Shown in pieces: positions 1 to 56,984 of a stretch of 56,984 nucleotides of DNA. Both the position numbers and the translations under genes were made by a program. The notes beneath the pieces were generated by a model. That model searched no databases. It had not been told where the DNA came from and worked only from the letters and a program-made list of their open reading frames with translations. The stretch lies in the IMG/VR virus record IMGVR_UViG_3300021057_000013, positions 1 to 56,984 of that record, one strand, 5' to 3'. Source of the stretch: a virus. Each line of letters starts with the position of its first letter. Within the stretch, counting starts at the first letter, position 1.

Positions 1-273
1 TGTCAGAATTGCCCCTTCGGCAACGGTGAGTTCAAAGGGAAGGTGCCCGCTAGTTTTGCGGACGATCTGTATATCCGCGAGATAGAGGACGGCGCCACCA
101 ATGCAGGCCAGCCGATGGCCATGAACCACCCTGATAAAGGGTGGGCTGAATACGGCAAATGGGGCTTTACCTGGACAGATGTGTTCCATTGCCCGGATCG
201 CTACGCTGCCAAATTTGGGCGAGATAGACATTCAAGATTCGTGATTCTGAGGAGGAAATCCCATGCAGAGTAA
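1..273 (+). CDS. Hypothetical protein, 5' end outside window
   Basis: The reading frame is open from base 1, so the gene begins before the window and the GTG at 43 need not be its start. At least 90 residues are visible, beginning with a CxxC (CQNC) that may be half of a zinc site. The rest is rich in aromatic and charged residues with no recognised fold. It overlaps the next gene by 11 bases, as is usual in this array of coupled small genes. Function unknown. Confidence 0.6.
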   Translation, partial: CQNCPFGNGEFKGKVPASFADDLYIREIEDGATNAGQPMAMNHPDKGWAEYGKWGFTWTDVFHCPDRYAAKFGRDRHSRFVILRRKSHAE

Positions 274-559
274 CACCCCCGCCGCAGGGCCTGCGCCAGC
301 CTGCCCGGAAGCCTTTCAGCCCCTTCTGGCCGCCGCAGAGGACGCCCTGGCCCGCGTCAAAGCCAAAGGCGATCAGATCGGCCTGTTCGTCAAGGTCACG
401 GTCGAAGGCGGCGGAACCTACCTGCAACCTTTCGATCAAATCAGCACCGTCATTGACGGCGAGTTTTGCGACGCCGAGCCCGGAACAAAAGTCACCCTTG
501 AGATCGTAGAAAGGACGAAGCGCGAGTATGACCGACTCCCTGAATTTGACGGGCACTGA
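263..559 (+). CDS. Small accessory protein with N-terminal CPEA motif
   Basis: 98 residues starting at an ATG preceded by GAGGAGGAAATCCC, a good Shine-Dalgarno sequence. Residues 14-17 are CPEA, the motif shared by the next three or four genes. Residues 20-35 form a likely helix, followed by a region of predicted beta strands. No family recognised. It overlaps both neighbours and is probably translated by coupling. Phage-accessory function unknown. Confidence 0.65.
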   Translation: MQSNTPAAGPAPACPEAFQPLLAAAEDALARVKAKGDQIGLFVKVTVEGGGTYLQPFDQISTVIDGEFCDAEPGTKVTLEIVERTKREYDRLPEFDGH

Positions 560-1136
560 GCTGGCCTGCCCGGAAGCGCTGGATTCAGCCTTTCAGGCCA
601 TTTGCCGAGAGTACCGCGCCGCCAAAGAGAAGGCGCTGGGACAACTGGACGAACTGTTGGCCCTCTGCCGCAAATACCCCGACGGCGCAACGGTCTATGT
701 CATTGATGGGCATCAGAAAACGCTGGAATGCACGGTGTTGAGCGCCGATTTCTACGAGCCTGCCGGGCGGGAATGGTTCCTGAACCACGGCACTGAAGCC
801 AAGATCACCTATTTTCTCGAACGACACCCTAACAGGGGCCGGCAGACCTATTTTGAGCATCAGGTGTTCCTAACTCCTGAGCAGGCTTTGAGCCGTGTGC
901 CAGTTGTGGGAAACGTGAAAAAGATACCGGACGGCTATCACTACCAGATTACTTGGAAAGACGGCCGCTTGCTGGAGCAGCGCAGGGAGAAAAACAAGTA
1001 TACCCATGCTGTTGTTGTCGAAGAGACCAAAGAGGCCCAGTTCTGCAAAAACGGATGGTCAGCACAAAAGAAACAGGCAGCGGCCCAAAAGAAGGGGCGA
1101 GCCGCTTTTATCGTTGAACTATTGGGGGATGTTTAG
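528..1136 (+). CDS. Accessory protein with N-terminal CPEA motif
   Basis: 202 residues. ACPEAL is near residue 13, followed by a helical segment and a region rich in beta-type and aromatic residues; the C-terminus is lysine and alanine rich. No catalytic motif was recognised. The gene overlaps its upstream neighbour by 32 bases, and the DNA encoding the CPEA tag is nearly identical to that in the flanking genes. It is the longest member of the tag-bearing set before the omega-RNA element. Function unknown. Confidence 0.7.
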   Translation: MTDSLNLTGTELACPEALDSAFQAICREYRAAKEKALGQLDELLALCRKYPDGATVYVIDGHQKTLECTVLSADFYEPAGREWFLNHGTEAKITYFLERHPNRGRQTYFEHQVFLTPEQALSRVPVVGNVKKIPDGYHYQITWKDGRLLEQRREKNKYTHAVVVEETKEAQFCKNGWSAQKKQAAAQKKGRAAFIVELLGDV

Positions 1137-1139
1137 GTT

Positions 1140-1445
1140 ATGGACGAACAAGAACAGCCGGCCTGCCCGGAAGCGCATACCGCCCTCAAATGCTTCCGCG
1201 TCGAGTTCACGGGCTTCGAAGATCACGGGGAGACCTTCACCCACGTTGCCGCCAAGAATCGGGATTCCGCCCGGTTCGTCGTCGCGGAATCCATGGCCAA
1301 GAACTACTACCACGACACGTGGAAGATGGGGCACTGCCTGAGCCTCATCAAGTCCGTGCGCCGAGCGCCTGACCTTGACCGCTTGATTGATCAGCGGCGT
1401 CAGTGCCCGCGCTCTATCCACCCGAAAGCAGGAGACAAGCAATGA
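1140..1445 (+). CDS. Small accessory protein with N-terminal CPEA motif
   Basis: 101 residues with ACPEAH at residues 8-13. The remainder has the look of a small alpha/beta domain (CFRVEFTGFED, then a helix) and resembles short phage proteins that take a residue-level modifier, but no family is recognised. It begins 3 bases after the previous stop and overlaps the following ATGAGC start by 4 bases, so it is translationally coupled on both sides. Confidence 0.65.
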   Translation: MDEQEQPACPEAHTALKCFRVEFTGFEDHGETFTHVAAKNRDSARFVVAESMAKNYYHDTWKMGHCLSLIKSVRRAPDLDRLIDQRRQCPRSIHPKAGDKQ

Positions 1446-1531
1446 GCGACACAGCAAGTAACGGGGCGGAATGCCCGGAAGCGTATGCGTGGGTCACCAA
1501 CCATTCCCTGAAGGAAACGGCTTGTAAGTGA
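1442..1531 (+). CDS. Short CPEA-tag ORF, probably truncated by the omega-RNA element
   Basis: 29 residues: a good start (GGAG 9 bases upstream), then MSDTAS and ECPEAYAW, ending at a TGA at 1529-1531 that lies in the first bases of the structured RNA element. The first 13 bases of the gene are identical to those at 1846-1858 (ATGAGCGACACAG). It reads like the beginning of a tag-bearing gene whose continuation was lost when the element inserted, or a duplicated start region. A real short peptide cannot be excluded. Confidence 0.45.
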   Translation: MSDTASNGAECPEAYAWVTNHSLKETACK

Positions 1532-1845
1532 AGACCGAAGTCTCCCTTACGATAGGCCGGGTGAACGCTGCTGGCGAAGCAGTCCCTTACGGGAAGCGGC
1601 CCACTACCGACGGAGTACAGTACGCCTGTTCACCTGCACAGGCCATTGCTGGCCTCATGCCCCCGGTAGCAAGGTGGACGCTCAAAGCGTCGGGTTGCAG
1701 CCACCTGACGAGCAGGCAAAACCGTTTAACCGCGTGGGTGCCTTACTTTAAGACTGCACTTCGATTTTATCACGAACTACGAAAGGAGAAGCGGGAGATG
1801 CGCTATCCCTCTGCCGGCTTAAGCCGGCAGTCTCCCGCACAAACT
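1524..1845 (+). ncRNA. Stand-alone HEARO / IscB omega-RNA-like element
   Basis: Seen: a dense set of stems. GGTGAAC 1560-1566 pairs with 1628-1634; CTGCT/AGCAG 1568-1582; TCCC-TTAC-GGGA 1583-1594; AGGCCA/TGGCCT 1640-1655; AGGTGG/CCACCT 1672-1706 enclosing ACGCT/AGCGT 1678-1690; AGGCA/TGCCT 1714-1743. CTACCG 1604-1609 pairs with CGGTAG 1664-1669, crossing the first stem, so it forms a pseudoknot. Known: HEARO RNAs (IscB omega-RNAs) are pseudoknotted RNAs at the left end of IS200/IS605-like iscB elements; I recall their motifs such as the CCCTTACGGG hairpin and insertion just before ATGA or GTGA. Here the 3' end abuts ATGA at 1846. No iscB follows: the RNA runs into an SD, an ATG and a terminal palindrome. 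Inferred: a non-autonomous derivative whose guide would be the flank ending near 1524. Confidence 0.72.
1791..1838 (+). repeat. Terminal imperfect palindrome of the element (right-end-like)
   Basis: GCGGGAGA (1791-1798) pairs with TCTCCCGC (1831-1838), enclosing a perfect 20-base palindrome at 1811-1830 (CTGCCGGCTT and its complement). Such hairpins are typical of the right ends of IS200/IS605-family elements, where the Y1 transposase binds. It sits between the RNA scaffold and the ATGA flank, consistent with deletion of an internal iscB gene. Confidence 0.6.
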
Positions 1846-2649
1846 ATGAGCGACACAGAAGCCAAAAGTCCGCCCTGTCCGAAAGAATTTGCCTGGATGA
1901 AGCCGGGCGAAGAGGCTGTATTGTGGAAGAAAGACCGGGTTTTTATTGGCTCGCAGCCGTTTGATAATGGCGGGTACTGGATGGTGTTGATCAAGGGTGA
2001 CAACCGCCCGGTGACACTGACCATCCCTGTTTACTGCAGCGATTTGTCTAATCCTGCCGCAGAGGATGAAAATCAGTCTGCCTCACCCTCCGAAGCCGAC
2101 ACCCTCCGCGCCGAGCTTGCAGCAGAGCGGCAGCGGGTGGCTGAGTTGACGGCCGAGGTCGAGCGGCTGACCAAAGAGCGCGACGACTGGGAATCCGATT
2201 GCCGCGAGGTGCGGGAAATGCTCTGGTGTGTCGAGCGCATCTACGACAACCACGATACTCCCGACGATTACGCCGACCGGGACATGTACACCCGCCGCGT
2301 CCTGAACCGATTCCGGGTCCATCAGAAGCAGCGGGGATGGGTGTCTGGCGACGGGTATCAGACCCTGCCGGCCAAGCCCCCTGAAGCGGGCGAAGAGGAG
2401 CTGCTGCAACTGCTGTTTGAAGCCCGCGCCATTATCCAGTCGCTCTTTCATCAGCGCAGGGCGGTTCGGGCCCGCCTCGCCAGCCTCGCCCCGTTGATTG
2501 CCTATCTTGAGCCAAGGATAGGAGTTTCCATTTCTTGCGAATGGACAGCCACGAAACTGCCCGCCCTGCTCGCCGGCCTCGCGGAGCTTCGCGGGCTGGT
2601 GGGGGAGCAGACGAACGACGCACAGGAGGAATCGAAAGATGCAAGCTAA
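1798..2649 (+). CDS. Accessory coiled-coil protein with CPKE tag, start supplied by the element
   Basis: 283 residues from ATG 1798, which has AAAGGAG 9 bases upstream. The start conserved with its relatives is ATG 1846 (MSDTEAKSPPCPKEF), but that codon now lacks an SD because the element lies in front of it. The element therefore appears to donate an RBS and a 16-residue in-frame leader. After a small N-terminal domain come a coiled coil (about residues 95-125) and a C-terminal module (RARLASLAPL, then LLAGLAELRGLVGE) shared with the gene at 3345-4238. Before insertion, the AAGGA at 1511-1515 would have been well placed for ATG 1846. Function unknown. Confidence 0.65.
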   Translation: MRYPSAGLSRQSPAQTMSDTEAKSPPCPKEFAWMKPGEEAVLWKKDRVFIGSQPFDNGGYWMVLIKGDNRPVTLTIPVYCSDLSNPAAEDENQSASPSEADTLRAELAAERQRVAELTAEVERLTKERDDWESDCREVREMLWCVERIYDNHDTPDDYADRDMYTRRVLNRFRVHQKQRGWVSGDGYQTLPAKPPEAGEEELLQLLFEARAIIQSLFHQRRAVRARLASLAPLIAYLEPRIGVSISCEWTATKLPALLAGLAELRGLVGEQTNDAQEESKDAS

Positions 2650-2896
2650 CGAAAGCCCGATCCATCGCCTGCTTGAAGTCTACGCCGAAGAAACCCGCCT
2701 CATGCGCGACGAGAACTCAGCTATGCGAAACCTGGAACGGGTCTATTTGGATGAGATTGCGCCCCATCCTGACCTAGTCCTCACCCTCTGGCAGCAGTTG
2801 AAGCAGCACCCTTACGGCCGGCAGCAGTTGGCCTATCATCTCGTGATGATCATCCTCTGGGATGTCATCCACACACAGGAGAAGCAGAATGCCTGA
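2639..2896 (+). CDS. Small hypothetical helical protein
   Basis: 85 residues, all predicted helical, with no cysteine motif and no signal peptide. The SD (CAGGAGG) lies within the end of the previous gene, which it overlaps by 11 bases. Not recognised. Confidence 0.6.
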   Translation: MQANESPIHRLLEVYAEETRLMRDENSAMRNLERVYLDEIAPHPDLVLTLWQQLKQHPYGRQQLAYHLVMIILWDVIHTQEKQNA

Positions 2897-3134
2897 CCAC
2901 CCCACCCCCAGCGGCAGCCTCCGCCAGACATCGGAAAATCTCGTTTTCAAATTCTGGCACCTCTCGCCCATGAAGCGCTTCAACATCCTGTCTTCACTGG
3001 ATCTTGTGAGCGACAAAACAAGGAAACTGCCCGAGACACAGATGGTCATGGCCGCTTTTCAAAAGGCCAAAGAACTCGGGTGCATCGATGAACTCAAAGC
3101 AAAAATCCGCGAGGCTGTGAACGAAAATGACTGA
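2889..3134 (+). CDS. Small hypothetical protein
   Basis: 81 residues, starting at the ATG that overlaps the previous stop by 8 bases and follows CAGGAGAAGCAG. An upstream in-frame start at 2862 lies inside the preceding gene and is less likely. The body (FKFWHLSPMKRFNILSSLDL) is a compact helical domain resembling small effector-type helical domains, but I cannot name the family. Confidence 0.6.
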   Translation: MPDHPTPSGSLRQTSENLVFKFWHLSPMKRFNILSSLDLVSDKTRKLPETQMVMAAFQKAKELGCIDELKAKIREAVNEND

Positions 3135-3345
3135 CCTAACCCCCGCCGAGACAAAGGCCATCGCCGCCCTGCAGAGGCTCGCCAAGACCTGGCCCAAAAG
3201 CCTGTGGCTGTTCGCCAATGGCAGTACGGGCTTGAGTGTACTCAAGAAAAAGAACGGACAGCGAGTTACCACTGACACAGGCGGTATGGATCAAGAGTAT
3301 GTGGTGGCGACGGTCAAGATTGAAAACGACGGAGGCGATTGGTAA
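3127..3345 (+). CDS. Small hypothetical protein
   Basis: 72 residues, overlapping the previous gene by 8 bases. A helical N-terminus is followed by alternating strand-forming residues (LWLFANGSTGLSVLKK...). It resembles the many short single-domain proteins of phage early regions; no family recognised. Its stop forms a TAATG junction with the next start. Confidence 0.6.
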   Translation: MTDLTPAETKAIAALQRLAKTWPKSLWLFANGSTGLSVLKKKNGQRVTTDTGGMDQEYVVATVKIENDGGDW

Positions 3346-4238
3346 TGCCGAACAAAGAATGTCCCCAGTGCGGAAGCGTGTTTTATGGGAAGCCTCACAC
3401 CCACAATGTTCAGGGAAAGCAGACGGTGTTTGACCCGCCGGCTGCTATTGATGCAGAGCGACTGAAGAAAGAAATCGTCTGCCTGCCCTTTGCGCTTGAT
3501 GCGGGCTTAAATGCTGAGGAGGCCCTGCCCAACATGATCGCCGCAGCGCGTCTCTACCTCGAAGCGGCAGCGCCTCCCGATTTGCAGCAGGTTCAGGCTC
3601 GGCTGCTCGAAGTGGAATCGGCTTGCAGCCGGGCCAAACGACTCGTGCGCAAAGCTTACGAACAGGTCGCCGATGTGTCTGAGGAATTGGCGAACGGCGA
3701 TCTGCTCAGCGCCCTGCAGGAATTGGAAGAGGCAAAGCTGGGCGGGCAGGTCTACATGGACCTCGTAGCCATGCTCAAGAACGGGGCTGCCCTGCAGCAG
3801 GCCCAGCAGGAGCGGGATGCGGCGCGGGCAGAGGTGGAGCGGCTGAAGGGAGAGGCCGAGAAGCATAGACTTGGCGCTATTCATGGATACATGTGCTGGG
3901 AGGGTGCGGAAGATAATCTGGCCAAGGTCAGGGATCGCCTCGCTGCCCTCGCCCCGCTGGCGGCAGAGTTGAGCTTTTGGAAAGAGCCAATGAACGAACT
4001 GACCCGGAACGAACGGGATGAATATCGCAAGAAGTTTGAGGACGCTTGCGGTTCCAGCGGTGAACTCGAGCGGGTTTTGCACGCCCACGGCTTCAATCTG
4101 TTGACCCTTGCCGGCGCATTCAATGTCCTCAAGCAGTCCGAAGCAGTGACAGACCTCCTCGCCGGCCTCAAGGAGCTGCAGGCGCTGGTGGGGGAGACGA
4201 AAGACGCGCAGGAGGAAGCAAAGGATGAAGCGGGTTAA
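3345..4238 (+). CDS. Zinc-ribbon N-terminus plus coiled-coil accessory protein
   Basis: 297 residues. CPQCG at residues 6-10 suggests half of a zinc ribbon. The middle is a long coiled coil (about 75-180), and the C-terminus repeats the RDRLAALAPLAAEL and LLAGLKELQALVGE...DAQEE segments seen at the end of the 1798-2649 gene, so the two share a duplicated C-terminal module. The ATG at 3345 overlaps the previous TAA and is preferred to the TTG at 3339. Function unknown. Confidence 0.7.
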   Translation: MPNKECPQCGSVFYGKPHTHNVQGKQTVFDPPAAIDAERLKKEIVCLPFALDAGLNAEEALPNMIAAARLYLEAAAPPDLQQVQARLLEVESACSRAKRLVRKAYEQVADVSEELANGDLLSALQELEEAKLGGQVYMDLVAMLKNGAALQQAQQERDAARAEVERLKGEAEKHRLGAIHGYMCWEGAEDNLAKVRDRLAALAPLAAELSFWKEPMNELTRNERDEYRKKFEDACGSSGELERVLHAHGFNLLTLAGAFNVLKQSEAVTDLLAGLKELQALVGETKDAQEEAKDEAG

Positions 4239-4452
4239 GTTCACCGAATCTGTCTACAGCCGTTGCGGAGAGGATATGTCTGAGTATGTGCATGGTATCA
4301 GCCCGTTGACGAATGCCCATGAATCCCTGTGCGGCTTCGGTACGCAGCACTGCGAAAACGAGCGGTCACGCGGCAAGATCAATTGCCCCGACTGCATCGC
4401 CATCGTGGATGCCTGCAAAGCGGTGGAGGAAAAGGAGATGAAGCGGGAGTAA
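4225..4452 (+). CDS. Small cysteine-rich protein
   Basis: 75 residues with C14, C36, C43, C54, C57 and C64-like spacing, including CPDC, which suggests a small zinc-binding fold. The SD is AGGAGG inside the preceding gene. No family recognised. Confidence 0.6.
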   Translation: MKRVKFTESVYSRCGEDMSEYVHGISPLTNAHESLCGFGTQHCENERSRGKINCPDCIAIVDACKAVEEKEMKRE

Positions 4453-4518
4453 TTTTTTCCGGTTGATCCCGCGCCCAACGATTAACCCTATAGCACCACA
4501 GAAACGAGGATTTGAACT

Positions 4519-5205
4519 ATGTTTGACCCCAATGCTTCCCGCAAGGATGTGATGTACGGTTTTGCCACCGAGGATGGCCTGAGTGAGGAGTTGTTGAAAA
4601 AGTACCAATACGCCTACCCTGAGTTTGCGGATGATCTGTTGACCCTTTATCACGAGCTTTTGCGGCCCGAGCCGGACATGCCTGAGGATTGGGAGCCGAG
4701 CGCAGAAGATACGGCCATGATTGAGGCGGCCTGGAAACGTCACGCAGCCGCCATGCAGCCCGATCCCGAACTGCCGGTGGAATATCGGTGGATGCGCGTT
4801 CGAGCCTATGCCTACGACCGGGGCAATCCCCATTACATGCTCACCAGCCGCCCGGTGAAATCCGAAGACGGGCAATGGATGGTTGAGGCCATTCCCTTCC
4901 CTGTCGAAAAGAATGAGCGCGGCTGGTATTTCTGCTCTGATTTGACGCCGGGCGAACCGGCTCTATCGCCTGCATACCGCCTCGCCACCCTCGAAGCCGA
5001 GCGCGAGCAGATCCGCCGCCTGCTGGCTGAGGCGCGGCCGGTACTGGCCAAAGCCAAGGAGCTCCCGAGCCCTGACGACATGAAACGGTTTTGGTATGAG
5101 GGCTCGCATGAGGGGCCTTGGGTTGAGTACGCGGATGAGTATATCGATCTGCTGCCCGCCCTGCTGGCCCTGATCGAGCAGATCGAGGGGCTGAGCCGTG
5201 AGTAA
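4519..5205 (+). CDS. Hypothetical accessory protein with C-terminal coiled coil
   Basis: 228 residues, following a short gap of 66 bases. The N-terminal ~120 residues form an acidic, tryptophan-containing globular part; residues ~150-180 (LATLEAEREQIRRLLAEARP) are coiled coil, and the last ~30 residues resemble the C-terminal LLPALLALIEQIEGL module found in other genes of this array. GAGG lies 9 bases before the ATG. Function unknown. Confidence 0.65.
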   Translation: MFDPNASRKDVMYGFATEDGLSEELLKKYQYAYPEFADDLLTLYHELLRPEPDMPEDWEPSAEDTAMIEAAWKRHAAAMQPDPELPVEYRWMRVRAYAYDRGNPHYMLTSRPVKSEDGQWMVEAIPFPVEKNERGWYFCSDLTPGEPALSPAYRLATLEAEREQIRRLLAEARPVLAKAKELPSPDDMKRFWYEGSHEGPWVEYADEYIDLLPALLALIEQIEGLSRE

Positions 5206-5545
5206 CGCCCTACATTGCCCCGAATGCGGCTGCCTGTCGTGGTACGACCTGAAAACAGATGCCGAACCACCCCATGAAGCAACGACCTTTCAGTGCCGCG
5301 ATTGCAAGCGATGGTCTCCCAAGGCCGACTGGGAAAAATCTGACCCTCTCACCGCCGCCCAGGCCCGGATCGCGGAGCTGGAGGGGCGGATTGAGCGGGC
5401 AAGTGAAAAGCTTCAAGCAATCGCGCCAGAGCTTGAAGAGTTGGAAGAGGAACAGCCCGGCAGACCTAGAACACGGGTGCTGAATGCCGCTGTTCGCCAG
5501 GCCCTAACCATTCTGCAGGAGGACCCTGATGCCCCCAAAAGCTAA
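5198..5545 (+). CDS. Zinc-ribbon coiled-coil protein
   Basis: 115 residues, GTG start overlapping the previous stop. CPECG (residues 7-11) and CRDC (31-34) form a four-cysteine zinc ribbon, followed by a coiled coil (about 50-90). This restriction-alleviation-like ribbon architecture (compare small Lar-type phage proteins) is common in phage accessory operons, but the family is not certain. Confidence 0.65.
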   Translation: MSNALHCPECGCLSWYDLKTDAEPPHEATTFQCRDCKRWSPKADWEKSDPLTAAQARIAELEGRIERASEKLQAIAPELEELEEEQPGRPRTRVLNAAVRQALTILQEDPDAPKS

Positions 5546-6008
5546 ACCCCGCGCCTGCTCCCGCTGCGGCAATCAGCGCCCGATCTACGACCACAGCGCC
5601 CATCACTGCGAATACTGCTTCCAGCTCCTGACCAACAGGGATCAGAACCGGCTGGAGGAGCTGGAGGCCGAGATCAAGCGGCTGCAGCAAGAGAACTTCG
5701 ACAAGTCCGCGCAGATCATCAAACTGGTGGACGAGCGGATTGCGCAGCGGGCCGAAAACGCCACCCTGAAGCGCAAGTTCGATCACCTCACGAAATGCGC
5801 CGCCGAGCACTGCGACCGCTGGAGCCGCGCCGAGGGGCGGGAGCGGCGAGCCATCCAGGCGCTGGAAGAGATTGATCAGTATTACGACTGGATCATGGAT
5901 TCGGCCTGGGCGGGCACAAAAGAGCGAGCCATTGCAAGGGGCATCCGCCAGGCCCTGGCCGCCCTCGACGCAGGCGCAACAAACGAAACGGAGCAGACGC
6001 CATGCTGA
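5529..6008 (+). CDS. Zinc-ribbon coiled-coil protein
   Basis: 159 residues with CSRCG (10-14) and CEYC (28-31), a four-cysteine ribbon, then a long coiled coil (about 40-90) and a helical C-terminus. It has the same overall design as its neighbour at 5198-5545 and a good SD (GGAGGA). It probably acts as a small nucleic-acid- or protein-binding factor; no specific function can be assigned. Confidence 0.65.
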   Translation: MPPKAKPRACSRCGNQRPIYDHSAHHCEYCFQLLTNRDQNRLEELEAEIKRLQQENFDKSAQIIKLVDERIAQRAENATLKRKFDHLTKCAAEHCDRWSRAEGRERRAIQALEEIDQYYDWIMDSAWAGTKERAIARGIRQALAALDAGATNETEQTPC

Positions 6009-6379
6009 AAGCCTACATGGTTTATTGCCGGGACCCCGAAGATGCCGCCATGCTGATTTTCGCCAAGACGGCCAAGCAGGCCCGCAATTACGGCTTCAAG
6101 CACTGGTATTGGACGGATCCCGACGTGTTCGCCGGAATGAGAGCGAGGCGAGCCCCTGGCGCTGACCGCCTCGCCAAAGAGGTTGACGAGCCATACAAAG
6201 ACCGCAGGGACGCGAGCCGCCGAGCAGCAGGCTTTTTCGAGGACTCGCAAGTGCCCTGCAAAGAGTGTGAGCTTCACGAGTTCGAGGACATGCCGGAATC
6301 AGTGATTTGCCGATGGTGTCACTGCTGCGCGGGGTGCGGCTGCGCTGAAGACTGTGAGAAGCGGGCGGGTGTGGCATGA
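6002..6379 (+). CDS. Cysteine-rich hypothetical protein
   Basis: 125 residues. The N-terminal half (residues 1-45, AYMVYCRDPEDAAMLIFAKTAKQARNY) reads as a small alpha/beta domain. The C-terminal half carries CKEC and a cluster CRWCHCCAGCGC, likely binding zinc. It overlaps both neighbours by 4-7 bases. Not recognised. Confidence 0.6.
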   Translation: MLKAYMVYCRDPEDAAMLIFAKTAKQARNYGFKHWYWTDPDVFAGMRARRAPGADRLAKEVDEPYKDRRDASRRAAGFFEDSQVPCKECELHEFEDMPESVICRWCHCCAGCGCAEDCEKRAGVA

Positions 6380-6813
6380 CCCGCCACGACCACCGCCTCT
6401 GCATCGCCACCGCCCGCGAGAGCCTGGCCCATCTCTCAGGCATCTGCAGCCCGCACAGCCCGCAAGGCTGCTGCTGGGCGCCGCCAGGCCACAACAAGCG
6501 CGGGCTCAGGCTGGAAAAGTATCACCCCGAGATGGCCGAGGATCACACGCTGGAGGGCTATGCCGTTCGCCTGCGTGCCCTGGCCGATCTGCCGCTGCGT
6601 CCCGGCTGGAGCGACTGCCCGGCAGGGCATCCTGAGCCGGGCGAGTTCAGCGTGCGGGAACTGGCGCAGGAAGGCAGCCGGAAGCGAGGCGAGCGGCAGG
6701 TGTTTGCCAGATGCCGGGTGTGCCGGGGGCTTTGGAGGATAGAAGACAAAACAGAAAGTGAGGTATTGATCATTGCCCTGCGACTACAGCAAATACCCAT
6801 CGAACTGGCGTGA
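6376..6813 (+). CDS. Hypothetical protein with zinc-type cysteines
   Basis: 145 residues, ATGA-coupled to the previous gene. Cysteines at CPAG and CRVCRG in the C-terminal half could bind a metal. It overlaps the next gene by 41 bases, longer than most overlaps in this array, so its last residues may be poorly constrained. Function unknown. Confidence 0.5.
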   Translation: MTRHDHRLCIATARESLAHLSGICSPHSPQGCCWAPPGHNKRGLRLEKYHPEMAEDHTLEGYAVRLRALADLPLRPGWSDCPAGHPEPGEFSVRELAQEGSRKRGERQVFARCRVCRGLWRIEDKTESEVLIIALRLQQIPIELA

Positions 6814-7210
6814 AATCCGCGCCCAGATTCTAGAGCGGGCCGACAACCGCTGCGAGTTTGAGGGCTGCGGCCTGCCAAACCACTGCTACATCCTGCGCCG
6901 AGAAGACGGGCAACACTGGCCGCCGAATGGCTGGCCGCCAGACATAGTCTCAGACGCCCATGCCGAAGAGTGGATTCCCGACGACTTCGAGCACATCGAA
7001 AAGCTCACCCGCGTGGTGCTGACTATCATGCACCTGGACCACGACACCACCAACAACGACCCGAGCAATTTAAAAAGTGCGTGCCAGTACCACCACCTGC
7101 ATCATGATCGCTTCTTGCACGGCAAGAACGCTGCCGCCACCCGCGCCCGGAAGAAGCGCGAGCAGATCGAAGCACAGGGGCAGATGGCCCTCAATCTGGA
7201 AGGAGTTTAG
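6773..7210 (+). CDS. HNH endonuclease-like protein
   Basis: 145 residues from TTG 6773, preceded by GAGGT. Two zinc-type cysteines (CEFEGC, about 28-33) precede an HNH core, TIMHLDHDTTNNDPSNLKSACQYHHLHHD (split over residues 85-115), in which the H-D-H and N residues fit the beta-beta-alpha metal fold. Such proteins are common in phages, as free-standing homing nucleases or as packaging-related nucleases near terminase. Here it is far from terminase, so an accessory or homing role is more likely. The TTG start is a guess. Confidence 0.7.
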   Translation: MPCDYSKYPSNWREIRAQILERADNRCEFEGCGLPNHCYILRREDGQHWPPNGWPPDIVSDAHAEEWIPDDFEHIEKLTRVVLTIMHLDHDTTNNDPSNLKSACQYHHLHHDRFLHGKNAAATRARKKREQIEAQGQMALNLEGV

Positions 7211-7213
7211 ACG

Positions 7214-7684
7214 ATGGCTGATGAACTAAAGCCGGGTTCTTTCAGAGTTTGGGACACCCTCGGCCACTGCTACGAAGCCGATGTCCACGGCATTTGCTTT
7301 CTTGACGAATCCGGCGCCCTCTGGAGCATGTCGCCTGGCTGCGAGCGCATGGCCTCGTGGGATGGCATTGACTGCTGCAACATGACCCGGATGGACATGA
7401 CGCGGTATCAGGTTGAGCGCTGGACGGGGCTGCGGGATCGGGACGGCAGGCCGGTGTATGAGGGCGACATTGTCTTCATCCCGGAACTGCAGGCCGAGGG
7501 CTACGAAAGCCAGGCCGTCGTGCGCTTTGTAAACGACTGGTGGTGCGGCATCTTCGTGGACGATCTGACGGACGACAACAATTTTGCCAATCTGTCTCAT
7601 GGCAATTTCGTTATCATCGGCACCATCCACTCTGACCCCGCCACCCTGGCCCAGGCGGCTGAGCGGGCGAGGGAGGGGAGATGA
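7214..7684 (+). CDS. YopX-family protein
   Basis: 156 residues. It has the family's order of motifs: FRVWDTLGHCYE at the N-terminus, QVERWTGLRDRDGRPVYEGD in the middle (the TGL.D..G..IYEGDIV signature), and GNFVIIGTIHSDPATL near the end. YopX proteins are small phage and prophage proteins of unknown biochemical role. The SD is AAGGAG, and the stop overlaps the next ATG. Confidence 0.85.
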   Translation: MADELKPGSFRVWDTLGHCYEADVHGICFLDESGALWSMSPGCERMASWDGIDCCNMTRMDMTRYQVERWTGLRDRDGRPVYEGDIVFIPELQAEGYESQAVVRFVNDWWCGIFVDDLTDDNNFANLSHGNFVIIGTIHSDPATLAQAAERAREGR

Positions 7685-8055
7685 GCAACATTGGAGACCT
7701 GATGCGCAATGTTCGCTTGGCAGACCCGGATTGCGGCACCAGTGCGCTCGCCAGAAGTCTGGGCATTACCAAGGCCTATTTGCTGCTCATCGAACAGGGC
7801 CGCCGCATTCCGTCAGACGATCTGATCATCCGGTGGGCGCAGGCTGTCGGCAAGCCCTGGCTGGCCCAGCAGTTGCTGCTCTGGGCCATTGATGCGCGCG
7901 GTTGCCTCACTCTGAGATTCCGCCAGGACGATCTGTACGAGCGCCGCCAACTTGGCTTGCTACTGGCTGAGCAGTGGGACCGGCTGACGGACGAGCAGTG
8001 CCAGGGCATCATCGACATCATCACGAGAGCAAAAAGCAAGGAGTCCAAACCGTGA
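7681..8055 (+). CDS. XRE-type HTH regulator
   Basis: 124 residues. Residues 17-40 (TSALARSLGITKAYLLLIEQGRRIPSDD) fit a helix-turn-helix of the Cro/CI type, followed by a helical C-terminal region with no peptidase signature. Coupled by ATGA to the upstream YopX gene. It is probably a transcriptional regulator of this operon or of the nearby promoter, but the target cannot be read from the sequence. Confidence 0.75.
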   Translation: MSNIGDLMRNVRLADPDCGTSALARSLGITKAYLLLIEQGRRIPSDDLIIRWAQAVGKPWLAQQLLLWAIDARGCLTLRFRQDDLYERRQLGLLLAEQWDRLTDEQCQGIIDIITRAKSKESKP

Positions 8056-8408
8056 GCACAACTGAATCCGCTAAAGAAGCCCGCGAATTTCTCGAGGAGT
8101 ACCCGACGCTGGAAAGCCTGAGCCAGCTTCGGCCCAAGTTTCACCCCTGGACCGAGAACCCCGACGATCCAATTCCCCTCGCTTCCTGGCTCTACCTGCG
8201 CGAGCAGCTGCTGGCCGGCCAGGGAGCGGCCGAGCTGATGGGCCTGAAGGTCGACGGCGTGAAAAACCCGTTGCTGCTGTTCTGCCTGCCGCTGGAGCTG
8301 ACGCCGAGCCAACTGGAAACCTTTCAGATGTGGCGCGGCAAGCTGATCCCCTGGTTCCAAGAGTATTTTGATCAGGTCACGCTGCTGCCAGAGCAGGCGG
8401 CCGACTGA
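8052..8408 (+). CDS. Hypothetical protein
   Basis: 118 residues from a GTG that overlaps the previous stop (GTGA); AAGGAG lies 7 bases upstream, so this start is preferred to the upstream in-frame ATG inside the regulator gene. The protein is acidic and largely helical with no motif I recognise. It ends in a TGATG junction with the next gene. Confidence 0.6.
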   Translation: MSTTESAKEAREFLEEYPTLESLSQLRPKFHPWTENPDDPIPLASWLYLREQLLAGQGAAELMGLKVDGVKNPLLLFCLPLELTPSQLETFQMWRGKLIPWFQEYFDQVTLLPEQAAD

Positions 8409-8797
8409 TGCTGGCCGCGCTGCATGGATCGCTCGAAGTCTGGGCGCAGCTGCTCGAAGCCCTGCATGGGGTCGCCGGCTACGGCTCCGATGTGGCCGAG
8501 ATCTACGCCTACCACCTGATGCCCTATAGCCCGATGGCACACGGGGGCTTTGCCGGCTCGCCTGCCCTGCTGCGCGATCTGGAGCTCCTGGCCGCGCGCG
8601 ACTTCCTCGCCCTGGCCCAGCACTTCGAGGCTCGCTACGAGGTCGCCGTGCTGGTCGAGATCGGCCGGGACGAATGGCGGCGGATCGGGGCCTGGTTCGC
8701 GCAGGAGCCCTTCGGACACCGGGCGCACATCAAGATCGACCGGCTCGATTTCGGCCTTCCGGTCTTCGAGCCTGTGCATGTCGAAGTCGTCTCGTGA
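8408..8797 (+). CDS. Hypothetical protein
   Basis: 129 residues; the start overlaps the preceding TGA by one base. The first half is helical (ALLRDLELLAARDFLALAQHFEARYEV) and the second half looks alpha/beta. No family recognised. Its regular overlaps with both neighbours place it in the same transcript. Confidence 0.6.
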   Translation: MLAALHGSLEVWAQLLEALHGVAGYGSDVAEIYAYHLMPYSPMAHGGFAGSPALLRDLELLAARDFLALAQHFEARYEVAVLVEIGRDEWRRIGAWFAQEPFGHRAHIKIDRLDFGLPVFEPVHVEVVS

Positions 8798-8940
8798 TTC
8801 CTCCTCCCTCCCTCTCCGAATGGGCCGCGATGCTCTCGCTGTTCTGCGAGCCGGGCGCAGATCCCCGGGCCGTGCATGCCAGCGAGGACGCGGGGATCGG
8901 CAGGCCGGGGCGAGGGGAGAGCGAACGGGGCGAAAGGTGA
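8794..8940 (+). CDS. Small hypothetical protein
   Basis: 48 residues from a GTG overlapping the previous stop. Residues 1-28 look ordered; the tail is Gly/Arg rich. Its stop codon lies inside the 23-bp palindrome at 8933-8955, so it is the last gene of the first plus-strand operon. Short length makes it uncertain. Confidence 0.4.
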   Translation: MIPPPSLSEWAAMLSLFCEPGADPRAVHASEDAGIGRPGRGESERGER

Positions 8941-8955
8941 AATCATTTCACCTTT
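8933..8955. repeat. 23-bp palindrome, copy 1 of 3
   Basis: Half-site AAAGGTGAAAT, one central base (C), then its exact inverse. It lies at the end of the first plus-strand operon and about 90 bases upstream of the -10 of the next promoter. Two further copies with single mismatches are at 24484 and 52752. Confidence 0.85.
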
Positions 8956-9012
8956 GAGGGAGAGAGGGATGGGAGAGGGAAAATATTTTCTAAATTATCG
9001 CTAATTGTTGGT

Positions 9013-9049
9013 CTGATGTATGTACATCAGTCTATCAGTGTGATATGAT
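9013..9049 (+). promoter_or_regulatory. Promoter with palindromic operator over the -35
   Basis: CTGATGTATGTACATCAG (9013-9030) is an 18-base palindrome. A TGTACA -35 (9021-9026) lies in its centre, with a 17-base spacer and a TATGAT -10 (9044-9049). A protein bound to the palindrome would block RNA polymerase. The local sequence is AT-rich compared with its surroundings. It would drive the plus-strand genes from 9085. Confidence 0.6.
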
Positions 9050-9084
9050 GAAGGTATCAAAAGAAAGGAGGAGAGGTAACGAAA

Positions 9085-9183
9085 ATGAGCCAGTTTGAAA
9101 AGCTGATGCTGATTCTCGCAGCACTCAGGGTCTACTTCGCAGCCATACGAACGATTGACCAAGTGCTCCGCAAGAAGAAGTAA
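9085..9183 (+). CDS. Small 32-residue protein, possibly membrane-associated
   Basis: MSQFEKLMLILAALRVYFAA followed by a basic end (RKKK). A hydrophobic or amphipathic stretch at residues 7-20 could associate with membrane. It has a strong SD (AAGGAGGAGAGG) and is the first gene after the promoter at 9013-9049. Too short to recognise by similarity. Confidence 0.55.
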   Translation: MSQFEKLMLILAALRVYFAAIRTIDQVLRKKK

Positions 9184-9193
9184 GCCTCCCTAA

Positions 9194-9229
9194 CCCGGGA
9201 GCCGGGGCCGCTACCAAGCGAGCCCCGGG
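9194..9229 (+). terminator. GC-rich hairpin, possible weak terminator
   Basis: CCGGGGC (9202-9208) pairs with GCCCCGG (9222-9228), with an outer CCCGGG nearby. It lies between two very small genes. No T-run follows, so an intrinsic terminator is doubtful. Confidence 0.25.
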
Positions 9230-9286
9230 CAGCTTCTCAAACCGGCTCTCACACCCCCATTATAAACCAAGTTTGGAGGCAAATCG

Positions 9287-9385
9287 ATGCGCGTGATTCA
9301 CATTGCGATAGCGCTCTTTGTTCTCGCCGAGATCCTGGATCTCATCACTGCCTGGGACCGCCGCCGCAAGGCGAGCGGCGTTTGA
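9287..9385 (+). CDS. Small single-helix membrane-like protein
   Basis: 32 residues: MRVIHIAIALFVLAEILDLI then a basic tail (RRRK). The hydrophobic stretch from residue 3 to 21 fits one transmembrane helix with a positive C-terminal end. SD TTTGGAGG is 10 bases upstream. It resembles the 9085 peptide in size and design; both may be small phage membrane peptides. Confidence 0.55.
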   Translation: MRVIHIAIALFVLAEILDLITAWDRRRKASGV

Positions 9386-9448
9386 TTCCGCTCTGGCCCG
9401 GCCAGCGCCGGCCGGGCCAGGCTGTCCCATCACACAGGAGGAAAATTC

Positions 9449-9658
9449 ATGGAACGATTGCACCGACGCGGCGGGAATCATAACCCGACCGGCAAGAAGG
9501 CCCCCGCCGAAAAAACGAAAGTGCTGACCATTCGCTGCACCCCGGAGTTTCTTGATCGGATCCGGGTCGAAGCCAAGGCCCGGCGATTAAGTCAGGCTGA
9601 GCTGCTGGAAGCGGCCTTGATGCAGTACCTGACGACCGAGAGGGGAGATGCACCATGA
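9449..9658 (+). CDS. Ribbon-helix-helix DNA-binding protein
   Basis: 69 residues. A basic N-terminus is followed by KVLTIRCTPEFLDRIRVEAK (beta strand and first helix) and RRLSQAELLEAALMQYL (second helix), the layout of CopG/Arc-type ribbon-helix-helix repressors. AGGAGG is upstream. Its ATGA junction with the next short ORF suggests one transcript. Probably a regulator of phage genes. Confidence 0.7.
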   Translation: MERLHRRGGNHNPTGKKAPAEKTKVLTIRCTPEFLDRIRVEAKARRLSQAELLEAALMQYLTTERGDAP

Positions 9659-9714
9659 TTCTTGCATCTCCAATCGTGCCGGCCCGCCGGCTCGAAAAAT
9701 CGCAGAGGAGTTGA
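9655..9714 (+). CDS. Very short coupled ORF
   Basis: 19 residues, starting within the ATGA that ends the RHH gene, with AGAGGAG near its end that could serve as SD for the HNH gene. It may simply bridge ribosomes to the next gene. Low confidence. Confidence 0.25.
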   Translation: MILASPIVPARRLEKSQRS

Positions 9715-9726
9715 TCAAGGAAAGGT

Positions 9727-10443
9727 ATGGAAAGTAATTCAAAATTGCTCTACTTGTATGAGCGACGCAAGGCCGTTGAAAGCCTGCTCGCCGGCAGGCA
9801 GCGGCTCACACCAGAGGAACAGGGCGTACTCGCGGATAGGTTTAGCTGCGAAAAAGCGTGCATCTACAATGATATAAAGTACGTCACGACCCGGAAAAAC
9901 TGGGCGGAAACCTATCAGATCTATATAGGCCTGGTCGACAAGGATGATTCTGTCAGGGTCGGGACGGATCAGCTGGCTCCCGTTCGAGCGAGAATCATCA
10001 AGCGCGATCAGGGAGTCTGCCAGTATTGCGGGAACATGCCCATTGGCTCTGATCGGGTGCTTGAGCACGTGATTCCTTCTTCATCGGACGGCACCGACAT
10101 GGAGCATAATTTAGTGCTTGCCTGCCGTGCCTGCAACACCCGGAAAAAGGATGATGTGTGGATTCCCAGAAATATCCTGGTGCTGCAGACGCTGAACCGG
10201 GAGTGGGCCAAGAGGATTATCAAGCGGGCCAAAGAGGGCCATGAGAATCTGAAATATCTAGAGATGTCGCTTACGGAATATGTGCGCCTGATGGCAGAGC
10301 GGCGAAAACCCGTCTTTAAATCGAAGATATTGTCTTTCCTCGAAGAGGAAGCCAGGATCAGGGGTAATGGGACGACCATTCAAAGCCTATTGGACGAGTT
10401 GGCAACAGCAGACATCGAAAGAAAGGACGCTGCCTATGTCTAG
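9727..10443 (+). CDS. HNH endonuclease with N-terminal helical domain
   Basis: 238 residues. Residues ~20-55 look like a helical DNA-binding segment. The HNH core spans ~95-140: CQYCG, EHVIP (catalytic His), then HNLVLACRACNTRK with the paired cysteines of a zinc-bound variant. The remainder is helical. No RuvC motifs or bridge helix are present, so it is not IscB or Cas9. It probably acts as a phage-borne nicking or homing nuclease. It overlaps the next gene by 8 bases. Confidence 0.8.
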   Translation: MESNSKLLYLYERRKAVESLLAGRQRLTPEEQGVLADRFSCEKACIYNDIKYVTTRKNWAETYQIYIGLVDKDDSVRVGTDQLAPVRARIIKRDQGVCQYCGNMPIGSDRVLEHVIPSSSDGTDMEHNLVLACRACNTRKKDDVWIPRNILVLQTLNREWAKRIIKRAKEGHENLKYLEMSLTEYVRLMAERRKPVFKSKILSFLEEEARIRGNGTTIQSLLDELATADIERKDAAYV

Positions 10444-10660
10444 AGCCCTGATCACCTGGGAGGAAGCCGAGTGGACCAGAGAAGCGCTCGGCATGAGCGC
10501 CGCCGACTTCGCCCGCCTGCTGGATGTCGAACCCTCGGCGGTCTATGCCGGACAGAAGCGGCCCCGGTCGTTCCTGAGCCCGCGGGCGGCCCTGCTGCTG
10601 ACGCTCGGCGTCAACCGCATCAACTTGAAAGCGAAGCGGGAGGCCTTGAAGCGGATATGA
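10436..10660 (+). CDS. XRE-like HTH protein
   Basis: 74 residues from ATG 10436. EALGMSAADFARLLDVEPSAVYAGQK (residues 17-42) fits a helix-turn-helix that pairs with a short C-terminal helix. The later start is chosen because an SD (AAAGGA) precedes it and the longer form would run far inside the nuclease gene. Probably a small regulator. Confidence 0.65.
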   Translation: MSRALITWEEAEWTREALGMSAADFARLLDVEPSAVYAGQKRPRSFLSPRAALLLTLGVNRINLKAKREALKRI

Positions 10661-10959
10661 GAAAATCAGACGAAGCCTTTGACGCCGGCCAGATTCTAAG
10701 CGCGACCCTGCTGGAAGCGGGCGTTACCTTCTACCAGTTCGATGCGGGGGATCTGACCTTCGAGAGCCTGCAGCACCTGGCCGATCGCTTGAAGCAGCGG
10801 GCGCAGATCTGCCAGCAGGACCGCGACCGGCTAGAGGAGGTGCGTGTAACGAGCGTGGGTCAGGGGGCCGGGCACTTCGATTGGCCTGAGCAGATTCAGG
10901 CTCATGATGGCACATGCTGGCATCTGGTTGAGCCGGGCATCTACCGGCCGGAATCCTGA
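10657..10959 (+). CDS. Hypothetical protein
   Basis: 100 residues, ATGA-coupled to the HTH gene. A helical first two thirds (FESLQHLADRLKQRAQICQQ) is followed by a Trp-rich end (HFDWPEQIQ, CWHLVEPG). No family recognised. Confidence 0.55.
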   Translation: MRKSDEAFDAGQILSATLLEAGVTFYQFDAGDLTFESLQHLADRLKQRAQICQQDRDRLEEVRVTSVGQGAGHFDWPEQIQAHDGTCWHLVEPGIYRPES

Positions 10960-11017
10960 TTCTGCCTGCTGTGCGGCCCCGCATGCGCCGGCACGGACGC
11001 CCCGCACAGCGGCCCGC

Positions 11018-11046
11018 ATGACACTTTGAGCCGAAGCGGGTATGCT
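11018..11046 (+). promoter_or_regulatory. Putative promoter for the 11077 gene
   Basis: ATGACA (11018-11023), a 17-base spacer and TATGCT (11041-11046) fit a sigma-70-type promoter with five of six -35 matches. It lies in the 117-base gap before the 11077 gene. Confidence 0.4.
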
Positions 11047-11076
11047 GGGGCAGATCCCTGAGAGAGGAGAGAGAAG

Positions 11077-11376
11077 ATGACTTGGATCCGGCAGATCAGC
11101 GGGCGGGAATTGATCCTGCTCGAGCAGGAGAGCCAGGCGCTTCTGATCATCAAAACGCCTGAGCGGGGGCAGCTGCGCCAGGACGCCGATGGGCTGAGCT
11201 GGCACGGCCGCAGTCACTCGGAAACCTGCGAGCTCACGCGCGGGGGCGAGGAGAAGCCGCCGCAGATCAAACTCCGAAACACAATCGGATCGGCGGCAAT
11301 CCCGCTTCCGCTGGCCGAGGTTGACTGGCTCTGGCGGCAGCTTGAAGCCCTGGCCGGCCCGCCCGTGCCCTGGTGA
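11077..11376 (+). CDS. Hypothetical protein
   Basis: 99 residues with SD GAGAGGAGAGAG. Strand-rich (RELILLEQESQALLIIKTP...), not recognised. It ends 23 bases before the convergent minus-strand gene at 11400-11720, closing the second plus-strand block. Confidence 0.55.
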   Translation: MTWIRQISGRELILLEQESQALLIIKTPERGQLRQDADGLSWHGRSHSETCELTRGGEEKPPQIKLRNTIGSAAIPLPLAEVDWLWRQLEALAGPPVPW

Positions 11377-11399
11377 CACTCCGCGCCGAAGCGGAGGCG

Positions 11400-11720
11400 C
11401 TAGGCCTTCAGCTCGGCCAGCATCCGCTGGACCGTGGCGTCGTCCAGCTCGAGCGCCAGGCGCAGGCCGCCGGAGTCCAGCGAGAGATGCCATGTGCCGG
11501 TGTTGAAGGGCTCCGGGGCCAGGTGCAGGCGCAGGCGCAGGCTCGATCCCGGCAGCGTGATTGCATAGCTCGGCTTGCCCATGGGGCGTCCGTTGACCGT
11601 ATACGCCCCGTCCGTGACGCCGAGATCGGTGATCCCGGCGCGGCCGAGGTTCAGATCGATCTCGATCAGGCCGGGCCCGCGCAGGGTCAGAAAGCTATTG
11701 TCCAGGGTGATCGGGTCCAT
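11400..11720 (-). CDS. Hypothetical beta-rich protein
   Basis: 106 residues. The composition and spacing (LTLRGPGLIEIDLNLGRAGITD, NGRPMGKPSYAITLPG) suggest a small beta sandwich, followed by a helical end. It is the second gene of a two-gene minus-strand unit behind the WGR-domain protein, with a one-base overlap. No family recognised. Confidence 0.55.
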   Translation of the reverse strand: MDPITLDNSFLTLRGPGLIEIDLNLGRAGITDLGVTDGAYTVNGRPMGKPSYAITLPGSSLRLRLHLAPEPFNTGTWHLSLDSGGLRLALELDDATVQRMLAELKA

Positions 11721-12121
11721 CAGGCGGTCTCCTCAGCATCAAAATCCAGAAAGCTCAGCTGCCCATCGGCCGGGCGCTCGGTTGCCGCTGCCGGCGGGGG
11801 CGTGTACAGAAAGAAGTTCTTCGGCAGGACATGCTGATCGGCATCCCTGTAGCCCTCACGGCGCTTCTCCTTGGCGACCTGCTCGAAATGGGCCTCGGCC
11901 TCCTTGCGCGTCGGCAGCTCCTCCCATTTCTCGGTCACGTACTCACCGACCCGGCCCCAGAGCTTGTGCACCGCTTTCGAGCCCGGCGGCAGCGCCAGGC
12001 GGTAAAAGCGGTAGTTGTTCTGATCCGGGTCGAGGTAGAGGAGATAGAGGATTTTCATAGCTGTACGGTAGCGCATGCGGGCGCATGCTATCTGTGACGG
12101 ATTCCCTGTACGTCGGCGCAT
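11720..12121 (-). CDS. WGR-domain protein
   Basis: 133 residues from ATG 12121, which has AAGGAG 9 bases upstream and a TATAAT box beyond. Residues 25-95 contain the WGR signature (KLWGRVG near residue 54) with its aromatic and strand pattern; the end is a low-complexity acidic tail. WGR domains bind nucleic acid ends or act in poly-ADP-ribose polymerases and some bacterial regulators. Here it stands alone, without a polymerase domain. An internal ATG at 12058 is an alternative start. Confidence 0.7.
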   Translation of the reverse strand: MRRRTGNPSQIACARMRYRTAMKILYLLYLDPDQNNYRFYRLALPPGSKAVHKLWGRVGEYVTEKWEELPTRKEAEAHFEQVAKEKRREGYRDADQHVLPKNFFLYTPPPAAATERPADGQLSFLDFDAEETA

Positions 12122-12154
12122 ACGAGACTCCTTCTTTCTAGCTCAGATCTCGTT

Positions 12155-12160
12155 ATTATA
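12155..12160 (-). promoter_or_regulatory. -10 box for the WGR operon
   Basis: A perfect TATAAT on the minus strand, 34 bases upstream of the WGR start codon. The matching -35 is poor. The surrounding 200-base divergent region holds several GCATGC palindromes (12074-12090 and 12202-12218) and repeated CGGCCGTA, plausible sites for a regulator of both directions. Confidence 0.45.
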
Positions 12161-12320
12161 CGCTCCGCACGATCGGCCGTACAGCCCCCGTCTGTGCGAT
12201 CGCATGCGCTGCCGCATGCCCAGGCCCTGCCTCACAATCGCCTCTCTCCTCCTCTGGCTGATCTGCCGCCTGTGATGCATTTCACCGACGCCCGCGCACG
12301 GACGGCCGTATGCTGCCCCC

Positions 12321-13142
12321 ATGACCGATCCACCAGAGCCGGCAGCCCCGGACGAGACGATCAACATCGTGCAGATGGCTGACAAGGTCGGGATCAAGGA
12401 AGCGACGGTGCGCAAGTACGCATCCGAGTTCTCGATCCCGAGCTTCAAGCGGCCCAGTGGCGAGCGGCATTTCAGCGCCGCCCTGGTGCCCGTGTTCCGC
12501 CAGATCAAGGCCCTGCGCGAGGGCGGCATGGGCGCGGAGGAGATCCGCAGCAACATCGCCGAAACCCTCGCACAGGAAGCCGAGAAATTGGCGGTGCTGC
12601 CGGAAGCGCAGGGCGTGGATGTCGAGCTGATCGTCGATCGGGTCGCCGAGCGGATGCGCGGGGAGATCCAGAAGCATGATCAGGCCCTGCTGCGCTCGCT
12701 GATCGAGGAGCGCGACCGGGAGGCCGGCGCGCTGCGCGAGGAGCTCGGGCGGGCGAAAGCCCTGATCGAGATCGCGCAGGCCCAGCTCGGCGAGGCGCAG
12801 CAGCAGGCCCGGCTCTTGCCCGAAAAGGCGCAGAGCCTCGAGGCTGCCGAGCGCAAAGCCTGGCAGGCCGAGCAGATCGCTGAGCGGGCGCACGAGCGCG
12901 AGCAGGCCGCCGGGGCAGAGGCCCTGAAGCTGGCCGGCGAGCTCGAGCAGGCGCGCGATCAGATCCGGGCGCTGGAGGCCGAAGCCAAGGTATCCGCCGG
13001 GCAGATCACGGATCTGCAGGCGCAGGCCGCGGCCCAGGCCGGCCAGATCCGCGAGCTGCAGCAGCTGCTGCAGGCCGAGCGGGAGGCCCTAGCGCGCGAG
13101 CGCGGCCGGTCCTGGTGGGCGAAACTGACCCAAAAAACGTAA
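12321..13142 (+). CDS. MerR-type HTH with long coiled coil (KfrA/RacA-like)
   Basis: 273 residues. An N-terminal winged-helix of MerR type (IVQMADKVGIKEATVRKYASE, ~15-35, then FKRPSGERHFSAALVPVFRQIKALR, ~40-65) is followed by about 190 residues of coiled coil. The architecture resembles KfrA and RacA, DNA-binding proteins with long coils that organise plasmids or chromosomes, so a segregation or nucleoid role is possible. A regulator role is equally possible. TATGCT ends 6 bases before the ATG and no SD is seen, so the mRNA may be leaderless. Confidence 0.7.
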   Translation: MTDPPEPAAPDETINIVQMADKVGIKEATVRKYASEFSIPSFKRPSGERHFSAALVPVFRQIKALREGGMGAEEIRSNIAETLAQEAEKLAVLPEAQGVDVELIVDRVAERMRGEIQKHDQALLRSLIEERDREAGALREELGRAKALIEIAQAQLGEAQQQARLLPEKAQSLEAAERKAWQAEQIAERAHEREQAAGAEALKLAGELEQARDQIRALEAEAKVSAGQITDLQAQAAAQAGQIRELQQLLQAEREALARERGRSWWAKLTQKT

Positions 13143-13174
13143 AGCGCCCGGCAGATCCGGGCAGGAGTATAACT

Positions 13175-13477
13175 ATGTCGAAGCGTACCACAGTCGATCA
13201 GGCCCTGAAAGAGATCGGGATCACAAAGCCCAGGCTGCTCGAGATCGAGCGGCAATGGGGGCTGGCCTTCGGGGCCGAGCTGCCGATCCCCCGCGATGGC
13301 CGCGGGCACCGGCAGTTTAGCCCGGCGGTGATCCTCTGGCTGAAGCATTTGACGCTGGAGCTCAAGGCGGGCGCGAGCCTGCTGGAGGCCAAGTTTGCCG
13401 CAGCCGGGCATCAGCCGGCCGCGGCGCCCCGACCATCCGCCAGCGGACGATCAGCCGCGCTGGCGATCGAGTATTAG
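13175..13477 (+). CDS. MerR-like HTH protein, short
   Basis: 100 residues from ATG 13175, behind GCAGGAG. Residues 1-60 repeat the MerR-like pattern of the preceding gene (VDQALKEIGITKPRLLEIERQWG ... HRQFSPAVILWLKHLTLELKAG), with no long coiled coil. The two genes are probably ancient duplicates in one operon. The start at 13115 lies in the upstream gene and is rejected. Confidence 0.65.
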   Translation: MSKRTTVDQALKEIGITKPRLLEIERQWGLAFGAELPIPRDGRGHRQFSPAVILWLKHLTLELKAGASLLEAKFAAAGHQPAAAPRPSASGRSAALAIEY

Positions 13478-13482
13478 GCCAA

Positions 13483-13523
13483 AAAAAAGAAAAAACCCCG
13501 GCGAGGCCGAAGCCTGCCGGGGG
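13483..13523 (-). terminator. Strong intrinsic terminator closing the minus-strand late unit
   Basis: Stem CCCCGGC (13496-13502) with GCCGGGG (13516-13522) around an inner AGGC/GCCT hairpin. Read on the minus strand it is followed by TTTTTT, C and eight more Ts. It lies between the end of the minus-strand tail genes and the convergent HTH gene. Confidence 0.85.
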
Positions 13524-13534
13524 AATCTGAAAAG

Positions 13535-13717
13535 CTAGTCCTGCTCAGCGATCACCTGCTCGGCGATCTGCCGGGCCTGCGCGATTTGCTCGGGTGTCAG
13601 GGTCTGGCCGGGCTGAGGATCAAAATCAAGCCCATTGATCGTGCCGTTGGTATCGGCTACGGACTCAACAGGCAGCCCGTCAGCGACAAGCGCTAAAAGA
13701 ATGGCAGAGGTATCCAC
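13535..13717 (-). CDS. Small protein behind the tail fibre gene
   Basis: 60 residues from GTG 13717, with AGGAGG 6 bases upstream. Sequence MDTSAILLALVADGLPVESV with a helical, acidic C-terminus. Its place directly downstream of the fibre gene is typical of fibre chaperones or tip proteins, but nothing in the sequence proves that. Confidence 0.55.
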   Translation of the reverse strand: MDTSAILLALVADGLPVESVADTNGTINGLDFDPQPGQTLTPEQIAQARQIAEQVIAEQD

Positions 13718-13727
13718 TATAGCCTCC

Positions 13728-15467
13728 TTACATCTGCAACTCAGCGAGCAGGCCATACTGCTCGAAGCTGGGGTTATTGTTGTCACCGTAGAACGAGGGC
13801 GCGCTGGCGTTGCCAGATTCACACGCCGACCAGTAATGGAACCCCGCCGCTGGCGTCGCGACGCCTCCGCCCACCGCTGAGCCGTTGGCTGCAACGTTGG
13901 TCGCCCAACGCCCCACGCGCCCTGTAAACGCAGTGGTTGAATCATGGCACGTGCCAAGCAGCACCGCGTTTCCGGCGCCACCCGTGATCAGGGAACCGTA
14001 GCTGGCCTGCGTCGAGTCCTCGGCCAGCCCTACGACATAGCTCACCCGATAGGTGCTGGAGTTGTTCGCGGCCCGGATTGTGCTCGAGTTGTAACTCCAA
14101 CTGTTCGTCGAGTCGAAAACGCCCACGAACACACGGCGCCGATTGGCGTGGTTCCAGAGATAGAGCTTTGCCTCGGTGCCGCCCGCTGCCGGAGCCGTGG
14201 TCAACCCCGAAAACTGCGTCTCGCCGGCCACTGTGGCCCTTCCGCTGCCGAGATATCGGTAAGTTGCATCGCCCGTGGTATAGCAAACCCCCGTGCTGCA
14301 GTCCAGCGCGGTCGCTCTGGTCGAATCATTCGACCAGAGAATCATCCGCAACTTGGGTGTGCCGCTGGCCTGGTAGGCGAAATAGTCCAGGTTTTTGCCG
14401 GCGGGCACTTTGAATGTGATTGATTCGGAGCTCGAGCTGGTCGCGGCATTGTTGAGGGTTACGGTATTGCCGGCGATGCTGCTGATCGTCGTGCTGCCGG
14501 GAATGCCGGTGCCGGTGACTTCCATCGTCGCCACCAGCTGGCTGGCGTCCGTGCAGACAATCGTTGTGTCGCTGTCGAGCGTGCAGCTCTGGGTATCGGT
14601 CAATTTGATCGATTTTTCAGTTGTGGTGTAGGTTTCCCAGCTGTCGCCGTCCCAGAGCGCGATCCGGTTGCCCGTGGCTGGCACCCAAAAAACCTGTGTT
14701 TTGGCCAGCTGGTCGCTGGTCATGTAGGGCGCAGCGGTTACCAGGCTCAGGCGGAACTCGTTGAGGCTGAGCGGGACAACGCCAGATCCGCCGCTGAGGC
14801 TATCGATCTGGGTCTGCAGGTTGCTGGTAGCTCCGTCGAGATAGCCGAGCTCGGTATCGCTGACGGTGCCGGATACAGCGACCTTGCCTGTGCCATCCGA
14901 GATCAAAGCGCGACTGGCCGTCAGGGTTTCGGTGTCGATCGAGGTTGCTGAGCCGGTGATCGTGGCCTGTTTGCCGTCGATCTGGCCCTGCAGTGCGCTT
15001 GTCACGCCGTCGAGATAGCCCAGCTCGGTATCGGATACCGTGCCGCTGACCTCGATTTTGCCGCTGGCATTGGAGATCAGCGCCCGATTGGCCGTCAGAT
15101 CCTCGGTGTCGATTGTGCTGCCGGCACCCGTCAGGGCCGCGCCGCCGATCGCGGTTTCGATCCCGCCAGAGGTCAGCTTGTAGAGGCTGCCGCCCCGGAA
15201 ATAGAGCTTGAGCCGGCTGGCAGCCGGATTGCCCGGCGTGCTGCCGAGCTCGGGCAAATCGAGGGCATTGGCATCGTCGATCAGGATGCTGGAGTCCTGC
15301 AGGAGTTTGCCCGTCGTGCCGTTGAAGCGCGGGATCGCATTGTCGGCCGTGCTGGTGGCCCCGATGACATTGCCGCCGCCGCCGGTCGTATACGCGCCCC
15401 AGCCGGGGCCCGTCGTCGAGAGGAAGAGGAGGAGAGGGAGGAGGAGCCAGGCGATGGGTTTTTGCAT
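13728..15467 (-). CDS. Tail fibre / receptor-binding protein with N-terminal signal-like sequence
   Basis: 579 residues from ATG 15467 (GAGGAG upstream). Residues 1-25 (MQKPIAWLLLPLLLFLSTTG...) read exactly like a Sec signal peptide, which is odd for a virion protein. Two repeats of SGTVSDTELGYLDG plus short QIDxK coils (about 150-240) are typical of trimeric phage fibres. The C-terminal ~330 residues are Ser/Thr/Gly-rich and beta-like, the probable receptor-binding head. It lies at the promoter-distal end of the late tail operon. The first residues could instead be an anchor. Confidence 0.75.
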   Translation of the reverse strand: MQKPIAWLLLPLLLFLSTTGPGWGAYTTGGGGNVIGATSTADNAIPRFNGTTGKLLQDSSILIDDANALDLPELGSTPGNPAASRLKLYFRGGSLYKLTSGGIETAIGGAALTGAGSTIDTEDLTANRALISNASGKIEVSGTVSDTELGYLDGVTSALQGQIDGKQATITGSATSIDTETLTASRALISDGTGKVAVSGTVSDTELGYLDGATSNLQTQIDSLSGGSGVVPLSLNEFRLSLVTAAPYMTSDQLAKTQVFWVPATGNRIALWDGDSWETYTTTEKSIKLTDTQSCTLDSDTTIVCTDASQLVATMEVTGTGIPGSTTISSIAGNTVTLNNAATSSSSESITFKVPAGKNLDYFAYQASGTPKLRMILWSNDSTRATALDCSTGVCYTTGDATYRYLGSGRATVAGETQFSGLTTAPAAGGTEAKLYLWNHANRRRVFVGVFDSTNSWSYNSSTIRAANNSSTYRVSYVVGLAEDSTQASYGSLITGGAGNAVLLGTCHDSTTAFTGRVGRWATNVAANGSAVGGGVATPAAGFHYWSACESGNASAPSFYGDNNNPSFEQYGLLAELQM

Positions 15468-15477
15468 GGTTAGCTCC

Positions 15478-15684
15478 TCAGGGCTGCGGATGCCAGTAGC
15501 CGATGGCAGGCTGATCCGTTGACGAGCGCTCCACCTCAGACTGAAACTCGACATACGGGCTCTCCAGCCGGAACACGTGCAGATCCAGCCGGTCGCCCGA
15601 ATGGGTGTTGGACACCATGGCCGGCACGGTCTCTGCCTCGCTGGCCGAGTTGATATAGGTAAATAAAACAGTGCTTCCCAGCAT
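15478..15684 (-). CDS. Hypothetical small tail-region protein
   Basis: 68 residues, with SD AAAGGAGATATAT. Compact beta-type composition (RLDLHVFRLESPYVEFQSEVE). It lies between the fibre genes and is likely a minor virion or assembly protein. Not recognised. Confidence 0.55.
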   Translation of the reverse strand: MLGSTVLFTYINSASEAETVPAMVSNTHSGDRLDLHVFRLESPYVEFQSEVERSSTDQPAIGYWHPQP

Positions 15685-15717
15685 ATATATCTCCTTTGAA
15701 ATTTCAGATCGGGGACA

Positions 15718-15939
15718 TCAGACGCTCTCCAGGCTGGCGCGCCAGGCGTCGACGGCAGCCTGGTGCTCGGCCTGGTAGGCGGCAAGTTCGGCCTTGGTCA
15801 TCACGGTCCAGCCCGGCGGGCAGGCGGCCGGGTCGATGGCTTCGATCACCTCGGCGGTCCACTGCGGGGGAATGCCCAGCAGCATCTCCGGGCTCTCGGG
15901 CCGATCGGCATAGAACTGCACGGCGCACTGGTCGCTCAT
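15718..15939 (-). CDS. Hypothetical small tail-region protein
   Basis: 73 residues, overlapping the end of the collagen-like fibre gene by 4 bases. It has PPGWTVMTKAELAAYQAEHQAAVDAW near the end, a pattern found in small tail-fibre-assembly-like proteins of phages. It is probably a fibre-associated factor. Confidence 0.6.
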   Translation of the reverse strand: MSDQCAVQFYADRPESPEMLLGIPPQWTAEVIEAIDPAACPPGWTVMTKAELAAYQAEHQAAVDAWRASLESV

Positions 15940-16769
15940 CGTGGCGCCGCGAAGTAGAGAAATTGGCGGTAGTAGTCAATCAGCAGAGCCTGGTTGACGC
16001 CGTTGCCGATCGACTTTTCCAGCTTGGCCGCCACGCCGAAATGCCGGCCGGCCCCGGTGGGCAAATTGGTGGTCAGGATCTGCGCCAGCGCCCCGTTGAT
16101 GTAAAACTCGGCGGCCAGGGGCATCAGGCGAATCCGCAGGTGCGTAAAGGCCTGGTTGGTCACCAGAACGGCGCCGGCGTTTTTCGTCCGGCTGCTGTTG
16201 CTGGCCGTGCAGCAGCGCCAGGTCAGGCCCTGGCTGTCGTCGTACTCAAAATACGCGCCGTCGACATGATCCCCGGCCGCGACGGTGTCGCCGAATCCGA
16301 TGCGCAAGCTGTAGCGTTGCGTTGGCGTGCTCAGGTTCAAGGGGAGAATCCGCCATTCCTGCTCGAGCGTGCCCAGGCTGGCGAGGTAATTGGCCGTGCC
16401 CCGGTGGATGCAGGCCCGGCCGCTGGCCGAGGTCCCGGCGTTAAGCTGGACGACCCCCGCGGCATTCAAGAGCGGGTCCACGCCGGTGGCGACAATGGCA
16501 AAGCCGCTGCCGCTGCCAGCACTTACCGTCTGCCAGTTCAGATTGCCCGCGACGGAGCCCTCGTCCCAGTCGTCAAAGGCATACCGCGCCGCCGATCCGG
16601 AGACAGCCCCCTCGCCGGGCAGCCCTTGGGGTCCGATCAGGCCCTGAATCCCCTGCGGTCCTGTCAGGCCCCGGGGCCCCGTCGGGCCTTGAGGTCCCTG
16701 CGGGCCGGGAATCCCGGCCAGGTAAAAGGGCACGGCCGGCTTAGATCGCCCGCGCGCGGCGAATCGCAT
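15936..16769 (-). CDS. Collagen-like tail fibre protein
   Basis: 277 residues. Residues ~19-51 carry about eleven Gly-X-Y triplets (GIPGPQGPQGPTGPRGLTG...), the collagen-like triple-helix stalk seen in phage fibres. The remaining ~220 residues form a beta-rich trimeric-lectin-like C-terminal domain. It lies between the endolysin-like gene and the signal-peptide fibre gene, in the same overlapping series, so it is likely a second fibre or an adaptor. Confidence 0.8.
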   Translation of the reverse strand: MRFAARGRSKPAVPFYLAGIPGPQGPQGPTGPRGLTGPQGIQGLIGPQGLPGEGAVSGSAARYAFDDWDEGSVAGNLNWQTVSAGSGSGFAIVATGVDPLLNAAGVVQLNAGTSASGRACIHRGTANYLASLGTLEQEWRILPLNLSTPTQRYSLRIGFGDTVAAGDHVDGAYFEYDDSQGLTWRCCTASNSSRTKNAGAVLVTNQAFTHLRIRLMPLAAEFYINGALAQILTTNLPTGAGRHFGVAAKLEKSIGNGVNQALLIDYYRQFLYFAAPR

Positions 16770-16781
16770 ACCAGAAGAGCG

Positions 16782-17309
16782 TCATTTTGCCCCCGGAAAC
16801 GCCAGGCCGGCCGGCAGCTGGACCGAGCCGAGGCCCCAGTCGCAGTAGAGATCGGTAAAGGCCCCGTAGCCGTTGTAGAGGTTGACCAGCTTCTTGAGCT
16901 CGGGCAGCAGCAGGCCCAGGCAGCCGGCCGTGCCGGGGGTGCCCGCGTCGAGGTGAATCCCGATCGCGCGGTTGCGCCCGGCGAGATCCGTGCAGCTGGT
17001 CGGGATCCAGATAGGCGAATTGATCACGGGCCAGAGGGCGCTGTAATCGTTCGGCGCACCCTTCCAATCGATCGGGCCCAGGGTGTAATGCCCCTCCGGG
17101 CAGGGCTCGTAAATGCCGGGCTTTTGATTCGCCCAGGTGCGAAAGGTCTGCCGATTGGCCAGCCCTGAGCGCGCGACGACCTGGCCAATGTGCTTGTAGC
17201 CGGATTTGCCCTGGCCCAGGCTGATGCGGGCGAAGGCATGCAGATGGATAGCGTAAAGGCCCGTGGCCGGGTCTTTCTTGCCCTTGCGGGCGACGAGGAT
17301 GTTTTTCAT
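16782..17309 (-). CDS. YkuD-like (L,D-transpeptidase-fold) protein, putative endolysin
   Basis: 175 residues. AIGIHLDAGTPGTAGCLGLL (about 130-149) matches the H...(S/T)xGC(L/R) signature of the YkuD fold: His near 134, Cys near 144. TLGPIDWKG precedes it as in that family. YkuD-fold phage proteins act on peptidoglycan peptides. Its position next to holin-like genes supports an endolysin role. A virion-associated lysin is another possibility. No signal peptide. Confidence 0.6.
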   Translation of the reverse strand: MKNILVARKGKKDPATGLYAIHLHAFARISLGQGKSGYKHIGQVVARSGLANRQTFRTWANQKPGIYEPCPEGHYTLGPIDWKGAPNDYSALWPVINSPIWIPTSCTDLAGRNRAIGIHLDAGTPGTAGCLGLLLPELKKLVNLYNGYGAFTDLYCDWGLGSVQLPAGLAFPGAK

Positions 17310-17317
17310 GGGGGCTC

Positions 17318-17836
17318 CTAATTCAGATTGCTGACCTTGACGCGGGCGATGAAGCGGAAGAAGGCCAGATCGCTCAGGTCCTCGGCCGGAATCAGCACGG
17401 CCAGGCGCTCGTTTTCATTGCCGCGAAGGATCGGCCGGTCGCGCTCGGGGAAGGGCTGGGTCGTGACCCGGGTGCCGCGGGTGGCGCCGCTGCTCGAGCC
17501 CAGCGGGGTCAGATCGAAGCCCGCCAGCCACCAGCCCTCTGTTTTGGTAACCTCGGCCCCGGCGCCCAGATCGACGAGCTCTGTTGGGCCGTCGGCGTCC
17601 TCGATCACGATCCGGACCCCATCGGGCGACAGCTCGGGCAAATTGCCGAAGGTGTTGTAATCGGCGTCGTCGTCGTGGATCAGGCCGATCAGCTCGATCA
17701 GTTCATAGACCTCGTCGGCGGCCGGCGCGAGCACAAAGCGGGTGTACCCGCCGGCTGCGGAATAGTCCTCGTTCGCGTCGAGCTGGGCGCTGTCGCCGAG
17801 CTTGTGCAGGGTAATCGGATTGAAGCCGTCGCGCAT
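17318..17836 (-). CDS. Structural protein, paralogue of 38064-38576
   Basis: 172 residues, beta-rich. Its C-terminal pattern (LIPAEDLSDLAFFRFIARVKV) matches that of the head-region gene at 38064-38576 (LPAEDFSGLDGHYFLARGTV), as do the N-terminal (F)LAP and middle IGLIHDD-type segments, suggesting a duplicated virion domain. Its role may be decoration or fibre attachment. Confidence 0.6.
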   Translation of the reverse strand: MRDGFNPITLHKLGDSAQLDANEDYSAAGGYTRFVLAPAADEVYELIELIGLIHDDDADYNTFGNLPELSPDGVRIVIEDADGPTELVDLGAGAEVTKTEGWWLAGFDLTPLGSSSGATRGTRVTTQPFPERDRPILRGNENERLAVLIPAEDLSDLAFFRFIARVKVSNLN

Positions 17837-17848
17837 GATGCGGTCCTT

Positions 17849-18004
17849 TCATTCGGGCAGGATGGTGACGAGGGCCAGGATCATGATCGTGGCCACGCCG
17901 AGAAACAGGGCATGGTTAGCCGGGCGGTGGTTGATCCTCTTGAAGAGGCCCAGAGCCAGAGGGCTGCAGATCAGAGCTGCTGCCGCCAGGGTTTTGGGAG
18001 ACAT
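17849..18004 (-). CDS. Small membrane protein overlapping holin, antiholin candidate
   Basis: 51 residues with two hydrophobic stretches (residues 5-20 and 31-50) separated by a basic turn (FKRINHRPAN). It starts inside the holin-like gene in another frame and overlaps it by 89 bases. Two-helix proteins in this position often act as pinholin, antiholin or spanin partners. This is inferred from position and topology only. Confidence 0.5.
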   Translation of the reverse strand: MSPKTLAAAALICSPLALGLFKRINHRPANHALFLGVATIMILALVTILPE

Positions 18005-18305
18005 AGGCGTTAAGCCGTCCTTTCGCTTTGGTTTCGAGATAGCGCATGGTTTCGCCCAGGCCGATCCAGCCGATCAGGGCCGCGCCGACGAAGACATAGC
18101 CGCGGCTCAGGTTCGGATTCAGGATGTCGCGCAGCAGCGGCGGCAGCAGGCCGCCGGCCGCTCCCATGAAGCCATTGGCCAGCAGCAGCCAGCCCAGCGC
18201 ACGGCCGCGGGCGCCGGCCGCCAGGTTGTCGCTGAAGGTCCGGGCCAGGCTGAAGAAGATGGCGATCCCCACACAGAGCAGCAGCTCGAGCAGGGCCGGG
18301 CTCAT
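17916..18305 (-). CDS. Holin-like membrane protein
   Basis: 129 residues. Three hydrophobic stretches (residues ~3-22, 37-55 and 70-88) with short basic links and a Pro/Ser-rich soluble tail fit a class I holin. The start overlaps the previous stop (ATGA). It lies upstream of the YkuD-like gene and next to the small two-helix protein, giving a lysis cassette. No lysis family can be named with certainty. Confidence 0.6.
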   Translation of the reverse strand: MSPALLELLLCVGIAIFFSLARTFSDNLAAGARGRALGWLLLANGFMGAAGGLLPPLLRDILNPNLSRGYVFVGAALIGWIGLGETMRYLETKAKGRLNAYVSQNPGGSSSDLQPSGSGPLQEDQPPPG

Positions 18306-18739
18306 GGCGCGCCGCCGGGAGGGCGCCCAGGCTGAGTGCTCGCGCGCACGGGGCTGATCGCCGGTGGCGGGCTCGGCGTGCGGCCGGGCGTCGAGGGCGC
18401 GGGGTTGAAGGCCCCGCCGACGGAAATCGGCTTGCTGGTTTCGAACCAGAGGCCGACATTGAAGGCCTTCAGGCAGCCGTCGATCATGCCTGGCAGCAGG
18501 CAGGTTTTGACGTACCGGGTGATCTCGGGATCGACCAGAACGGAATTGACAAGGGCGTAGCTGGCCAGAGCAAACTCCAGCGCCTCTTTTTTGCGGATGT
18601 CCGGCGGGGCCTGGCTCAGCTCGGACTGGGCCCATTGCACGGCCTCGGTCGCAGCGATCCAAAGCAGGCCCATCCGGGCCGGGGTCAGGAAGCGGGCGGC
18701 GGCTGCCGGCACGGCGGCGCTGACAAAGTTCAAAGCCAT
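18302..18739 (-). CDS. Hypothetical protein upstream of holin
   Basis: 145 residues from ATG 18739. The first ~105 residues are helical with hydrophobic patches (FLTPARMGLLWIAATEAVQWA); the end is a Pro/Ser-rich linker. ATGA-coupled to the holin-like gene. It could be a lysis accessory or a virion protein. Confidence 0.55.
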   Translation of the reverse strand: MALNFVSAAVPAAAARFLTPARMGLLWIAATEAVQWAQSELSQAPPDIRKKEALEFALASYALVNSVLVDPEITRYVKTCLLPGMIDGCLKAFNVGLWFETSKPISVGGAFNPAPSTPGRTPSPPPAISPVRASTQPGRPPGGAP

Positions 18740-18775
18740 AGTGTACTTTCTCTCTTTCGATAGCAATCTCAGGGC

Positions 18776-19576
18776 TCAGATGCGGACCCAGGCCGAGCCA
18801 TTCCATTCCTGCTGCTCATAGGTGGTGGCATGCACGCAGCGCCAGCGCCAGCTCGTGCCGATCCAGACCTGGAACCAGACCCAGTCGGCCTTGGGCTCGA
18901 GGCTGGCGACCCAGCAGCCTTTCAGGCTGGCTGTCAGCCAGTACAGGCAGCGCACGAGGCTTCGCAGCTCGGGGCGCGGCGTGAAGGCCTTGCCATCGGA
19001 AAAGGTGCCGCGGGTCTCGTCGTCGCCGCAGATCGCGCGGTAGGTTTCCGCGGCGTCCTCGTACTCGTTGGCGGTCTGCTGCGGGCGCAGCAGGCGAAAG
19101 GCCGCCGTGGCGCGCCGCGAAACATCGTCATCGGCGGCATGGCCGTAGCGGCAGCGGCCGAAGTAGTAGTGCCCGGCCTCGTGCGCGAGCACCTTGCGGG
19201 CGGCCTGGCAATGGGCCAGGCTGACGGCGCGCTCGGGGCCGGTGTGGACGCCCGCGGTCCAGCCCGGCGGAAACACGCCGATCCAGATCCAGTTCAGCGC
19301 CTGCAGGCCGGCGGCGACCTGGGCGCCGGGCGTGGCCGGATCGTAATCCTCGAGGCAGGGCCGGCGCTCGGCGACGAAGCGATCGAGCTGCGGGTGATCC
19401 ATGTGGCAGACGTTCAGCTCAAGCGGCTCCCAGAGGCCAGGAAAGGGCAGTTGGGCATAGAGCTGATGCAGGGATGTTTGCCAAAAGGCCGGCGGCTGCA
19501 GGGTGTCTGCGGCGCTGATCGGCCAGCGGATCAGGGTCACGCCGTAGGCCAGGGCGGTGGTGACGGGCTGGGTCAT
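18776..19576 (-). CDS. HExxH-type putative zinc metalloprotease
   Basis: 266 residues from ATG 19576. KVLAHEAGHYYFG (about 128-140) is an HExxH zinc motif (H132, E133, H136). A glutamate in EYEDAAE (~171-177) could be the third ligand of a gluzincin. The C-terminal region has a repeated Trp-rich pattern (ADWVWFQVWIGTSWRWR). It lies in the tail-fibre block, so it may cleave virion or host surface proteins. The fold is not otherwise recognised. Confidence 0.6.
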   Translation of the reverse strand: MTQPVTTALAYGVTLIRWPISAADTLQPPAFWQTSLHQLYAQLPFPGLWEPLELNVCHMDHPQLDRFVAERRPCLEDYDPATPGAQVAAGLQALNWIWIGVFPPGWTAGVHTGPERAVSLAHCQAARKVLAHEAGHYYFGRCRYGHAADDDVSRRATAAFRLLRPQQTANEYEDAAETYRAICGDDETRGTFSDGKAFTPRPELRSLVRCLYWLTASLKGCWVASLEPKADWVWFQVWIGTSWRWRCVHATTYEQQEWNGSAWVRI

Positions 19577-19580
19577 AGCC

Positions 19581-20690
19581 TCAGCCCTCGACCCAGTAGA
19601 CGACGCAGAGGCCGGCGCCGGAGGTGCCGCCCGTGCTGCCGCCGGTGGTGTTGCCGCCCGCGCCGCCGCCGCCGTAGGTGCCCGCTGTCGGCGTGCCGCT
19701 GGTGCCGGTGTTGTCGCCGGCCCCGCCGCCGCCGCCGTAGGTGCCGGCCAGCGCCCGGGTGTTGGTGCTGCTGTGCGCGCCCTGGCCGTAGCCGTCAAGC
19801 GTCAGGCCCGGCCCGCCGTCGCGGCCGGTACCGGCCACAGCACTGTCGCCCCCGTCGCCGCCCTTTTGGCCGGCGGTAATGGCCTGCCAGGCCGCGTTTT
19901 GAATATCCACGTCCGTCATGGCTGCCCGGCCGCCGTTGGTCGTGCTGCCGCCACCGGCGCCGCCGAGGCCCGTGCTGCCCGCCCCGCCGGCGGCGCCGCC
20001 CGCGGCGCTCAAATGCGCGCCAAAGCTGCTGGTGTTGCCGGCCGTGCCTGGGTTCGAGCCCGCGCCGCCGGTGCCGCCAGCCGCCGCTGCGCCGCAGGTG
20101 ACGGTTTCGGTCGCGCCCATGCTGCCGGCGGTCAGGATGCCGGTCTTGGCTTCGCCGCCGCCGCCGCCCCCGCCGGATTCGGTGGTGGCTGAGGTATCGC
20201 CGCCGCCCCCGCCGGCCCCGCCGCCGATCAGGGCGACCGAGATCGCATGCAGCGTGGCGGGTTTCGTCCACGTGCCGGAACTGGTAAACACCTGGCGCTT
20301 GAGCTTGCTCCCGCTGGCATTGACCTGGCTTTTGAGCCGGGCATAGGCCGCTGCGTGCTCAAGCCACCAGCGCGAGCGGTTGGTGTCGTTCAGAATCGTG
20401 CCCAGCAGGGCCGCGCCGTCGCGGCAGAGCCGCTCGGTTCCGAGCGTGCTGCCGGCGAGTGCGCGCAGAGCCGTCTCAGAATTGCTGACCTCGGTTTGCG
20501 CCAGGGCCGCGCCCAGGATCGCATTGGCCGAGGTCGCATTGGCAAAGAGCTGATCGCAGGCGGCGCGATTGTTCAGCAGCTCGCGCAGGGCCGCGAGCGT
20601 GCTCGCCGTCCCGAGCGCCGTCTGAAGCGAAGCGGCGTTGTAGCTGCCCTGGAGCAGGCTGTTTTTGAGTGTGAGCGAGGTAATCGTCAT
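19581..20690 (-). CDS. Glycine-rich tail fibre protein
   Basis: 369 residues. The N-terminal 140 residues are helical; then FTSSGTWTKP starts a glycine-rich domain (about 145-365) with runs of GGGGG and repeated GGAGG/TYGGGGG, the layout of glycine-rich phage adhesins whose loops contact the receptor. The ATG at 20690 overlaps the next gene upstream. Probably a receptor-binding component. Confidence 0.8.
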   Translation of the reverse strand: MTITSLTLKNSLLQGSYNAASLQTALGTASTLAALRELLNNRAACDQLFANATSANAILGAALAQTEVSNSETALRALAGSTLGTERLCRDGAALLGTILNDTNRSRWWLEHAAAYARLKSQVNASGSKLKRQVFTSSGTWTKPATLHAISVALIGGGAGGGGGDTSATTESGGGGGGGEAKTGILTAGSMGATETVTCGAAAAGGTGGAGSNPGTAGNTSSFGAHLSAAGGAAGGAGSTGLGGAGGGSTTNGGRAAMTDVDIQNAAWQAITAGQKGGDGGDSAVAGTGRDGGPGLTLDGYGQGAHSSTNTRALAGTYGGGGGAGDNTGTSGTPTAGTYGGGGAGGNTTGGSTGGTSGAGLCVVYWVEG

Positions 20691-21553
20691 TCAACAGGCC
20701 TTTCGAGTTTGATGGTGAAGCGCAGCAGGCCGGGCGTGATGGCGCCGCCGGATGTGTTGCGCAGGCGCACGATGATCGCCCCGGCGCTGATCCAGGCGCC
20801 GACCTGGGCCAGGCCGGCGAGCAGGGGCGCGGGCGTGACGGTCAGGGCATCGGTGCCGCGCAGATCCGGGATCAGGGTGGGCGCAGGCGTCAGCACGATC
20901 TCGAGATCAGTCGAAGCCGCCAGGCTGCTGGAGGCAACAGCGGTCATCTGGAAAATCCAGGTGCTGGTCCGCACCGCGCCGGCGGGCAGCGCCGTCAGCG
21001 TATCGATCTCGGCCTGCAGTTCCTCGATCTGGTTGAGCAGCGCGCCGGCATGGGCCTGGATCAGCTCCTCGGCGGCCTCGGTGCCGAGCACCTCGAGCAG
21101 GTGCTCGTTGGTGCTGCCGGCAGCGTCGAGCGTGTACTTGCCGTCGGGCGTGATCCCTGTGGCGCTGGAGAGCCGGTAAATGCCCAGGCCGGGCACATGG
21201 ATTTTGACGCCCGCCGGCAGGTAGGTCATGTCGCCGCCAGCCGCCTCGTCGCCGGTCAGAGCGTTGTAAACGCCGAGTTTTTGGGTATCCGAGATCGTGA
21301 TCAGCTCGCGGGTGTTGCGGACCTCGCCGGGCACATCGGGCGCAGCGCTCAGCGCCGAAACCAGCGTGATCTGATTGCCGGCGATGCTGCTGATCTTGCC
21401 GCGCTCGAGCGTGCCGCCGACCTCGATATTGAGCCACTGGCCCGCGACCAAATTGGTCGCCGAGGACACCGTAAAGGTCGTGCTCGTCGGCGCCGGGCTG
21501 GCGCTGACCGTGAGGATTTCCGGGGCGATGCCCGGGATGTGATCGAGCGCCAT
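20687..21553 (-). CDS. Tail/baseplate-region structural protein
   Basis: 288 residues, beta-rich N-terminal half (TFTVSSATNLVAGQWLNIEVGG), a short coiled coil (~165-185) and a beta-rich C-terminus. This pattern fits a fibre-attachment or baseplate protein. It overlaps both neighbours by 1-4 bases. No specific family. Confidence 0.6.
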   Translation of the reverse strand: MALDHIPGIAPEILTVSASPAPTSTTFTVSSATNLVAGQWLNIEVGGTLERGKISSIAGNQITLVSALSAAPDVPGEVRNTRELITISDTQKLGVYNALTGDEAAGGDMTYLPAGVKIHVPGLGIYRLSSATGITPDGKYTLDAAGSTNEHLLEVLGTEAAEELIQAHAGALLNQIEELQAEIDTLTALPAGAVRTSTWIFQMTAVASSSLAASTDLEIVLTPAPTLIPDLRGTDALTVTPAPLLAGLAQVGAWISAGAIIVRLRNTSGGAITPGLLRFTIKLERPVE

Positions 21554-22416
21554 CAGTCCAGGCTCGCGCAGGCCAGAATGTAATCATAGAGGAGCGAGAT
21601 CGAGGAATCCTTGAGCTGCTCGATCCGCTTGCGGTTCATCATGGTGCCGGTGTTGGCGCTGCTGGTCGTCGCCCCGCCGAGGAAGCAGGCGGCTTCCGAG
21701 TGCAGGGCCTTGACCGTATCGCCGCTTTGGGGGATATCGCCGGCATCGAAGGCCCCGGCCCCGCTCAGGGAGCCGCCCGTGATATCGGTGACAGTCAGAT
21801 CCGCGCCGGAGATGGCGCTGACGGTGCAGTTGTAGGTGTTGTTCGCCGTTTCGACCTGGATCCGGCCGTCGACCACGAAGCCGGTGGCGCTGGCGACGGT
21901 GATCACGGTGGTGGTGCTGCTGCTGACGGTGGTGTTGCCGGTGGGATTGCCCTCGGTCTTTTTGAGGTAGGTCGTGGCATAGAAGGTGCTGACCCCGTCC
22001 TCGTACAGCTCAGCGGGCGTGGCCCGGTAAATCTCGTTCCCGAGGGTGGTGTCGGCAAAGAGCGTCGCATCGTACTTGGTGCCGACGGCGAACTTTTCGA
22101 TAAAGAGCGTCTGATTGGCCCCGGGCGTGGTCTGCGCGCCCTTCAGCCGGGCGAAAAACTCGGTGTAGAAGCCGCGCACCAGCTTGTTTTCGCCGCCTTG
22201 GCGGCCCAGGATCCGGGTGTGGCGTACCTCGCCGCGGCGGATCGCGGCCATCACCTCATGGATCGGCGCGTCCCAGTAGCGGCGCTCCTGGTAGCAGAGC
22301 TGCCGGCGCAGGGCCTCGAGGCTGTCGAGCTCATCGGGCACGGCCAGGGCCACGCAGTGAATCTGGCTGCTGAAGCAGGGCGCTTCGCGCAGGGGCGGGG
22401 GGATCAGATGGGTCAT
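21553..22416 (-). CDS. Tail-region structural protein
   Basis: 287 residues. An N-terminal alpha-rich part (DELDSLEALRRQLCYQERRYWDAPIHEVMAAI) is followed by a beta-rich middle (VVDGRIQVETANNTYNCTVSAISG) similar in style to the neighbouring gene. It lies between the tail hub and fibre genes and is probably a virion component. Confidence 0.6.
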   Translation of the reverse strand: MTHLIPPPLREAPCFSSQIHCVALAVPDELDSLEALRRQLCYQERRYWDAPIHEVMAAIRRGEVRHTRILGRQGGENKLVRGFYTEFFARLKGAQTTPGANQTLFIEKFAVGTKYDATLFADTTLGNEIYRATPAELYEDGVSTFYATTYLKKTEGNPTGNTTVSSSTTTVITVASATGFVVDGRIQVETANNTYNCTVSAISGADLTVTDITGGSLSGAGAFDAGDIPQSGDTVKALHSEAACFLGGATTSSANTGTMMNRKRIEQLKDSSISLLYDYILACASLD

Positions 22417-22425
22417 AGCAGCTCC

Positions 22426-24141
22426 TCAATCGGCGTAAAAGGCGTAATCAATCTCGTTCAGGTAATAATCCTGCTCGTAATAGGCCAGCGGATCGCCGGT
22501 CTCGGTGCGGACCTGGATCGCATCCGGCAGGCTCAGATCGTCCTCGATCGCAGTGGGCAAAATCACATGCAGGCAGTCCTTGAGCGCGAAGGTCTCCGGG
22601 ATCCGGCGGTAGTCCTCGACGTCGACCTGCTCCAAATCGACCTTGACCTGCTGCTGCGCCTGCATCGCCTTGCGCAGCTGGGCCTGAAACTTGGTCAGCG
22701 TCGCCGTCCAGGTCAGGGTGATATTGCATTTGGGATGGGCCTGGCCATACGGGTTCTCGTGCGCGGCCACTTCGCCGCCGAGATCCGTGATCTGCACGGT
22801 TTGCACGATCACGTCCCCAACAAAGCGCTTGGAAGTCGGCAGATTGAAGCTCAGCACCATGCCGGCGAGCAGGGGCTGAAAGGGCCAGGCCCAGGTGTCC
22901 GTATCGCCCGATCCCTGCGGCAGGGGCCGCGACAGCGTCAGCAGGCCCAGGGCGCGCTGGCGGGCCTCGGCGAAGGTGAAGGCGTTGCCATCGTCGGTCA
23001 TGACGATGTTGAAAATGCCTGAGCCCCGGCCCAGCGCCCGCATCATGCCGATCGATTCGGCATCTGAGGCGAAGACCCGCCGCCGCCGGCCGCGCAGCTC
23101 GTAGGCCTGGTTGGTCGCCGTCGCTTCGGCAAAGGCCGAGCTGAGCCTGAGCTCTTGCGTCGCGCCGCTGCTGAGGTTCTTTTCGACCCGGTAGATCGCC
23201 GAGCTCGCGCTGAGCTTGAAGCTCAGATCGCCGGGCAGGCCGTCCCAATCGGTTTCCGGGCTTGCGCCATGGCCGACGACGATGTTGCTGGTCTGGCTGA
23301 CATTGACGGTGCCCTTGGTGTATTTTTCGTTGAACCAGAACTCGACCTGGTTGTGGATCGCGTCGTTCTGGCGCCGGATGCTGAAGGTTTCGAAATCGAA
23401 GTACTCGTACTTGTTGGCCTCGGTGATCTGGACCGGGAAGCGGATCGCGCCGTCGTCGCGGCTGAGCAGCTTGACCTTCTTCGTGGCCGGTTCGATGATC
23501 CAGGTCGTGCCGGTGAGCTCCATGATCTGCTGCAGCACCTGCGCCGGGGTCTTGGCCGCGATCGGGAAAGATTCCTCCGTGTAGCCCAGGGCGGGATCGA
23601 TATCCGAGCCATCCAGCGTGGTGTACCGATTGATGACATCCCTGAGGATGAAGCCCAGGGTTTTGTTCTGGTAGACCTTGTTGACCGAGCCGTTCTCGCC
23701 GCCGCGCTCGAGCTCGTGAAAGAGATCCGTGCAGGTGATCGTGTAGGTCGCGGCCTCGGTGCCATCGGCCCGGGCCTGCAGGTAGGTCTGCAGGATGTCC
23801 CGGGTGTAGCCGGCGAAGTACAGATAGTCCTGATCCCGGTTCCAGATCTCGATGTACTGCTCCTCGACCGGGATGAACGGCAGGATCGTGGCGTCCTCGT
23901 CGTAATCCGCGATCACAAAGCGGGCCTGGCCGCGCTCGCCAAAGGGCAGGGTGATCGCCATAGAGCAGCTGGCGTAGAAGTGGCTGAACTCGTAGCCGGT
24001 GCCCTCATGGAAGATCAGGATCGACCAGGCGCAGGGCGGGCCATCCGGCTCGACATAGCCGGGAGTGAGAAAATCGGCCTGGCTGGCAGGGTTGTTCAGG
24101 GCCGAGTACAGTTGATTCAGATCGATCGAGCAGCTGCTCAC
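22426..24141 (-). CDS. Tail hub / tail-tip protein
   Basis: 571 residues from GTG 24141, which follows GGGAGG; an ATG at 24207 would add 22 low-complexity residues and is less likely. The order of segments (beta-rich start, YIEIWNRDQDYLYFAGYTRD, then LLSRDDGAIRF and FNLPTSKRFVGDVIVQTVQI) resembles siphovirus tail-hub proteins of the gp27/Tal type. It is the first gene of the second late unit, directly behind the promoter-terminator leader at 24264-24417. Confidence 0.65.
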   Translation of the reverse strand: MSSCSIDLNQLYSALNNPASQADFLTPGYVEPDGPPCAWSILIFHEGTGYEFSHFYASCSMAITLPFGERGQARFVIADYDEDATILPFIPVEEQYIEIWNRDQDYLYFAGYTRDILQTYLQARADGTEAATYTITCTDLFHELERGGENGSVNKVYQNKTLGFILRDVINRYTTLDGSDIDPALGYTEESFPIAAKTPAQVLQQIMELTGTTWIIEPATKKVKLLSRDDGAIRFPVQITEANKYEYFDFETFSIRRQNDAIHNQVEFWFNEKYTKGTVNVSQTSNIVVGHGASPETDWDGLPGDLSFKLSASSAIYRVEKNLSSGATQELRLSSAFAEATATNQAYELRGRRRRVFASDAESIGMMRALGRGSGIFNIVMTDDGNAFTFAEARQRALGLLTLSRPLPQGSGDTDTWAWPFQPLLAGMVLSFNLPTSKRFVGDVIVQTVQITDLGGEVAAHENPYGQAHPKCNITLTWTATLTKFQAQLRKAMQAQQQVKVDLEQVDVEDYRRIPETFALKDCLHVILPTAIEDDLSLPDAIQVRTETGDPLAYYEQDYYLNEIDYAFYAD

Positions 24142-24263
24142 GGGGCCTCCCAAAGCCGCAAGGCATCGGGCCGGCGGGGAGGGTGCAAACCCGCCGGCCC
24201 GATGCACCGGGCTGTCTTGATAAAGAAAGCCCCCGGCCAGGTACAGGCAGAGGGCAAAGGCAA

Positions 24264-24284
24264 CCGCGATCCTCAGGATCGCGG
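24264..24284 (-). terminator. Second hairpin of the late leader
   Basis: CCGCGATCC and its complement form a 9-bp stem with a TCA loop. On the minus strand TTGCCTTTGCC follows, a weak U-rich tract. It lies 14 bases beyond the strong terminator at 24293-24323. Confidence 0.4.
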
Positions 24285-24292
24285 GCGTGACG

Positions 24293-24323
24293 AAAAAGAC
24301 CGCTTGGGATATCCCAAGCGGTC
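24293..24323 (-). terminator. Intrinsic terminator in the leader of the late tail unit
   Basis: A perfect 26-base palindrome (half-site GACCGCTTGGGAT, 24298-24323). On the minus strand it is followed by TTTTT (24297-24293), a textbook intrinsic terminator. It is only about 60-90 nt downstream of the late promoter at 24390-24417 and upstream of the tail hub gene, so transcripts must read through it. Confidence 0.8.
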
Positions 24324-24389
24324 CTGCTTGCTGAAGAAGTGGATCCTGCGCGCCAAAGGAGCGTATCTGATACGGGCCAGCCTATCTTG

Positions 24390-24417
24390 ACTGTACCACG
24401 GTAGCCGGCCCTCTCAA
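24390..24417 (-). promoter_or_regulatory. Late promoter copy 2 (tail unit)
   Basis: Minus strand: TTGAGA -35 (24412-24417), a 16-base spacer, extended -10 TGG-TACAGT (24390-24395). The downstream CAAGATAG..TGGCCC matches that of the promoter at 48260-48287. The 474-base gap 24142-24615 holds this promoter, its operators, two hairpins and the plus-strand promoter but no convincing gene. Confidence 0.7.
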
Positions 24418-24434
24418 GCGCGGCAGGCGAAGTT

Positions 24435-24451
24435 TTGAGACGCTCTCTCAA
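24435..24451. promoter_or_regulatory. Operator palindrome upstream of late promoter copy 2
   Basis: TTGAGA-CGCTC-TCTCAA, a 6-bp inverted repeat. It is the proximal of two such sites upstream of the -35; the second begins 21 bases away, two helical turns. Confidence 0.65.
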
Positions 24452-24455
24452 TCGT

Positions 24456-24471
24456 TTGAGCAGGCTCTCAA
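24456..24471. promoter_or_regulatory. Operator palindrome upstream of late promoter copy 2
   Basis: TTGAGCAGGCTCTCAA, identical in its 16 bases to the two sites at 48304 and 48337 in front of the other late promoter. Confidence 0.7.
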
Positions 24472-24483
24472 GGCGGCAGCGCT

Positions 24484-24506
24484 AAAGGTGAAATAGTTTC
24501 ACCTTT
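24484..24506. repeat. 23-bp palindrome, copy 2 of 3
   Basis: AAAGGTGAAAT, central A, then GTTTCACCTTT; one arm mismatch. It lies between the late-promoter operators and the plus-strand promoter of the lipoprotein gene. Confidence 0.8.
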
Positions 24507-24578
24507 GCCAGGCGCTCGAGAGAGGAGGAGAGAGGAGGCGGATCTGGTATTTTGTCACCGGGCACGGGCCGGGAGCGA

Positions 24579-24587
24579 TGGTATAAT
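24579..24587 (+). promoter_or_regulatory. Extended -10 promoter of the lipoprotein gene
   Basis: TGG-TATAAT (24579-24587), a perfect -10 with an extended TG element, 28 bases upstream of the ATG at 24616. No good -35 at the usual spacing; an extended -10 can compensate. This gives the lipoprotein gene its own start against the direction of the late genes. Confidence 0.7.
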
Positions 24588-24615
24588 CAGGCCATCTTCT
24601 ACCGGAGGAGTGGTC

Positions 24616-24978
24616 ATGAAACGAGTTGTGGTTGCTGTGTTGCTGCTGGCGGGATGCCATTACAAGAAATCGCCCGAAGAGATCCAGAAGGAACAAGAGG
24701 CTTTAGAGCGTTGGAACAGGGCTGTTGCAGCAGTGCAGGTTACCAAGGATGAACCAAAGGGCTGTGGGTATCTCAAAGCCATCCAGGCGATTGGTTTGAA
24801 CAAACAAAATCCGTTCATTCCTGGCAATTACGAGCAGGCACTAGCCGATCTTCGCGTCCAAGCCGTAACAAATGGTGCAAACACAGCAGTCATTGATGAC
24901 ATCACCCCATCTCAAGGCGGTCAAACTGGAGATTTCAGGTTCATTATCAACAGCCGGCTATACCGCTGTCCAAGTTAG
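24616..24978 (+). CDS. DUF4156-like outer-membrane lipoprotein (moron)
   Basis: 120 residues. MKRVVVAVLLLAGC is a signal peptide with a lipobox (LAGC, Cys14). The following GCGYLKAIQ and NYEQALADLRVQAVTNGANTAVID fit the DUF4156 lipoprotein pattern. SD GGAGGAG precedes the ATG. It is oriented against the surrounding late genes, has its own promoter and is less GC-rich, all hallmarks of a moron. Phage lipoproteins of this kind often block superinfection; that role is inferred. Confidence 0.8.
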   Translation: MKRVVVAVLLLAGCHYKKSPEEIQKEQEALERWNRAVAAVQVTKDEPKGCGYLKAIQAIGLNKQNPFIPGNYEQALADLRVQAVTNGANTAVIDDITPSQGGQTGDFRFIINSRLYRCPS

Positions 24979-24984
24979 GCTGTT

Positions 24985-27900
24985 TTAGTTCAGATAATTG
25001 GCCCCATTGATGCGAGCGCCACTATACTCTGACTCGCTCAGAGCCTTACGGAACTCTCGGCGAACGGCTTCGATATCGCCGCCATGAACATGGACATGCA
25101 CATCTCCCCGGCTTTGGTTGTGGATGGTTCGTGGGCCGCCCATGTTCATCCGGTAACTTTGCTCAAGCAGATTTGCGAACCATGCCGGGAATACCGGCTC
25201 GCCACTGTTGAGCATTGCTGGGAAGGTATCGTTCGGGAAACCGGGCGGGACGACGCCACCGGTTGCCATCTTCTTGCCCAAACCCCAGAGCTCTGATGTG
25301 GTCGCATACCGCTTGCCATCGTGGCCTGCGGCATAGTCCAGGCCAATCTGAGCGACATTTGGGACCCCGGCATTGAAAGCGTCTTTGATAGCCTTCTTGG
25401 CTTTTTGGTAGAGGCTGATGATATCGTTCAGCGGGCCCTCAATCCCCTCCTTAAGCGCCTGGGCCGATCCCGCCCAGGCCGATTGACTGTCCATTACCGA
25501 CGCGATCCGCTCATCAATCTGGCTTAGCTGCGCCTGATAACGGCTGCTCAGGTCATCCAGTGCTTCCTGGTGAGTGGCGATGGAGCTGCGGATATTGTCG
25601 GCCGCCCGGCTGTTGGCGTCGATCTGCTCCTGCAGGATGGCAATTTCCTGATCCTTGGCATTGTTCAGCGATTCAATATGAGCCTGCTTGAAATCACTGT
25701 AGGCCGCATTCATCTGGGCCTCGAGCTCCAGACGCTGCCGATTGGTCAGGTCCGTCCGCTTCAGCTCTTCCTCAACAAACCGGGCTTCAATAGCATCGAT
25801 GCGCTTCCGCTCAGTCAGATAGGCCGCCTTGTTCTTGGCGGGATTGGCGGGATCGTACTGCTCAAGCCCCAGCTTGTTCTCGTTCTGCAGGCGCAGCAGA
25901 TCTAGCCGCTCCTTCATCGCCTCCAGATGGCTCTGGCCGCTGTAAGTGCCCGTAGGCACGCCATCGGGGTTGTGAATGTCTTTCAGACCTTGGCGCAACT
26001 CAGCATCAAAATCAACCTGCTTGACCAGTTTGGCAAATTCCCCGAGATCCTGGCCCTCGAAGTCCGCCAGATCCTTTTTGCGCTCATCTTCCTTAAGCCG
26101 GATCCGGTCCTCAATCAGCTTGTTTGCCTTCTCCAACCCCTTGATCCGCTGTTCGTCCAGCTTGATCAGCTCACGGATGTCCTGGGCCTCTTCCTCATAG
26201 AGATCGCCAGCCGCCTTTTTCAGGGCTTCAATCTGCGCTTTGAACTGGTCCTCGCGGGCCTTGAGGTCTTTTTCAAAGTTGGCCCGGTCTTTTTCGCGGG
26301 CTTCCTGATTGGCCTTGGCCAGAGCCTCAGTGATGCGCTTGCGGAAGCCGGGCATCAGCTTCTCAAGCCGTTCGGTCCATTCCTTCCAGCCGGCTTCGCC
26401 AGCCAAGCCGCCACTGCCTTTGAACGCCTCATCAACATCATGCATAACAGCCTGATACTCCGAAGCAACCGATTCGGCCGCCGCACGAGCACGATCCCTT
26501 GCCTCGCCGCTGGCATCCTTGCCCACCACCGTATCGAGAAACTCCTCCGTCAAATCCTTGTGGCGGTCGTCGCGGGCCAACTCGCGGAAGTAATTGAGCA
26601 GGCTTTCCGTGCTCTCTTCAACCTTTGCTGTGCTTTTATCTGCCGCGTCAGCAGCGCCTTCCGTCAGAGAAAGCCAGTTGTTCTGAATATCGCGCTGCGC
26701 CTCAGACATCTGAAAGCGAATTTCTTTAAGGTCATTCAGAGCTTTCTCGCGCAGGGCCTTGATTTTCGCAGGGCTGTCCGAGGCGAGCTTGGGGTTGGCC
26801 AACTCTCTGGCAAAGCCTTCATTGATATTCCGCTCCGTTGCATCCAGATCCAACTCTCCATTTTCACCAACAACGGCATAGGCCAGGCTTTTCTGAAGAG
26901 GATCAATCAGCTCATCGCGAGCTTTGGTGCGTTGATGCACGAATAAGGCCTGTTTGGCAGGCTTGCTGTCCTTGCCTGCGCGCTCGCGGTCAATGACGGC
27001 CTGCTCCAGATAGGCTTCCTTCTGGTCACCAGACAGGCGCTTGGTTCGGAGCAGTTCATCATTGAAGGCCTGAGCCTGCTTTGTGCTTTCATGGATGAGG
27101 GCCGTCACGCCCGCAAACACGGAGCCAATGATCTGGACCCCTGCAGAGACGGCTTGAAAAGGACTTTTGCTAGCGACAGCTGCCACAAGGCCAGCAATGC
27201 CCGAGGTCAGACCGGCGGCGGCGTCCGTTACGCCAGCAAAGGCCTCGGCCGCTTCGCCGCCAAACTGGCGGAATGCTGCGCCCAGGCCTCCGATCGTGCC
27301 GACGATGTTGCCGATGGCATCCGCCAGCTCGCCGCCCCAAGCCTTAGCCCCTTCAATCCCGATGGCGACACCTTCGGAGACGGCCGGAGCAACCGCCTTG
27401 ATTTTCTCAAGGGCCTTGACCGCCGCATCGATACCCAGGCTCCAGTCCTTCATGGCATCGGCGCGACCCAAGGTATTCATGAGCTCAGACAGTTGATTCT
27501 CTGTCAGCCCTATCTGGGTGTTCAGGAAATCCAGATTGACCCGGCCGAGCTCGTCGGCCTGGACGCCCATGTCCTTGAGCTGTTGCGTGGAGTATCCCAG
27601 CAGCTGGCCCAAATGCTCGATATCGACGAAATCACCCTCAAGCGCCAGATTGAAGGACTCCAGCGCTTCGGCATTGCCCATGAGGGCCGCGACGAACTCG
27701 CGGCCTTTGTCGTTGGCGTCATCAAGCTTGTCGAGGTACTTGTCCAAATCATTGCCGGCCAGAGCAGTGGCCAATGAGGACAGCACGCCGGTGCCCAGAA
27801 CATTCTTTCGATCGCCCCAGCCCGGCAGGTCTTCAAAGGTGCCGCCAAGCTCCTTGAGCTGGAATTTGAGCCGGCCCACAGAATCAACCTGCTCATCGAT

Positions 27901-30900
27901 CAGTGCTTTCAGGCCTTCGAGCTGCTTGCGCTCATCAGGCCCCATCAGCGGCAGGTTTTTGCGGGCCTCGGCATACTTTTCGCGCATCTGCAGCAGCTTT
28001 TGCTCACCCGCCTCAATCTGCTTGGTCATTTCCCCCAGGATGTTGAAGGCGCGGCTTTCGGTGATGTCCTCGGGCTCTTGGCGAGCTTCGTAAAAGAATT
28101 TCTTCCCTTCCTCGGCAGCCTTGTGGGCGTCTTTGGCAAACGCGTCAAATTCGCCCTTGATGCGTTTCAACTCGTCGCTGATGGCCCGGCGCCGCTCTTT
28201 GATGGCGTCTTCGGCGCCCTTGAGCTCCAGCTTGTCGATGTCGAAGCCTTTTTCCTGCAGCTTTTGGCGGGTTTCCGTGACCTGCTGTTGCGCGGCGATG
28301 ATTTTGTCGCCGAGCTGCTTGCTTTTGGTCGCATAATCCTTGTCTGCCGTATCGAGCGCGGCCAGCGCAGCCTCATATTTCTTCAGAAAGGCCTGCCAGA
28401 CAGCCAAGTTGTCCTGCAGGGTCCGGGCTTCGCTCTCAAGCTTTTCTTGCGCGAAGTTGCGCACAGAGCCTGAGTAAGCCGTGCCTGTGCGCGGATCAAC
28501 GATCTCCATGCCGGCCATGGTGTTGCGAATGCCGGCGCGACCGGATCTGATCTCCTGATGCGAATGCGGACCAGTGCTGTTGCCGGTACTGCCGGCACGA
28601 GCAATCATTTCGCCCTTTTTGACGGTATCGCCCACCGCCTTGGTCAGTTCGGAGTTGTGGGCATAGAGGATATACTTGCCTGGAGCCACCTCGACAATCA
28701 CGGTTTTGCCGTAGCCGCCGGCCCAGCCGGAAAAGGCGACCGTGCCTTCGAGCTGGGACTTGATCGGCGCGCCGTGGGCAACAGCGAAGTCCTGGCCAGT
28801 ATGCATCCGCTTGGTCCCAAAGATCGGATGGGTGCGCCATCCGTAATCGGACGTCATAGCCCCCACGCCCGACGCACGGGGATCCAGATGCAGCGTTCCG
28901 CCATGATTGTGCGCGTGCGCCTGCTTTTCGGCGGCGGCAATCGCCTTGTCTCGGTCGATCTGGCGGGCCTTGTTCAGGTCGAGCTGTTTCTTGAGCTCGC
29001 GATCCATCTGGTCGAGCCGGATTTCGGCGTTGTTGATCTGATCGACCTGATGCTTGACCGCATTGGCTGCCGCTTCTCGCTCTTTTTGGCCGAGCTCACC
29101 CGCCCGCTTGACGAAGCGTGCCTGATGCTGATCGAGACTGATCAGCTCCTGGGCTATGGCAGACAGCTGGCCGCGCAGTTTGCCGCTTGCGAGCTCAACA
29201 AAGCCAAGCTTCTGCAGTTCTTCTTCCAACTCTTTGATCCGGCCAGGCCGAGGGTTGAAGACCGCGCCGCCTTTGGGAGCCATCTGCTGGGGGCCGGCCG
29301 CAGCCTGCTCGCGGCGTAGGCGCTCAAGCTCGGGCAGCAGCTCTTTCAGCTTCTGCAGCTTGGTCGTATTCTCATTGATGAGCGTCTGGGCATCGCGCGC
29401 AGCGTCACGGATCTGCTCATGCGTCAGCTTCTTGCCCTCGGACTCAAGGATCAAGGCCTGCTTCAGGGCGCCAGCAAACTCCTGCCTGGCTTCGATCGAT
29501 GTCTGCAGGTTGTCGTCAAGCTGATCAAGCGCTTGGTTGAGATCCTTGACTGCCTTGAGCAGCAGGAAGATGGCGCCGCCTGCGACAACCAGACCGAGAG
29601 CGGCGGCGCCGAAGGTGGCGAGCCCGCCAGTTGCTGCTACTTTGCCGGCCTCGCCGACCTTGCCGATACCGCTGGCTGCTGCGGCTGCATCTACAGCCAC
29701 CTTGCCCTTCAGCAAATTGCCCAGGGTCGTGAAGCTTTCAATGCCTTTGCCAACCACAAAAACGATCCCGGCCGTGCCGGCAAACGCCGTAAAGACTCCG
29801 CCCGCCAGCAGCGCCACATACTCCATGATGGTCTTGATCGGGCCGGGGATACTGTCGAAGACTTCGATCACCTCTTTGGCCCCGCCAACCAGGGCCTTGA
29901 GCACCGGAAGCACGTCTTCGGCCACCTCCAACTGCAGATCCTCGAAGTCCTTTTGCAGCTCGCGGATCTGGTGCCCAAAGGATTCCTTCATGATGCCGGC
30001 GGCACGATCAATCTCATCGCCATAGGCACTCATTGCCTGGGTGTTGCTGGCAATCTTCTCCTCGGTCTGGGCCAGGTAGCTTTGGACGATGTTGAAGGCC
30101 CGCTCATCGGGAAAGATCTGCTTGAGGATCTGTCCCTGCTCCACTTTCGACATGCCCTCGAGCTGCTTGCGAATATCGGCCATGACATCGGCCCACTCGC
30201 GAACCTCGCCGTTCTCCTGAAAGACCTTTTTCACGGCGTTGGTGGTCTTGAACAGCCGGTCCATGGCTGCCGTCTGCTTGTCGGTCGGGGAATTCATGTC
30301 TCCGAGGGCGTTCTTGAGGCCGGTCGCCGCCATTTCGGCAGACACGCCGGCATCACGCAGGACCCCAAAGGCGGTTGAAATTCCGATCAGACTCTGACCG
30401 GTGGTTTTGGAGGTTGAGGCCATGATGGACATGGCGTGCCCGACTTCCGCAATATTCGTCGCGCTGACGTTGGCGGTGCGGGCGAGAATATCGCCGGTGT
30501 TTTTGAGTTCGGCATTGGACAGGCCAAAGGCGCGATTGGTCGAGAGGATGATCTTGCTGACCGTGTCCATCGACTCGCCGGTCGCAATGGCGGCATTGTT
30601 GAACAGGCCCAGGTTTTCGGTCGCTTCTTTAGCCGACAAGCCGGCGCGGGTCAACTCAACAGCTGCTTGGGCTGCGGCTGTAGTCTTGATGCCTTCCAGG
30701 CCTTTGGCGGTATCAACCAGCGTCTTAACTTCAGCTTCTGTCGCATTGGCAGTGGCCTTGAAAGCAGCGGTCTGATCGGACAGTTCTGCAAACTTTTTGC
30801 CCGCGCCGCCGAAGCCGGCTAAAATGGCGCCGCCAATGGTTCCGGCAATGGTGGCTGCGTCCTGCAGAGCTTGGCGAACCTCGGCGGCGCTGGCGCGCAT

Positions 30901-32085
30901 CGCCTGCGCTCGCTTCTCTTCGGCGACCCGGACCTGATCGACATGCTGCGCGGAAACCGCGGTCAACTGTCCGATCTGCTTCTCTGCCTCGGCAATCCGC
31001 TGCTGAATGGCCAGCCGGTCTTTCTCGCTGACATACGTCCCGTCCAGGGAGGCCTTCAGCTCCTTGACCCGGCCATGGGCCCTGCTGATCGCCGCGCCGT
31101 AATCATCTGCCAGCTTCTGCCATTCGGTCATGCCGGCCTGGCGGATCGTGGTCGCAATCGCGCCGATCTGCCCGCTGAGGCTGCTGTCGAAGCGGTCGAC
31201 GCCCCGGTTCAGGCCGGCGGCATTGCGATCCCGCTCGCGCTGGCCGGCCGCCAGGGATTTTTCAGCCGCGCGGGCAGCGGCGACGGCCTGGCGCTCCTGC
31301 TCGCGCTGGCCGGCTGCCAGGGAGCGGGCTGCTGCTTGAGCTGCGGCGGCAGCCTCGCGCTCTTCCTTGGCAGCCTTGGCCGCAGCTTGGCGCTCGGCTT
31401 CAGCAGCCTTGGCAGAGGCCTCGCGCTCTTGCCGGGTCTTGGCGACAGCGGCGGCCTTCTCTTGCTCAGCCTTCTTGAGGGCCTGCGCCTTGTCGAGCTC
31501 GGCCTGGGCCTGCTTCTGGGCCTCGGCAGCCGCGCGCGCGGACGCCTTGGCCTGGCCGTCCTGCAGGCGCAGCACCTCGGCCTGGGCTTTGGCGAGCTGC
31601 TCGGCGAGCTTCGCGCGCTGCTCATCGGTCGTTTTGGCATCGGCGAGTTTCTGCTGGATCCGCGCGACCGTGCCCTGGGCGTCCTTGAGCTTGCTGGCGT
31701 AATTGTCGGCCGCCTTTTCCCATTTGGACATGTCCGCCTGGCGGAAGGCTTTCGCCATGGCGTCAGCTTGCTTGGTCAGGCTCGTGACTTCGACGGCAAC
31801 AGCCCTGGCTTCGGCTTTGAGTTGGCGCGCGGCCTGTGCGGCTTCGTCCAATCCCTTGCGGCCCGCCTTGCCTGCGGTAGCCACCGCAGGCGCCAGCACA
31901 CCGCGCATGTCTGCGCTTACGCCTTGAATTTCCTTTGCGATCATCGTAAAGCCCTGACCAGCCTCTTTGACCAGCGCGGTCAGCGTGCGGTCAGCGTTCT
32001 GGACCCCGGCTACAAGGGCGGCAAAGGCCTGATTGATACCGCGTGTATCAACGTCCAATCCCCAAAACAGCGTTTCGTCAGCCAT
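24985..32085 (-). CDS. Tail tape measure protein with embedded M23 peptidase
   Basis: 2366 residues; the length should scale with a tail of a few hundred nanometres. Residues ~1-380 are coiled coil with Ala/Lys/Glu-rich repeats. About 430-640 match the TP901-type tape-measure core (AAQAAVELTRAGLSAKEA, ...TSKTTGQSLIGISTAFG). Hydrophobic segments lie near 750-790 and 815-845. An M23 peptidase domain lies at ~1060-1200 with zinc ligands in HTGQD (~1095) and HSHQE (~1177), able to open the peptidoglycan during DNA entry. Further coiled coil follows, then a Gly/His-rich end. TAATG overlap with the upstream gene. Highly confident. Confidence 0.93.
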   Translation of the reverse strand: MADETLFWGLDVDTRGINQAFAALVAGVQNADRTLTALVKEAGQGFTMIAKEIQGVSADMRGVLAPAVATAGKAGRKGLDEAAQAARQLKAEARAVAVEVTSLTKQADAMAKAFRQADMSKWEKAADNYASKLKDAQGTVARIQQKLADAKTTDEQRAKLAEQLAKAQAEVLRLQDGQAKASARAAAEAQKQAQAELDKAQALKKAEQEKAAAVAKTRQEREASAKAAEAERQAAAKAAKEEREAAAAAQAAARSLAAGQREQERQAVAAARAAEKSLAAGQRERDRNAAGLNRGVDRFDSSLSGQIGAIATTIRQAGMTEWQKLADDYGAAISRAHGRVKELKASLDGTYVSEKDRLAIQQRIAEAEKQIGQLTAVSAQHVDQVRVAEEKRAQAMRASAAEVRQALQDAATIAGTIGGAILAGFGGAGKKFAELSDQTAAFKATANATEAEVKTLVDTAKGLEGIKTTAAAQAAVELTRAGLSAKEATENLGLFNNAAIATGESMDTVSKIILSTNRAFGLSNAELKNTGDILARTANVSATNIAEVGHAMSIMASTSKTTGQSLIGISTAFGVLRDAGVSAEMAATGLKNALGDMNSPTDKQTAAMDRLFKTTNAVKKVFQENGEVREWADVMADIRKQLEGMSKVEQGQILKQIFPDERAFNIVQSYLAQTEEKIASNTQAMSAYGDEIDRAAGIMKESFGHQIRELQKDFEDLQLEVAEDVLPVLKALVGGAKEVIEVFDSIPGPIKTIMEYVALLAGGVFTAFAGTAGIVFVVGKGIESFTTLGNLLKGKVAVDAAAAASGIGKVGEAGKVAATGGLATFGAAALGLVVAGGAIFLLLKAVKDLNQALDQLDDNLQTSIEARQEFAGALKQALILESEGKKLTHEQIRDAARDAQTLINENTTKLQKLKELLPELERLRREQAAAGPQQMAPKGGAVFNPRPGRIKELEEELQKLGFVELASGKLRGQLSAIAQELISLDQHQARFVKRAGELGQKEREAAANAVKHQVDQINNAEIRLDQMDRELKKQLDLNKARQIDRDKAIAAAEKQAHAHNHGGTLHLDPRASGVGAMTSDYGWRTHPIFGTKRMHTGQDFAVAHGAPIKSQLEGTVAFSGWAGGYGKTVIVEVAPGKYILYAHNSELTKAVGDTVKKGEMIARAGSTGNSTGPHSHQEIRSGRAGIRNTMAGMEIVDPRTGTAYSGSVRNFAQEKLESEARTLQDNLAVWQAFLKKYEAALAALDTADKDYATKSKQLGDKIIAAQQQVTETRQKLQEKGFDIDKLELKGAEDAIKERRRAISDELKRIKGEFDAFAKDAHKAAEEGKKFFYEARQEPEDITESRAFNILGEMTKQIEAGEQKLLQMREKYAEARKNLPLMGPDERKQLEGLKALIDEQVDSVGRLKFQLKELGGTFEDLPGWGDRKNVLGTGVLSSLATALAGNDLDKYLDKLDDANDKGREFVAALMGNAEALESFNLALEGDFVDIEHLGQLLGYSTQQLKDMGVQADELGRVNLDFLNTQIGLTENQLSELMNTLGRADAMKDWSLGIDAAVKALEKIKAVAPAVSEGVAIGIEGAKAWGGELADAIGNIVGTIGGLGAAFRQFGGEAAEAFAGVTDAAAGLTSGIAGLVAAVASKSPFQAVSAGVQIIGSVFAGVTALIHESTKQAQAFNDELLRTKRLSGDQKEAYLEQAVIDRERAGKDSKPAKQALFVHQRTKARDELIDPLQKSLAYAVVGENGELDLDATERNINEGFARELANPKLASDSPAKIKALREKALNDLKEIRFQMSEAQRDIQNNWLSLTEGAADAADKSTAKVEESTESLLNYFRELARDDRHKDLTEEFLDTVVGKDASGEARDRARAAAESVASEYQAVMHDVDEAFKGSGGLAGEAGWKEWTERLEKLMPGFRKRITEALAKANQEAREKDRANFEKDLKAREDQFKAQIEALKKAAGDLYEEEAQDIRELIKLDEQRIKGLEKANKLIEDRIRLKEDERKKDLADFEGQDLGEFAKLVKQVDFDAELRQGLKDIHNPDGVPTGTYSGQSHLEAMKERLDLLRLQNENKLGLEQYDPANPAKNKAAYLTERKRIDAIEARFVEEELKRTDLTNRQRLELEAQMNAAYSDFKQAHIESLNNAKDQEIAILQEQIDANSRAADNIRSSIATHQEALDDLSSRYQAQLSQIDERIASVMDSQSAWAGSAQALKEGIEGPLNDIISLYQKAKKAIKDAFNAGVPNVAQIGLDYAAGHDGKRYATTSELWGLGKKMATGGVVPPGFPNDTFPAMLNSGEPVFPAWFANLLEQSYRMNMGGPRTIHNQSRGDVHVHVHGGDIEAVRREFRKALSESEYSGARINGANYLN

Positions 32086-32495
32086 TACTCAAGCCTTGCC
32101 TCTTCAATCTGCCAGGATTCCTGCAGGTGCTTACGATCGGGATCTTTCGGCGGGTGCGCTACCCAGTCGCCCGGCGGCGTGTTGTGCTCAATCTCTTCTT
32201 TGGCCATCACCAGCACGTCATCGGCCCAGCGCTTCAGGTCCAGCGGTGTGAGCAGGCCTGCGCGGGTGCGCTCAGCCCATAGCTGAGCGCCATAGGCTTT
32301 GATCGCGGGGATGGACTGCCGGATCATGGCGCGCGGCGACATCTTGTGCGTGCCATATTCCACATGGGGCGCGTGCTCGAGATCGGTCCAGACCTTGCCG
32401 ACGACCCGACTGGGATAGTTCAGGCCTTGAATCTTCTGGATCATGGCATCGGCATTGGTGACGAGCCCGGCGGGGCCATGCTTTCGAACGGTCAT
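32085..32495 (-). CDS. HK97 gp10-like tail completion protein
   Basis: 136 residues from ATG 32495 behind AAGGAGGGG. HVEYGTHKMSPRAMIRQSIPAIK (about 52-75) matches the conserved GT...(P)RPFMRPA segment of HK97 gp10-type proteins that join head and tail. It sits directly before the tape measure gene. The family role is head-tail joining or tail completion. Confidence 0.65.
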   Translation of the reverse strand: MTVRKHGPAGLVTNADAMIQKIQGLNYPSRVVGKVWTDLEHAPHVEYGTHKMSPRAMIRQSIPAIKAYGAQLWAERTRAGLLTPLDLKRWADDVLVMAKEEIEHNTPPGDWVAHPPKDPDRKHLQESWQIEEARLE

Positions 32496-32548
32496 AAGCC
32501 CCTCCTTGATGGGGTAAACTGGGAAAAACCATAGGATGAGGTGAAAAC

Positions 32549-32968
32549 GTGAAAAATCTGCGCCAGAACGGGAATCCAAAGGACGCCATCGAGCTCCGGC
32601 TCACTCTGGAAGCGCTGCAGATCAGCCTTGACCTGATGCAGGCCACGCTGAATCATCTGCCCGACAGGTTAGATGAGGTCTTTGGAAGGCTCGCAGGCGT
32701 GCTGGGTGAAGCGAGCGAGTCCACGGTCAACACCATCACCGGCGCCACGGCGCCCTTCACAGAGACGGCCGAGCATTTCAGGGGAATGACCCAATCCTTC
32801 AGCGACAGCCTGGATCGGCTGGTCGATTTCTTCGAGGCCAACAACGCCCGCTTTGAAGCCATCGACTACGCCATTGGCGAGATTCGGCAAAACCAGCACA
32901 CGCTGGAAGAGAGCCAGGCCCGGATCGAAGCCATGCTGAACCGTATTGAGGAGCGTCTGGGCCGGTAA
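32549..32968 (+). CDS. Coiled-coil protein on opposite strand (moron-like)
   Basis: 139 residues from GTG 32549, with GATGAGGTG upstream. Helical throughout: residues ~15-60 and ~95-139 are coiled coil (LEESQARIEAMLNRIEERL). No membrane segment. It is the only plus-strand gene in the head/tail block apart from the lipoprotein gene, and both flank the tape measure unit. Function unknown; lysogenic expression is plausible. Confidence 0.6.
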   Translation: MKNLRQNGNPKDAIELRLTLEALQISLDLMQATLNHLPDRLDEVFGRLAGVLGEASESTVNTITGATAPFTETAEHFRGMTQSFSDSLDRLVDFFEANNARFEAIDYAIGEIRQNQHTLEESQARIEAMLNRIEERLGR

Positions 32969-33199
32969 TCAGACCGGATCCGGAACCAGCCGCCGCAGGC
33001 CCGCCAGCTTGGTATGGATCGAGACCCGCTCGAAGGGGCAGCCGGCCAGATTGGCCAGGCCCGGCTCGTTGATGGCCCGGTAGATCAGGGCCTCGATCAG
33101 ATCCATGTCCAGGGCCCCGCGCCGCTCTTGGAGCATCAGCAGGCGCTGCTCATACTCGGTCTGGGCCGCGGCGTCCGTCAGAATATCCAGCGTGCCCAT
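32969..33199 (-). CDS. Hypothetical tail-region protein
   Basis: 76 residues, helical, with two-gene overlap to its upstream neighbour (stop and start share a base). It lies between tail-assembly and gp10-like genes and is probably a small assembly or virion protein. Not recognised. Confidence 0.5.
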   Translation of the reverse strand: MGTLDILTDAAAQTEYEQRLLMLQERRGALDMDLIEALIYRAINEPGLANLAGCPFERVSIHTKLAGLRRLVPDPV

Positions 33200-33987
33200 C
33201 AGAGGCGCAGGGACTCGATCTGCTGGTTCAGGGACTGGGCCAGCCGCTCGGCCGCGTCCCGGGGGTTCGCCTGGTCATAGAAAGGATCGCGCAGGGCGGC
33301 CTGGCTCGCGGCGTGCTGGGCCAGGCGCTCCCGGTGGGCCGCGGCCTGCTCCGGCGTCATCAGCTGCAGGATCAGCCGCGTCAGCTGGATCAGCAGGTGA
33401 TCCTTCAGGGCCTCGTTGGCCCGGAAATGGCCGGACTGCGCGGCCATGGGGCCATAGGTGGCCTGCATCAGCTGGCGGGCCATCCGCAGCGTCAGCGGGA
33501 CCGCGCCGAGCTCCGGGCGCGGCGCCAGCCGAAAGGCGATCTGCTCGTCGGTATCCTCCCGATCGCAGGCAAAGGGCAGAGGGGCCAGCGCGCGCGCGAC
33601 GAAGGCCGCTACCGCGTCCCATTCGATCTGCCCCTGCGGATCGATCAGGCGCAGGTTTTCGCGGCTGAGATCGGCCTCCGGCTGCCAGAACAGCAGGGCG
33701 CGGACCACGCTGTGAAAGGCCAGGGCAAAAGCCTCCTCGGCCAGGGCCAGCGTGCTCATCTCGAAGACCGCCGCGCAGCCGATCGCGAAGCGCTCGGGTA
33801 CCGATCGCAGGCTCACCTTGAACGTGAGCGATTCCGACAAATGCAGAAACTCAAAGGCCAGCAGCGGGTGATCCGCCGGAAAGTACTGGGCCAGGGCCGG
33901 CTCAGAGGCCACGAAAGCGGCGATCGAGTCCAGCAGGGCCTCGCGCGGCGTGACGGCCGGCCGCGGGGTGATTACGCGAATCGTCAT
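33199..33987 (-). CDS. Hypothetical structural/assembly protein
   Basis: 262 residues. Mixed alpha/beta first half (LAFEFLHLSESLTFKVSLRSVPERFAIG) and a helical second half. It sits immediately behind the frameshifted chaperone, overlapping its end by 4 bases. The position is one where siphoviruses carry tail assembly or minor tail proteins; nothing more can be said. Confidence 0.6.
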   Translation of the reverse strand: MTIRVITPRPAVTPREALLDSIAAFVASEPALAQYFPADHPLLAFEFLHLSESLTFKVSLRSVPERFAIGCAAVFEMSTLALAEEAFALAFHSVVRALLFWQPEADLSRENLRLIDPQGQIEWDAVAAFVARALAPLPFACDREDTDEQIAFRLAPRPELGAVPLTLRMARQLMQATYGPMAAQSGHFRANEALKDHLLIQLTRLILQLMTPEQAAAHRERLAQHAASQAALRDPFYDQANPRDAAERLAQSLNQQIESLRL

Positions 33988-34900
33988 CGGATGATCCTTC
34001 CAAATCCTTGTTCTTGGTGCAAAAAGCGCTGAACGTCCCGAATGTCCTTGAAGACCGGCTCGGGCGTGGCGGGGGGCGCTTTGCCGTCTTTGGGCATCCG
34101 CTGATCCATCAGGAAGCCCTGGACCAGCGCGGCCTGAGCGACGGCCTCACGCATCTCGAAGACCCGGGCCAGCGTCAGCCGGCCAAGACTTTCCTCCGAG
34201 AGGTTGCCGCCCTCGCCGCTGCGGAGGGGCTTGAAGATGTAGGCTTCCCAGTAGAGCCGGCTCCACCAGATGAATTTTCCAGTCGCGAAAGGCTTGTGCT
34301 TAGCGCTTTCCCGGCGCTCGTAAGCCGTGATGCCAGGGTAGAGATCGTCGAGCGGATACCGGGCGGCACGCTCGCCCACAGCGCTAAAAAATCCCGCTGG
34401 TTGACCTCGACCAGTTTTTGAATCAGCTCGGTCAGCTGGCTCGGCGGCAGGCTGATCAGATCGGCGGCGCTCAGGCTTCGGCTCTCGGTGCTGACCAGGA
34501 CGGCGAGCTCCTCGAGCAGGGCGACGAACCATTCCGGGTACTCGCCCTTGAGATTGATTTCCAGCAGCTTGTGCACCACGACGCCGACCATGCCCATGGG
34601 ATGGGTCTGGGCCAGCAGCTGCTCGGGCGTCCGATCGCTGCCCTGCTCGGCAATCAGGAAGCGGGTGAACTCGATCACCTTCGGCAGCAGCCGGCGCAGA
34701 TCGTCCATGTTCATCAGGCGCAGCGTGTGCGGCGTGGCCCCCAGCATCACCTGGGCGTCCGACGCGAGGTAAAAGGCCGGCGTCAGCGCCACAGCCTTGG
34801 GCCGGTACTTGGCAGCGGTATAGCTTTCCACCACCTGGTCAATCTCGGCTTGGCTGGCGCCGCCGGCTCTCAGGGTTTCGATCAGCTTGTCTAAATCCAC
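33984..34900 (-). CDS. Tail assembly chaperone, -1 frameshift (gpGT-type) product
   Basis: Reading 34900 to the slippery site at 34385-34391 in frame 0, then in the -1 frame to 33984, gives about 305 residues. The frame after the shift starts FFSAVGERAARYPLDDLYPG and continues as a well-formed protein with KFIWWSRLYWEAY and a conserved-looking C-terminus. Upstream of the shift that frame is low-complexity, so the protein is only sensible as a fusion. Fusions of this kind guide tube subunits onto the tape measure in lambda-like phages. Located just before the tape measure region, as expected. Confidence 0.75.
34175..34900 (-). CDS. Tail assembly chaperone, frame-0 (gpG-type) product
   Basis: 241 residues. 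Residues 1-170 form a helical domain (MDLDKLIETLRAGGASQAEIDQVVESY); after residue ~170 the frame-0 sequence becomes Ser/Arg-rich and unconserved-looking, as expected past a frameshift site. The T TTT TTA heptamer is at codons 170-172. The unshifted product is normally the major form in these systems. Confidence 0.7.
   Translation of the reverse strand: MDLDKLIETLRAGGASQAEIDQVVESYTAAKYRPKAVALTPAFYLASDAQVMLGATPHTLRLMNMDDLRRLLPKVIEFTRFLIAEQGSDRTPEQLLAQTHPMGMVGVVVHKLLEINLKGEYPEWFVALLEELAVLVSTESRSLSAADLISLPPSQLTELIQKLVEVNQRDFLALWASVPPGIRSTISTLASRLTSAGKALSTSLSRLENSSGGAGSTGKPTSSSPSAAARAATSRRKVLAG
34385..34391 (-). promoter_or_regulatory. -1 programmed frameshift slippery heptamer
   Basis: On the minus strand T-TTT-TTA in frame 0 (GAT TTT TTA), the canonical X XXY YYZ pattern. 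A -1 shift reads TTT TTT AGC and enters the open frame of the chaperone extension. A GC-rich sequence follows that could form a stimulatory stem. Confidence 0.8.
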
Positions 34901-35280
34901 ACGGTTTCTTCCTTTTCCAGTTTTTCGGCCAGGCGGGCGTCGATGAAGGTGCGCCGGTAGCCCAGCAGCAGCTGCACGCAGGCCCCGACCTGCGGCGGGT
35001 TGACCAAGGGGCTCTCGAGCACCATCACCGCGCCGTCGATGCAGCGCACGCGGGCTTCAATCGGGGTATCGCTGCCGCGCTGCTCGATCAGCACATGCAT
35101 CGTGCGGCGCCGGCGCAGCTGCTCGCGAAAGACCCCGGCGTTTTCCAAGCCAAAATAGGACCGGCCCGGGGCGGGCAGATTCCGCACCAGGCCGGTCACA
35201 TGCTGATCCAGGACATAGCCCCGGTGCACGTACACATGCGCCGGGGCATCGTCTGCGAGCGAAAAGTCAGAGGCTCTCAT
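34891..35280 (-). CDS. Hypothetical tail protein
   Basis: 129 residues, beta-rich (HVYVHRGYVLDQHVTGLVRNL, MHVLIEQRGSDTPIEARVRCIDG). It overlaps the start of the chaperone gene by 10 bases and lies between the tube and chaperone genes, a common place for small tail or tube-associated proteins. Not recognised. Confidence 0.55.
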   Translation of the reverse strand: MRASDFSLADDAPAHVYVHRGYVLDQHVTGLVRNLPAPGRSYFGLENAGVFREQLRRRRTMHVLIEQRGSDTPIEARVRCIDGAVMVLESPLVNPPQVGACVQLLLGYRRTFIDARLAEKLEKEETVWI

Positions 35281-35286
35281 TCAGGC

Positions 35287-36102
35287 TCAGGGGTTGGCCG
35301 CGAAGAGGATGGTCTCTTCCATCAGCACGGGCTGCTTCTTGCTGTTGATCGTTTCCGTCTGCGGGATGATCTCAAAGCGCAGCGTGTTCTTGCCGACATT
35401 GGCATCCGGGTACTGCCCATTGCCCTGCGTGACCACCGTGTCCTTGGCGTAGTGCAGGATGGTGTCGCCGTTGTCGCCGGAGATCACGCCCAGGAAGGAG
35501 CGGTGCGCCAGCGTGACGCCGCCGCGTTTCCAGACGATCTTCGTGACGTCCTTGACCACGGCGGCATTCTGCGGCGCTTCGTCCAGCGCGCTTTCGAGAT
35601 TGACCGTGGTGGAATTGTTGACATCCCCGGACACGCGGCGGTAGTCCTTGTACTGGCTCAGGCCCGTCCCGATCACCACTTCCAGCATCGTGCCGTCGTT
35701 GATCGTGGCCGCCACGCCCAGGGTCAGCAGGCTCAGGCCGCCGCCGCCGACGGCGATCGTGCCGCTGAAGCTGCCGTAGGTCACGACCGGCACCAGATCG
35801 GTCTTGTTGATCAGGTCCTCTCCGAAGGGCGTGATTTCGGTCAGGTTCGCGCTCAGGGCCGCGTTCTGCTCGTTGATGTGAAAGCTTTTCTTGGTCTTGG
35901 TCGTCCCCAGCATGGTGCTGTTGACGTTGGTGCTGAACTCGGCATTGTACGAGCCCGGCTCGGTCGCGCCGGCCCGGCGCCAGCCGCTGGTGCTCGCCGC
36001 CGTCAGGTTGGCGGCCTTGGGGGCAAAGAACAGATCGACGGCAAAGTTATTGTCGCGACCAACGAGATCCGGGGCGGTGTTGTTCTGGGTGAAATCCACC
36101 AT
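35287..36102 (-). CDS. Major tail tube protein
   Basis: 271 residues. Beta-rich with NNTAPDLVGRDNNFAVDLFFA at the start and repeated Thr/Val/Gly strands; an IG-like insert (SGTIAVGGGGLSLLTLG) follows. Size, order after the terminator protein and before the chaperone, and composition all fit the tail tube. No sheath gene adjoins it, so the tail is probably non-contractile. Confidence 0.75.
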   Translation of the reverse strand: MVDFTQNNTAPDLVGRDNNFAVDLFFAPKAANLTAASTSGWRRAGATEPGSYNAEFSTNVNSTMLGTTKTKKSFHINEQNAALSANLTEITPFGEDLINKTDLVPVVTYGSFSGTIAVGGGGLSLLTLGVAATINDGTMLEVVIGTGLSQYKDYRRVSGDVNNSTTVNLESALDEAPQNAAVVKDVTKIVWKRGGVTLAHRSFLGVISGDNGDTILHYAKDTVVTQGNGQYPDANVGKNTLRFEIIPQTETINSKKQPVLMEETILFAANP

Positions 36103-36115
36103 GTCATCATTCTCC

Positions 36116-36616
36116 TTAAACGAAAATTAATCGAAAATCGGCCAGCTGCCGGATCACCAGGGGCTGATCATCCGGCAGCTCCCGCCAGCCGCGCGCCAGC
36201 TCGAGCCGGCAGCGGCTGAGCGTGGCGGGTGTTGTCGGGTTTGAAAAGTAGTCCTTGACGTCGAAGTAGCTGTAAAAGCCGTTGCGCTGGGTGCTAAAGC
36301 CCAATTTGTCCATCAGGCTGTCGCGGATCAGCAGCACCTGGCGGCGGGCCTCGCTCATGTCCGCGCTGGCGGATTTGGCGAAGATATCGACCTGGACCGT
36401 TGCGCCGGCCCGGTGGCGCGCGGCGATCAATTGGCCGGGCTGGTTGAACCAGCCGCGGACGCTAGGGAAGCTCGCCGGCTGCTGCTGGGCGTGGTAGACC
36501 AGCGCGTAATTCGAGCCCAGGGCGGCATTGAGCTCGGTCTTGATCGTGGCCACATGGCCGCTGAGCAGGGTGTGAAAGCTGCCTTCGACATTGAAGGCCG
36601 TGGTTTTCAGGCTCAT
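36116..36616 (-). CDS. Tail terminator / tail completion-like protein
   Basis: 166 residues from ATG 36616. The central alpha/beta region (VQVDIFAKSASADMSEARRQVLLIRDSLMDKLGFSTQ) and the end LSRCRLELARGWRELPDD resemble the lambda gpU-like terminator fold. The gene lies directly upstream of the tube gene, as in many siphoviruses. Overlap of 4 bases with its upstream neighbour. Confidence 0.6.
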   Translation of the reverse strand: MSLKTTAFNVEGSFHTLLSGHVATIKTELNAALGSNYALVYHAQQQPASFPSVRGWFNQPGQLIAARHRAGATVQVDIFAKSASADMSEARRQVLLIRDSLMDKLGFSTQRNGFYSYFDVKDYFSNPTTPATLSRCRLELARGWRELPDDQPLVIRQLADFRLIFV

Positions 36617-37374
36617 GCGCCCACCCGGGTCAAATAGATCTGCCAGTGGTAGGTCGGCAGCATCGTGATGCCGCGCTCCGTCCCGTCGCGGCCGGTGACG
36701 CGATAGAGCTCGGCGGCGTTGGCGGCCTTGCCGTAGGCCAGAATCGAGAGAAAGGCGCCGTCGGCAATCAGCGCATCGAGCGTGGCCTCGCCGCGATCGA
36801 CCACGATCCGGGCGTCGCCGAGCTTGCGCCGGGCATTGCCCTCGGTGACCCATTGCTCGGTCAGATCGACTTCCAGCGGCGTCAGCGTCACCGGGCTCGC
36901 CGGCGTCGTCGTCGCCGGCAGGCTCAGCAGCGGATTGCCGGCGACCGTGACCACCGGCGGCGGCAGCAATTGGATCACGTAGCAGCCGGAGAAGGCCCGG
37001 CCCTCGAGCGCATCGGCAAAGCGCAGATCGAGCAGCTTGGAGACCTTGCTTTGATCGGCACCGAGCACGAGCAGGCTCCCGACGGTTTCGGGCATGTCGG
37101 GCGAGCGCTGGCTGCTGTGGCGTCGGGCCTTGAGCAGCTCGACCTGGGCGCGCAGGGTAAAGGCCGTGCCGGGCGTGACCGTGCCGCCGGCAAAGCTCAG
37201 CGGCGTGATCGTGACGAGCTCCGTGCGGCCCAGGCTCGGGCGGATGCCGCCAACCGGGCAGGGGATCACATCCGTCAGGTAATGGGCGACGGCCTCGCCG
37301 GCAATCGAATCGATCCGGTAGGTCGGCGCAACGGTTTTGCTGGTGCCATCGATCGCCCGCGCGCTGTAACTCAT
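36613..37374 (-). CDS. Hypothetical head-tail region protein
   Basis: 253 residues, beta-rich. It starts ATG 37374, overlapping the preceding connector gene by 4 bases. Trp-rich end (YHWQIYLTRVG). In this position, between connector and terminator, phages often carry head closure proteins, but the sequence is not specific. Confidence 0.6.
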   Translation of the reverse strand: MSYSARAIDGTSKTVAPTYRIDSIAGEAVAHYLTDVIPCPVGGIRPSLGRTELVTITPLSFAGGTVTPGTAFTLRAQVELLKARRHSSQRSPDMPETVGSLLVLGADQSKVSKLLDLRFADALEGRAFSGCYVIQLLPPPVVTVAGNPLLSLPATTTPASPVTLTPLEVDLTEQWVTEGNARRKLGDARIVVDRGEATLDALIADGAFLSILAYGKAANAAELYRVTGRDGTERGITMLPTYHWQIYLTRVGA

Positions 37375-38063
37375 ACCCGGCCAGCTCCAACCGATCGCTT
37401 GTACTGGCGCAGGATCTGATCGACAATCGGGATCCCGGTCAGCTCGCCGGCGGCCATGGCATCGGCCAGCTTGTAGCTATGGTGCTTGGTGCGCTCCTCG
37501 GTCACGCCGTAGCTGCGCAGCACGGCCAGCAACTGCCCGTCGCCGATGGTATCGAGCCAGGCGACCGCCAGGATCTTGCAGGCCTTGGCGATCAGCTTGG
37601 GCACGGCATACTGCGGGCTGGCCTGGGTGCCGGTGTTCTCGACCAGGCCCCAGGAGCCGGAGATCCGGACATTCTGAGGGCCTTCGGGCCAGACGCCGAA
37701 GACCGAAGTCTGAATGTGCGTCTGGCTGTGGTAGATCTCGATCCGCGGGTACTTCTGATCCTGGGGGATCCGGTTGTAGAGCCGAAAGGTGTTCTGATCG
37801 GTGACGTCCGACCAGGTGCTGCCGAACTGCAGCCATTCCACTTTGGTCAGCGTCAGCAGCGGCACGTCGAGTGCGAGCCGGCGCGTGCCCGAGCCGTCGA
37901 AAACCCGGGTGTCCGTGGTCGCCTCGAAAAACAGCCCCGTCACCCGCTCGATGTACTCGCTGGCATAGTCGATCGCGGCCTGGACCGTGGCATCGGTGTA
38001 CGCCGTCGAGCTAGTGCCGGTCACGCCCTCGGCCCGCAGATCGGCCACGCTGGCATAGGCCAT
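37371..38063 (-). CDS. Head-tail connector (gp6-like)
   Basis: 230 residues. N-terminal helical segment AAIDYASEYIERVTGLFFEATTDTRVFDG is the classic start of HK97 gp6-like and SPP1 gp15-like connectors, followed by LTLTKVEWLQ. The C-terminal helices (KACKILAVAWLDTIGDGQLLAV) complete the fold. It attaches to the portal ring. Position after the capsid genes agrees. Confidence 0.75.
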   Translation of the reverse strand: MAYASVADLRAEGVTGTSSTAYTDATVQAAIDYASEYIERVTGLFFEATTDTRVFDGSGTRRLALDVPLLTLTKVEWLQFGSTWSDVTDQNTFRLYNRIPQDQKYPRIEIYHSQTHIQTSVFGVWPEGPQNVRISGSWGLVENTGTQASPQYAVPKLIAKACKILAVAWLDTIGDGQLLAVLRSYGVTEERTKHHSYKLADAMAAGELTGIPIVDQILRQYKRSVGAGRV

Positions 38064-38576
38064 TTAGACCGAGCCCCCAACCGTGCCGCGAGCCAGGAAG
38101 TAATGGCCGTCCAGGCCGCTGAAGTCCTCGGCCGGCAGGCGCACGCGCAGGGCCTGGGCATACTTGCCGACCAGAATCAGCGGCTCGCGAAAGCAGATCT
38201 CGGCCAGGAAGAAGTTCGTGGTCACGCCACCAAGCGGGGTCGTGTCCACATGCGGGGCCTTGTGAGGCAGGGTCAGCCATTCGTAATGCCGCGTGATCGT
38301 GATGCCATCAAGCAGATCGATCAGGCCGCCGGCCGCCGGCCCCTTGTCGTGGTAGAGCCCGATCCCGGTCGGAGCCAGCGCGGGCAGCGTGCCGTAATCG
38401 GCTGCGCTCAGGGCGCCGGTGGCTTCGATCTTGATCGTCAGGCTCTCGACGACAAAGGATTCCTCCGTGCCCGGGGCCAGAAAGAAGTCCGTTGCCGCCA
38501 GGTACGTGCCGCGCGCGTTCTTCGTGCCCGAGCCGTCGCCGTCGGTGTCGAGGTAGCGGTTCAGCAGCGTGCGCAT
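38064..38576 (-). CDS. Head decoration-like protein, paralogue of 17318-17836
   Basis: 170 residues, beta-rich. It follows the capsid region and its end (RLPAEDFSGLDGHYFLARGTV) matches the late-tail gene at 17318-17836, which suggests duplication of a virion domain. It may decorate the capsid; the function is inferred from position only. Confidence 0.6.
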   Translation of the reverse strand: MRTLLNRYLDTDGDGSGTKNARGTYLAATDFFLAPGTEESFVVESLTIKIEATGALSAADYGTLPALAPTGIGLYHDKGPAAGGLIDLLDGITITRHYEWLTLPHKAPHVDTTPLGGVTTNFFLAEICFREPLILVGKYAQALRVRLPAEDFSGLDGHYFLARGTVGGSV

Positions 38577-38824
38577 CAGCTGGCCTTCTTGCTGACCGAT
38601 TTATCGCCTGCGGCCGGGGCTTTGGCGTCGGGAGCCTTGGCGGCAGGCGCAGGGGCTGGCTTGGCGTCGGGCACTTCGACGACCTCGAAACGGCCGCTGA
38701 GGCTTTCAACATACGCGCGCTTCGATTCCGGGTAGTCGTAGGTAACGCCCGGCTCGTAGCGGCGATCGTAGGCGGGCCCGGAGAGCGGGCCGCCAGCGGT
38801 AAGGGTGACTTTGAACATGGGCAT
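38576..38824 (-). CDS. Small head-region protein with low-complexity tail
   Basis: 82 residues. A short beta-type domain (FKVTLTAGGPLSGPAYDRRYEPGVTYDY) is followed by an Ala/Pro/Lys-rich tail. Stop and start share a base with the next gene. Small proteins after the capsid gene often stabilise the head; identity unknown. Confidence 0.55.
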   Translation of the reverse strand: MPMFKVTLTAGGPLSGPAYDRRYEPGVTYDYPESKRAYVESLSGRFEVVEVPDAKPAPAPAAKAPDAKAPAAGDKSVSKKAS

Positions 38825-38914
38825 GGCTCCTGAAGGCGGCGAGCGCCTGAGTTAGAGAGAGGAGAGAGGGATTGCAGGAGCGGGGCTTTCCTCTGGCCCC
38901 GCCCCTGCCTAAGC

Positions 38915-40189
38915 TCAGTAGCTGGCGATCACGGTGTCGGCGACATTGATCGCGCGGCTGACCCAGCCCGCTTTGACGAAGCCGTAGCTGTAGCGGGTGC
39001 GGGTGACGAAATCGGTCGCGCCCTTGTTGGCGTGCCGCTCGGTTTCCATCAGCATGTCGTTGACGCTCACGCCGATGATGAAATTGCTCTTCTTGGTCAG
39101 GAAGATCTGCGGCAGGGTCTGGTACATGTACTTCACCGAATCGGTGTTGCCGATGGCGCTGCCAGAGGCCGCGACCGCGACGGTGCCGTTGGTGGTGTTC
39201 AGCACATAGTCCGTGGTATCGACATACGGGGCGGTCGCCGTCGATCCCAGCGCCGCGGCGTTGGCGTAGAAGGTCGACGCGCTGATCGGCTTGTACTTCA
39301 GGTTTTTGGCCGTGGTGCCGTTCATGGTGATGTGCTCGACGACATACGGATTGATGTCGAAGAGGGGCAGCTCGACGCAGAGGATGCCGTTGAAGAAGAT
39401 GGCCTCTTCGCTCTCGCCCTGGCCCTTGGTCAGGACCCAGTCGCCATAGTGGGTCTGGCGCTTCTGCAGCTGGCTCTTGAGGTTCTCGTAGAGATCCGAG
39501 GGCATGTAGTAGCGCAGATCCTGCTTGTTGGCCTTGCCCGTGCGGTAGGCCGGGGGCAGGTTCTTGTACATCTCGCGCAGGACCAGGCCGAGATCCGAGC
39601 TGCTGGCGGCGTCGTGGGTCAGGATGGCCGAGCCGGAGGCATCGGCGGCGGCGATCAGGCCGTTGAACTCGCTGAAGGTGGTGTCCTTGACGCGGTTCGT
39701 GGCGTGGCCGCTGCCGTTGTTCAGGAAATCGGCTTCCTTGATGCTGGGCCCGAGGGTGTTCGAGTACAGGATCATGCGGTCGATGTCGTTGGCCATGGCA
39801 ATGCCCTGGGCCTCGGCCAGGATCTTGGCCTTCTGCTCTTCGGGAATCGGCTTGGTGGCCAGCTTGCGCAGGAAGGAATCCTGCAGGGTCAGCACGGTCT
39901 TGAGGGGGACCGGATCCAGGGTCAGCTTGTAGCTGCTGGGCTTGCGGCCGGCGGATTCCGTGCCGTTGTCGAGCTCGGCGTAGCGGCCGGTGAGCTCGAT
40001 GGAATCGTAATCCCAGGTGTCATAAATCTTTTCGACCGTGGCGTGCTCCGCGAGGCCAAAAGCGGCGATCGTCAGATCGGCCAGATCTTCGCGCTGGGCA
40101 GCGTTGAGAGTGGCGCCGCCGGAGAGATCGGCATCGGTCAGGACGCCTTTCTGGACCAGGACGCGGGCGAGAATATCGGAATTGCTCAT
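38915..40189 (-). CDS. Major capsid protein (HK97-like)
   Basis: 424 residues. Helical N-terminus, then RPS-like strand patterns, VLTLQDSFLRKLATKPIPEEQKAKILAEAQGIAMANDIDRMI (the spine helix region), DINPYVVEHI and NFIIGVSVNDMLMETERHANKGATDF, all fitting an HK97-fold capsid protein. Located after scaffold and protease and before the connectors. No internal delta domain is visible; scaffolding is supplied by the neighbour. Confidence 0.85.
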   Translation of the reverse strand: MSNSDILARVLVQKGVLTDADLSGGATLNAAQREDLADLTIAAFGLAEHATVEKIYDTWDYDSIELTGRYAELDNGTESAGRKPSSYKLTLDPVPLKTVLTLQDSFLRKLATKPIPEEQKAKILAEAQGIAMANDIDRMILYSNTLGPSIKEADFLNNGSGHATNRVKDTTFSEFNGLIAAADASGSAILTHDAASSSDLGLVLREMYKNLPPAYRTGKANKQDLRYYMPSDLYENLKSQLQKRQTHYGDWVLTKGQGESEEAIFFNGILCVELPLFDINPYVVEHITMNGTTAKNLKYKPISASTFYANAAALGSTATAPYVDTTDYVLNTTNGTVAVAASGSAIGNTDSVKYMYQTLPQIFLTKKSNFIIGVSVNDMLMETERHANKGATDFVTRTRYSYGFVKAGWVSRAINVADTVIASY

Positions 40190-40231
40190 GAGGGGTTCCT
40201 TTCAGGAATGAATGATGGGCAGGCATGCGAA

Positions 40232-40261
40232 AGGCCCGCTTCCGGGGAGGAACGCGGGCCT
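40232..40261 (-). terminator. Hairpin between scaffold and capsid genes
   Basis: AGGCCCGC (40232-40239) pairs with GCGGGCCT (40254-40261). On the minus strand TTTCGC follows, a short U-tract. It could modulate the ratio of scaffold to capsid mRNA or mark an mRNA processing site. Confidence 0.4.
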
Positions 40262-40290
40262 GAGAAACAGGGATAGGGAGTCGGCGGGAC

Positions 40291-41040
40291 TTAGACGGCC
40301 TTGGGGACGGAGGCGAGCGCAGCGCTCAGGGGGGAGCTGGTCCAGGTGCCGGCGCCGCGCTGGGTCTCCTGCAGCTCGGGGCCGCTGGGCTGGGTGTTGC
40401 CGGCGGGCACGCTGTTGAGCAGGCTGCGCAGGGCGGCCTGGGTCTGGGCGTTGTCAGCTGCCATCTTCTCGATAGCGGCAGCCAGGGCGACGACATCGCC
40501 GGCGGACTTGTCGGCCGGGGCCGGGGCGGGCGCTTCGGCGGAAGCATCCGCGCTCTTGGCGGCCTCTGTGGCAGTGGCATCGGCCGAGGAGTCGGTAGCA
40601 GCGTTCTCGGCCTTGTAAGCCTCGAAGGCGGCGGCGATCTTCTCGTCGATCAGCGTGCCGATCTTGGTCCAATCGGCGTCAGAAATCACGGCGTCGGCGC
40701 GGGGGGCCTCGGCCTCGGTCTGGGGAGCGGGAGCGGTAGCGTCTGCCATGGCGGCATCACGTCCTTTCGTAGTAAAGAATTTGGTCAGGGGGGCCAGGGC
40801 CTGGGTGAGGGCCTGGCTCAGGCGCTGGTCGAGCGTCGCCAGCCAGGAGGGCTCGGGCTCCGGCGGCGCATCGGCGGCCACGCCGGCAGCGCGCAGCTCG
40901 GCAGCCTGGGTGGCAGATTCGACAGACATCCGCACCAGGGCCTTGCGGCCGTTGGCCGGGTGCTTGCACATCGTCATTTCAGTTGGCTGATAACTTTCCA
41001 TCTCGCCGGTGATCAGCTCGCCGTTTTCATCGACAGCCAT
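40291..41040 (-). CDS. Capsid scaffold-like protein
   Basis: 249 residues. A short N-terminal segment (MTMCKHPANGRKALVRM) precedes a long Ala/Glu/Pro-rich, mostly helical region, typical of scaffolding proteins. It lies between the XkdF-like protease and the capsid gene, the normal site for a scaffold. Possible protease substrate. The tail TSSPLSAALASVPKAV may bind capsid subunits. Exact mechanism inferred. Confidence 0.65.
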   Translation of the reverse strand: MAVDENGELITGEMESYQPTEMTMCKHPANGRKALVRMSVESATQAAELRAAGVAADAPPEPEPSWLATLDQRLSQALTQALAPLTKFFTTKGRDAAMADATAPAPQTEAEAPRADAVISDADWTKIGTLIDEKIAAAFEAYKAENAATDSSADATATEAAKSADASAEAPAPAPADKSAGDVVALAAAIEKMAADNAQTQAALRSLLNSVPAGNTQPSGPELQETQRGAGTWTSSPLSAALASVPKAV

Positions 41041-41043
41041 GGG

Positions 41044-42237
41044 CTAAGCCTCGCTTTCGGGTTTGGGATCGCGCCAGAAGGTGGCATAGCCGCCGGGGCT
41101 CAATCCGTTGATTTCGTAGTTCTTCAGGGCCTCAACGGCGGCGGGGCTCATGGCCTGCCAGCTCTGCAGCCAGGTGCCGTCCTTGACCAGGTAGCCGCCG
41201 ATCACGGTGTCGCCTTCCTGAATCCAGTTGAAGACATTCAGCCAGTCCGGGTGCTCGCCGTTGAGGGCCTCGGTGCTGGCGTCGTGCTCGATCCGCACCT
41301 TGCGGCCATGAATCGACCAGTGCAGCGCAGCCTTGCGGATCTCTTCCTTGCTGATGAAGTTGCCGTGCAGATCGCGGGCATCGGCGGCAATCTCCTCCGC
41401 GCTGCGGGGCTCGAGCACAATCGCGACCATGTAGCCCTGAAAATCGGCCGCGGTCTTATCGGCCTGGGCGGCGATGGCCCGCGGCTGCAGGCTGCGCTCG
41501 CTGCCGGTGATTTCGGGCAGGGCGATCTGCAGCTGGACCGGCTCGCGCACAATGACCTTTTCCGTCAGGTCGAGCACGTTGGCCTCGTTCAGCACCGCGC
41601 AGAAGGCGGGGAAGCCGGCCTGGAAGCTCTGGATCACGGGCAGGGCCGCGGCCACGACGGCGGCATAGCCGTGCGGATCGGCGCCGGTTTCGACCTCGGC
41701 CTCGAACAGGGTCAGGTAGGTGATCAGCTCGGTCAGGGCCTGGTTGATGCCGTTGACCCGCTCGATATCCCACTCGCTGGGATGGCGGGTGTAGCAGTCG
41801 ATCCAGTTGCCCCAGTCATCGTAATAGCGCGGCGCGGGGGCTTTCAGGGGTGCGCTCTCGGCCGAGCGGTTCGCTTCGGTCTGGGCCTGCTGGGCCTGCG
41901 CCTGCGCGGCGAGGTAGATCAGGCTATCCGCTTCCAGGCGCTTGAGAGAGGAGAGGAAGGAGAGGTGCGATTGGGTCTGCTCGTAGGGAAAGATCGTGTA
42001 GCCGTACTCGATCAGGCGCGGCAGGACCCAATCGAGATCCCAGCAGCGGCAGGCGATCTTTTCGGCGACCAGGCCGCGGGTGCGGCGGGCATCGGCCCGG
42101 GTCGCGTTGCGGGCGGCGTAGCCGGCGGCGAAGGCAGCCCAGTCGCTGATCGGCAGGGTGTCCAGGGCAGCGCCCTCGGCGACAGCCTGCTCGAAGCGGC
42201 GATCGAGCTGGGCGAGCAGGGTAGCGGTATCGGCCAT
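41044..42237 (-). CDS. Minor head protein fused to XkdF-like (S78_2) prohead protease
   Basis: 397 residues. Residues ~1-225 are helical with no recognised motif. Residues ~265-385 fit the XkdF-like peptidase: GYMVAIVLEPRS, SKEEIRKAALHWSIHG, RIEHDA (His318), DTVIGGYLVKDGTWLQSW, LKNYEINGLSPGGYA (Ser380). XkdF relatives are normally stand-alone, so a long N-terminal extension is notable. It lies between the portal and scaffold genes and probably cleaves the scaffold or capsid N-termini. Confidence 0.75.
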   Translation of the reverse strand: MADTATLLAQLDRRFEQAVAEGAALDTLPISDWAAFAAGYAARNATRADARRTRGLVAEKIACRCWDLDWVLPRLIEYGYTIFPYEQTQSHLSFLSSLKRLEADSLIYLAAQAQAQQAQTEANRSAESAPLKAPAPRYYDDWGNWIDCYTRHPSEWDIERVNGINQALTELITYLTLFEAEVETGADPHGYAAVVAAALPVIQSFQAGFPAFCAVLNEANVLDLTEKVIVREPVQLQIALPEITGSERSLQPRAIAAQADKTAADFQGYMVAIVLEPRSAEEIAADARDLHGNFISKEEIRKAALHWSIHGRKVRIEHDASTEALNGEHPDWLNVFNWIQEGDTVIGGYLVKDGTWLQSWQAMSPAAVEALKNYEINGLSPGGYATFWRDPKPESEA

Positions 42238-44010
42238 CTAAGCGGCCTCCTGTTCGTAGTAATAGAGCCGGGCAACGGGGCGGCCCTGGCAGTGGTGCTT
42301 GCTGATCTCGGCCTTCAGGGCCTGGGTGATCGGGCTGTCCTCGGGCAGCAGCTCGAGCCCGGGCTGCGCGGGCAAGCCGCCGGCAGGGGCCAGCAGCGCG
42401 GCCGGCCGGTTGGCAGCGGCCTCGTCCAGGGCGTCGATCTTCTGATCCGGCAGCAGCGTGTCGATGATGGCGCGCTTCTCGTTCAGGCTGAGCGCGCCCT
42501 TTTCATAGGCCAGCAGCTTCAGGTAATCCGCCGTGCGATCGGCGCTGTAGCCGGCCAGGGCGAAGCGGTGGTATTTCACGCCCTTGATGTTGGCCGCCCG
42601 CTTGCTGAAGCCGACGTACTCGGGCAGCAGTTGATCGTTGATCACGTCCTCGATGTCCTGGCGCTCCGGGGCGAAGACCTGATCCTCGGCGAAGACCAGG
42701 GCGGCCTCGGCCGTCGCCCGGTTGAGCGTGCTGTCGATGTTGCCCACCAGCAGCAGCGGCAGGCGCAGGGCGCTGGCGATCGATTTCTCCAGCCACATCA
42801 GGTATTTCAGGAACATGCCCTCGGTCGTCATCAGCTGGGCCATCGGCTCGATCCGCACCTTGGGCGTGAGGCCCTCCTTGTTCGCGCCCGCGCCGACGGT
42901 GGTGCTGTCGACCTGGACGAAGATCGCGCGGCGGCGGCTGGTCTCGCCCTGGATGTCCTTGAACTGATCCATGATCTTGGCCAGCTCGGCATCATCGACC
43001 GTGCCCTCGATCACGACGATGAAGGGCGGGGTGGCCCCGTTGTTGAGCGTGTCGAGGTTGATGATTCTTATCGCGCGGCTGGCCAGGGCATCGGGCAGGA
43101 TCGGGATCCATTCCGGCTGCGGGTGCTCGCCGCCGGCATCGACCACGGGGAAGAGCAGCAGCTCGGTCGCATACGGAAACTCTGCCGGCGGCGGGCTGGC
43201 CGCGGTCCAATACTCCCCGGTCACGCGGTTGAGCGGGCGGGGATCCATGAACTCTTTAAAATAGATGGTCTTGCGGGCCGCGCCAAAGCGGCTCGGGCTG
43301 ATTACCTGCTTGAAGCGGCGGAAGCGGCGCTGAATGCTTTCGGTTTCGATCCGGTCGCCAATCGGGATCTGGCGGGTGACGACGGTATGCTGCGCATCGA
43401 GCTCGCACCAGCGCAGGGTCTTGCCGTCTTCGATCGGGTTGATGCCGACGACCTGGCCGGCGATATTGCGAAGGATTTCCCAGGCCGCGAAGCCGAAGCG
43501 CTTGCGGCTGCTGACGGTGATTTTCATGACCTGGCTGAAGGAGCGGTTCGGGCACATGCGCTGAATCCAGGCCAGCAGATCGGCATGCTCGGCGGCAGCG
43601 TCGGCCTCATTCGCCGCGGCGCGCTCGGCATCGATCACCGGCAGGGCGAAGCCCCGCGAAGCGACGCCGACGGTGATCGCGGCAATGGCGCGGCTGAGCT
43701 CGGGGCACTCGCGGATCACCCGCTCGAGCGCGTCGAGGGGGACCGGCGCGGGCAGCTCGACGGGCTTGCTGCTGGTAGCGGCGTATTCCTGGCTGGGCGG
43801 CGCCGCTTTCGCCATCCGCTGTGTGAGCAGCTTGGCGGCCTGAGGAAAGAGAGAGAGGAGAGATTTTTGGGCGGCGGCCTGGATGGCGGGATCAGGGGCC
43901 GGTTCGAGGCCGAGCAGATCCCCGTTGCGGCGCGTCAGGGCCTGGCCAAAGCCCAGGTCCAGGGCGGCCACACGGGCAGAGGGCTTTTTGTCGGCGGATT
44001 GCTCGTCCAT
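42238..44010 (-). CDS. Portal protein
   Basis: 590 residues. The order terminase, this gene, protease, scaffold and capsid defines it as portal. Central helical segments (KITVSSRKRFGFAAWEILRNIAG, VDDAELAKIMDQFKDIQGE) and the Trp/Leu-rich region (FLKYLMWLEKSIASALRLPLLLVG) fit a dodecameric portal of the PBSX/SPP1 type. The C-terminus carries an Ala/Pro-rich crown-like tail. It shares a base with the terminase stop. Confidence 0.8.
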   Translation of the reverse strand: MDEQSADKKPSARVAALDLGFGQALTRRNGDLLGLEPAPDPAIQAAAQKSLLSLFPQAAKLLTQRMAKAAPPSQEYAATSSKPVELPAPVPLDALERVIRECPELSRAIAAITVGVASRGFALPVIDAERAAANEADAAAEHADLLAWIQRMCPNRSFSQVMKITVSSRKRFGFAAWEILRNIAGQVVGINPIEDGKTLRWCELDAQHTVVTRQIPIGDRIETESIQRRFRRFKQVISPSRFGAARKTIYFKEFMDPRPLNRVTGEYWTAASPPPAEFPYATELLLFPVVDAGGEHPQPEWIPILPDALASRAIRIINLDTLNNGATPPFIVVIEGTVDDAELAKIMDQFKDIQGETSRRRAIFVQVDSTTVGAGANKEGLTPKVRIEPMAQLMTTEGMFLKYLMWLEKSIASALRLPLLLVGNIDSTLNRATAEAALVFAEDQVFAPERQDIEDVINDQLLPEYVGFSKRAANIKGVKYHRFALAGYSADRTADYLKLLAYEKGALSLNEKRAIIDTLLPDQKIDALDEAAANRPAALLAPAGGLPAQPGLELLPEDSPITQALKAEISKHHCQGRPVARLYYYEQEAA

Positions 44011-45719
44011 CAGGCGGCCTGTGTTTCCTTTGCTGAGAATCGTTTCTTGAAGAGGCGCTGGTAATCGGCCAGCTCGGGCAGCAGGCGCCAGGCGGCGGCC
44101 AGGCTCATGATCCGGTCATCGTGCAGCGGGGCGGGGGCCCCCATCTTGCCGCCGCCGAGATGCTGAAAATCGTCGTACTGATCCAGAATGGCCTGCGAGC
44201 CGATCCGCAGGCCGATGCCGATTTTATCCGGCGGGCCGGGGCTCAGGCCCCCGTAGTGCTTGACGGCCTCGAGCAGATCCGCGCGCAGCAGGCGAATGGT
44301 GGTCGGCTTCTCGCTGAGGGTTGGCAGGCCGTCATACGTCCGGTGGCCGCAGTGCAGGAAGTCTTCCCAGCATTTCCACATCTCGACCTCGCGGCCGGTT
44401 TCGTCTTTGACGAGGCAGGTCTCGCTGCGGGCCTTGGCGATCGTCGCCCGGCCGATGCCGTTGGTCTCGATCGCCACCGCGCCGGGGTACATCTGCCAGA
44501 CGCGGAAGATCTCGTGATGCAGCTGCGTCGAATCGATCAGGTTCGATTCCCAGAGATAAATCTGCTCGCGGGTGTCCGCGTCGATCACCACAATCGTGCT
44601 GGCATCGCCATCGCCCCCGGTGCCGTCGGCGACATCGACCCCGATCGCGTGCATGTGGCCCGGGATCGCCGGCCGCTCGCAGGTGGTCAGGGTCTTGAGA
44701 TCGTGGACATCGTCGCGGAAGATCGTGGTGCCGCCGGATTCGAAGCAATCGGTATCGCTTTCGAGGTACTCCTGCCGGAAGGCCATCGGGCCCTTCGCCG
44801 CGAGCGTCGGATCCGATTGGGTCTTGCGGCGCCATTTGTACTGCTCGAAATCGATGATCTTGCCGTGCTCGCGCTTGGCTTTCTCGGCCAGGGCGATTTC
44901 ATCCGGCTGCAGGCTCGCGGCGATCTGCTCGGCCTCGCCCGGCAGCAGCGGCTCGCGCAGCTGATCATCGAAGTACCAGGGCCAGAAGCGGGCATGCCAG
45001 CCGGCCTCGCCGCGCTTGGCCATCATGTAGAAGCGCCAGAAGTAATCGCCCTTGAGCTTCGGCGAGCTCTCGATAAAGATGTTTGTCGTCGGATCGTTCA
45101 GCGCGGGCTGAATGCCCTGCAGCAGCTCCTCGGGGTAGACCCATTCGGCCAGCTCCGAGAGCAGCGCATTGCGCAGGGTAATCGAGCGGCCTTTGCGGCG
45201 GCTGACGCTGGGGCTCTGGCCCGGGCCGCGGCAGCTGTAGCTGCTGGCAATCGAGGGGAAGCCCAGCTCGGTGGTGTTGTCCGTATCCGCCGGCGGGATC
45301 GCAATCAGCGGGTCCTTGCCGTTGATGCTGTTGAAGGTGTAGCGCACCTTCTCCTCGAGCATCTTCTTGCTCGCCGGCTCATCCTGGCAAAAGAGCCAGG
45401 TCTTGGTTCCGGGAAAGAAAATCGTATCGTGCAGCAGCAGCGCATTGATCAGGGCGCTGCCGCCGATCTGCCGGCTTTTGAGATTGACCTCGCGCACGCC
45501 CTGGAGCCGGTTGACCACAGCCCCATTCGGAAGTACATACGGCTTCCAGTACAGCGAGAGGAGGAGAGAGAGGTAGTGATCCTGAAAGGGATTGAGCTTG
45601 AAGGGGCGCTCAACGCCTTTCTTGTCGATGATCTTGAGGCAGCGCTCGATCCAGAGCTTGGGATCCGAGCGGAAACGCTTCCAGAGCCGCTTCTGCAGCG
45701 TGCGGATCTCGGAGGACAT
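44010..45719 (-). CDS. Terminase large subunit
   Basis: 569 residues. N-terminal ATPase: KSRQIGGSAL (81-90) is the deviant Walker A of terminases; LLSELAEW (about 190) fits Walker B plus catalytic Glu. The nuclease begins at HAIGVDVADGTGGDGDAST (~355), with the first catalytic Asp. Neighbouring genes are the small subunit and portal. It powers DNA packaging and cuts the concatemer. The type (cos or headful) cannot be told. Confidence 0.88.
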   Translation of the reverse strand: MSSEIRTLQKRLWKRFRSDPKLWIERCLKIIDKKGVERPFKLNPFQDHYLSLLLSLYWKPYVLPNGAVVNRLQGVREVNLKSRQIGGSALINALLLHDTIFFPGTKTWLFCQDEPASKKMLEEKVRYTFNSINGKDPLIAIPPADTDNTTELGFPSIASSYSCRGPGQSPSVSRRKGRSITLRNALLSELAEWVYPEELLQGIQPALNDPTTNIFIESSPKLKGDYFWRFYMMAKRGEAGWHARFWPWYFDDQLREPLLPGEAEQIAASLQPDEIALAEKAKREHGKIIDFEQYKWRRKTQSDPTLAAKGPMAFRQEYLESDTDCFESGGTTIFRDDVHDLKTLTTCERPAIPGHMHAIGVDVADGTGGDGDASTIVVIDADTREQIYLWESNLIDSTQLHHEIFRVWQMYPGAVAIETNGIGRATIAKARSETCLVKDETGREVEMWKCWEDFLHCGHRTYDGLPTLSEKPTTIRLLRADLLEAVKHYGGLSPGPPDKIGIGLRIGSQAILDQYDDFQHLGGGKMGAPAPLHDDRIMSLAAAWRLLPELADYQRLFKKRFSAKETQAA

Positions 45720-46117
45720 CAGCCCTCCTTATTGCATTCGCTCACCAGATCGGCGTAATCGGTCGCAATGCTGGCCTTGAGCTCGGTCTTGGTTTCGCGC
45801 TTGTCCGATTGCCCCAGGCGCTGCTTGCCCAGCCAGATCTGCATGGTCGTATCGCCCTTGACGGCTTTATCGAACTGGAGCTCGCAAAGCAGGGCATCGC
45901 CCTTGGCTTTTTTAGCGGCCTCGTACTCGGAAAAACCCATCTTAAAATCCCGCTGAACAGACTTGTAGAGCGTCTCGGGATGGATGCCGAGCTTGGCGGC
46001 GACCTGGACGCCATTGCATCCGGCCATGAGCGCTTGATCGACCTTTTGCCAGTCGATGGGCGCTCGGGGCCGACCGTTGTTCTTGCGGCCGTCGTCTTGC
46101 TTGGTCTTGCCTGCCAT
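45719..46117 (-). CDS. Terminase small subunit-like protein
   Basis: 132 residues from ATG 46117, which overlaps the methyltransferase stop. IDWQKVDQALMAGCNGVQVAAKLGIHPETLYKSVQRDF (about 20-57) is a helix-turn-helix of the type that binds pac or cos DNA. The rest is helical, with a basic segment. Adjacent to the large subunit, as expected. An upstream GTG at 46132 could extend it by five residues. Confidence 0.7.
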   Translation of the reverse strand: MAGKTKQDDGRKNNGRPRAPIDWQKVDQALMAGCNGVQVAAKLGIHPETLYKSVQRDFKMGFSEYEAAKKAKGDALLCELQFDKAVKGDTTMQIWLGKQRLGQSDKRETKTELKASIATDYADLVSECNKEG

Positions 46118-47124
46118 CAGACCTTGAACCACTGCTTTCTGAGTTGATTGGCGACCTGAGCCATCATGACCGGCGGGACTGACATGCCGCAGATGTACTG
46201 GGTTCCAAGCCCCTGAAAATCATAATCCTGCGGAAAGGTCTGCATGGACCTGTATTCCTGATCAATCAGCTTTCTGGGCTCCAGCGGATGATAATAACCA
46301 GAGTTTGCTGTCAGGGTGGGCGCCACTTCATGAAGCGGCATCTTGTTTTCATTGAAAAACGAGCCCTTGGGATGGTGCTTGCTGAAGCTTTCGCCAGGCT
46401 TGCTGATAGACCAGTATGCAAACATCTTGGAGTCAGGATTAAGCATGTTGTCAGAGCTGGTCTGCATAAGATGCCGGAATGCAATTGGAGGAAGATTAAA
46501 GTTGAGCTTTAAAGAAGGGAGCCCAAGATCCTTCCGCCTGGCGATGAAGAAGGTGCGCTCCCGCTTCTGAGGAACCCCCATGCTGGCAGCATTCAAGAGA
46601 AAAAGCTGCGCATCATAGCCTGCGGTGGAAAACGCATCGGCAATCTGACGAACATAGGCCTTGGCATTGCCCTTAATCAAGCCAGAGACATTCTCGGCAA
46701 TCACAGCTTTGGGCTGCAGGCGCTGAGCTAAATCAATAAAGTGAAAGAACAAATCATCCAGCTTTTGAGCGGCCTGTCCCTCACGAAACACCTTCTTTTT
46801 GTTCCATGCCTTTTCTCTCACCCCTGCCGTGCTGAAACTGGAGCATGGGGGTGAGCCGTCTAAAATATCCAGAGCATACAATTCAGAGGGGAGCTCTTGC
46901 CTGGCCAGAAAGTCCCGAACATCTTCACAAAACAGATGCTTTGGCTTGTGGTTGGCTTGGTAAACTGCAGCCATCTGCGGATCGATCTCGACGCCGCCGA
47001 GATGCTGATAGCCTGCGAGCTTGTAGCCCATGGTTGAGCCGCCGCCACAGATAAAGGTGCCGAACACCTTCAGATTGACCGGCTCAGGATAATCCTTGAA
47101 CGACCAGTTCCAGGGAAACGTCAC
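46117..47124 (-). CDS. Solitary C5 cytosine DNA methyltransferase
   Basis: 335 residues. Motif I FGTFICGGGSTMGYKLAG (21-38), motif IV SPPCSSFS with catalytic Cys94, ENV (144-146), QKRERTFFI (186-194) and the later LTANSGYY and YRSMQTFPQDY segments all fit Dcm-type enzymes. No restriction enzyme gene is nearby. It probably protects phage DNA from host restriction. It is noticeably less GC-rich than its neighbours, a sign of recent acquisition. Inserted between the ParB-like and terminase genes. Confidence 0.88.
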   Translation of the reverse strand: MTFPWNWSFKDYPEPVNLKVFGTFICGGGSTMGYKLAGYQHLGGVEIDPQMAAVYQANHKPKHLFCEDVRDFLARQELPSELYALDILDGSPPCSSFSTAGVREKAWNKKKVFREGQAAQKLDDLFFHFIDLAQRLQPKAVIAENVSGLIKGNAKAYVRQIADAFSTAGYDAQLFLLNAASMGVPQKRERTFFIARRKDLGLPSLKLNFNLPPIAFRHLMQTSSDNMLNPDSKMFAYWSISKPGESFSKHHPKGSFFNENKMPLHEVAPTLTANSGYYHPLEPRKLIDQEYRSMQTFPQDYDFQGLGTQYICGMSVPPVMMAQVANQLRKQWFKV

Positions 47125-47741
47125 GCGTCTGACGCCTCCTGGCTCAGCAGGTACTGCAGGGCTTCCTCTTTGGAGTCGAGGCCCTGGGCTTCGGCGATGT
47201 CGTCCAGGGCCTGGCTGACGGCCAGAAACTCATCCTTGCTGAACTTGAGCTTGAGCTCCATGATGTCCTCAAAGGAATCGAGATCCAGCTCTTTGTTCTT
47301 GTCGCCGAAGCTGGACTCAGCATCCCAGTTTGGGACATCCAGGCCCCACTCGGCCAGCTGCTCGGCATTCCAGTCATTCGCCAGCAGATCCCAATCCCAA
47401 TCGCCGTTGGCGATGTTATCCCGGATCATGATCTCGCGCTCGCGCTCCTCGCTGAGCCCCGGCAGCAGGGCCGTCGGAACGTCCTTGATGCCGATATCGC
47501 GGGCCGCCTCGTAGCGCTGGTTCCCCGCGATGATAATCAGCTCGCCGGTTCGGTCGCTCAAAATGATCGGCCGGGCCTCGAAGTAATCGGGGTTCTCGCG
47601 GATAGACTGCACCAGCTTTTTAAAGCTCGCGTCCTTGATCGTGCGCGGGTTCTGCGGGTGTTTCTTCAGCGTGGCCAGCGGCCGGTACTGAATCACAGCG
47701 GCTTTAACCTCGCCTGCGGGTGCGGCGGCTTTTGCTTTCAT
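47121..47741 (-). CDS. ParB/Srx-like domain protein
   Basis: 206 residues. PLATLKKHPQNPRTI (about 21-35), then LIIIAGNQRYEAARDIGIKDVPTALLPG and EREREIMIRDNIANGDWDWDLLAN match the ParB/Sulfiredoxin-like domain of phage proteins linked to DNA methyltransferases and terminases. The helix-turn-helix and C-terminal dimer domain of a true partition ParB are missing, so a nuclease- or NTPase-like role in DNA modification or packaging is more likely. Overlaps the methyltransferase start. Confidence 0.75.
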   Translation of the reverse strand: MKAKAAAPAGEVKAAVIQYRPLATLKKHPQNPRTIKDASFKKLVQSIRENPDYFEARPIILSDRTGELIIIAGNQRYEAARDIGIKDVPTALLPGLSEEREREIMIRDNIANGDWDWDLLANDWNAEQLAEWGLDVPNWDAESSFGDKNKELDLDSFEDIMELKLKFSKDEFLAVSQALDDIAEAQGLDSKEEALQYLLSQEASDA

Positions 47742-48250
47742 GCGCTGGCAGGCTCGCTTTCGGGCTCAGGCGGATCGTTTTTGAAGAGCACCAGGCGCTG
47801 AAACGCGCGGCCGAGCACCTCAAGCGAGGCCTCGTAATGCAGCTCGGGCTTGACCTTGGGCATCAGCTCATTCTTGGCCCAGTGGGGCTGCTCGAGCTTC
47901 AGCAGCGTGCGGATGACATACTCATGCCAGCCCTGCACCCCCATCCCGCCGACCTGGACCTTGATCCGGCGCAGGTGCAGAATCACCTCTTCCATCTGCC
48001 CATGGGTCACATCCGCCTGCAGGGATTTGCCTTGCGGGACGAGATGCGGCATGGGGATCGCCTTGTCGTGGCCATCGTGCCGCAGCGGCAGGCCGTCGAT
48101 GGCGACCGCGCCGGGCACCGCGGCCTCATCCGAGCGCTTGAGCGCACCGGAATAGAACGCACGGGTCAGAGTGATCAGCTGGCCGCGATCGACATGCTCC
48201 CAGAGGGGCAGAGAGGAGAGAGGCTTGGTCTTTTTTGCTCTATGGGCCAT
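47738..48250 (-). CDS. Hypothetical protein, first gene of late unit 1
   Basis: 170 residues from ATG 48250. Alpha/beta start (EHVDRGQLITLTRAFYSGAL) and later HYEASLEVLGRAFQRLVLFKND. The start lies only 9 bases past the -10 box at 48260-48265 and no SD precedes it, so the mRNA is probably leaderless. It opens the unit containing the ParB-like, methyltransferase, terminase and head genes. Function unknown. Confidence 0.6.
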   Translation of the reverse strand: MAHRAKKTKPLSSLPLWEHVDRGQLITLTRAFYSGALKRSDEAAVPGAVAIDGLPLRHDGHDKAIPMPHLVPQGKSLQADVTHGQMEEVILHLRRIKVQVGGMGVQGWHEYVIRTLLKLEQPHWAKNELMPKVKPELHYEASLEVLGRAFQRLVLFKNDPPEPESEPASA

Positions 48251-48259
48251 TCTATCTTG

Positions 48260-48287
48260 ACGATAGCACAGGGCTGCGGGCTCTCAA
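48260..48287 (-). promoter_or_regulatory. Late promoter copy 1 (head/terminase unit)
   Basis: Minus strand TTGAGA -35 (48282-48287), 16-base spacer, extended -10 TGC-TATCGT (48260-48265), then CAAGATAG..TGGCCC shared with the copy at 24390-24417. Two TTGAGCAGGCTCTCAA palindromes lie upstream at 48304 and 48337, 33 bases (three turns) apart. Confidence 0.7.
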
Positions 48288-48303
48288 GGGCGCTCAGCGC
48301 GGG

Positions 48304-48321
48304 CTTGAGCAGGCTCTCAAG
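48304..48321. promoter_or_regulatory. Operator palindrome upstream of late promoter copy 1
   Basis: CTTGAGCAGGCTCTCAAG, an inverted repeat with a six-base spacer (CAGGCT). It starts 17 bases beyond the -35. Same site as at 24456-24471. Confidence 0.7.
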
Positions 48322-48336
48322 AAAAGGGGCCGATTC

Positions 48337-48353
48337 CTTGAGCAGGCTCTCAA
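48337..48353. promoter_or_regulatory. Operator palindrome upstream of late promoter copy 1
   Basis: CTTGAGCAGGCTCTCAA, a second copy 33 bases from the first. It overlaps the last codons and stop of the TnpB-like gene that precedes it on the minus strand, so it would also be the first structured element in RNA downstream of that gene. Confidence 0.7.
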
Positions 48354-48895
48354 ACGGCGACCAGCTCGCCATACGTGATCCCCTCGGGGGTGTAGATCAA
48401 TTCGGTCGGGGCGAGCTGCAGATCCAGCAGCCAGGCGTCGCCCTGGCGGGTCAGATCGCCGCGGCGCAGCTTGCAGCTTTTCAGGGTCTGGTAATCCTCG
48501 GGCCGGGGCAGATCGAAGGGCAGCAGGACACGCTCGGACAGCTGGCGCTCGGGCAGCAGCAGGGAGATGCTGAACTGCCGGCCCTTGATGCTCAGGCCGT
48601 TGTCGTAGTAGACCAGCTTTTGCGGGGCCAGCGGGCCGCTGACGATGGCGAGATCGTAGGAGGCCTTGCGGTAGGTGGCAACCGTACTGATCGCGACCGA
48701 GCAGAGCGGCCCGCTGAGGTAGGTCTCGCGGCGAGCGCGGCCGTACATCTGGGCGCGGATCTGGAAGACATCCAGCAGATGGGCGGGCGCCTGGGCATGG
48801 ATCCAGCCGCAGATCCGCGCAAACTCGTCCAGCGTCGCGGCCAGGGCCTTCTCAGTCTCGGCGTCAGGAAGCAGGCGGGCTTGCAAGTGGATCAT
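48350..48895 (-). CDS. TnpB/OrfB N-terminal-like protein lacking RuvC domain
   Basis: 181 residues from ATG 48895 behind AAGGAG. The start (LQARLLPDAETEKALAATL, FARICGWIHAQ) and the later SVAISTVATYRKA, VYYDNGLSIKGR, VLLPFDL and DAWLLDLQLAPTE follow, in order, the N-terminal WED/REC region of IS605 OrfB (TnpB) proteins of the type with LLPTPEQ...ACNWIAE starts. The protein ends (YTPEGITYGELVAV) where the first RuvC motif should begin, so no nuclease is present. The stop is followed by hairpin repeats. It may be a domesticated fragment, an RNA-binding regulator, or decay. The identification is from recalled family patterns. Confidence 0.6.
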   Translation of the reverse strand: MIHLQARLLPDAETEKALAATLDEFARICGWIHAQAPAHLLDVFQIRAQMYGRARRETYLSGPLCSVAISTVATYRKASYDLAIVSGPLAPQKLVYYDNGLSIKGRQFSISLLLPERQLSERVLLPFDLPRPEDYQTLKSCKLRRGDLTRQGDAWLLDLQLAPTELIYTPEGITYGELVAV

Positions 48896-49304
48896 GGTGG
48901 TCTTTGTCTCCTTGGGGCGATAATGAAACGCTGAATCTCTGCATCAAAATGGCGCGGGAAACAGATTTCCCGCGCCAGGTCGGGTGCTCTTCCTGCCAAA
49001 AGGCGAGCAGCTCCTCAACAATCGATTGAACATGGGCTTTAGAGGCGCGCATTCTGGCCCTAAGAAGGTAGGAGTTTTGAATTTCAGCCTGACAAGCCAG
49101 GCGCCGATCATCGGGAGTGAGAAAAACAGCCTGCAGCCGAAGATAGCGCCGGCCATGCCGCTTGATTCGGCTGGCCTTCCATGTCCACCGCTTCACATCG
49201 GCAATAGCATTCAACTGCGGGTCATCGTTTATAAATCCAGAAATCTCTTCGGGTAACAGGAGCTTGAGATTGGTGATAGGAAGCACCGGCTGGCCTTCGC
49301 TCAT
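48864..49304 (-). CDS. Hypothetical protein upstream of TnpB-like gene
   Basis: 146 residues from ATG 49304. Basic central region (VKRWTWKASRIKRHGRRYLRLQAVFL) and a helical segment later (AHVQSIVEELLAFWQEEH). Overlaps the TnpB-like gene by 32 bases, so the two are probably co-translated. Basicity suggests nucleic acid binding. No family recognised. Slightly lower GC than its neighbours. Confidence 0.55.
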   Translation of the reverse strand: MSEGQPVLPITNLKLLLPEEISGFINDDPQLNAIADVKRWTWKASRIKRHGRRYLRLQAVFLTPDDRRLACQAEIQNSYLLRARMRASKAHVQSIVEELLAFWQEEHPTWRGKSVSRAILMQRFSVSLSPQGDKDHHDPLASPPAS

Positions 49305-49756
49305 GACGGCACCTCGGCCGCCTGGGGATCGCGCGGCGCCGGCAGGGTCAGGGTGATCACCAGCCGCTCGGGGCCGTCCTTATGAACGGCCAGCGCCTGC
49401 AGCATCGCCAGCGCGAGATCGATCGCGGCAGCCGGCCCGCCCTGCGCTTCGGCCGTCCGGCAGGCCGTTTCAATTTCGGCGGCGAGAGCCTGCAGGCCCT
49501 CGCGGATCTGGATCGAGGCCGTATGGGGATCCGGCCGCAGTACTGGCTCGGCGCGAAAGCCTTCCTTGCCGGCCTGGCCGGGCCAGCACTCCACGGCATT
49601 GTAGCCGCGGGGATCGAAGTGAATAAACACGCCCTTGAACAGCTTTACATCCAGGCTGCAGTGCCGGCAGATCAGGGGCTCGCGGCCCTGGTAGGGCACG
49701 AAGCCGATAGCATGATAGGCATCGCTATACGGGCTGGGATCGGCGATCTGGCTCAT
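49301..49756 (-). CDS. Zinc-type hypothetical protein
   Basis: 151 residues. CRHC near residue 31 and a later C could hold a metal; residues 80-115 are helical. Overlaps neighbours by 4 bases on each side. Not recognised. Confidence 0.55.
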   Translation of the reverse strand: MSQIADPSPYSDAYHAIGFVPYQGREPLICRHCSLDVKLFKGVFIHFDPRGYNAVECWPGQAGKEGFRAEPVLRPDPHTASIQIREGLQALAAEIETACRTAEAQGGPAAAIDLALAMLQALAVHKDGPERLVITLTLPAPRDPQAAEVPS

Positions 49757-50085
49757 GGCGTATCCTCGGGCAGCGGGGAATACGGCAGCGAGCGATAGGC
49801 TGGGCCTTTGCCGAGATCCTCAAAGAAGGAGTTCGGGAGACGAAAGCGGCCATAATCGGCATCGGTCATCACAGGGCGAGCCGGCTCCTCCCAGCGCTGC
49901 CGGGGTGTCGGCGTTTCCAGCCGGGGCACGGGCTGGCCGGCGCGCTGCTGCAGCTGCTCGGCCGTCTCGGCGACCATTCCGCCGAAGCAGTAGCGGGAGC
50001 CGGTATTGCTGTGCAGGAAGATCGCCGGCTCGAGCTTCAGCGGCTCGATCGGCTGCTCGCAGTGGGCGCAGAGGGCAGCACTCAT
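49753..50085 (-). CDS. Small CxxC hypothetical protein
   Basis: 110 residues with CAHC at 6-9 and a later RYCFGG. Proline-rich second half (RLETPTPRQRWEEPARPV). Overlaps both neighbours by 4 bases. Not recognised. Confidence 0.5.
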   Translation of the reverse strand: MSAALCAHCEQPIEPLKLEPAIFLHSNTGSRYCFGGMVAETAEQLQQRAGQPVPRLETPTPRQRWEEPARPVMTDADYGRFRLPNSFFEDLGKGPAYRSLPYSPLPEDTP

Positions 50086-50306
50086 TTTCGGTACATGCCC
50101 AGCAGCATATAGAAAGCAAAGAGCGGCACGACAAGGAAGATCAGGGACAGCGCCCAGGCCCAGCCCGTGAGATGGAGCTTGTACAGCTCTGCCCGCGTCA
50201 GGCTGAGCTCGCCGCGCTTGATCTGCTCATCGATCGCCATCGCTTTGCTGCGGAAGGCTTCCGCTTCGGTGAACAGGCGCATAACTCGCTCAGGGGTGGG
50301 GATCAC
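50082..50306 (-). CDS. Small single-pass membrane protein
   Basis: 74 residues from GTG 50306, which overlaps the upstream stop (GTGA). A helical N-terminus is followed by one transmembrane segment (WAWALSLIFLVVPLFAFYML, about 50-69) and a basic end. The longer in-frame version from ~50444 runs through the preceding gene and is rejected. Confidence 0.55.
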   Translation of the reverse strand: MIPTPERVMRLFTEAEAFRSKAMAIDEQIKRGELSLTRAELYKLHLTGWAWALSLIFLVVPLFAFYMLLGMYRK

Positions 50307-50464
50307 GGCCCTTTGCTCCTCTCTGCCGGCGCAGCCAAAAGCAGAGAGCCACAAGGAACATGCGTAGCCTTGTAGGCTTCGGCAGCATAGTAGACCGACC
50401 CGAAGAAGGCGGCCGCGATGACCATCACCTTCATATAGCCCCAATACGAATCATTCAAATTCAT
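50303..50464 (-). CDS. Small membrane protein
   Basis: 53 residues from ATG 50464, which follows the previous TAG directly; GAGATGAGG lies upstream. A hydrophobic segment (VMVIAAAFFGSVYYAA, residues 13-28) fits one membrane helix. Both it and the next gene encode membrane peptides in a coupled pair. Confidence 0.5.
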   Translation of the reverse strand: MNLNDSYWGYMKVMVIAAAFFGSVYYAAEAYKATHVPCGSLLLAAPAERSKGP

Positions 50465-50674
50465 CTACCTCATCTCCTCTTCTGCCGCCGCCATGATCTC
50501 GGGAAGTCTGGCCATCTGCCCGAGCGAATCGCCGAACTCGCGAGCCTCCGACAGACTCAGATCTATCTCGATCGTCAGGCGCAGAAAGGGCCTGACAGAA
50601 TCGCCGGTCTTCACCGAGAAGCGAACACCATCGCCGGTTTCCAGGCTGTGCTGAATCAGCTTCTCGATGCTCAC
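50465..50674 (-). CDS. Small hypothetical protein
   Basis: 69 residues: an amphipathic start, TGDGVRFSVKTGDSV and a helical end (FGDSLGQMARLPEIMAAAEE). Overlaps the glycosyltransferase gene by 4 bases. Not recognised. Confidence 0.5.
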   Translation of the reverse strand: MSIEKLIQHSLETGDGVRFSVKTGDSVRPFLRLTIEIDLSLSEAREFGDSLGQMARLPEIMAAAEEEMR

Positions 50675-52254
50675 GGCGGGCTATCCTTTCCGGCCAGAAT
50701 CTGCTCATAGGCTCGCTCGAGACTGCCGACGAAGGCGCCGGCATCGAAGATGGGCGAGCGGCTGATCTGCTGCCGAATGTGCTGCCGGATGGCCAGCCGC
50801 TTGCTGCCGTCGAGCGCGCCGACCGCCAGGCCGAGATGCACGGCCAGGCGCACATAGTCTTCCGGGGTCGCGGCGACGTACTCGCCGAGATCGGCCGCGC
50901 GCAGGATCGAGACGCTGGTATTGATGCCCCCGGCATCGCAGGCAATCAGCGGGCAGCCCATGTAGAGCGCTTCCGAGCTGGTGACGCCGCCTTGGTAGGG
51001 GAAGGGATCCAGGGCGATATCGACGCCGTGATACCACTCCATGAACTCCCGCCGGCTGCCGGCTCCCGCGCCGAGAATCCGGGTCGGGTCGATGCCGTGA
51101 TCGGCGAAGCGGGCTTTCAGTTTCTCCAGAATCTCAGGGTCGCTCAGGGCCTTGGCGCGAAGCGAGAGGAGAGAGGAGGGGATCAGGCGCAGGATGTGGG
51201 CCCAGCATTCGATCACGGTGTCGTTCAGCTTGAAGAGGCTGTTGGCGCTGCCGAAGACGACGGCCGCGCGATCGGGCACCTGCAGCGGCAACTCGGGCTC
51301 GGGCCGATAGAACATATTGCTGGGAATGCGGGCCAGGCGCTCGGGGATCAGGTGGGCCTGATGATCGGGGATCATAGCATCATCCAGCAGGACATAGTCG
51401 ATCGCCGGGTGGGCAATCGGCGTGATGAAGCCCAGGCCCGTGGCAATCCGGGGCGCGGGCTTGCGGGCGAGCAGGGGCAGGCGATGGCCCGAGCTGTAAC
51501 CGCTGAGATCGACCAGCAGATCAAGCTTGTGCTGGCGCATCAGCAGCTCAGCGGCGCGATCGGTGCGGCGGGAGATGTCGTAAAAGCGGTGCTCAGTCTT
51601 CAGGCGCGCGGTCAGATCGTCGGGTTTGTCGGTGTTGGAGTAGAGAAAGAGCTCGAAGCGCTCGCGGTCGTAATGCTGAAAGAGCGGCTCGAGCAGGACC
51701 ATGACCGTATGCCGGTTGAAATCGGCCGAGAGGTAGCCGAGCCGGATCTTGCGATCCCGCGGCGCTGGCGGCAGCACCCAGGGGCGGATCGGGCGGCTCA
51801 GGCGCTGGCGGCAAAAATCGCGCATCTCGGCGGCGAAGGCCGGCAGGGTGCGCAGCGTCGTGGCGGTGAAGACCAGCTCGGCATGGGCGGCCAGCGTCGC
51901 GGCGCGATCCCCGCTGCGCTGGAGCAGGGCGACGGCCTCACGCTTCAGGCGCAGCCCGCGCTCGGGCTCCAGCGTGTCGCCGTAGACATTGGCCAGGTTG
52001 CCCAGGGCCTGGGCCTGGTCGGGATCGAGCGTCAGCGCGCGCCGGTAGCAGCGGATCGCCTGGCCGAGCTTCCAGTTCTGCTGGTAGATCGCGCCGAGGT
52101 TCGTCCAGGTGTTCGCATCCTCGTGGTAGTTCAGGGCTTCGGTGTAGGCCGTGATCGCTGCGTTCCAATCGCCGGCTTCGAAGGCCGCCGCGCCGCGGGC
52201 ATAGGCGGCAGCATGGGCGGCCGGGATCGCTTTGGCGGGCAGGTAGAGCGTCAT
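50671..52254 (-). CDS. TPR plus OGT-type (GT41-like) glycosyltransferase
   Basis: 527 residues from ATG 52254, which overlaps the previous stop. Residues ~15-130 are TPR repeats (AITAYTEALNYHED, NLGAIYQQNWKLGQAIRCYRRAL, ALGNLANVYGDT). From ~165 the O-GlcNAc-transferase-like catalytic region follows: RLGYLSADFNRHTV (171-184), LLVDLSGYSSGHRL (246-259), LDPFPYQGGVTSSEALYMG (415-433). These match the family's conserved segments. Such enzymes add sugars to Ser/Thr of proteins. In a phage it may modify host proteins or virion proteins; the target is unknown. Confidence 0.85.
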   Translation of the reverse strand: MTLYLPAKAIPAAHAAAYARGAAAFEAGDWNAAITAYTEALNYHEDANTWTNLGAIYQQNWKLGQAIRCYRRALTLDPDQAQALGNLANVYGDTLEPERGLRLKREAVALLQRSGDRAATLAAHAELVFTATTLRTLPAFAAEMRDFCRQRLSRPIRPWVLPPAPRDRKIRLGYLSADFNRHTVMVLLEPLFQHYDRERFELFLYSNTDKPDDLTARLKTEHRFYDISRRTDRAAELLMRQHKLDLLVDLSGYSSGHRLPLLARKPAPRIATGLGFITPIAHPAIDYVLLDDAMIPDHQAHLIPERLARIPSNMFYRPEPELPLQVPDRAAVVFGSANSLFKLNDTVIECWAHILRLIPSSLLSLRAKALSDPEILEKLKARFADHGIDPTRILGAGAGSRREFMEWYHGVDIALDPFPYQGGVTSSEALYMGCPLIACDAGGINTSVSILRAADLGEYVAATPEDYVRLAVHLGLAVGALDGSKRLAIRQHIRQQISRSPIFDAGAFVGSLERAYEQILAGKDSPP

Positions 52255-52520
52255 GTCAGCAGGCCTTCCTTTTCCATCGCTTCGCCGACCACCTCGGCCC
52301 ACCAGATCTCCCCGCCGCGGGCAGCATCGGATTTGGCCGCGGCAGCGATCCGGGCCAGCTTGCCCTCGGCGGCTTCGGCGCGGGCGGTCATTGCCTCCAG
52401 CTGCTCGGCCAGCGCCTGCAGCTCGATCCGCAACGGATGCCGCTGCTCCAGCTCCTGCAGGCTGGTCTGCAGGGTGTCGGGCAGGTTGTGCAGAATCGGG
52501 CGGATCGGATCCCGGCTCAT
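52251..52520 (-). CDS. Small coiled-coil protein
   Basis: 89 residues, with a coiled coil at ~20-65 (LQELEQRHPLRIELQALAEQLEAM). Directly upstream of the glycosyltransferase, ATGA-coupled; may be a partner. Not recognised. Confidence 0.5.
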   Translation of the reverse strand: MSRDPIRPILHNLPDTLQTSLQELEQRHPLRIELQALAEQLEAMTARAEAAEGKLARIAAAAKSDAARGGEIWWAEVVGEAMEKEGLLT

Positions 52521-52798
52521 AGGCGGCCTGCTTGCTCGAGCAGATACCGGACCCGGCCGGCCTGCTGGATCGGCGGGTGCTGGCTGGTAACGGCTTTTTC
52601 AATATCATGCAGCAGGACCCAGGCCTCGATCAGGTAGCGCTCGAAAACCCGCGCGCGCTCCTCGGCCGAGATCTGGATCGCGGCAGGCATGGAAAACATC
52701 AGGGGCCGGCCGTCGGCGGTTTCGGCGTGCAAAACGATCACATCCGGATTCAAGGGTGAAATGATTTCACCTTTGACCTGGGCTTGGCGATCGCTCAT
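52517..52798 (-). CDS. Hypothetical protein overlapping palindrome copy 3
   Basis: 93 residues, strand-rich first half and helical second half. Residues ~9-16 (KGEIISPL) are encoded by the 23-bp palindrome, so the site is maintained within coding sequence. Overlaps both neighbours by 4 bases. Not recognised. Confidence 0.5.
   Translation of the reverse strand: MSDRQAQVKGEIISPLNPDVIVLHAETADGRPLMFSMPAAIQISAEERARVFERYLIEAWVLLHDIEKAVTSQHPPIQQAGRVRYLLEQAGRL
52752..52774. repeat. 23-bp palindrome, copy 3 of 3
   Basis: AAGGGTGAAAT, central G, ATTTCACCTTT; one arm mismatch. It lies within a coding sequence, unlike the other two copies at 8933 and 24484. Confidence 0.8.
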
Positions 52799-53040
52799 GC
52801 GGCTACCCGGTTATTGCAATTCATCGATTCCCTCACCAAATGAGAAAATCGATTAATAATCAGGGTTATTAGATCTGAAATTTGAAAGCCGCATGACATC
52901 AGGGTTTCAAAATTGATCCGCCAACTTAACAATTCTTTATCAAAACCGGGGGTACGGATGTCACAGACGGAAGCGGGCGAAAGCGGTATACTTTCCCGCC
53001 CGAAAATTGCATAGATCTTGGCCTTGAGAGGATGTGCCAC
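52795..53040 (-). CDS. Hypothetical protein
   Basis: 81 residues from GTG 53040. Lower GC than the region (INFETLMSCGFQISDLITLIINRF). It begins the minus-strand series 53040-48350. The 216-base gap 53041-53256 upstream holds an extended -10 (TGA-TAAACT, minus strand, near 53070) and a GTGAT/ATCAC inverted repeat around it, but no gene. Confidence 0.45.
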   Translation of the reverse strand: MAHPLKAKIYAIFGRESIPLSPASVCDIRTPGFDKELLSWRINFETLMSCGFQISDLITLIINRFSHLVRESMNCNNRVAA

Positions 53041-53213
53041 GCCAGACGCCTTACCGAGTGATGCCTCTAGTTTATCACCGTTTTGTCAAAAGTGTACCCG
53101 CCGTACCCAAATACATCATTTCACTCAGTTATTGATAAGATTGATGGTGACTGGCTTTGACACTTCCGGGCGAAGCGCTTGTGCTTGTCAATGCATGGCA
53201 GAGGAGAGAAACG

Positions 53214-53242
53214 AAAAAGGCCCCGGAGTTATCCGGGGCCTT
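53214..53242 (-). terminator. Intrinsic terminator behind the RHH gene
   Basis: GGCCCCGGA (53219-53227) pairs with TCCGGGGCC (53232-53240), extended by AA/TT pairs. On the minus strand TTTTT follows (53218-53214). It ends the short transcript from 53744. Confidence 0.8.
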
Positions 53243-53256
53243 GTCTGGTGCGTGAA

Positions 53257-53454
53257 TCAGGGAGCGAGCCCGCAGCGCTGGCGAACCCAGGCCGAGAGGC
53301 GCAGGCCCTCGGCGGCGGCGGCGGCTTCCAGTTGGGTCTTTTCGGCCTGGGTGACGCGAAAGCCAATTACAGGATCTTTACGCTCGGCTTTATTGGCTTT
53401 GGCGGCGCGCTGATTGCCCGGCTCAGCGCCGCGCCTGCTGGTCTGATTGGCCAT
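53257..53454 (-). CDS. RHH / MobC-like small DNA-binding protein
   Basis: 65 residues from ATG 53454. Basic, Ala/Lys-rich start, then VIGFRVTQAEKTQLEAAAAAEGLRLSAWVRQRCG, the layout of a ribbon-helix-helix domain, as in MobC-type relaxosome proteins. It follows the 53744 gene with an overlapping TAATG and precedes the terminator. Likely a regulator; a mobilisation role would need an oriT or relaxase, neither of which is in the window. Confidence 0.65.
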   Translation of the reverse strand: MANQTSRRGAEPGNQRAAKANKAERKDPVIGFRVTQAEKTQLEAAAAAEGLRLSAWVRQRCGLAP

Positions 53455-53744
53455 TATTCGCTGATCCACTTGCTGGTAGCGCCGCTCAGCTTGGCGACGG
53501 CTTCGGCGGAAAGCTCGAACCGCTTGGAGCCACCGGCCCAAGCCAGGACGCCGCTCATGCCGGCTTCGCGAGGATTCACCACCTTGGGAAGGCCGTTCCA
53601 AAGATCGCGGGGGTTGAAGGACTCGGCAGAATTGATGCGGAAAGAGCCGTTATCGAACTCGGCCGCGAACCGGGCGCGCACGGAGGGGCGGTATTCAGTG
53701 CTGCCGGCGGGGTGGATTTCAGCGGTCCCGATCAGATTGTTCAT
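53454..53744 (-). CDS. Hypothetical protein, gene of the early minus-strand unit
   Basis: 96 residues from ATG 53744, behind AAAGGAG. Beta-rich (IGTAEIHPAGSTEYRPSVRARFAAEFDNGSFRI), a short helix later. Driven by the strong promoter at 53792-53820. Not recognised; this position, behind a strong promoter and a divergent regulator set, is that of a cro-like or early control gene. Confidence 0.6.
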   Translation of the reverse strand: MNNLIGTAEIHPAGSTEYRPSVRARFAAEFDNGSFRINSAESFNPRDLWNGLPKVVNPREAGMSGVLAWAGGSKRFELSAEAVAKLSGATSKWISE

Positions 53745-53791
53745 GGTGTTTTGTCTCCTTTGATTCGGGCTCTCGTCCCGTCCATAATTCA

Positions 53792-53820
53792 ATTAAAACA
53801 CAGCCTATCTGATTTGTCAA
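53792..53820 (-). promoter_or_regulatory. Strong sigma-70-type promoter
   Basis: Minus strand TTGACA (53815-53820), 17-base spacer, TTTAAT (53792-53797). The surrounding ~100 bases are AT-rich. It lies 48 bases upstream of the ATG at 53744 and is the best consensus promoter in the window. Confidence 0.8.
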
Positions 53821-53916
53821 ACAAAACAGAAAAGGTTTTTCTGAATCATAGCCGGATCGTTTCGCCTCAGAGTGTCACCAGGCTATCACGCCGACCTGAC
53901 AGATCCGGTCAGGTGC

Positions 53917-54384
53917 TCAGGCCAGGAACAGCCGCACGCCGAGGGCCTGGCCGAGCGCCTGCAGGTACTCATGCCGGGGATGGGTACGCCGGCCGAGCTC
54001 CAGCGATTTGACATAATCCATGCTGGTATCCGAAACCTCTCCGAGATGGGCCTGGCTCCAGCCGTGCCCGACGCGCAGCAGCTCCAGCGAGCGCGGGGTG
54101 AACTGGCACAGGGGCGGGGCGCCAGGGCTCGGCGGCAGCTGCTGCAGCGGCCAGATGCTCCAGATATTCCCGATCCGCTCGCGCATGCCATCGGTCACGC
54201 TGGCCTCGCCGCTGAGCAGCTTGCGGGCCAGGGACCGGGACTTGCGCAGCAGCGGGGCCAGGGCGCGGGCATCGATCCGCGCGGCCTGGCAGAGCAGGCG
54301 CAGCGTGTGCGCGTCGAGCTCCAGCCAGAAGGGATCGCCCGCGCAGGGAGCCCACTGGAGCCGCTTATAAATGTCGTCGCTCAT
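53917..54384 (-). CDS. Double HTH (XRE-like) regulator
   Basis: 155 residues. Two HTH-like segments: AARIDARALAPLLRKSRSLARKLLSG (about 33-58) and HGWSQAHLGEVSDTSMDYVKSLELGRRTHP (about 108-136). The second is a clear Cro/CI-type domain. Located just upstream of the strong promoter at 53792, so it may control it. No C-terminal self-cleavage domain, so it is not a classical SOS-inducible CI. Confidence 0.7.
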   Translation of the reverse strand: MSDDIYKRLQWAPCAGDPFWLELDAHTLRLLCQAARIDARALAPLLRKSRSLARKLLSGEASVTDGMRERIGNIWSIWPLQQLPPSPGAPPLCQFTPRSLELLRVGHGWSQAHLGEVSDTSMDYVKSLELGRRTHPRHEYLQALGQALGVRLFLA

Positions 54385-54433
54385 TCTTTCAGTCTGCCAG
54401 AGCCCGGCGCCGGATGCCGTGACAGAATCCCAA

Positions 54434-54847
54434 TCAGGTGATCGCCTTGGAGTCGGTGACGACAGCCGTAGCGACCGGCCCCACTTGCTGGCGCAGCAGC
54501 TTTACTGTCTGCTCGATCGCATCCACTCGCCGCAGCATCCGCTCGCTTAGCTCGTCAGCAATAGGCAGGGATGCTGGCAACTCGACCGTTGCCGTCTCAA
54601 CAGGGTCCGGTCCATAGCCCATGATGGCCAGCGTGCCGCAGAGGGCATGCTTGATCACGAAGTCGGCATGGCCGGTGTGGCCGTGCCCCATCACCGAGAT
54701 CTCCAGATAGTCCGTCTGCAACTCCTGCGCCCGCTTCAGGTGCCAGGCCGCCCGAATCAGACCGGGGCCGTAGTGGCGCAGCGCCTTCGATCCTTCCTCA
54801 GAGACCTGATCGCAGGCAGGGCAGTGGAGATAGTAGGTTGTGCTCAT
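54434..54847 (-). CDS. CxxC hypothetical protein
   Basis: 137 residues from ATG 54847. CPACD near residue 9 suggests half a zinc ribbon. The middle (LEISVMGHGHTGHADFVIKHALCG) is unusual, and the C-terminal ~35 residues are coiled coil. Start overlaps the next gene by four bases. Not recognised. Confidence 0.5.
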   Translation of the reverse strand: MSTTYYLHCPACDQVSEEGSKALRHYGPGLIRAAWHLKRAQELQTDYLEISVMGHGHTGHADFVIKHALCGTLAIMGYGPDPVETATVELPASLPIADELSERMLRRVDAIEQTVKLLRQQVGPVATAVVTDSKAIT

Positions 54848-55194
54848 AGGGCATTCACCCACCTTGAAGCAGGATGCGGCGAGGGCTTCGGCTTCCGGCC
54901 CCGCAGCGCCGGCTGCGGCCGGTCCAGCGGGTAGCCGATCGGCGGGGCCTTCGGCTGCAGCCGCGGATCGAAGGCCGGCAGATACCAGCGCCGGCTCGGG
55001 GCCGTGGCCTGGCAGCGCCCGCAGCAGAGCCGCACCCACTCGGGCCGGGCCTCGAGCGCGCGGTGCACGCCGCCGAACAACTGATACCGCCGGCAGACGC
55101 CGCACTTGAAGAAGTCACCCGCCTTCAGCTCGCGCAGCAGGCCCTGCGGGGAATAGGCCTGCTCGGGATACTCGGGGCCGATGTAGCGGGTCAT
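54844..55194 (-). CDS. Zinc-ribbon-like hypothetical protein
   Basis: 116 residues from ATG 55194. CGVC (about 31-34) and CCGRC (about 57-61) form a four-cysteine zinc-ribbon-like site. The second half is proline and arginine rich. The ATG overlaps the previous stop. Not recognised. Confidence 0.55.
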   Translation of the reverse strand: MTRYIGPEYPEQAYSPQGLLRELKAGDFFKCGVCRRYQLFGGVHRALEARPEWVRLCCGRCQATAPSRRWYLPAFDPRLQPKAPPIGYPLDRPQPALRGRKPKPSPHPASRWVNAL

Positions 55195-55649
55195 GGGTGC
55201 CGCCGTTCCGCGATCGCCTGCATGGCGATCGAGCGCTGCAGGCCCTGGCGCAGCGCGGGGATCTCGCGCCAGCGGTAGCCGAGTGACATCCCGCCGAGGC
55301 CGCTGATCGGATCGGGGAAGAACCAGCTGGCCCGGATCTGCCGGCCGGTGCGGATGTAGGTAGCCAGATCCCGGCAGAGCGCTTGCAGGGTCGCGTTTCC
55401 GCTGAAGCCCGGCCAATCGTAGATAGCGGCCGTCGGCACCCAGCGCCAGGTGCTGCTGTCGACCCAGAAGATCCGGCCGTCGTCGGCGACCTCGAAGCGG
55501 CTGACCCGCTCCCCGTGGCAGAACCAGCGCGGGCCCGTCGCGGCGATCTGGGCGATGACCTCGTTGGCAATCACCATACGCTGCCGGCGGGCGGCCAGGC
55601 CCTGGCGCTGCCGCGTGGCGGGGGAGACATAGGGTTTGGCTTTATGCAT
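55191..55649 (-). CDS. Hypothetical protein
   Basis: 152 residues from ATG 55649. A basic start (MHKAKPYVSPATRQRQGLAARRQRM) precedes an alpha/beta body (WFCHGERVSRFEVADDGRIFWVDSSTWRWVP). The start overlaps the preceding gene by eight bases. Trp-rich, not recognised. Confidence 0.55.
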   Translation of the reverse strand: MHKAKPYVSPATRQRQGLAARRQRMVIANEVIAQIAATGPRWFCHGERVSRFEVADDGRIFWVDSSTWRWVPTAAIYDWPGFSGNATLQALCRDLATYIRTGRQIRASWFFPDPISGLGGMSLGYRWREIPALRQGLQRSIAMQAIAERRHP

Positions 55650-56022
55650 GGGCCACCTCCAAATCAAAATGCTGATGTAGCCGGCGGCGAGACGCTTCCA
55701 GATCCAACTGGACCGAGACCCTGGCCTCTTTGTGTTTTTCTGCCCAGCGGTACATAATGCGCCGGATCAGCTCGGCCTGAATCTCGTTTCGGCGCTTCAG
55801 CACAGGCACCGAGGCGGAAGCATTCATCACCGTGACCCAGTAGGCACCCTCGAGCTGATAGCGAAACGTCGCCTGCATGATGCGGCGATTGGGTCCGGAG
55901 CGGTCCCGGCCCGACTCGAAAAAGGACCAGTTCCGGGGATCGCCGATCTGCCCCCAGAAAGCAGCGTCTTCGCGCTGCCAGTGGCGGCCCACGGTAACGG
56001 TGGGCATCCAGAGATCAGGCAT
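55642..56022 (-). CDS. Hypothetical protein
   Basis: 126 residues from ATG 56022. First half: Trp/Phe-rich (NWSFFESGRDRSGPNRRIMQATFRYQLEGAYWVTVMNA); second half helical and basic. The C-terminal residues (EVAHA) match those of the upstream gene (EVAHA), a small repeat at DNA level around the two CATGGGCCACCTCC junctions. Not recognised. Confidence 0.55.
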   Translation of the reverse strand: MPDLWMPTVTVGRHWQREDAAFWGQIGDPRNWSFFESGRDRSGPNRRIMQATFRYQLEGAYWVTVMNASASVPVLKRRNEIQAELIRRIMYRWAEKHKEARVSVQLDLEASRRRLHQHFDLEVAHA

Positions 56023-56984
56023 GGGCCACCTCCCTGTCAATCGACGTAAACCCCAACTCCGCAAGGTGATCCCTGACGGCGTTGATGGCATACATCCCCT
56101 CGTCCTTCGCCAGCCAGATCGCGCGGATCGTGGCTCGGCGCGCGTCATCGCTGGCCTTGCGGAACCAGTTTTTCAGCTTTCGGAAATTGCCCGTATCCAT
56201 GCCGGGGTTCGGATTCAGCGGGACCAGGTTGATCCGGTAAGCCTCCTCAAGGCCGGTTTCACCCAGGGCCAGCAGGCGCTCGAGCTCGGCCTGCCGCTGC
56301 TGCTCAATCCAGGCCTTTCGCTCACTCTCGGCGCTCTGATGCCGGGCCTGCTCCTGCCGCGCGGCGGCGGCCTGGGGAACCATGCTGAGCGAAGCGATCC
56401 GGGGATCATTCAGCCGGGCCTCGCCCTTACGCCGCTCCGCATCGAGCTGCTCGCGGCGGGCGATCTGCTCGGGCGTCCAGCCGGCGGCGAGCCGGGCCCA
56501 GCGCTCGCGCTGGGCTTCTGGATTCCGCAGCAGGGCAAGCTGCTCGGGGCTCAAGCTGCGGCTGGCGCAGGCTGGCGGGGGAGCTACCGGCGGCTTCGGG
56601 GGCGCAGGCTCAGGAGCGGAAAGCTCTGATGCCATCGCATTCTCAACCGGATCAGGGGCCGACTCAGCAGGCGCAGCATCAGCCGGGGTCTCGGGCGCGT
56701 TCGGGGGCAGGCCGGATGGCGGATCCTGCTGCTGCCGGCGCTGCGCCTCGGCGGCCTCGCGGGCTTCAATCAGCTTCTGCTGCTCGGCCAACTCCTGCAG
56801 CCGAGCCTCGCGGGCGGCGATCTGCTCGCGGCTGAGCTCGCCGCTTTCCTGGGGGGGCGGGGGGGCGGCGGGGGGGCTCTTGCCTCGGAATGCGTCGCTG
56901 AAGGCGCGGCCGATTTCTGGCGCAAGCTCTGTTACCGGCACTGTTCTCACGACAGCGACATGGCCGGGTATCCCTTCCCACTCC
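56015..56984 (-). CDS. Proline/alanine-rich hypothetical protein, 5' end outside window
   Basis: The frame is open to the window edge on the minus strand; residues upstream of GTG 56950 (EWEGIPGHVAVV) look coding, so the true start lies beyond 56984. The visible 323 residues begin with a short domain, followed by a long Pro/Ala/Glu/Gln-rich low-complexity stretch and a C-terminal alpha-helical domain (NFRKLKNWFRKASDDARRATIRAIWLAKDEG). Function unknown. Confidence 0.55.
   Translation of the reverse strand, partial: EWEGIPGHVAVVRTVPVTELAPEIGRAFSDAFRGKSPPAAPPPPQESGELSREQIAAREARLQELAEQQKLIEAREAAEAQRRQQQDPPSGLPPNAPETPADAAPAESAPDPVENAMASELSAPEPAPPKPPVAPPPACASRSLSPEQLALLRNPEAQRERWARLAAGWTPEQIARREQLDAERRKGEARLNDPRIASLSMVPQAAAARQEQARHQSAESERKAWIEQQRQAELERLLALGETGLEEAYRINLVPLNPNPGMDTGNFRKLKNWFRKASDDARRATIRAIWLAKDEGMYAINAVRDHLAELGFTSIDREVAHA

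What the first reader, a model, noticed from the sequence alone, without database searches (positions are those of the whole stretch)
48350..48895. Isolated TnpB N-terminal domain with no RuvC
The protein follows the TnpB WED/REC region and stops where RuvC begins. It is a complete ORF with SD and overlaps its neighbour, so it looks maintained rather than decayed. Hairpin repeats (TTGAGAGCCTGCTCAA on the minus strand) begin at its stop, in the place where TnpB guide RNAs lie, and the same repeat lies at the other late promoter. A nuclease-free RNA-guided or RNA-binding regulator of late transcription, in the spirit of TldR repressors, is a speculative but testable idea.
Basis: partly seen in the sequence, partly recalled or inferred. 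Interest (0 to 1): 0.78.

Follow-up and report, generated by a model that had tools for sequence, protein, structure and literature searches.

The report
RuvC-less TnpB recognition lobe in phage
This phage carries an intact, well-kept gene for only the front half (the DNA- and RNA-gripping lobe) of the TnpB RNA-guided DNA cutter, with the cutting half gone and no guide RNA beside it, so it is probably a repurposed binding protein; the neighbouring repeats belong to ordinary-looking late promoters.

Summary
The 181-aa ORF at 48350-48895(-) is a diverged homologue of the TnpB WED/REC recognition lobe. A TnpB profile picks it out of 1,330 window ORFs (E=8e-11; next 0.09), the nearest full-length TnpB shares 32% over 158 aa, and an MSA-guided model matches only Cas12f/TnpB/Cas12 structures among top PDB hits. 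It ends at the WED/RuvC junction. No RuvC is found anywhere in the window. Codon usage is strongly phage-like, and neutral simulations argue against an old open relic.

The RNA-guided reading is not supported. A profile of relatives' tnpB-3'/omegaRNA DNA finds nothing in the window (controls E<=1e-51), the region's RNA fold is unremarkable (z=-0.42), and the protein has lost most TnpB-conserved positions and net positive charge. The TTGAGAG repeats are promoter architecture: at 48.3 kb and 24.4 kb they form the -35 box (TTGAGA-16-extended -10) plus two upstream dyads.

Best reading: a domesticated RuvC-less TnpB lobe acting as a protein-only binder (dsDNA binder, or decoy of host RNA-guided nucleases). 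Function is untested; no relative was found to measure selection.

The parts
48350..48895 (-). RuvC-less TnpB WED/REC homologue, 181 aa
   Evidence: TnpB HMM E=8e-11; BLAST 32% to L033; AF2 pLDDT 89 and Foldseek hits to Cas12f/TnpB; GC3 0.87, phage-like codons
48908..48913 (-). AAGGAG Shine-Dalgarno-like, 12 nt before the ATG
   Evidence: sequence
48338..48353 (-). distal dyad TTGAGAGCCTGCTCAA, overlaps the tnpB-N stop codon
48305..48320 (-). middle dyad TTGAGAGCCTGCTCAA
48260..48287 (-). late promoter: -35 TTGAGA (third copy of TTGAGAG), 16 nt, extended -10 TGcTATCGT
48247..48261 (-). GTCAAGATAGNNTGG element shared with the 24-kb promoter
   Evidence: exact match only at the two promoters
24456..24471 (-). 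second promoter: distal dyad TTGAGAGCCTGCTCAA
24435..24451 (-). second promoter: middle dyad TTGAGAGAGCGTCTCAA
24390..24417 (-). second promoter: -35 TTGAGA, 16 nt, extended -10 TGgTACAGT
24377..24391 (-). GTCAAGATAGNNTGG element of the second promoter

Best explanation
The ORF is a phage-domesticated recognition lobe (REC inserted in WED/OB-fold) of a TnpB from the cyanobacterial-type clade. The RuvC nuclease/TNB lobe and the cis omegaRNA are gone, and the gene has since diverged strongly while staying open and codon-adapted. It cannot cleave DNA. What remains is the half that, in TnpB, forms the WED-REC cleft holding the TAM duplex and part of the omegaRNA-binding surface. Inferred mechanism: a protein-only nucleic-acid or partner binder, either (a) a dsDNA binder using the old TAM cleft or (b) a decoy or dominant-negative factor against host TnpB/Cas12-type effectors. 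I rate (a) and (b) about equal, roughly 0.25-0.3 each. The TTGAGAG repeats beside it are operator/-35 elements of a late promoter, separate from any guide RNA. Shown: homology, absence of RuvC and of a detectable omegaRNA, promoter-like geometry, codon adaptation. Inferred: selection, binding, partner.
For: Profile and BLAST homology; model and fold matches; no RuvC by HMM or tblastn in the window; no tnpB-3'/omegaRNA DNA, with strong positive controls, and no Rfam match; codon score and GC3 among the highest of the phage's genes, unlike the neighbours at 48864 and 46117; neutral drift to 50% aa change keeps the frame open in only 0.5% of simulations, while the tree branch is 3.87 changes/site and only 25 of 57 strongly conserved TnpB positions remain (others average 90%, lowest 60%). 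ISDra2 TnpB: the TAM duplex sits in the WED/REC cleft and several scaffold stems are held by RuvC (PMC10097598).
Against: No relative of this gene or phage was found, so dN/dS cannot be measured. Net charge is 0 (other TnpB N-lobes +4 to +18 over the compared columns, this one +3), which is poor for a nucleic-acid binder. The AF2 model leans on an MSA of TnpBs; the single-sequence model failed (pLDDT 35). Much divergence could predate loss of RuvC. A terminator-like hairpin lies just upstream.
Confidence: 0.6

Rival explanations
1. Relic: a TnpB insertion truncated by deletion, still open by chance and not selected.
For: Broken and truncated TnpB copies are common in relatives, e.g. L111 with a RuvC fragment in a separate open frame just downstream. 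No relatives exist to prove selection. Low charge and loss of conserved residues.
Against: Frame open at extreme divergence, phage-like codons with GC3 0.87, SD and operon overlap, no RuvC debris.
Confidence: 0.2
2. TldR-like RNA-guided repressor of late promoters, with a guide RNA from the repeats.
For: Repeats begin at the stop codon and recur at the other late promoter; TldRs are phage-encoded TnpB derivatives (PMC13418256).
Against: RuvC, which holds several scaffold stems in TnpB (PMC10097598), is absent; no omegaRNA sequence, Rfam match or unusual fold; the repeats are -35 and upstream elements with the same geometry at both promoters; net charge 0.
Confidence: 0.04
3. Protein-only transcription regulator that binds the TTGAG dyads with the old TAM cleft.
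For: The retained lobe is the TAM-reading lobe; ISDra2's TAM is TTGAT (PMC10097598) and the dyad arms are TTGAG; the gene abuts one of the two promoters.
Against: Only adjacency and a 4-of-5-base likeness to a distant TnpB's TAM; ordinary regulators are present (HTH_31 at 53917-54384, MerR at 12321-13142) and 16-bp dyads suit them; conserved REC residues changed (N63P, R71T).
Confidence: 0.07
4. Decoy or dominant-negative inhibitor of host TnpB or Cas12-type nucleases (guide-RNA or protein partner).
For: Retains the lobe that in Cas12f and TnpB contacts guide, PAM/TAM duplex or partner protomer; the best fold matches are Cas12f subunits, which work as dimers (PMC10097598).
Against: No direct evidence; host unknown; few basic residues.
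Confidence: 0.25

Closest known systems
TnpB (IS200/IS605, cyanobacterial-type clade; nearest L033 in MAG SXND01, Gloeobacter WP_230844406.1)
   Same: WED/REC sequence and predicted fold across nearly the whole 181 aa
   Different: no RuvC, TNB or catalytic D/E/D, no omegaRNA, 44% of conserved positions kept
TldR (TnpB-like nuclease-dead repressors)
   Same: phage-borne TnpB derivative without nuclease activity
   Different: TldR keeps an inactivated RuvC and a gRNA; here RuvC is deleted and no gRNA is found
Cas12f
   Same: best PDB fold matches are Cas12f WED/REC
   Different: no RuvC, no matching RNA scaffold found; sequence identity about 10%
Other N-lobe-only TnpB ORFs: Thermobacillus plasmid (L006), Blastocatellia (L070), Cytophagales (L076)
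   Same: also end at profile positions 168-171 without a RuvC match at the locus
   Different: unrelated branches and contexts; may be truncations; none in a phage late-gene setting

Membership tests
TnpB | WED/REC recognition lobe | tested here: met
TnpB | RuvC nuclease with D/E/D and TNB zinc finger | tested here: not met
   no RuvC match in any window ORF or by tblastn
TnpB | omegaRNA overlapping the tnpB 3' end and right end | tested here: not met
   3'-end/omegaRNA profile: no match, controls E<=1e-51; Rfam none
TldR | RuvC present but catalytically inactivated | tested here: not met
   RuvC absent
TldR | adjacent guide RNA matching a promoter | tested here: not met
   no scaffold, fold z=-0.42; repeats explained as promoter elements
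TldR | RNA-guided DNA binding and repression | not testable with these tools
   needs RIP-seq, ChIP or a reporter
Decoy inhibitor of RNA-guided nucleases | inhibits a TnpB or Cas12 effector | not testable with these tools
   needs a co-expression assay

The most novel reading that the evidence does not exclude
A TnpB recognition lobe turned into a protein-only, sequence-specific DNA-binding factor: the old TAM-reading cleft recognises the TTGAG dyads at both phage late promoters and controls late transcription without RNA or nuclease.
Probability: 0.06. Interest if true: 0.88.

Novelty: new variant of a known kind. Interest (0 to 1): 0.52.

Why it matters
Known TnpB exaptations (Cas12, Cas12k, TldR, Fanzor) keep the RuvC fold even when it is dead. 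A maintained derivative consisting of the recognition lobe alone would show that this half can live alone, and would make testable whether the TAM/PAM-reading cleft can work as a stand-alone DNA-binding domain or as a decoy against RNA-guided nucleases. In the open-access library searched I found no report of a functional RuvC-less TnpB; one paper treats such Fanzor hits as probable partial proteins (PMC10432273).

Tried and rejected
Pfam, NCBIfam and PHROGs give no significant hit for the protein itself; single-family searches of the window with PF01385 and PF12323 are also empty, so homology was shown with profiles built here. Single-sequence AF2 failed. Direct searches for relatives of the protein, the terminase and a virion structural protein in viral contigs found none, nor did tblastn in the phage collection for the protein and its downstream neighbour. 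The promoter pattern found no other virus. The long + strand ORF 47720-48934 is antisense with no coding signal. The repeats as an omegaRNA hairpin array were rejected. A survey of 199 genomes of the phylum of G002 added little on N-lobe-only ORFs. One consensus cyanobacterial TnpB sequence used as a search aid was written from memory; all conclusions rest on the database sequences it led to.

Full report
Setting. The window is a 57-kb IMG/VR virus record. The minus strand carries a late module: terminase, portal, a virion structural protein and a tape measure protein of 2366 aa. The terminase and structural-protein searches found no relative in the viral contigs, and phage terminases match only at 23-27% identity.

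Observation. The ORF 48350-48895(-) encodes 181 aa, with AAGGAG 12 nt before the ATG and a 32-nt overlap with the ORF upstream. Library searches do not recognise it. tblastn against plasmids gave one notable hit, over residues 1-181, to a Gloeobacter 'transposase' (TnpB; E=2e-3 in 7.3 Gb). Ten plasmid TnpB loci, one of them itself N-lobe-only, then 69 genome and 21 viral loci from the cyanobacterial-type clade, were collected. A profile of nine or ten TnpB N-lobes scores the protein 33-36 bits, against 13.5-14.7 bits for the best of 2000 shuffles; 24.8 bits remain after the Gloeobacter row is left out. A profile of 74 TnpBs ranks it first of 1330 window ORFs (8e-11; next 0.09). The nearest sequence, L033, shares 32% over 158 aa (E=1.5e-13). 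With a 48-row alignment AF2 gives pLDDT 89 and pTM 0.83, and all 22 PDB matches with E<=0.001 are Cas12f, TnpB or Cas12k. This model leans on the MSA; the single-sequence model failed.

RuvC is absent. No ORF in the window significantly matches the RuvC part of the profile and tblastn with full-length TnpBs finds none. The protein ends about 16 residues after the last WED strand. That tail can be aligned to the hairpin following RuvC-I, with the catalytic GVDLG strand missing, which fits an in-frame loss inside a once complete TnpB.

Maintained or decayed? GC by codon position is 0.67/0.44/0.87 and the synonymous codon score (0.73) is the highest of the ten ORFs tested, above the terminase (0.66); the upstream ORF (-0.14) and the methylase (-0.01) look foreign by the same measure. 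Only 25 of 57 strongly conserved TnpB positions are kept, against a mean of 90% and a minimum of 60% in other members, and the tree branch is 3.87 changes/site. If such change were neutral the frame would rarely stay open: 22% at 20% aa change, 3.1% at 40%, 0.5% at 50%. I infer selection for a changed function. No close relative exists to test this by dN/dS, and part of the divergence may predate the loss of RuvC. By contrast L111, a viral pseudogene, has a RuvC fragment in a separate open frame just downstream.

Repeats. TTGAGAGCCTGCTCAA occurs exactly three times. The region at 48.3 kb and that at 24.4 kb share TTGAGA-16 nt-TGn-TATCGT/TACAGT promoter-like sites whose -35 box is itself a TTGAGAG copy, GTCAAGATAGNNTGGCCC downstream, and a TTGAG dyad 59-60 nt upstream of that element, with a second dyad further up. 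This is an operator or activator arrangement at two late promoters. There is no sign of an omegaRNA: a DNA profile of relatives' tnpB 3' ends finds nothing here while held-out relatives score E=1e-51 to 1e-68, Rfam finds nothing, and the fold of the 259 nt is ordinary (z=-0.42).

Mechanism. In ISDra2 TnpB the TAM duplex lies in the WED-REC cleft, while the omegaRNA scaffold lies on WED plus RuvC, with several stems held by RuvC (PMC10097598). Removing RuvC therefore keeps the duplex-binding cleft and loses the nuclease and much of the RNA grip. Net charge has dropped to 0 and conserved REC residues have changed (N63P, R71T), so binding, if any, has been retuned. I favour a protein-only binder (dsDNA, or a host RNA-guided effector as decoy), and give low odds to an RNA-guided repressor. 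The likeness of the dyad arm TTGAG to the ISDra2 TAM TTGAT is noted as a lead only.

Comparison. It fails two defining features of TldR and of TnpB proper (a RuvC domain and a cis guide RNA), so it is not filed as either. Other N-lobe-only ORFs ending at the same junction (L006, L070, L076) also sit on longer than typical branches (0.72-1.96, median 0.21), which hints, without proving, that stand-alone lobes recur.

Noticed in passing
window 48950-48977 (-): Terminator-like hairpin (12 pairs, TTTTG tail) inside the 3' end of ORF 48864-49304, whose codon usage is foreign to the phage (GC3 0.56): looks like a recently acquired accessory gene with its own terminator.
   Followed up: partly
window 50671-52608 (-): Phage protein with TPR repeats and a C-terminal GT41 (O-GlcNAc-transferase-like) domain.
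   Followed up: no
window 48250-48265 (-): Promoter -10 ends about 10 nt before the ATG of the first late gene (48250), so that mRNA may be leaderless or nearly so.
   Followed up: no
window 46117-47124 (-): C5-cytosine methylase with foreign codon usage next to a ParB-N protein whose relatives include Bacteroides and Lactococcus phages.
   Followed up: partly
L006:1504-2034, L070:1414-1926, L076:3001-3549: Three further TnpB ORFs that end at the WED/RuvC junction with no RuvC match at the locus, on a plasmid and in two MAGs.
   Followed up: partly
MAG SXND01 (G001): Carries at least 11 loci matching this protein, including the nearest relative L033.
   Followed up: no
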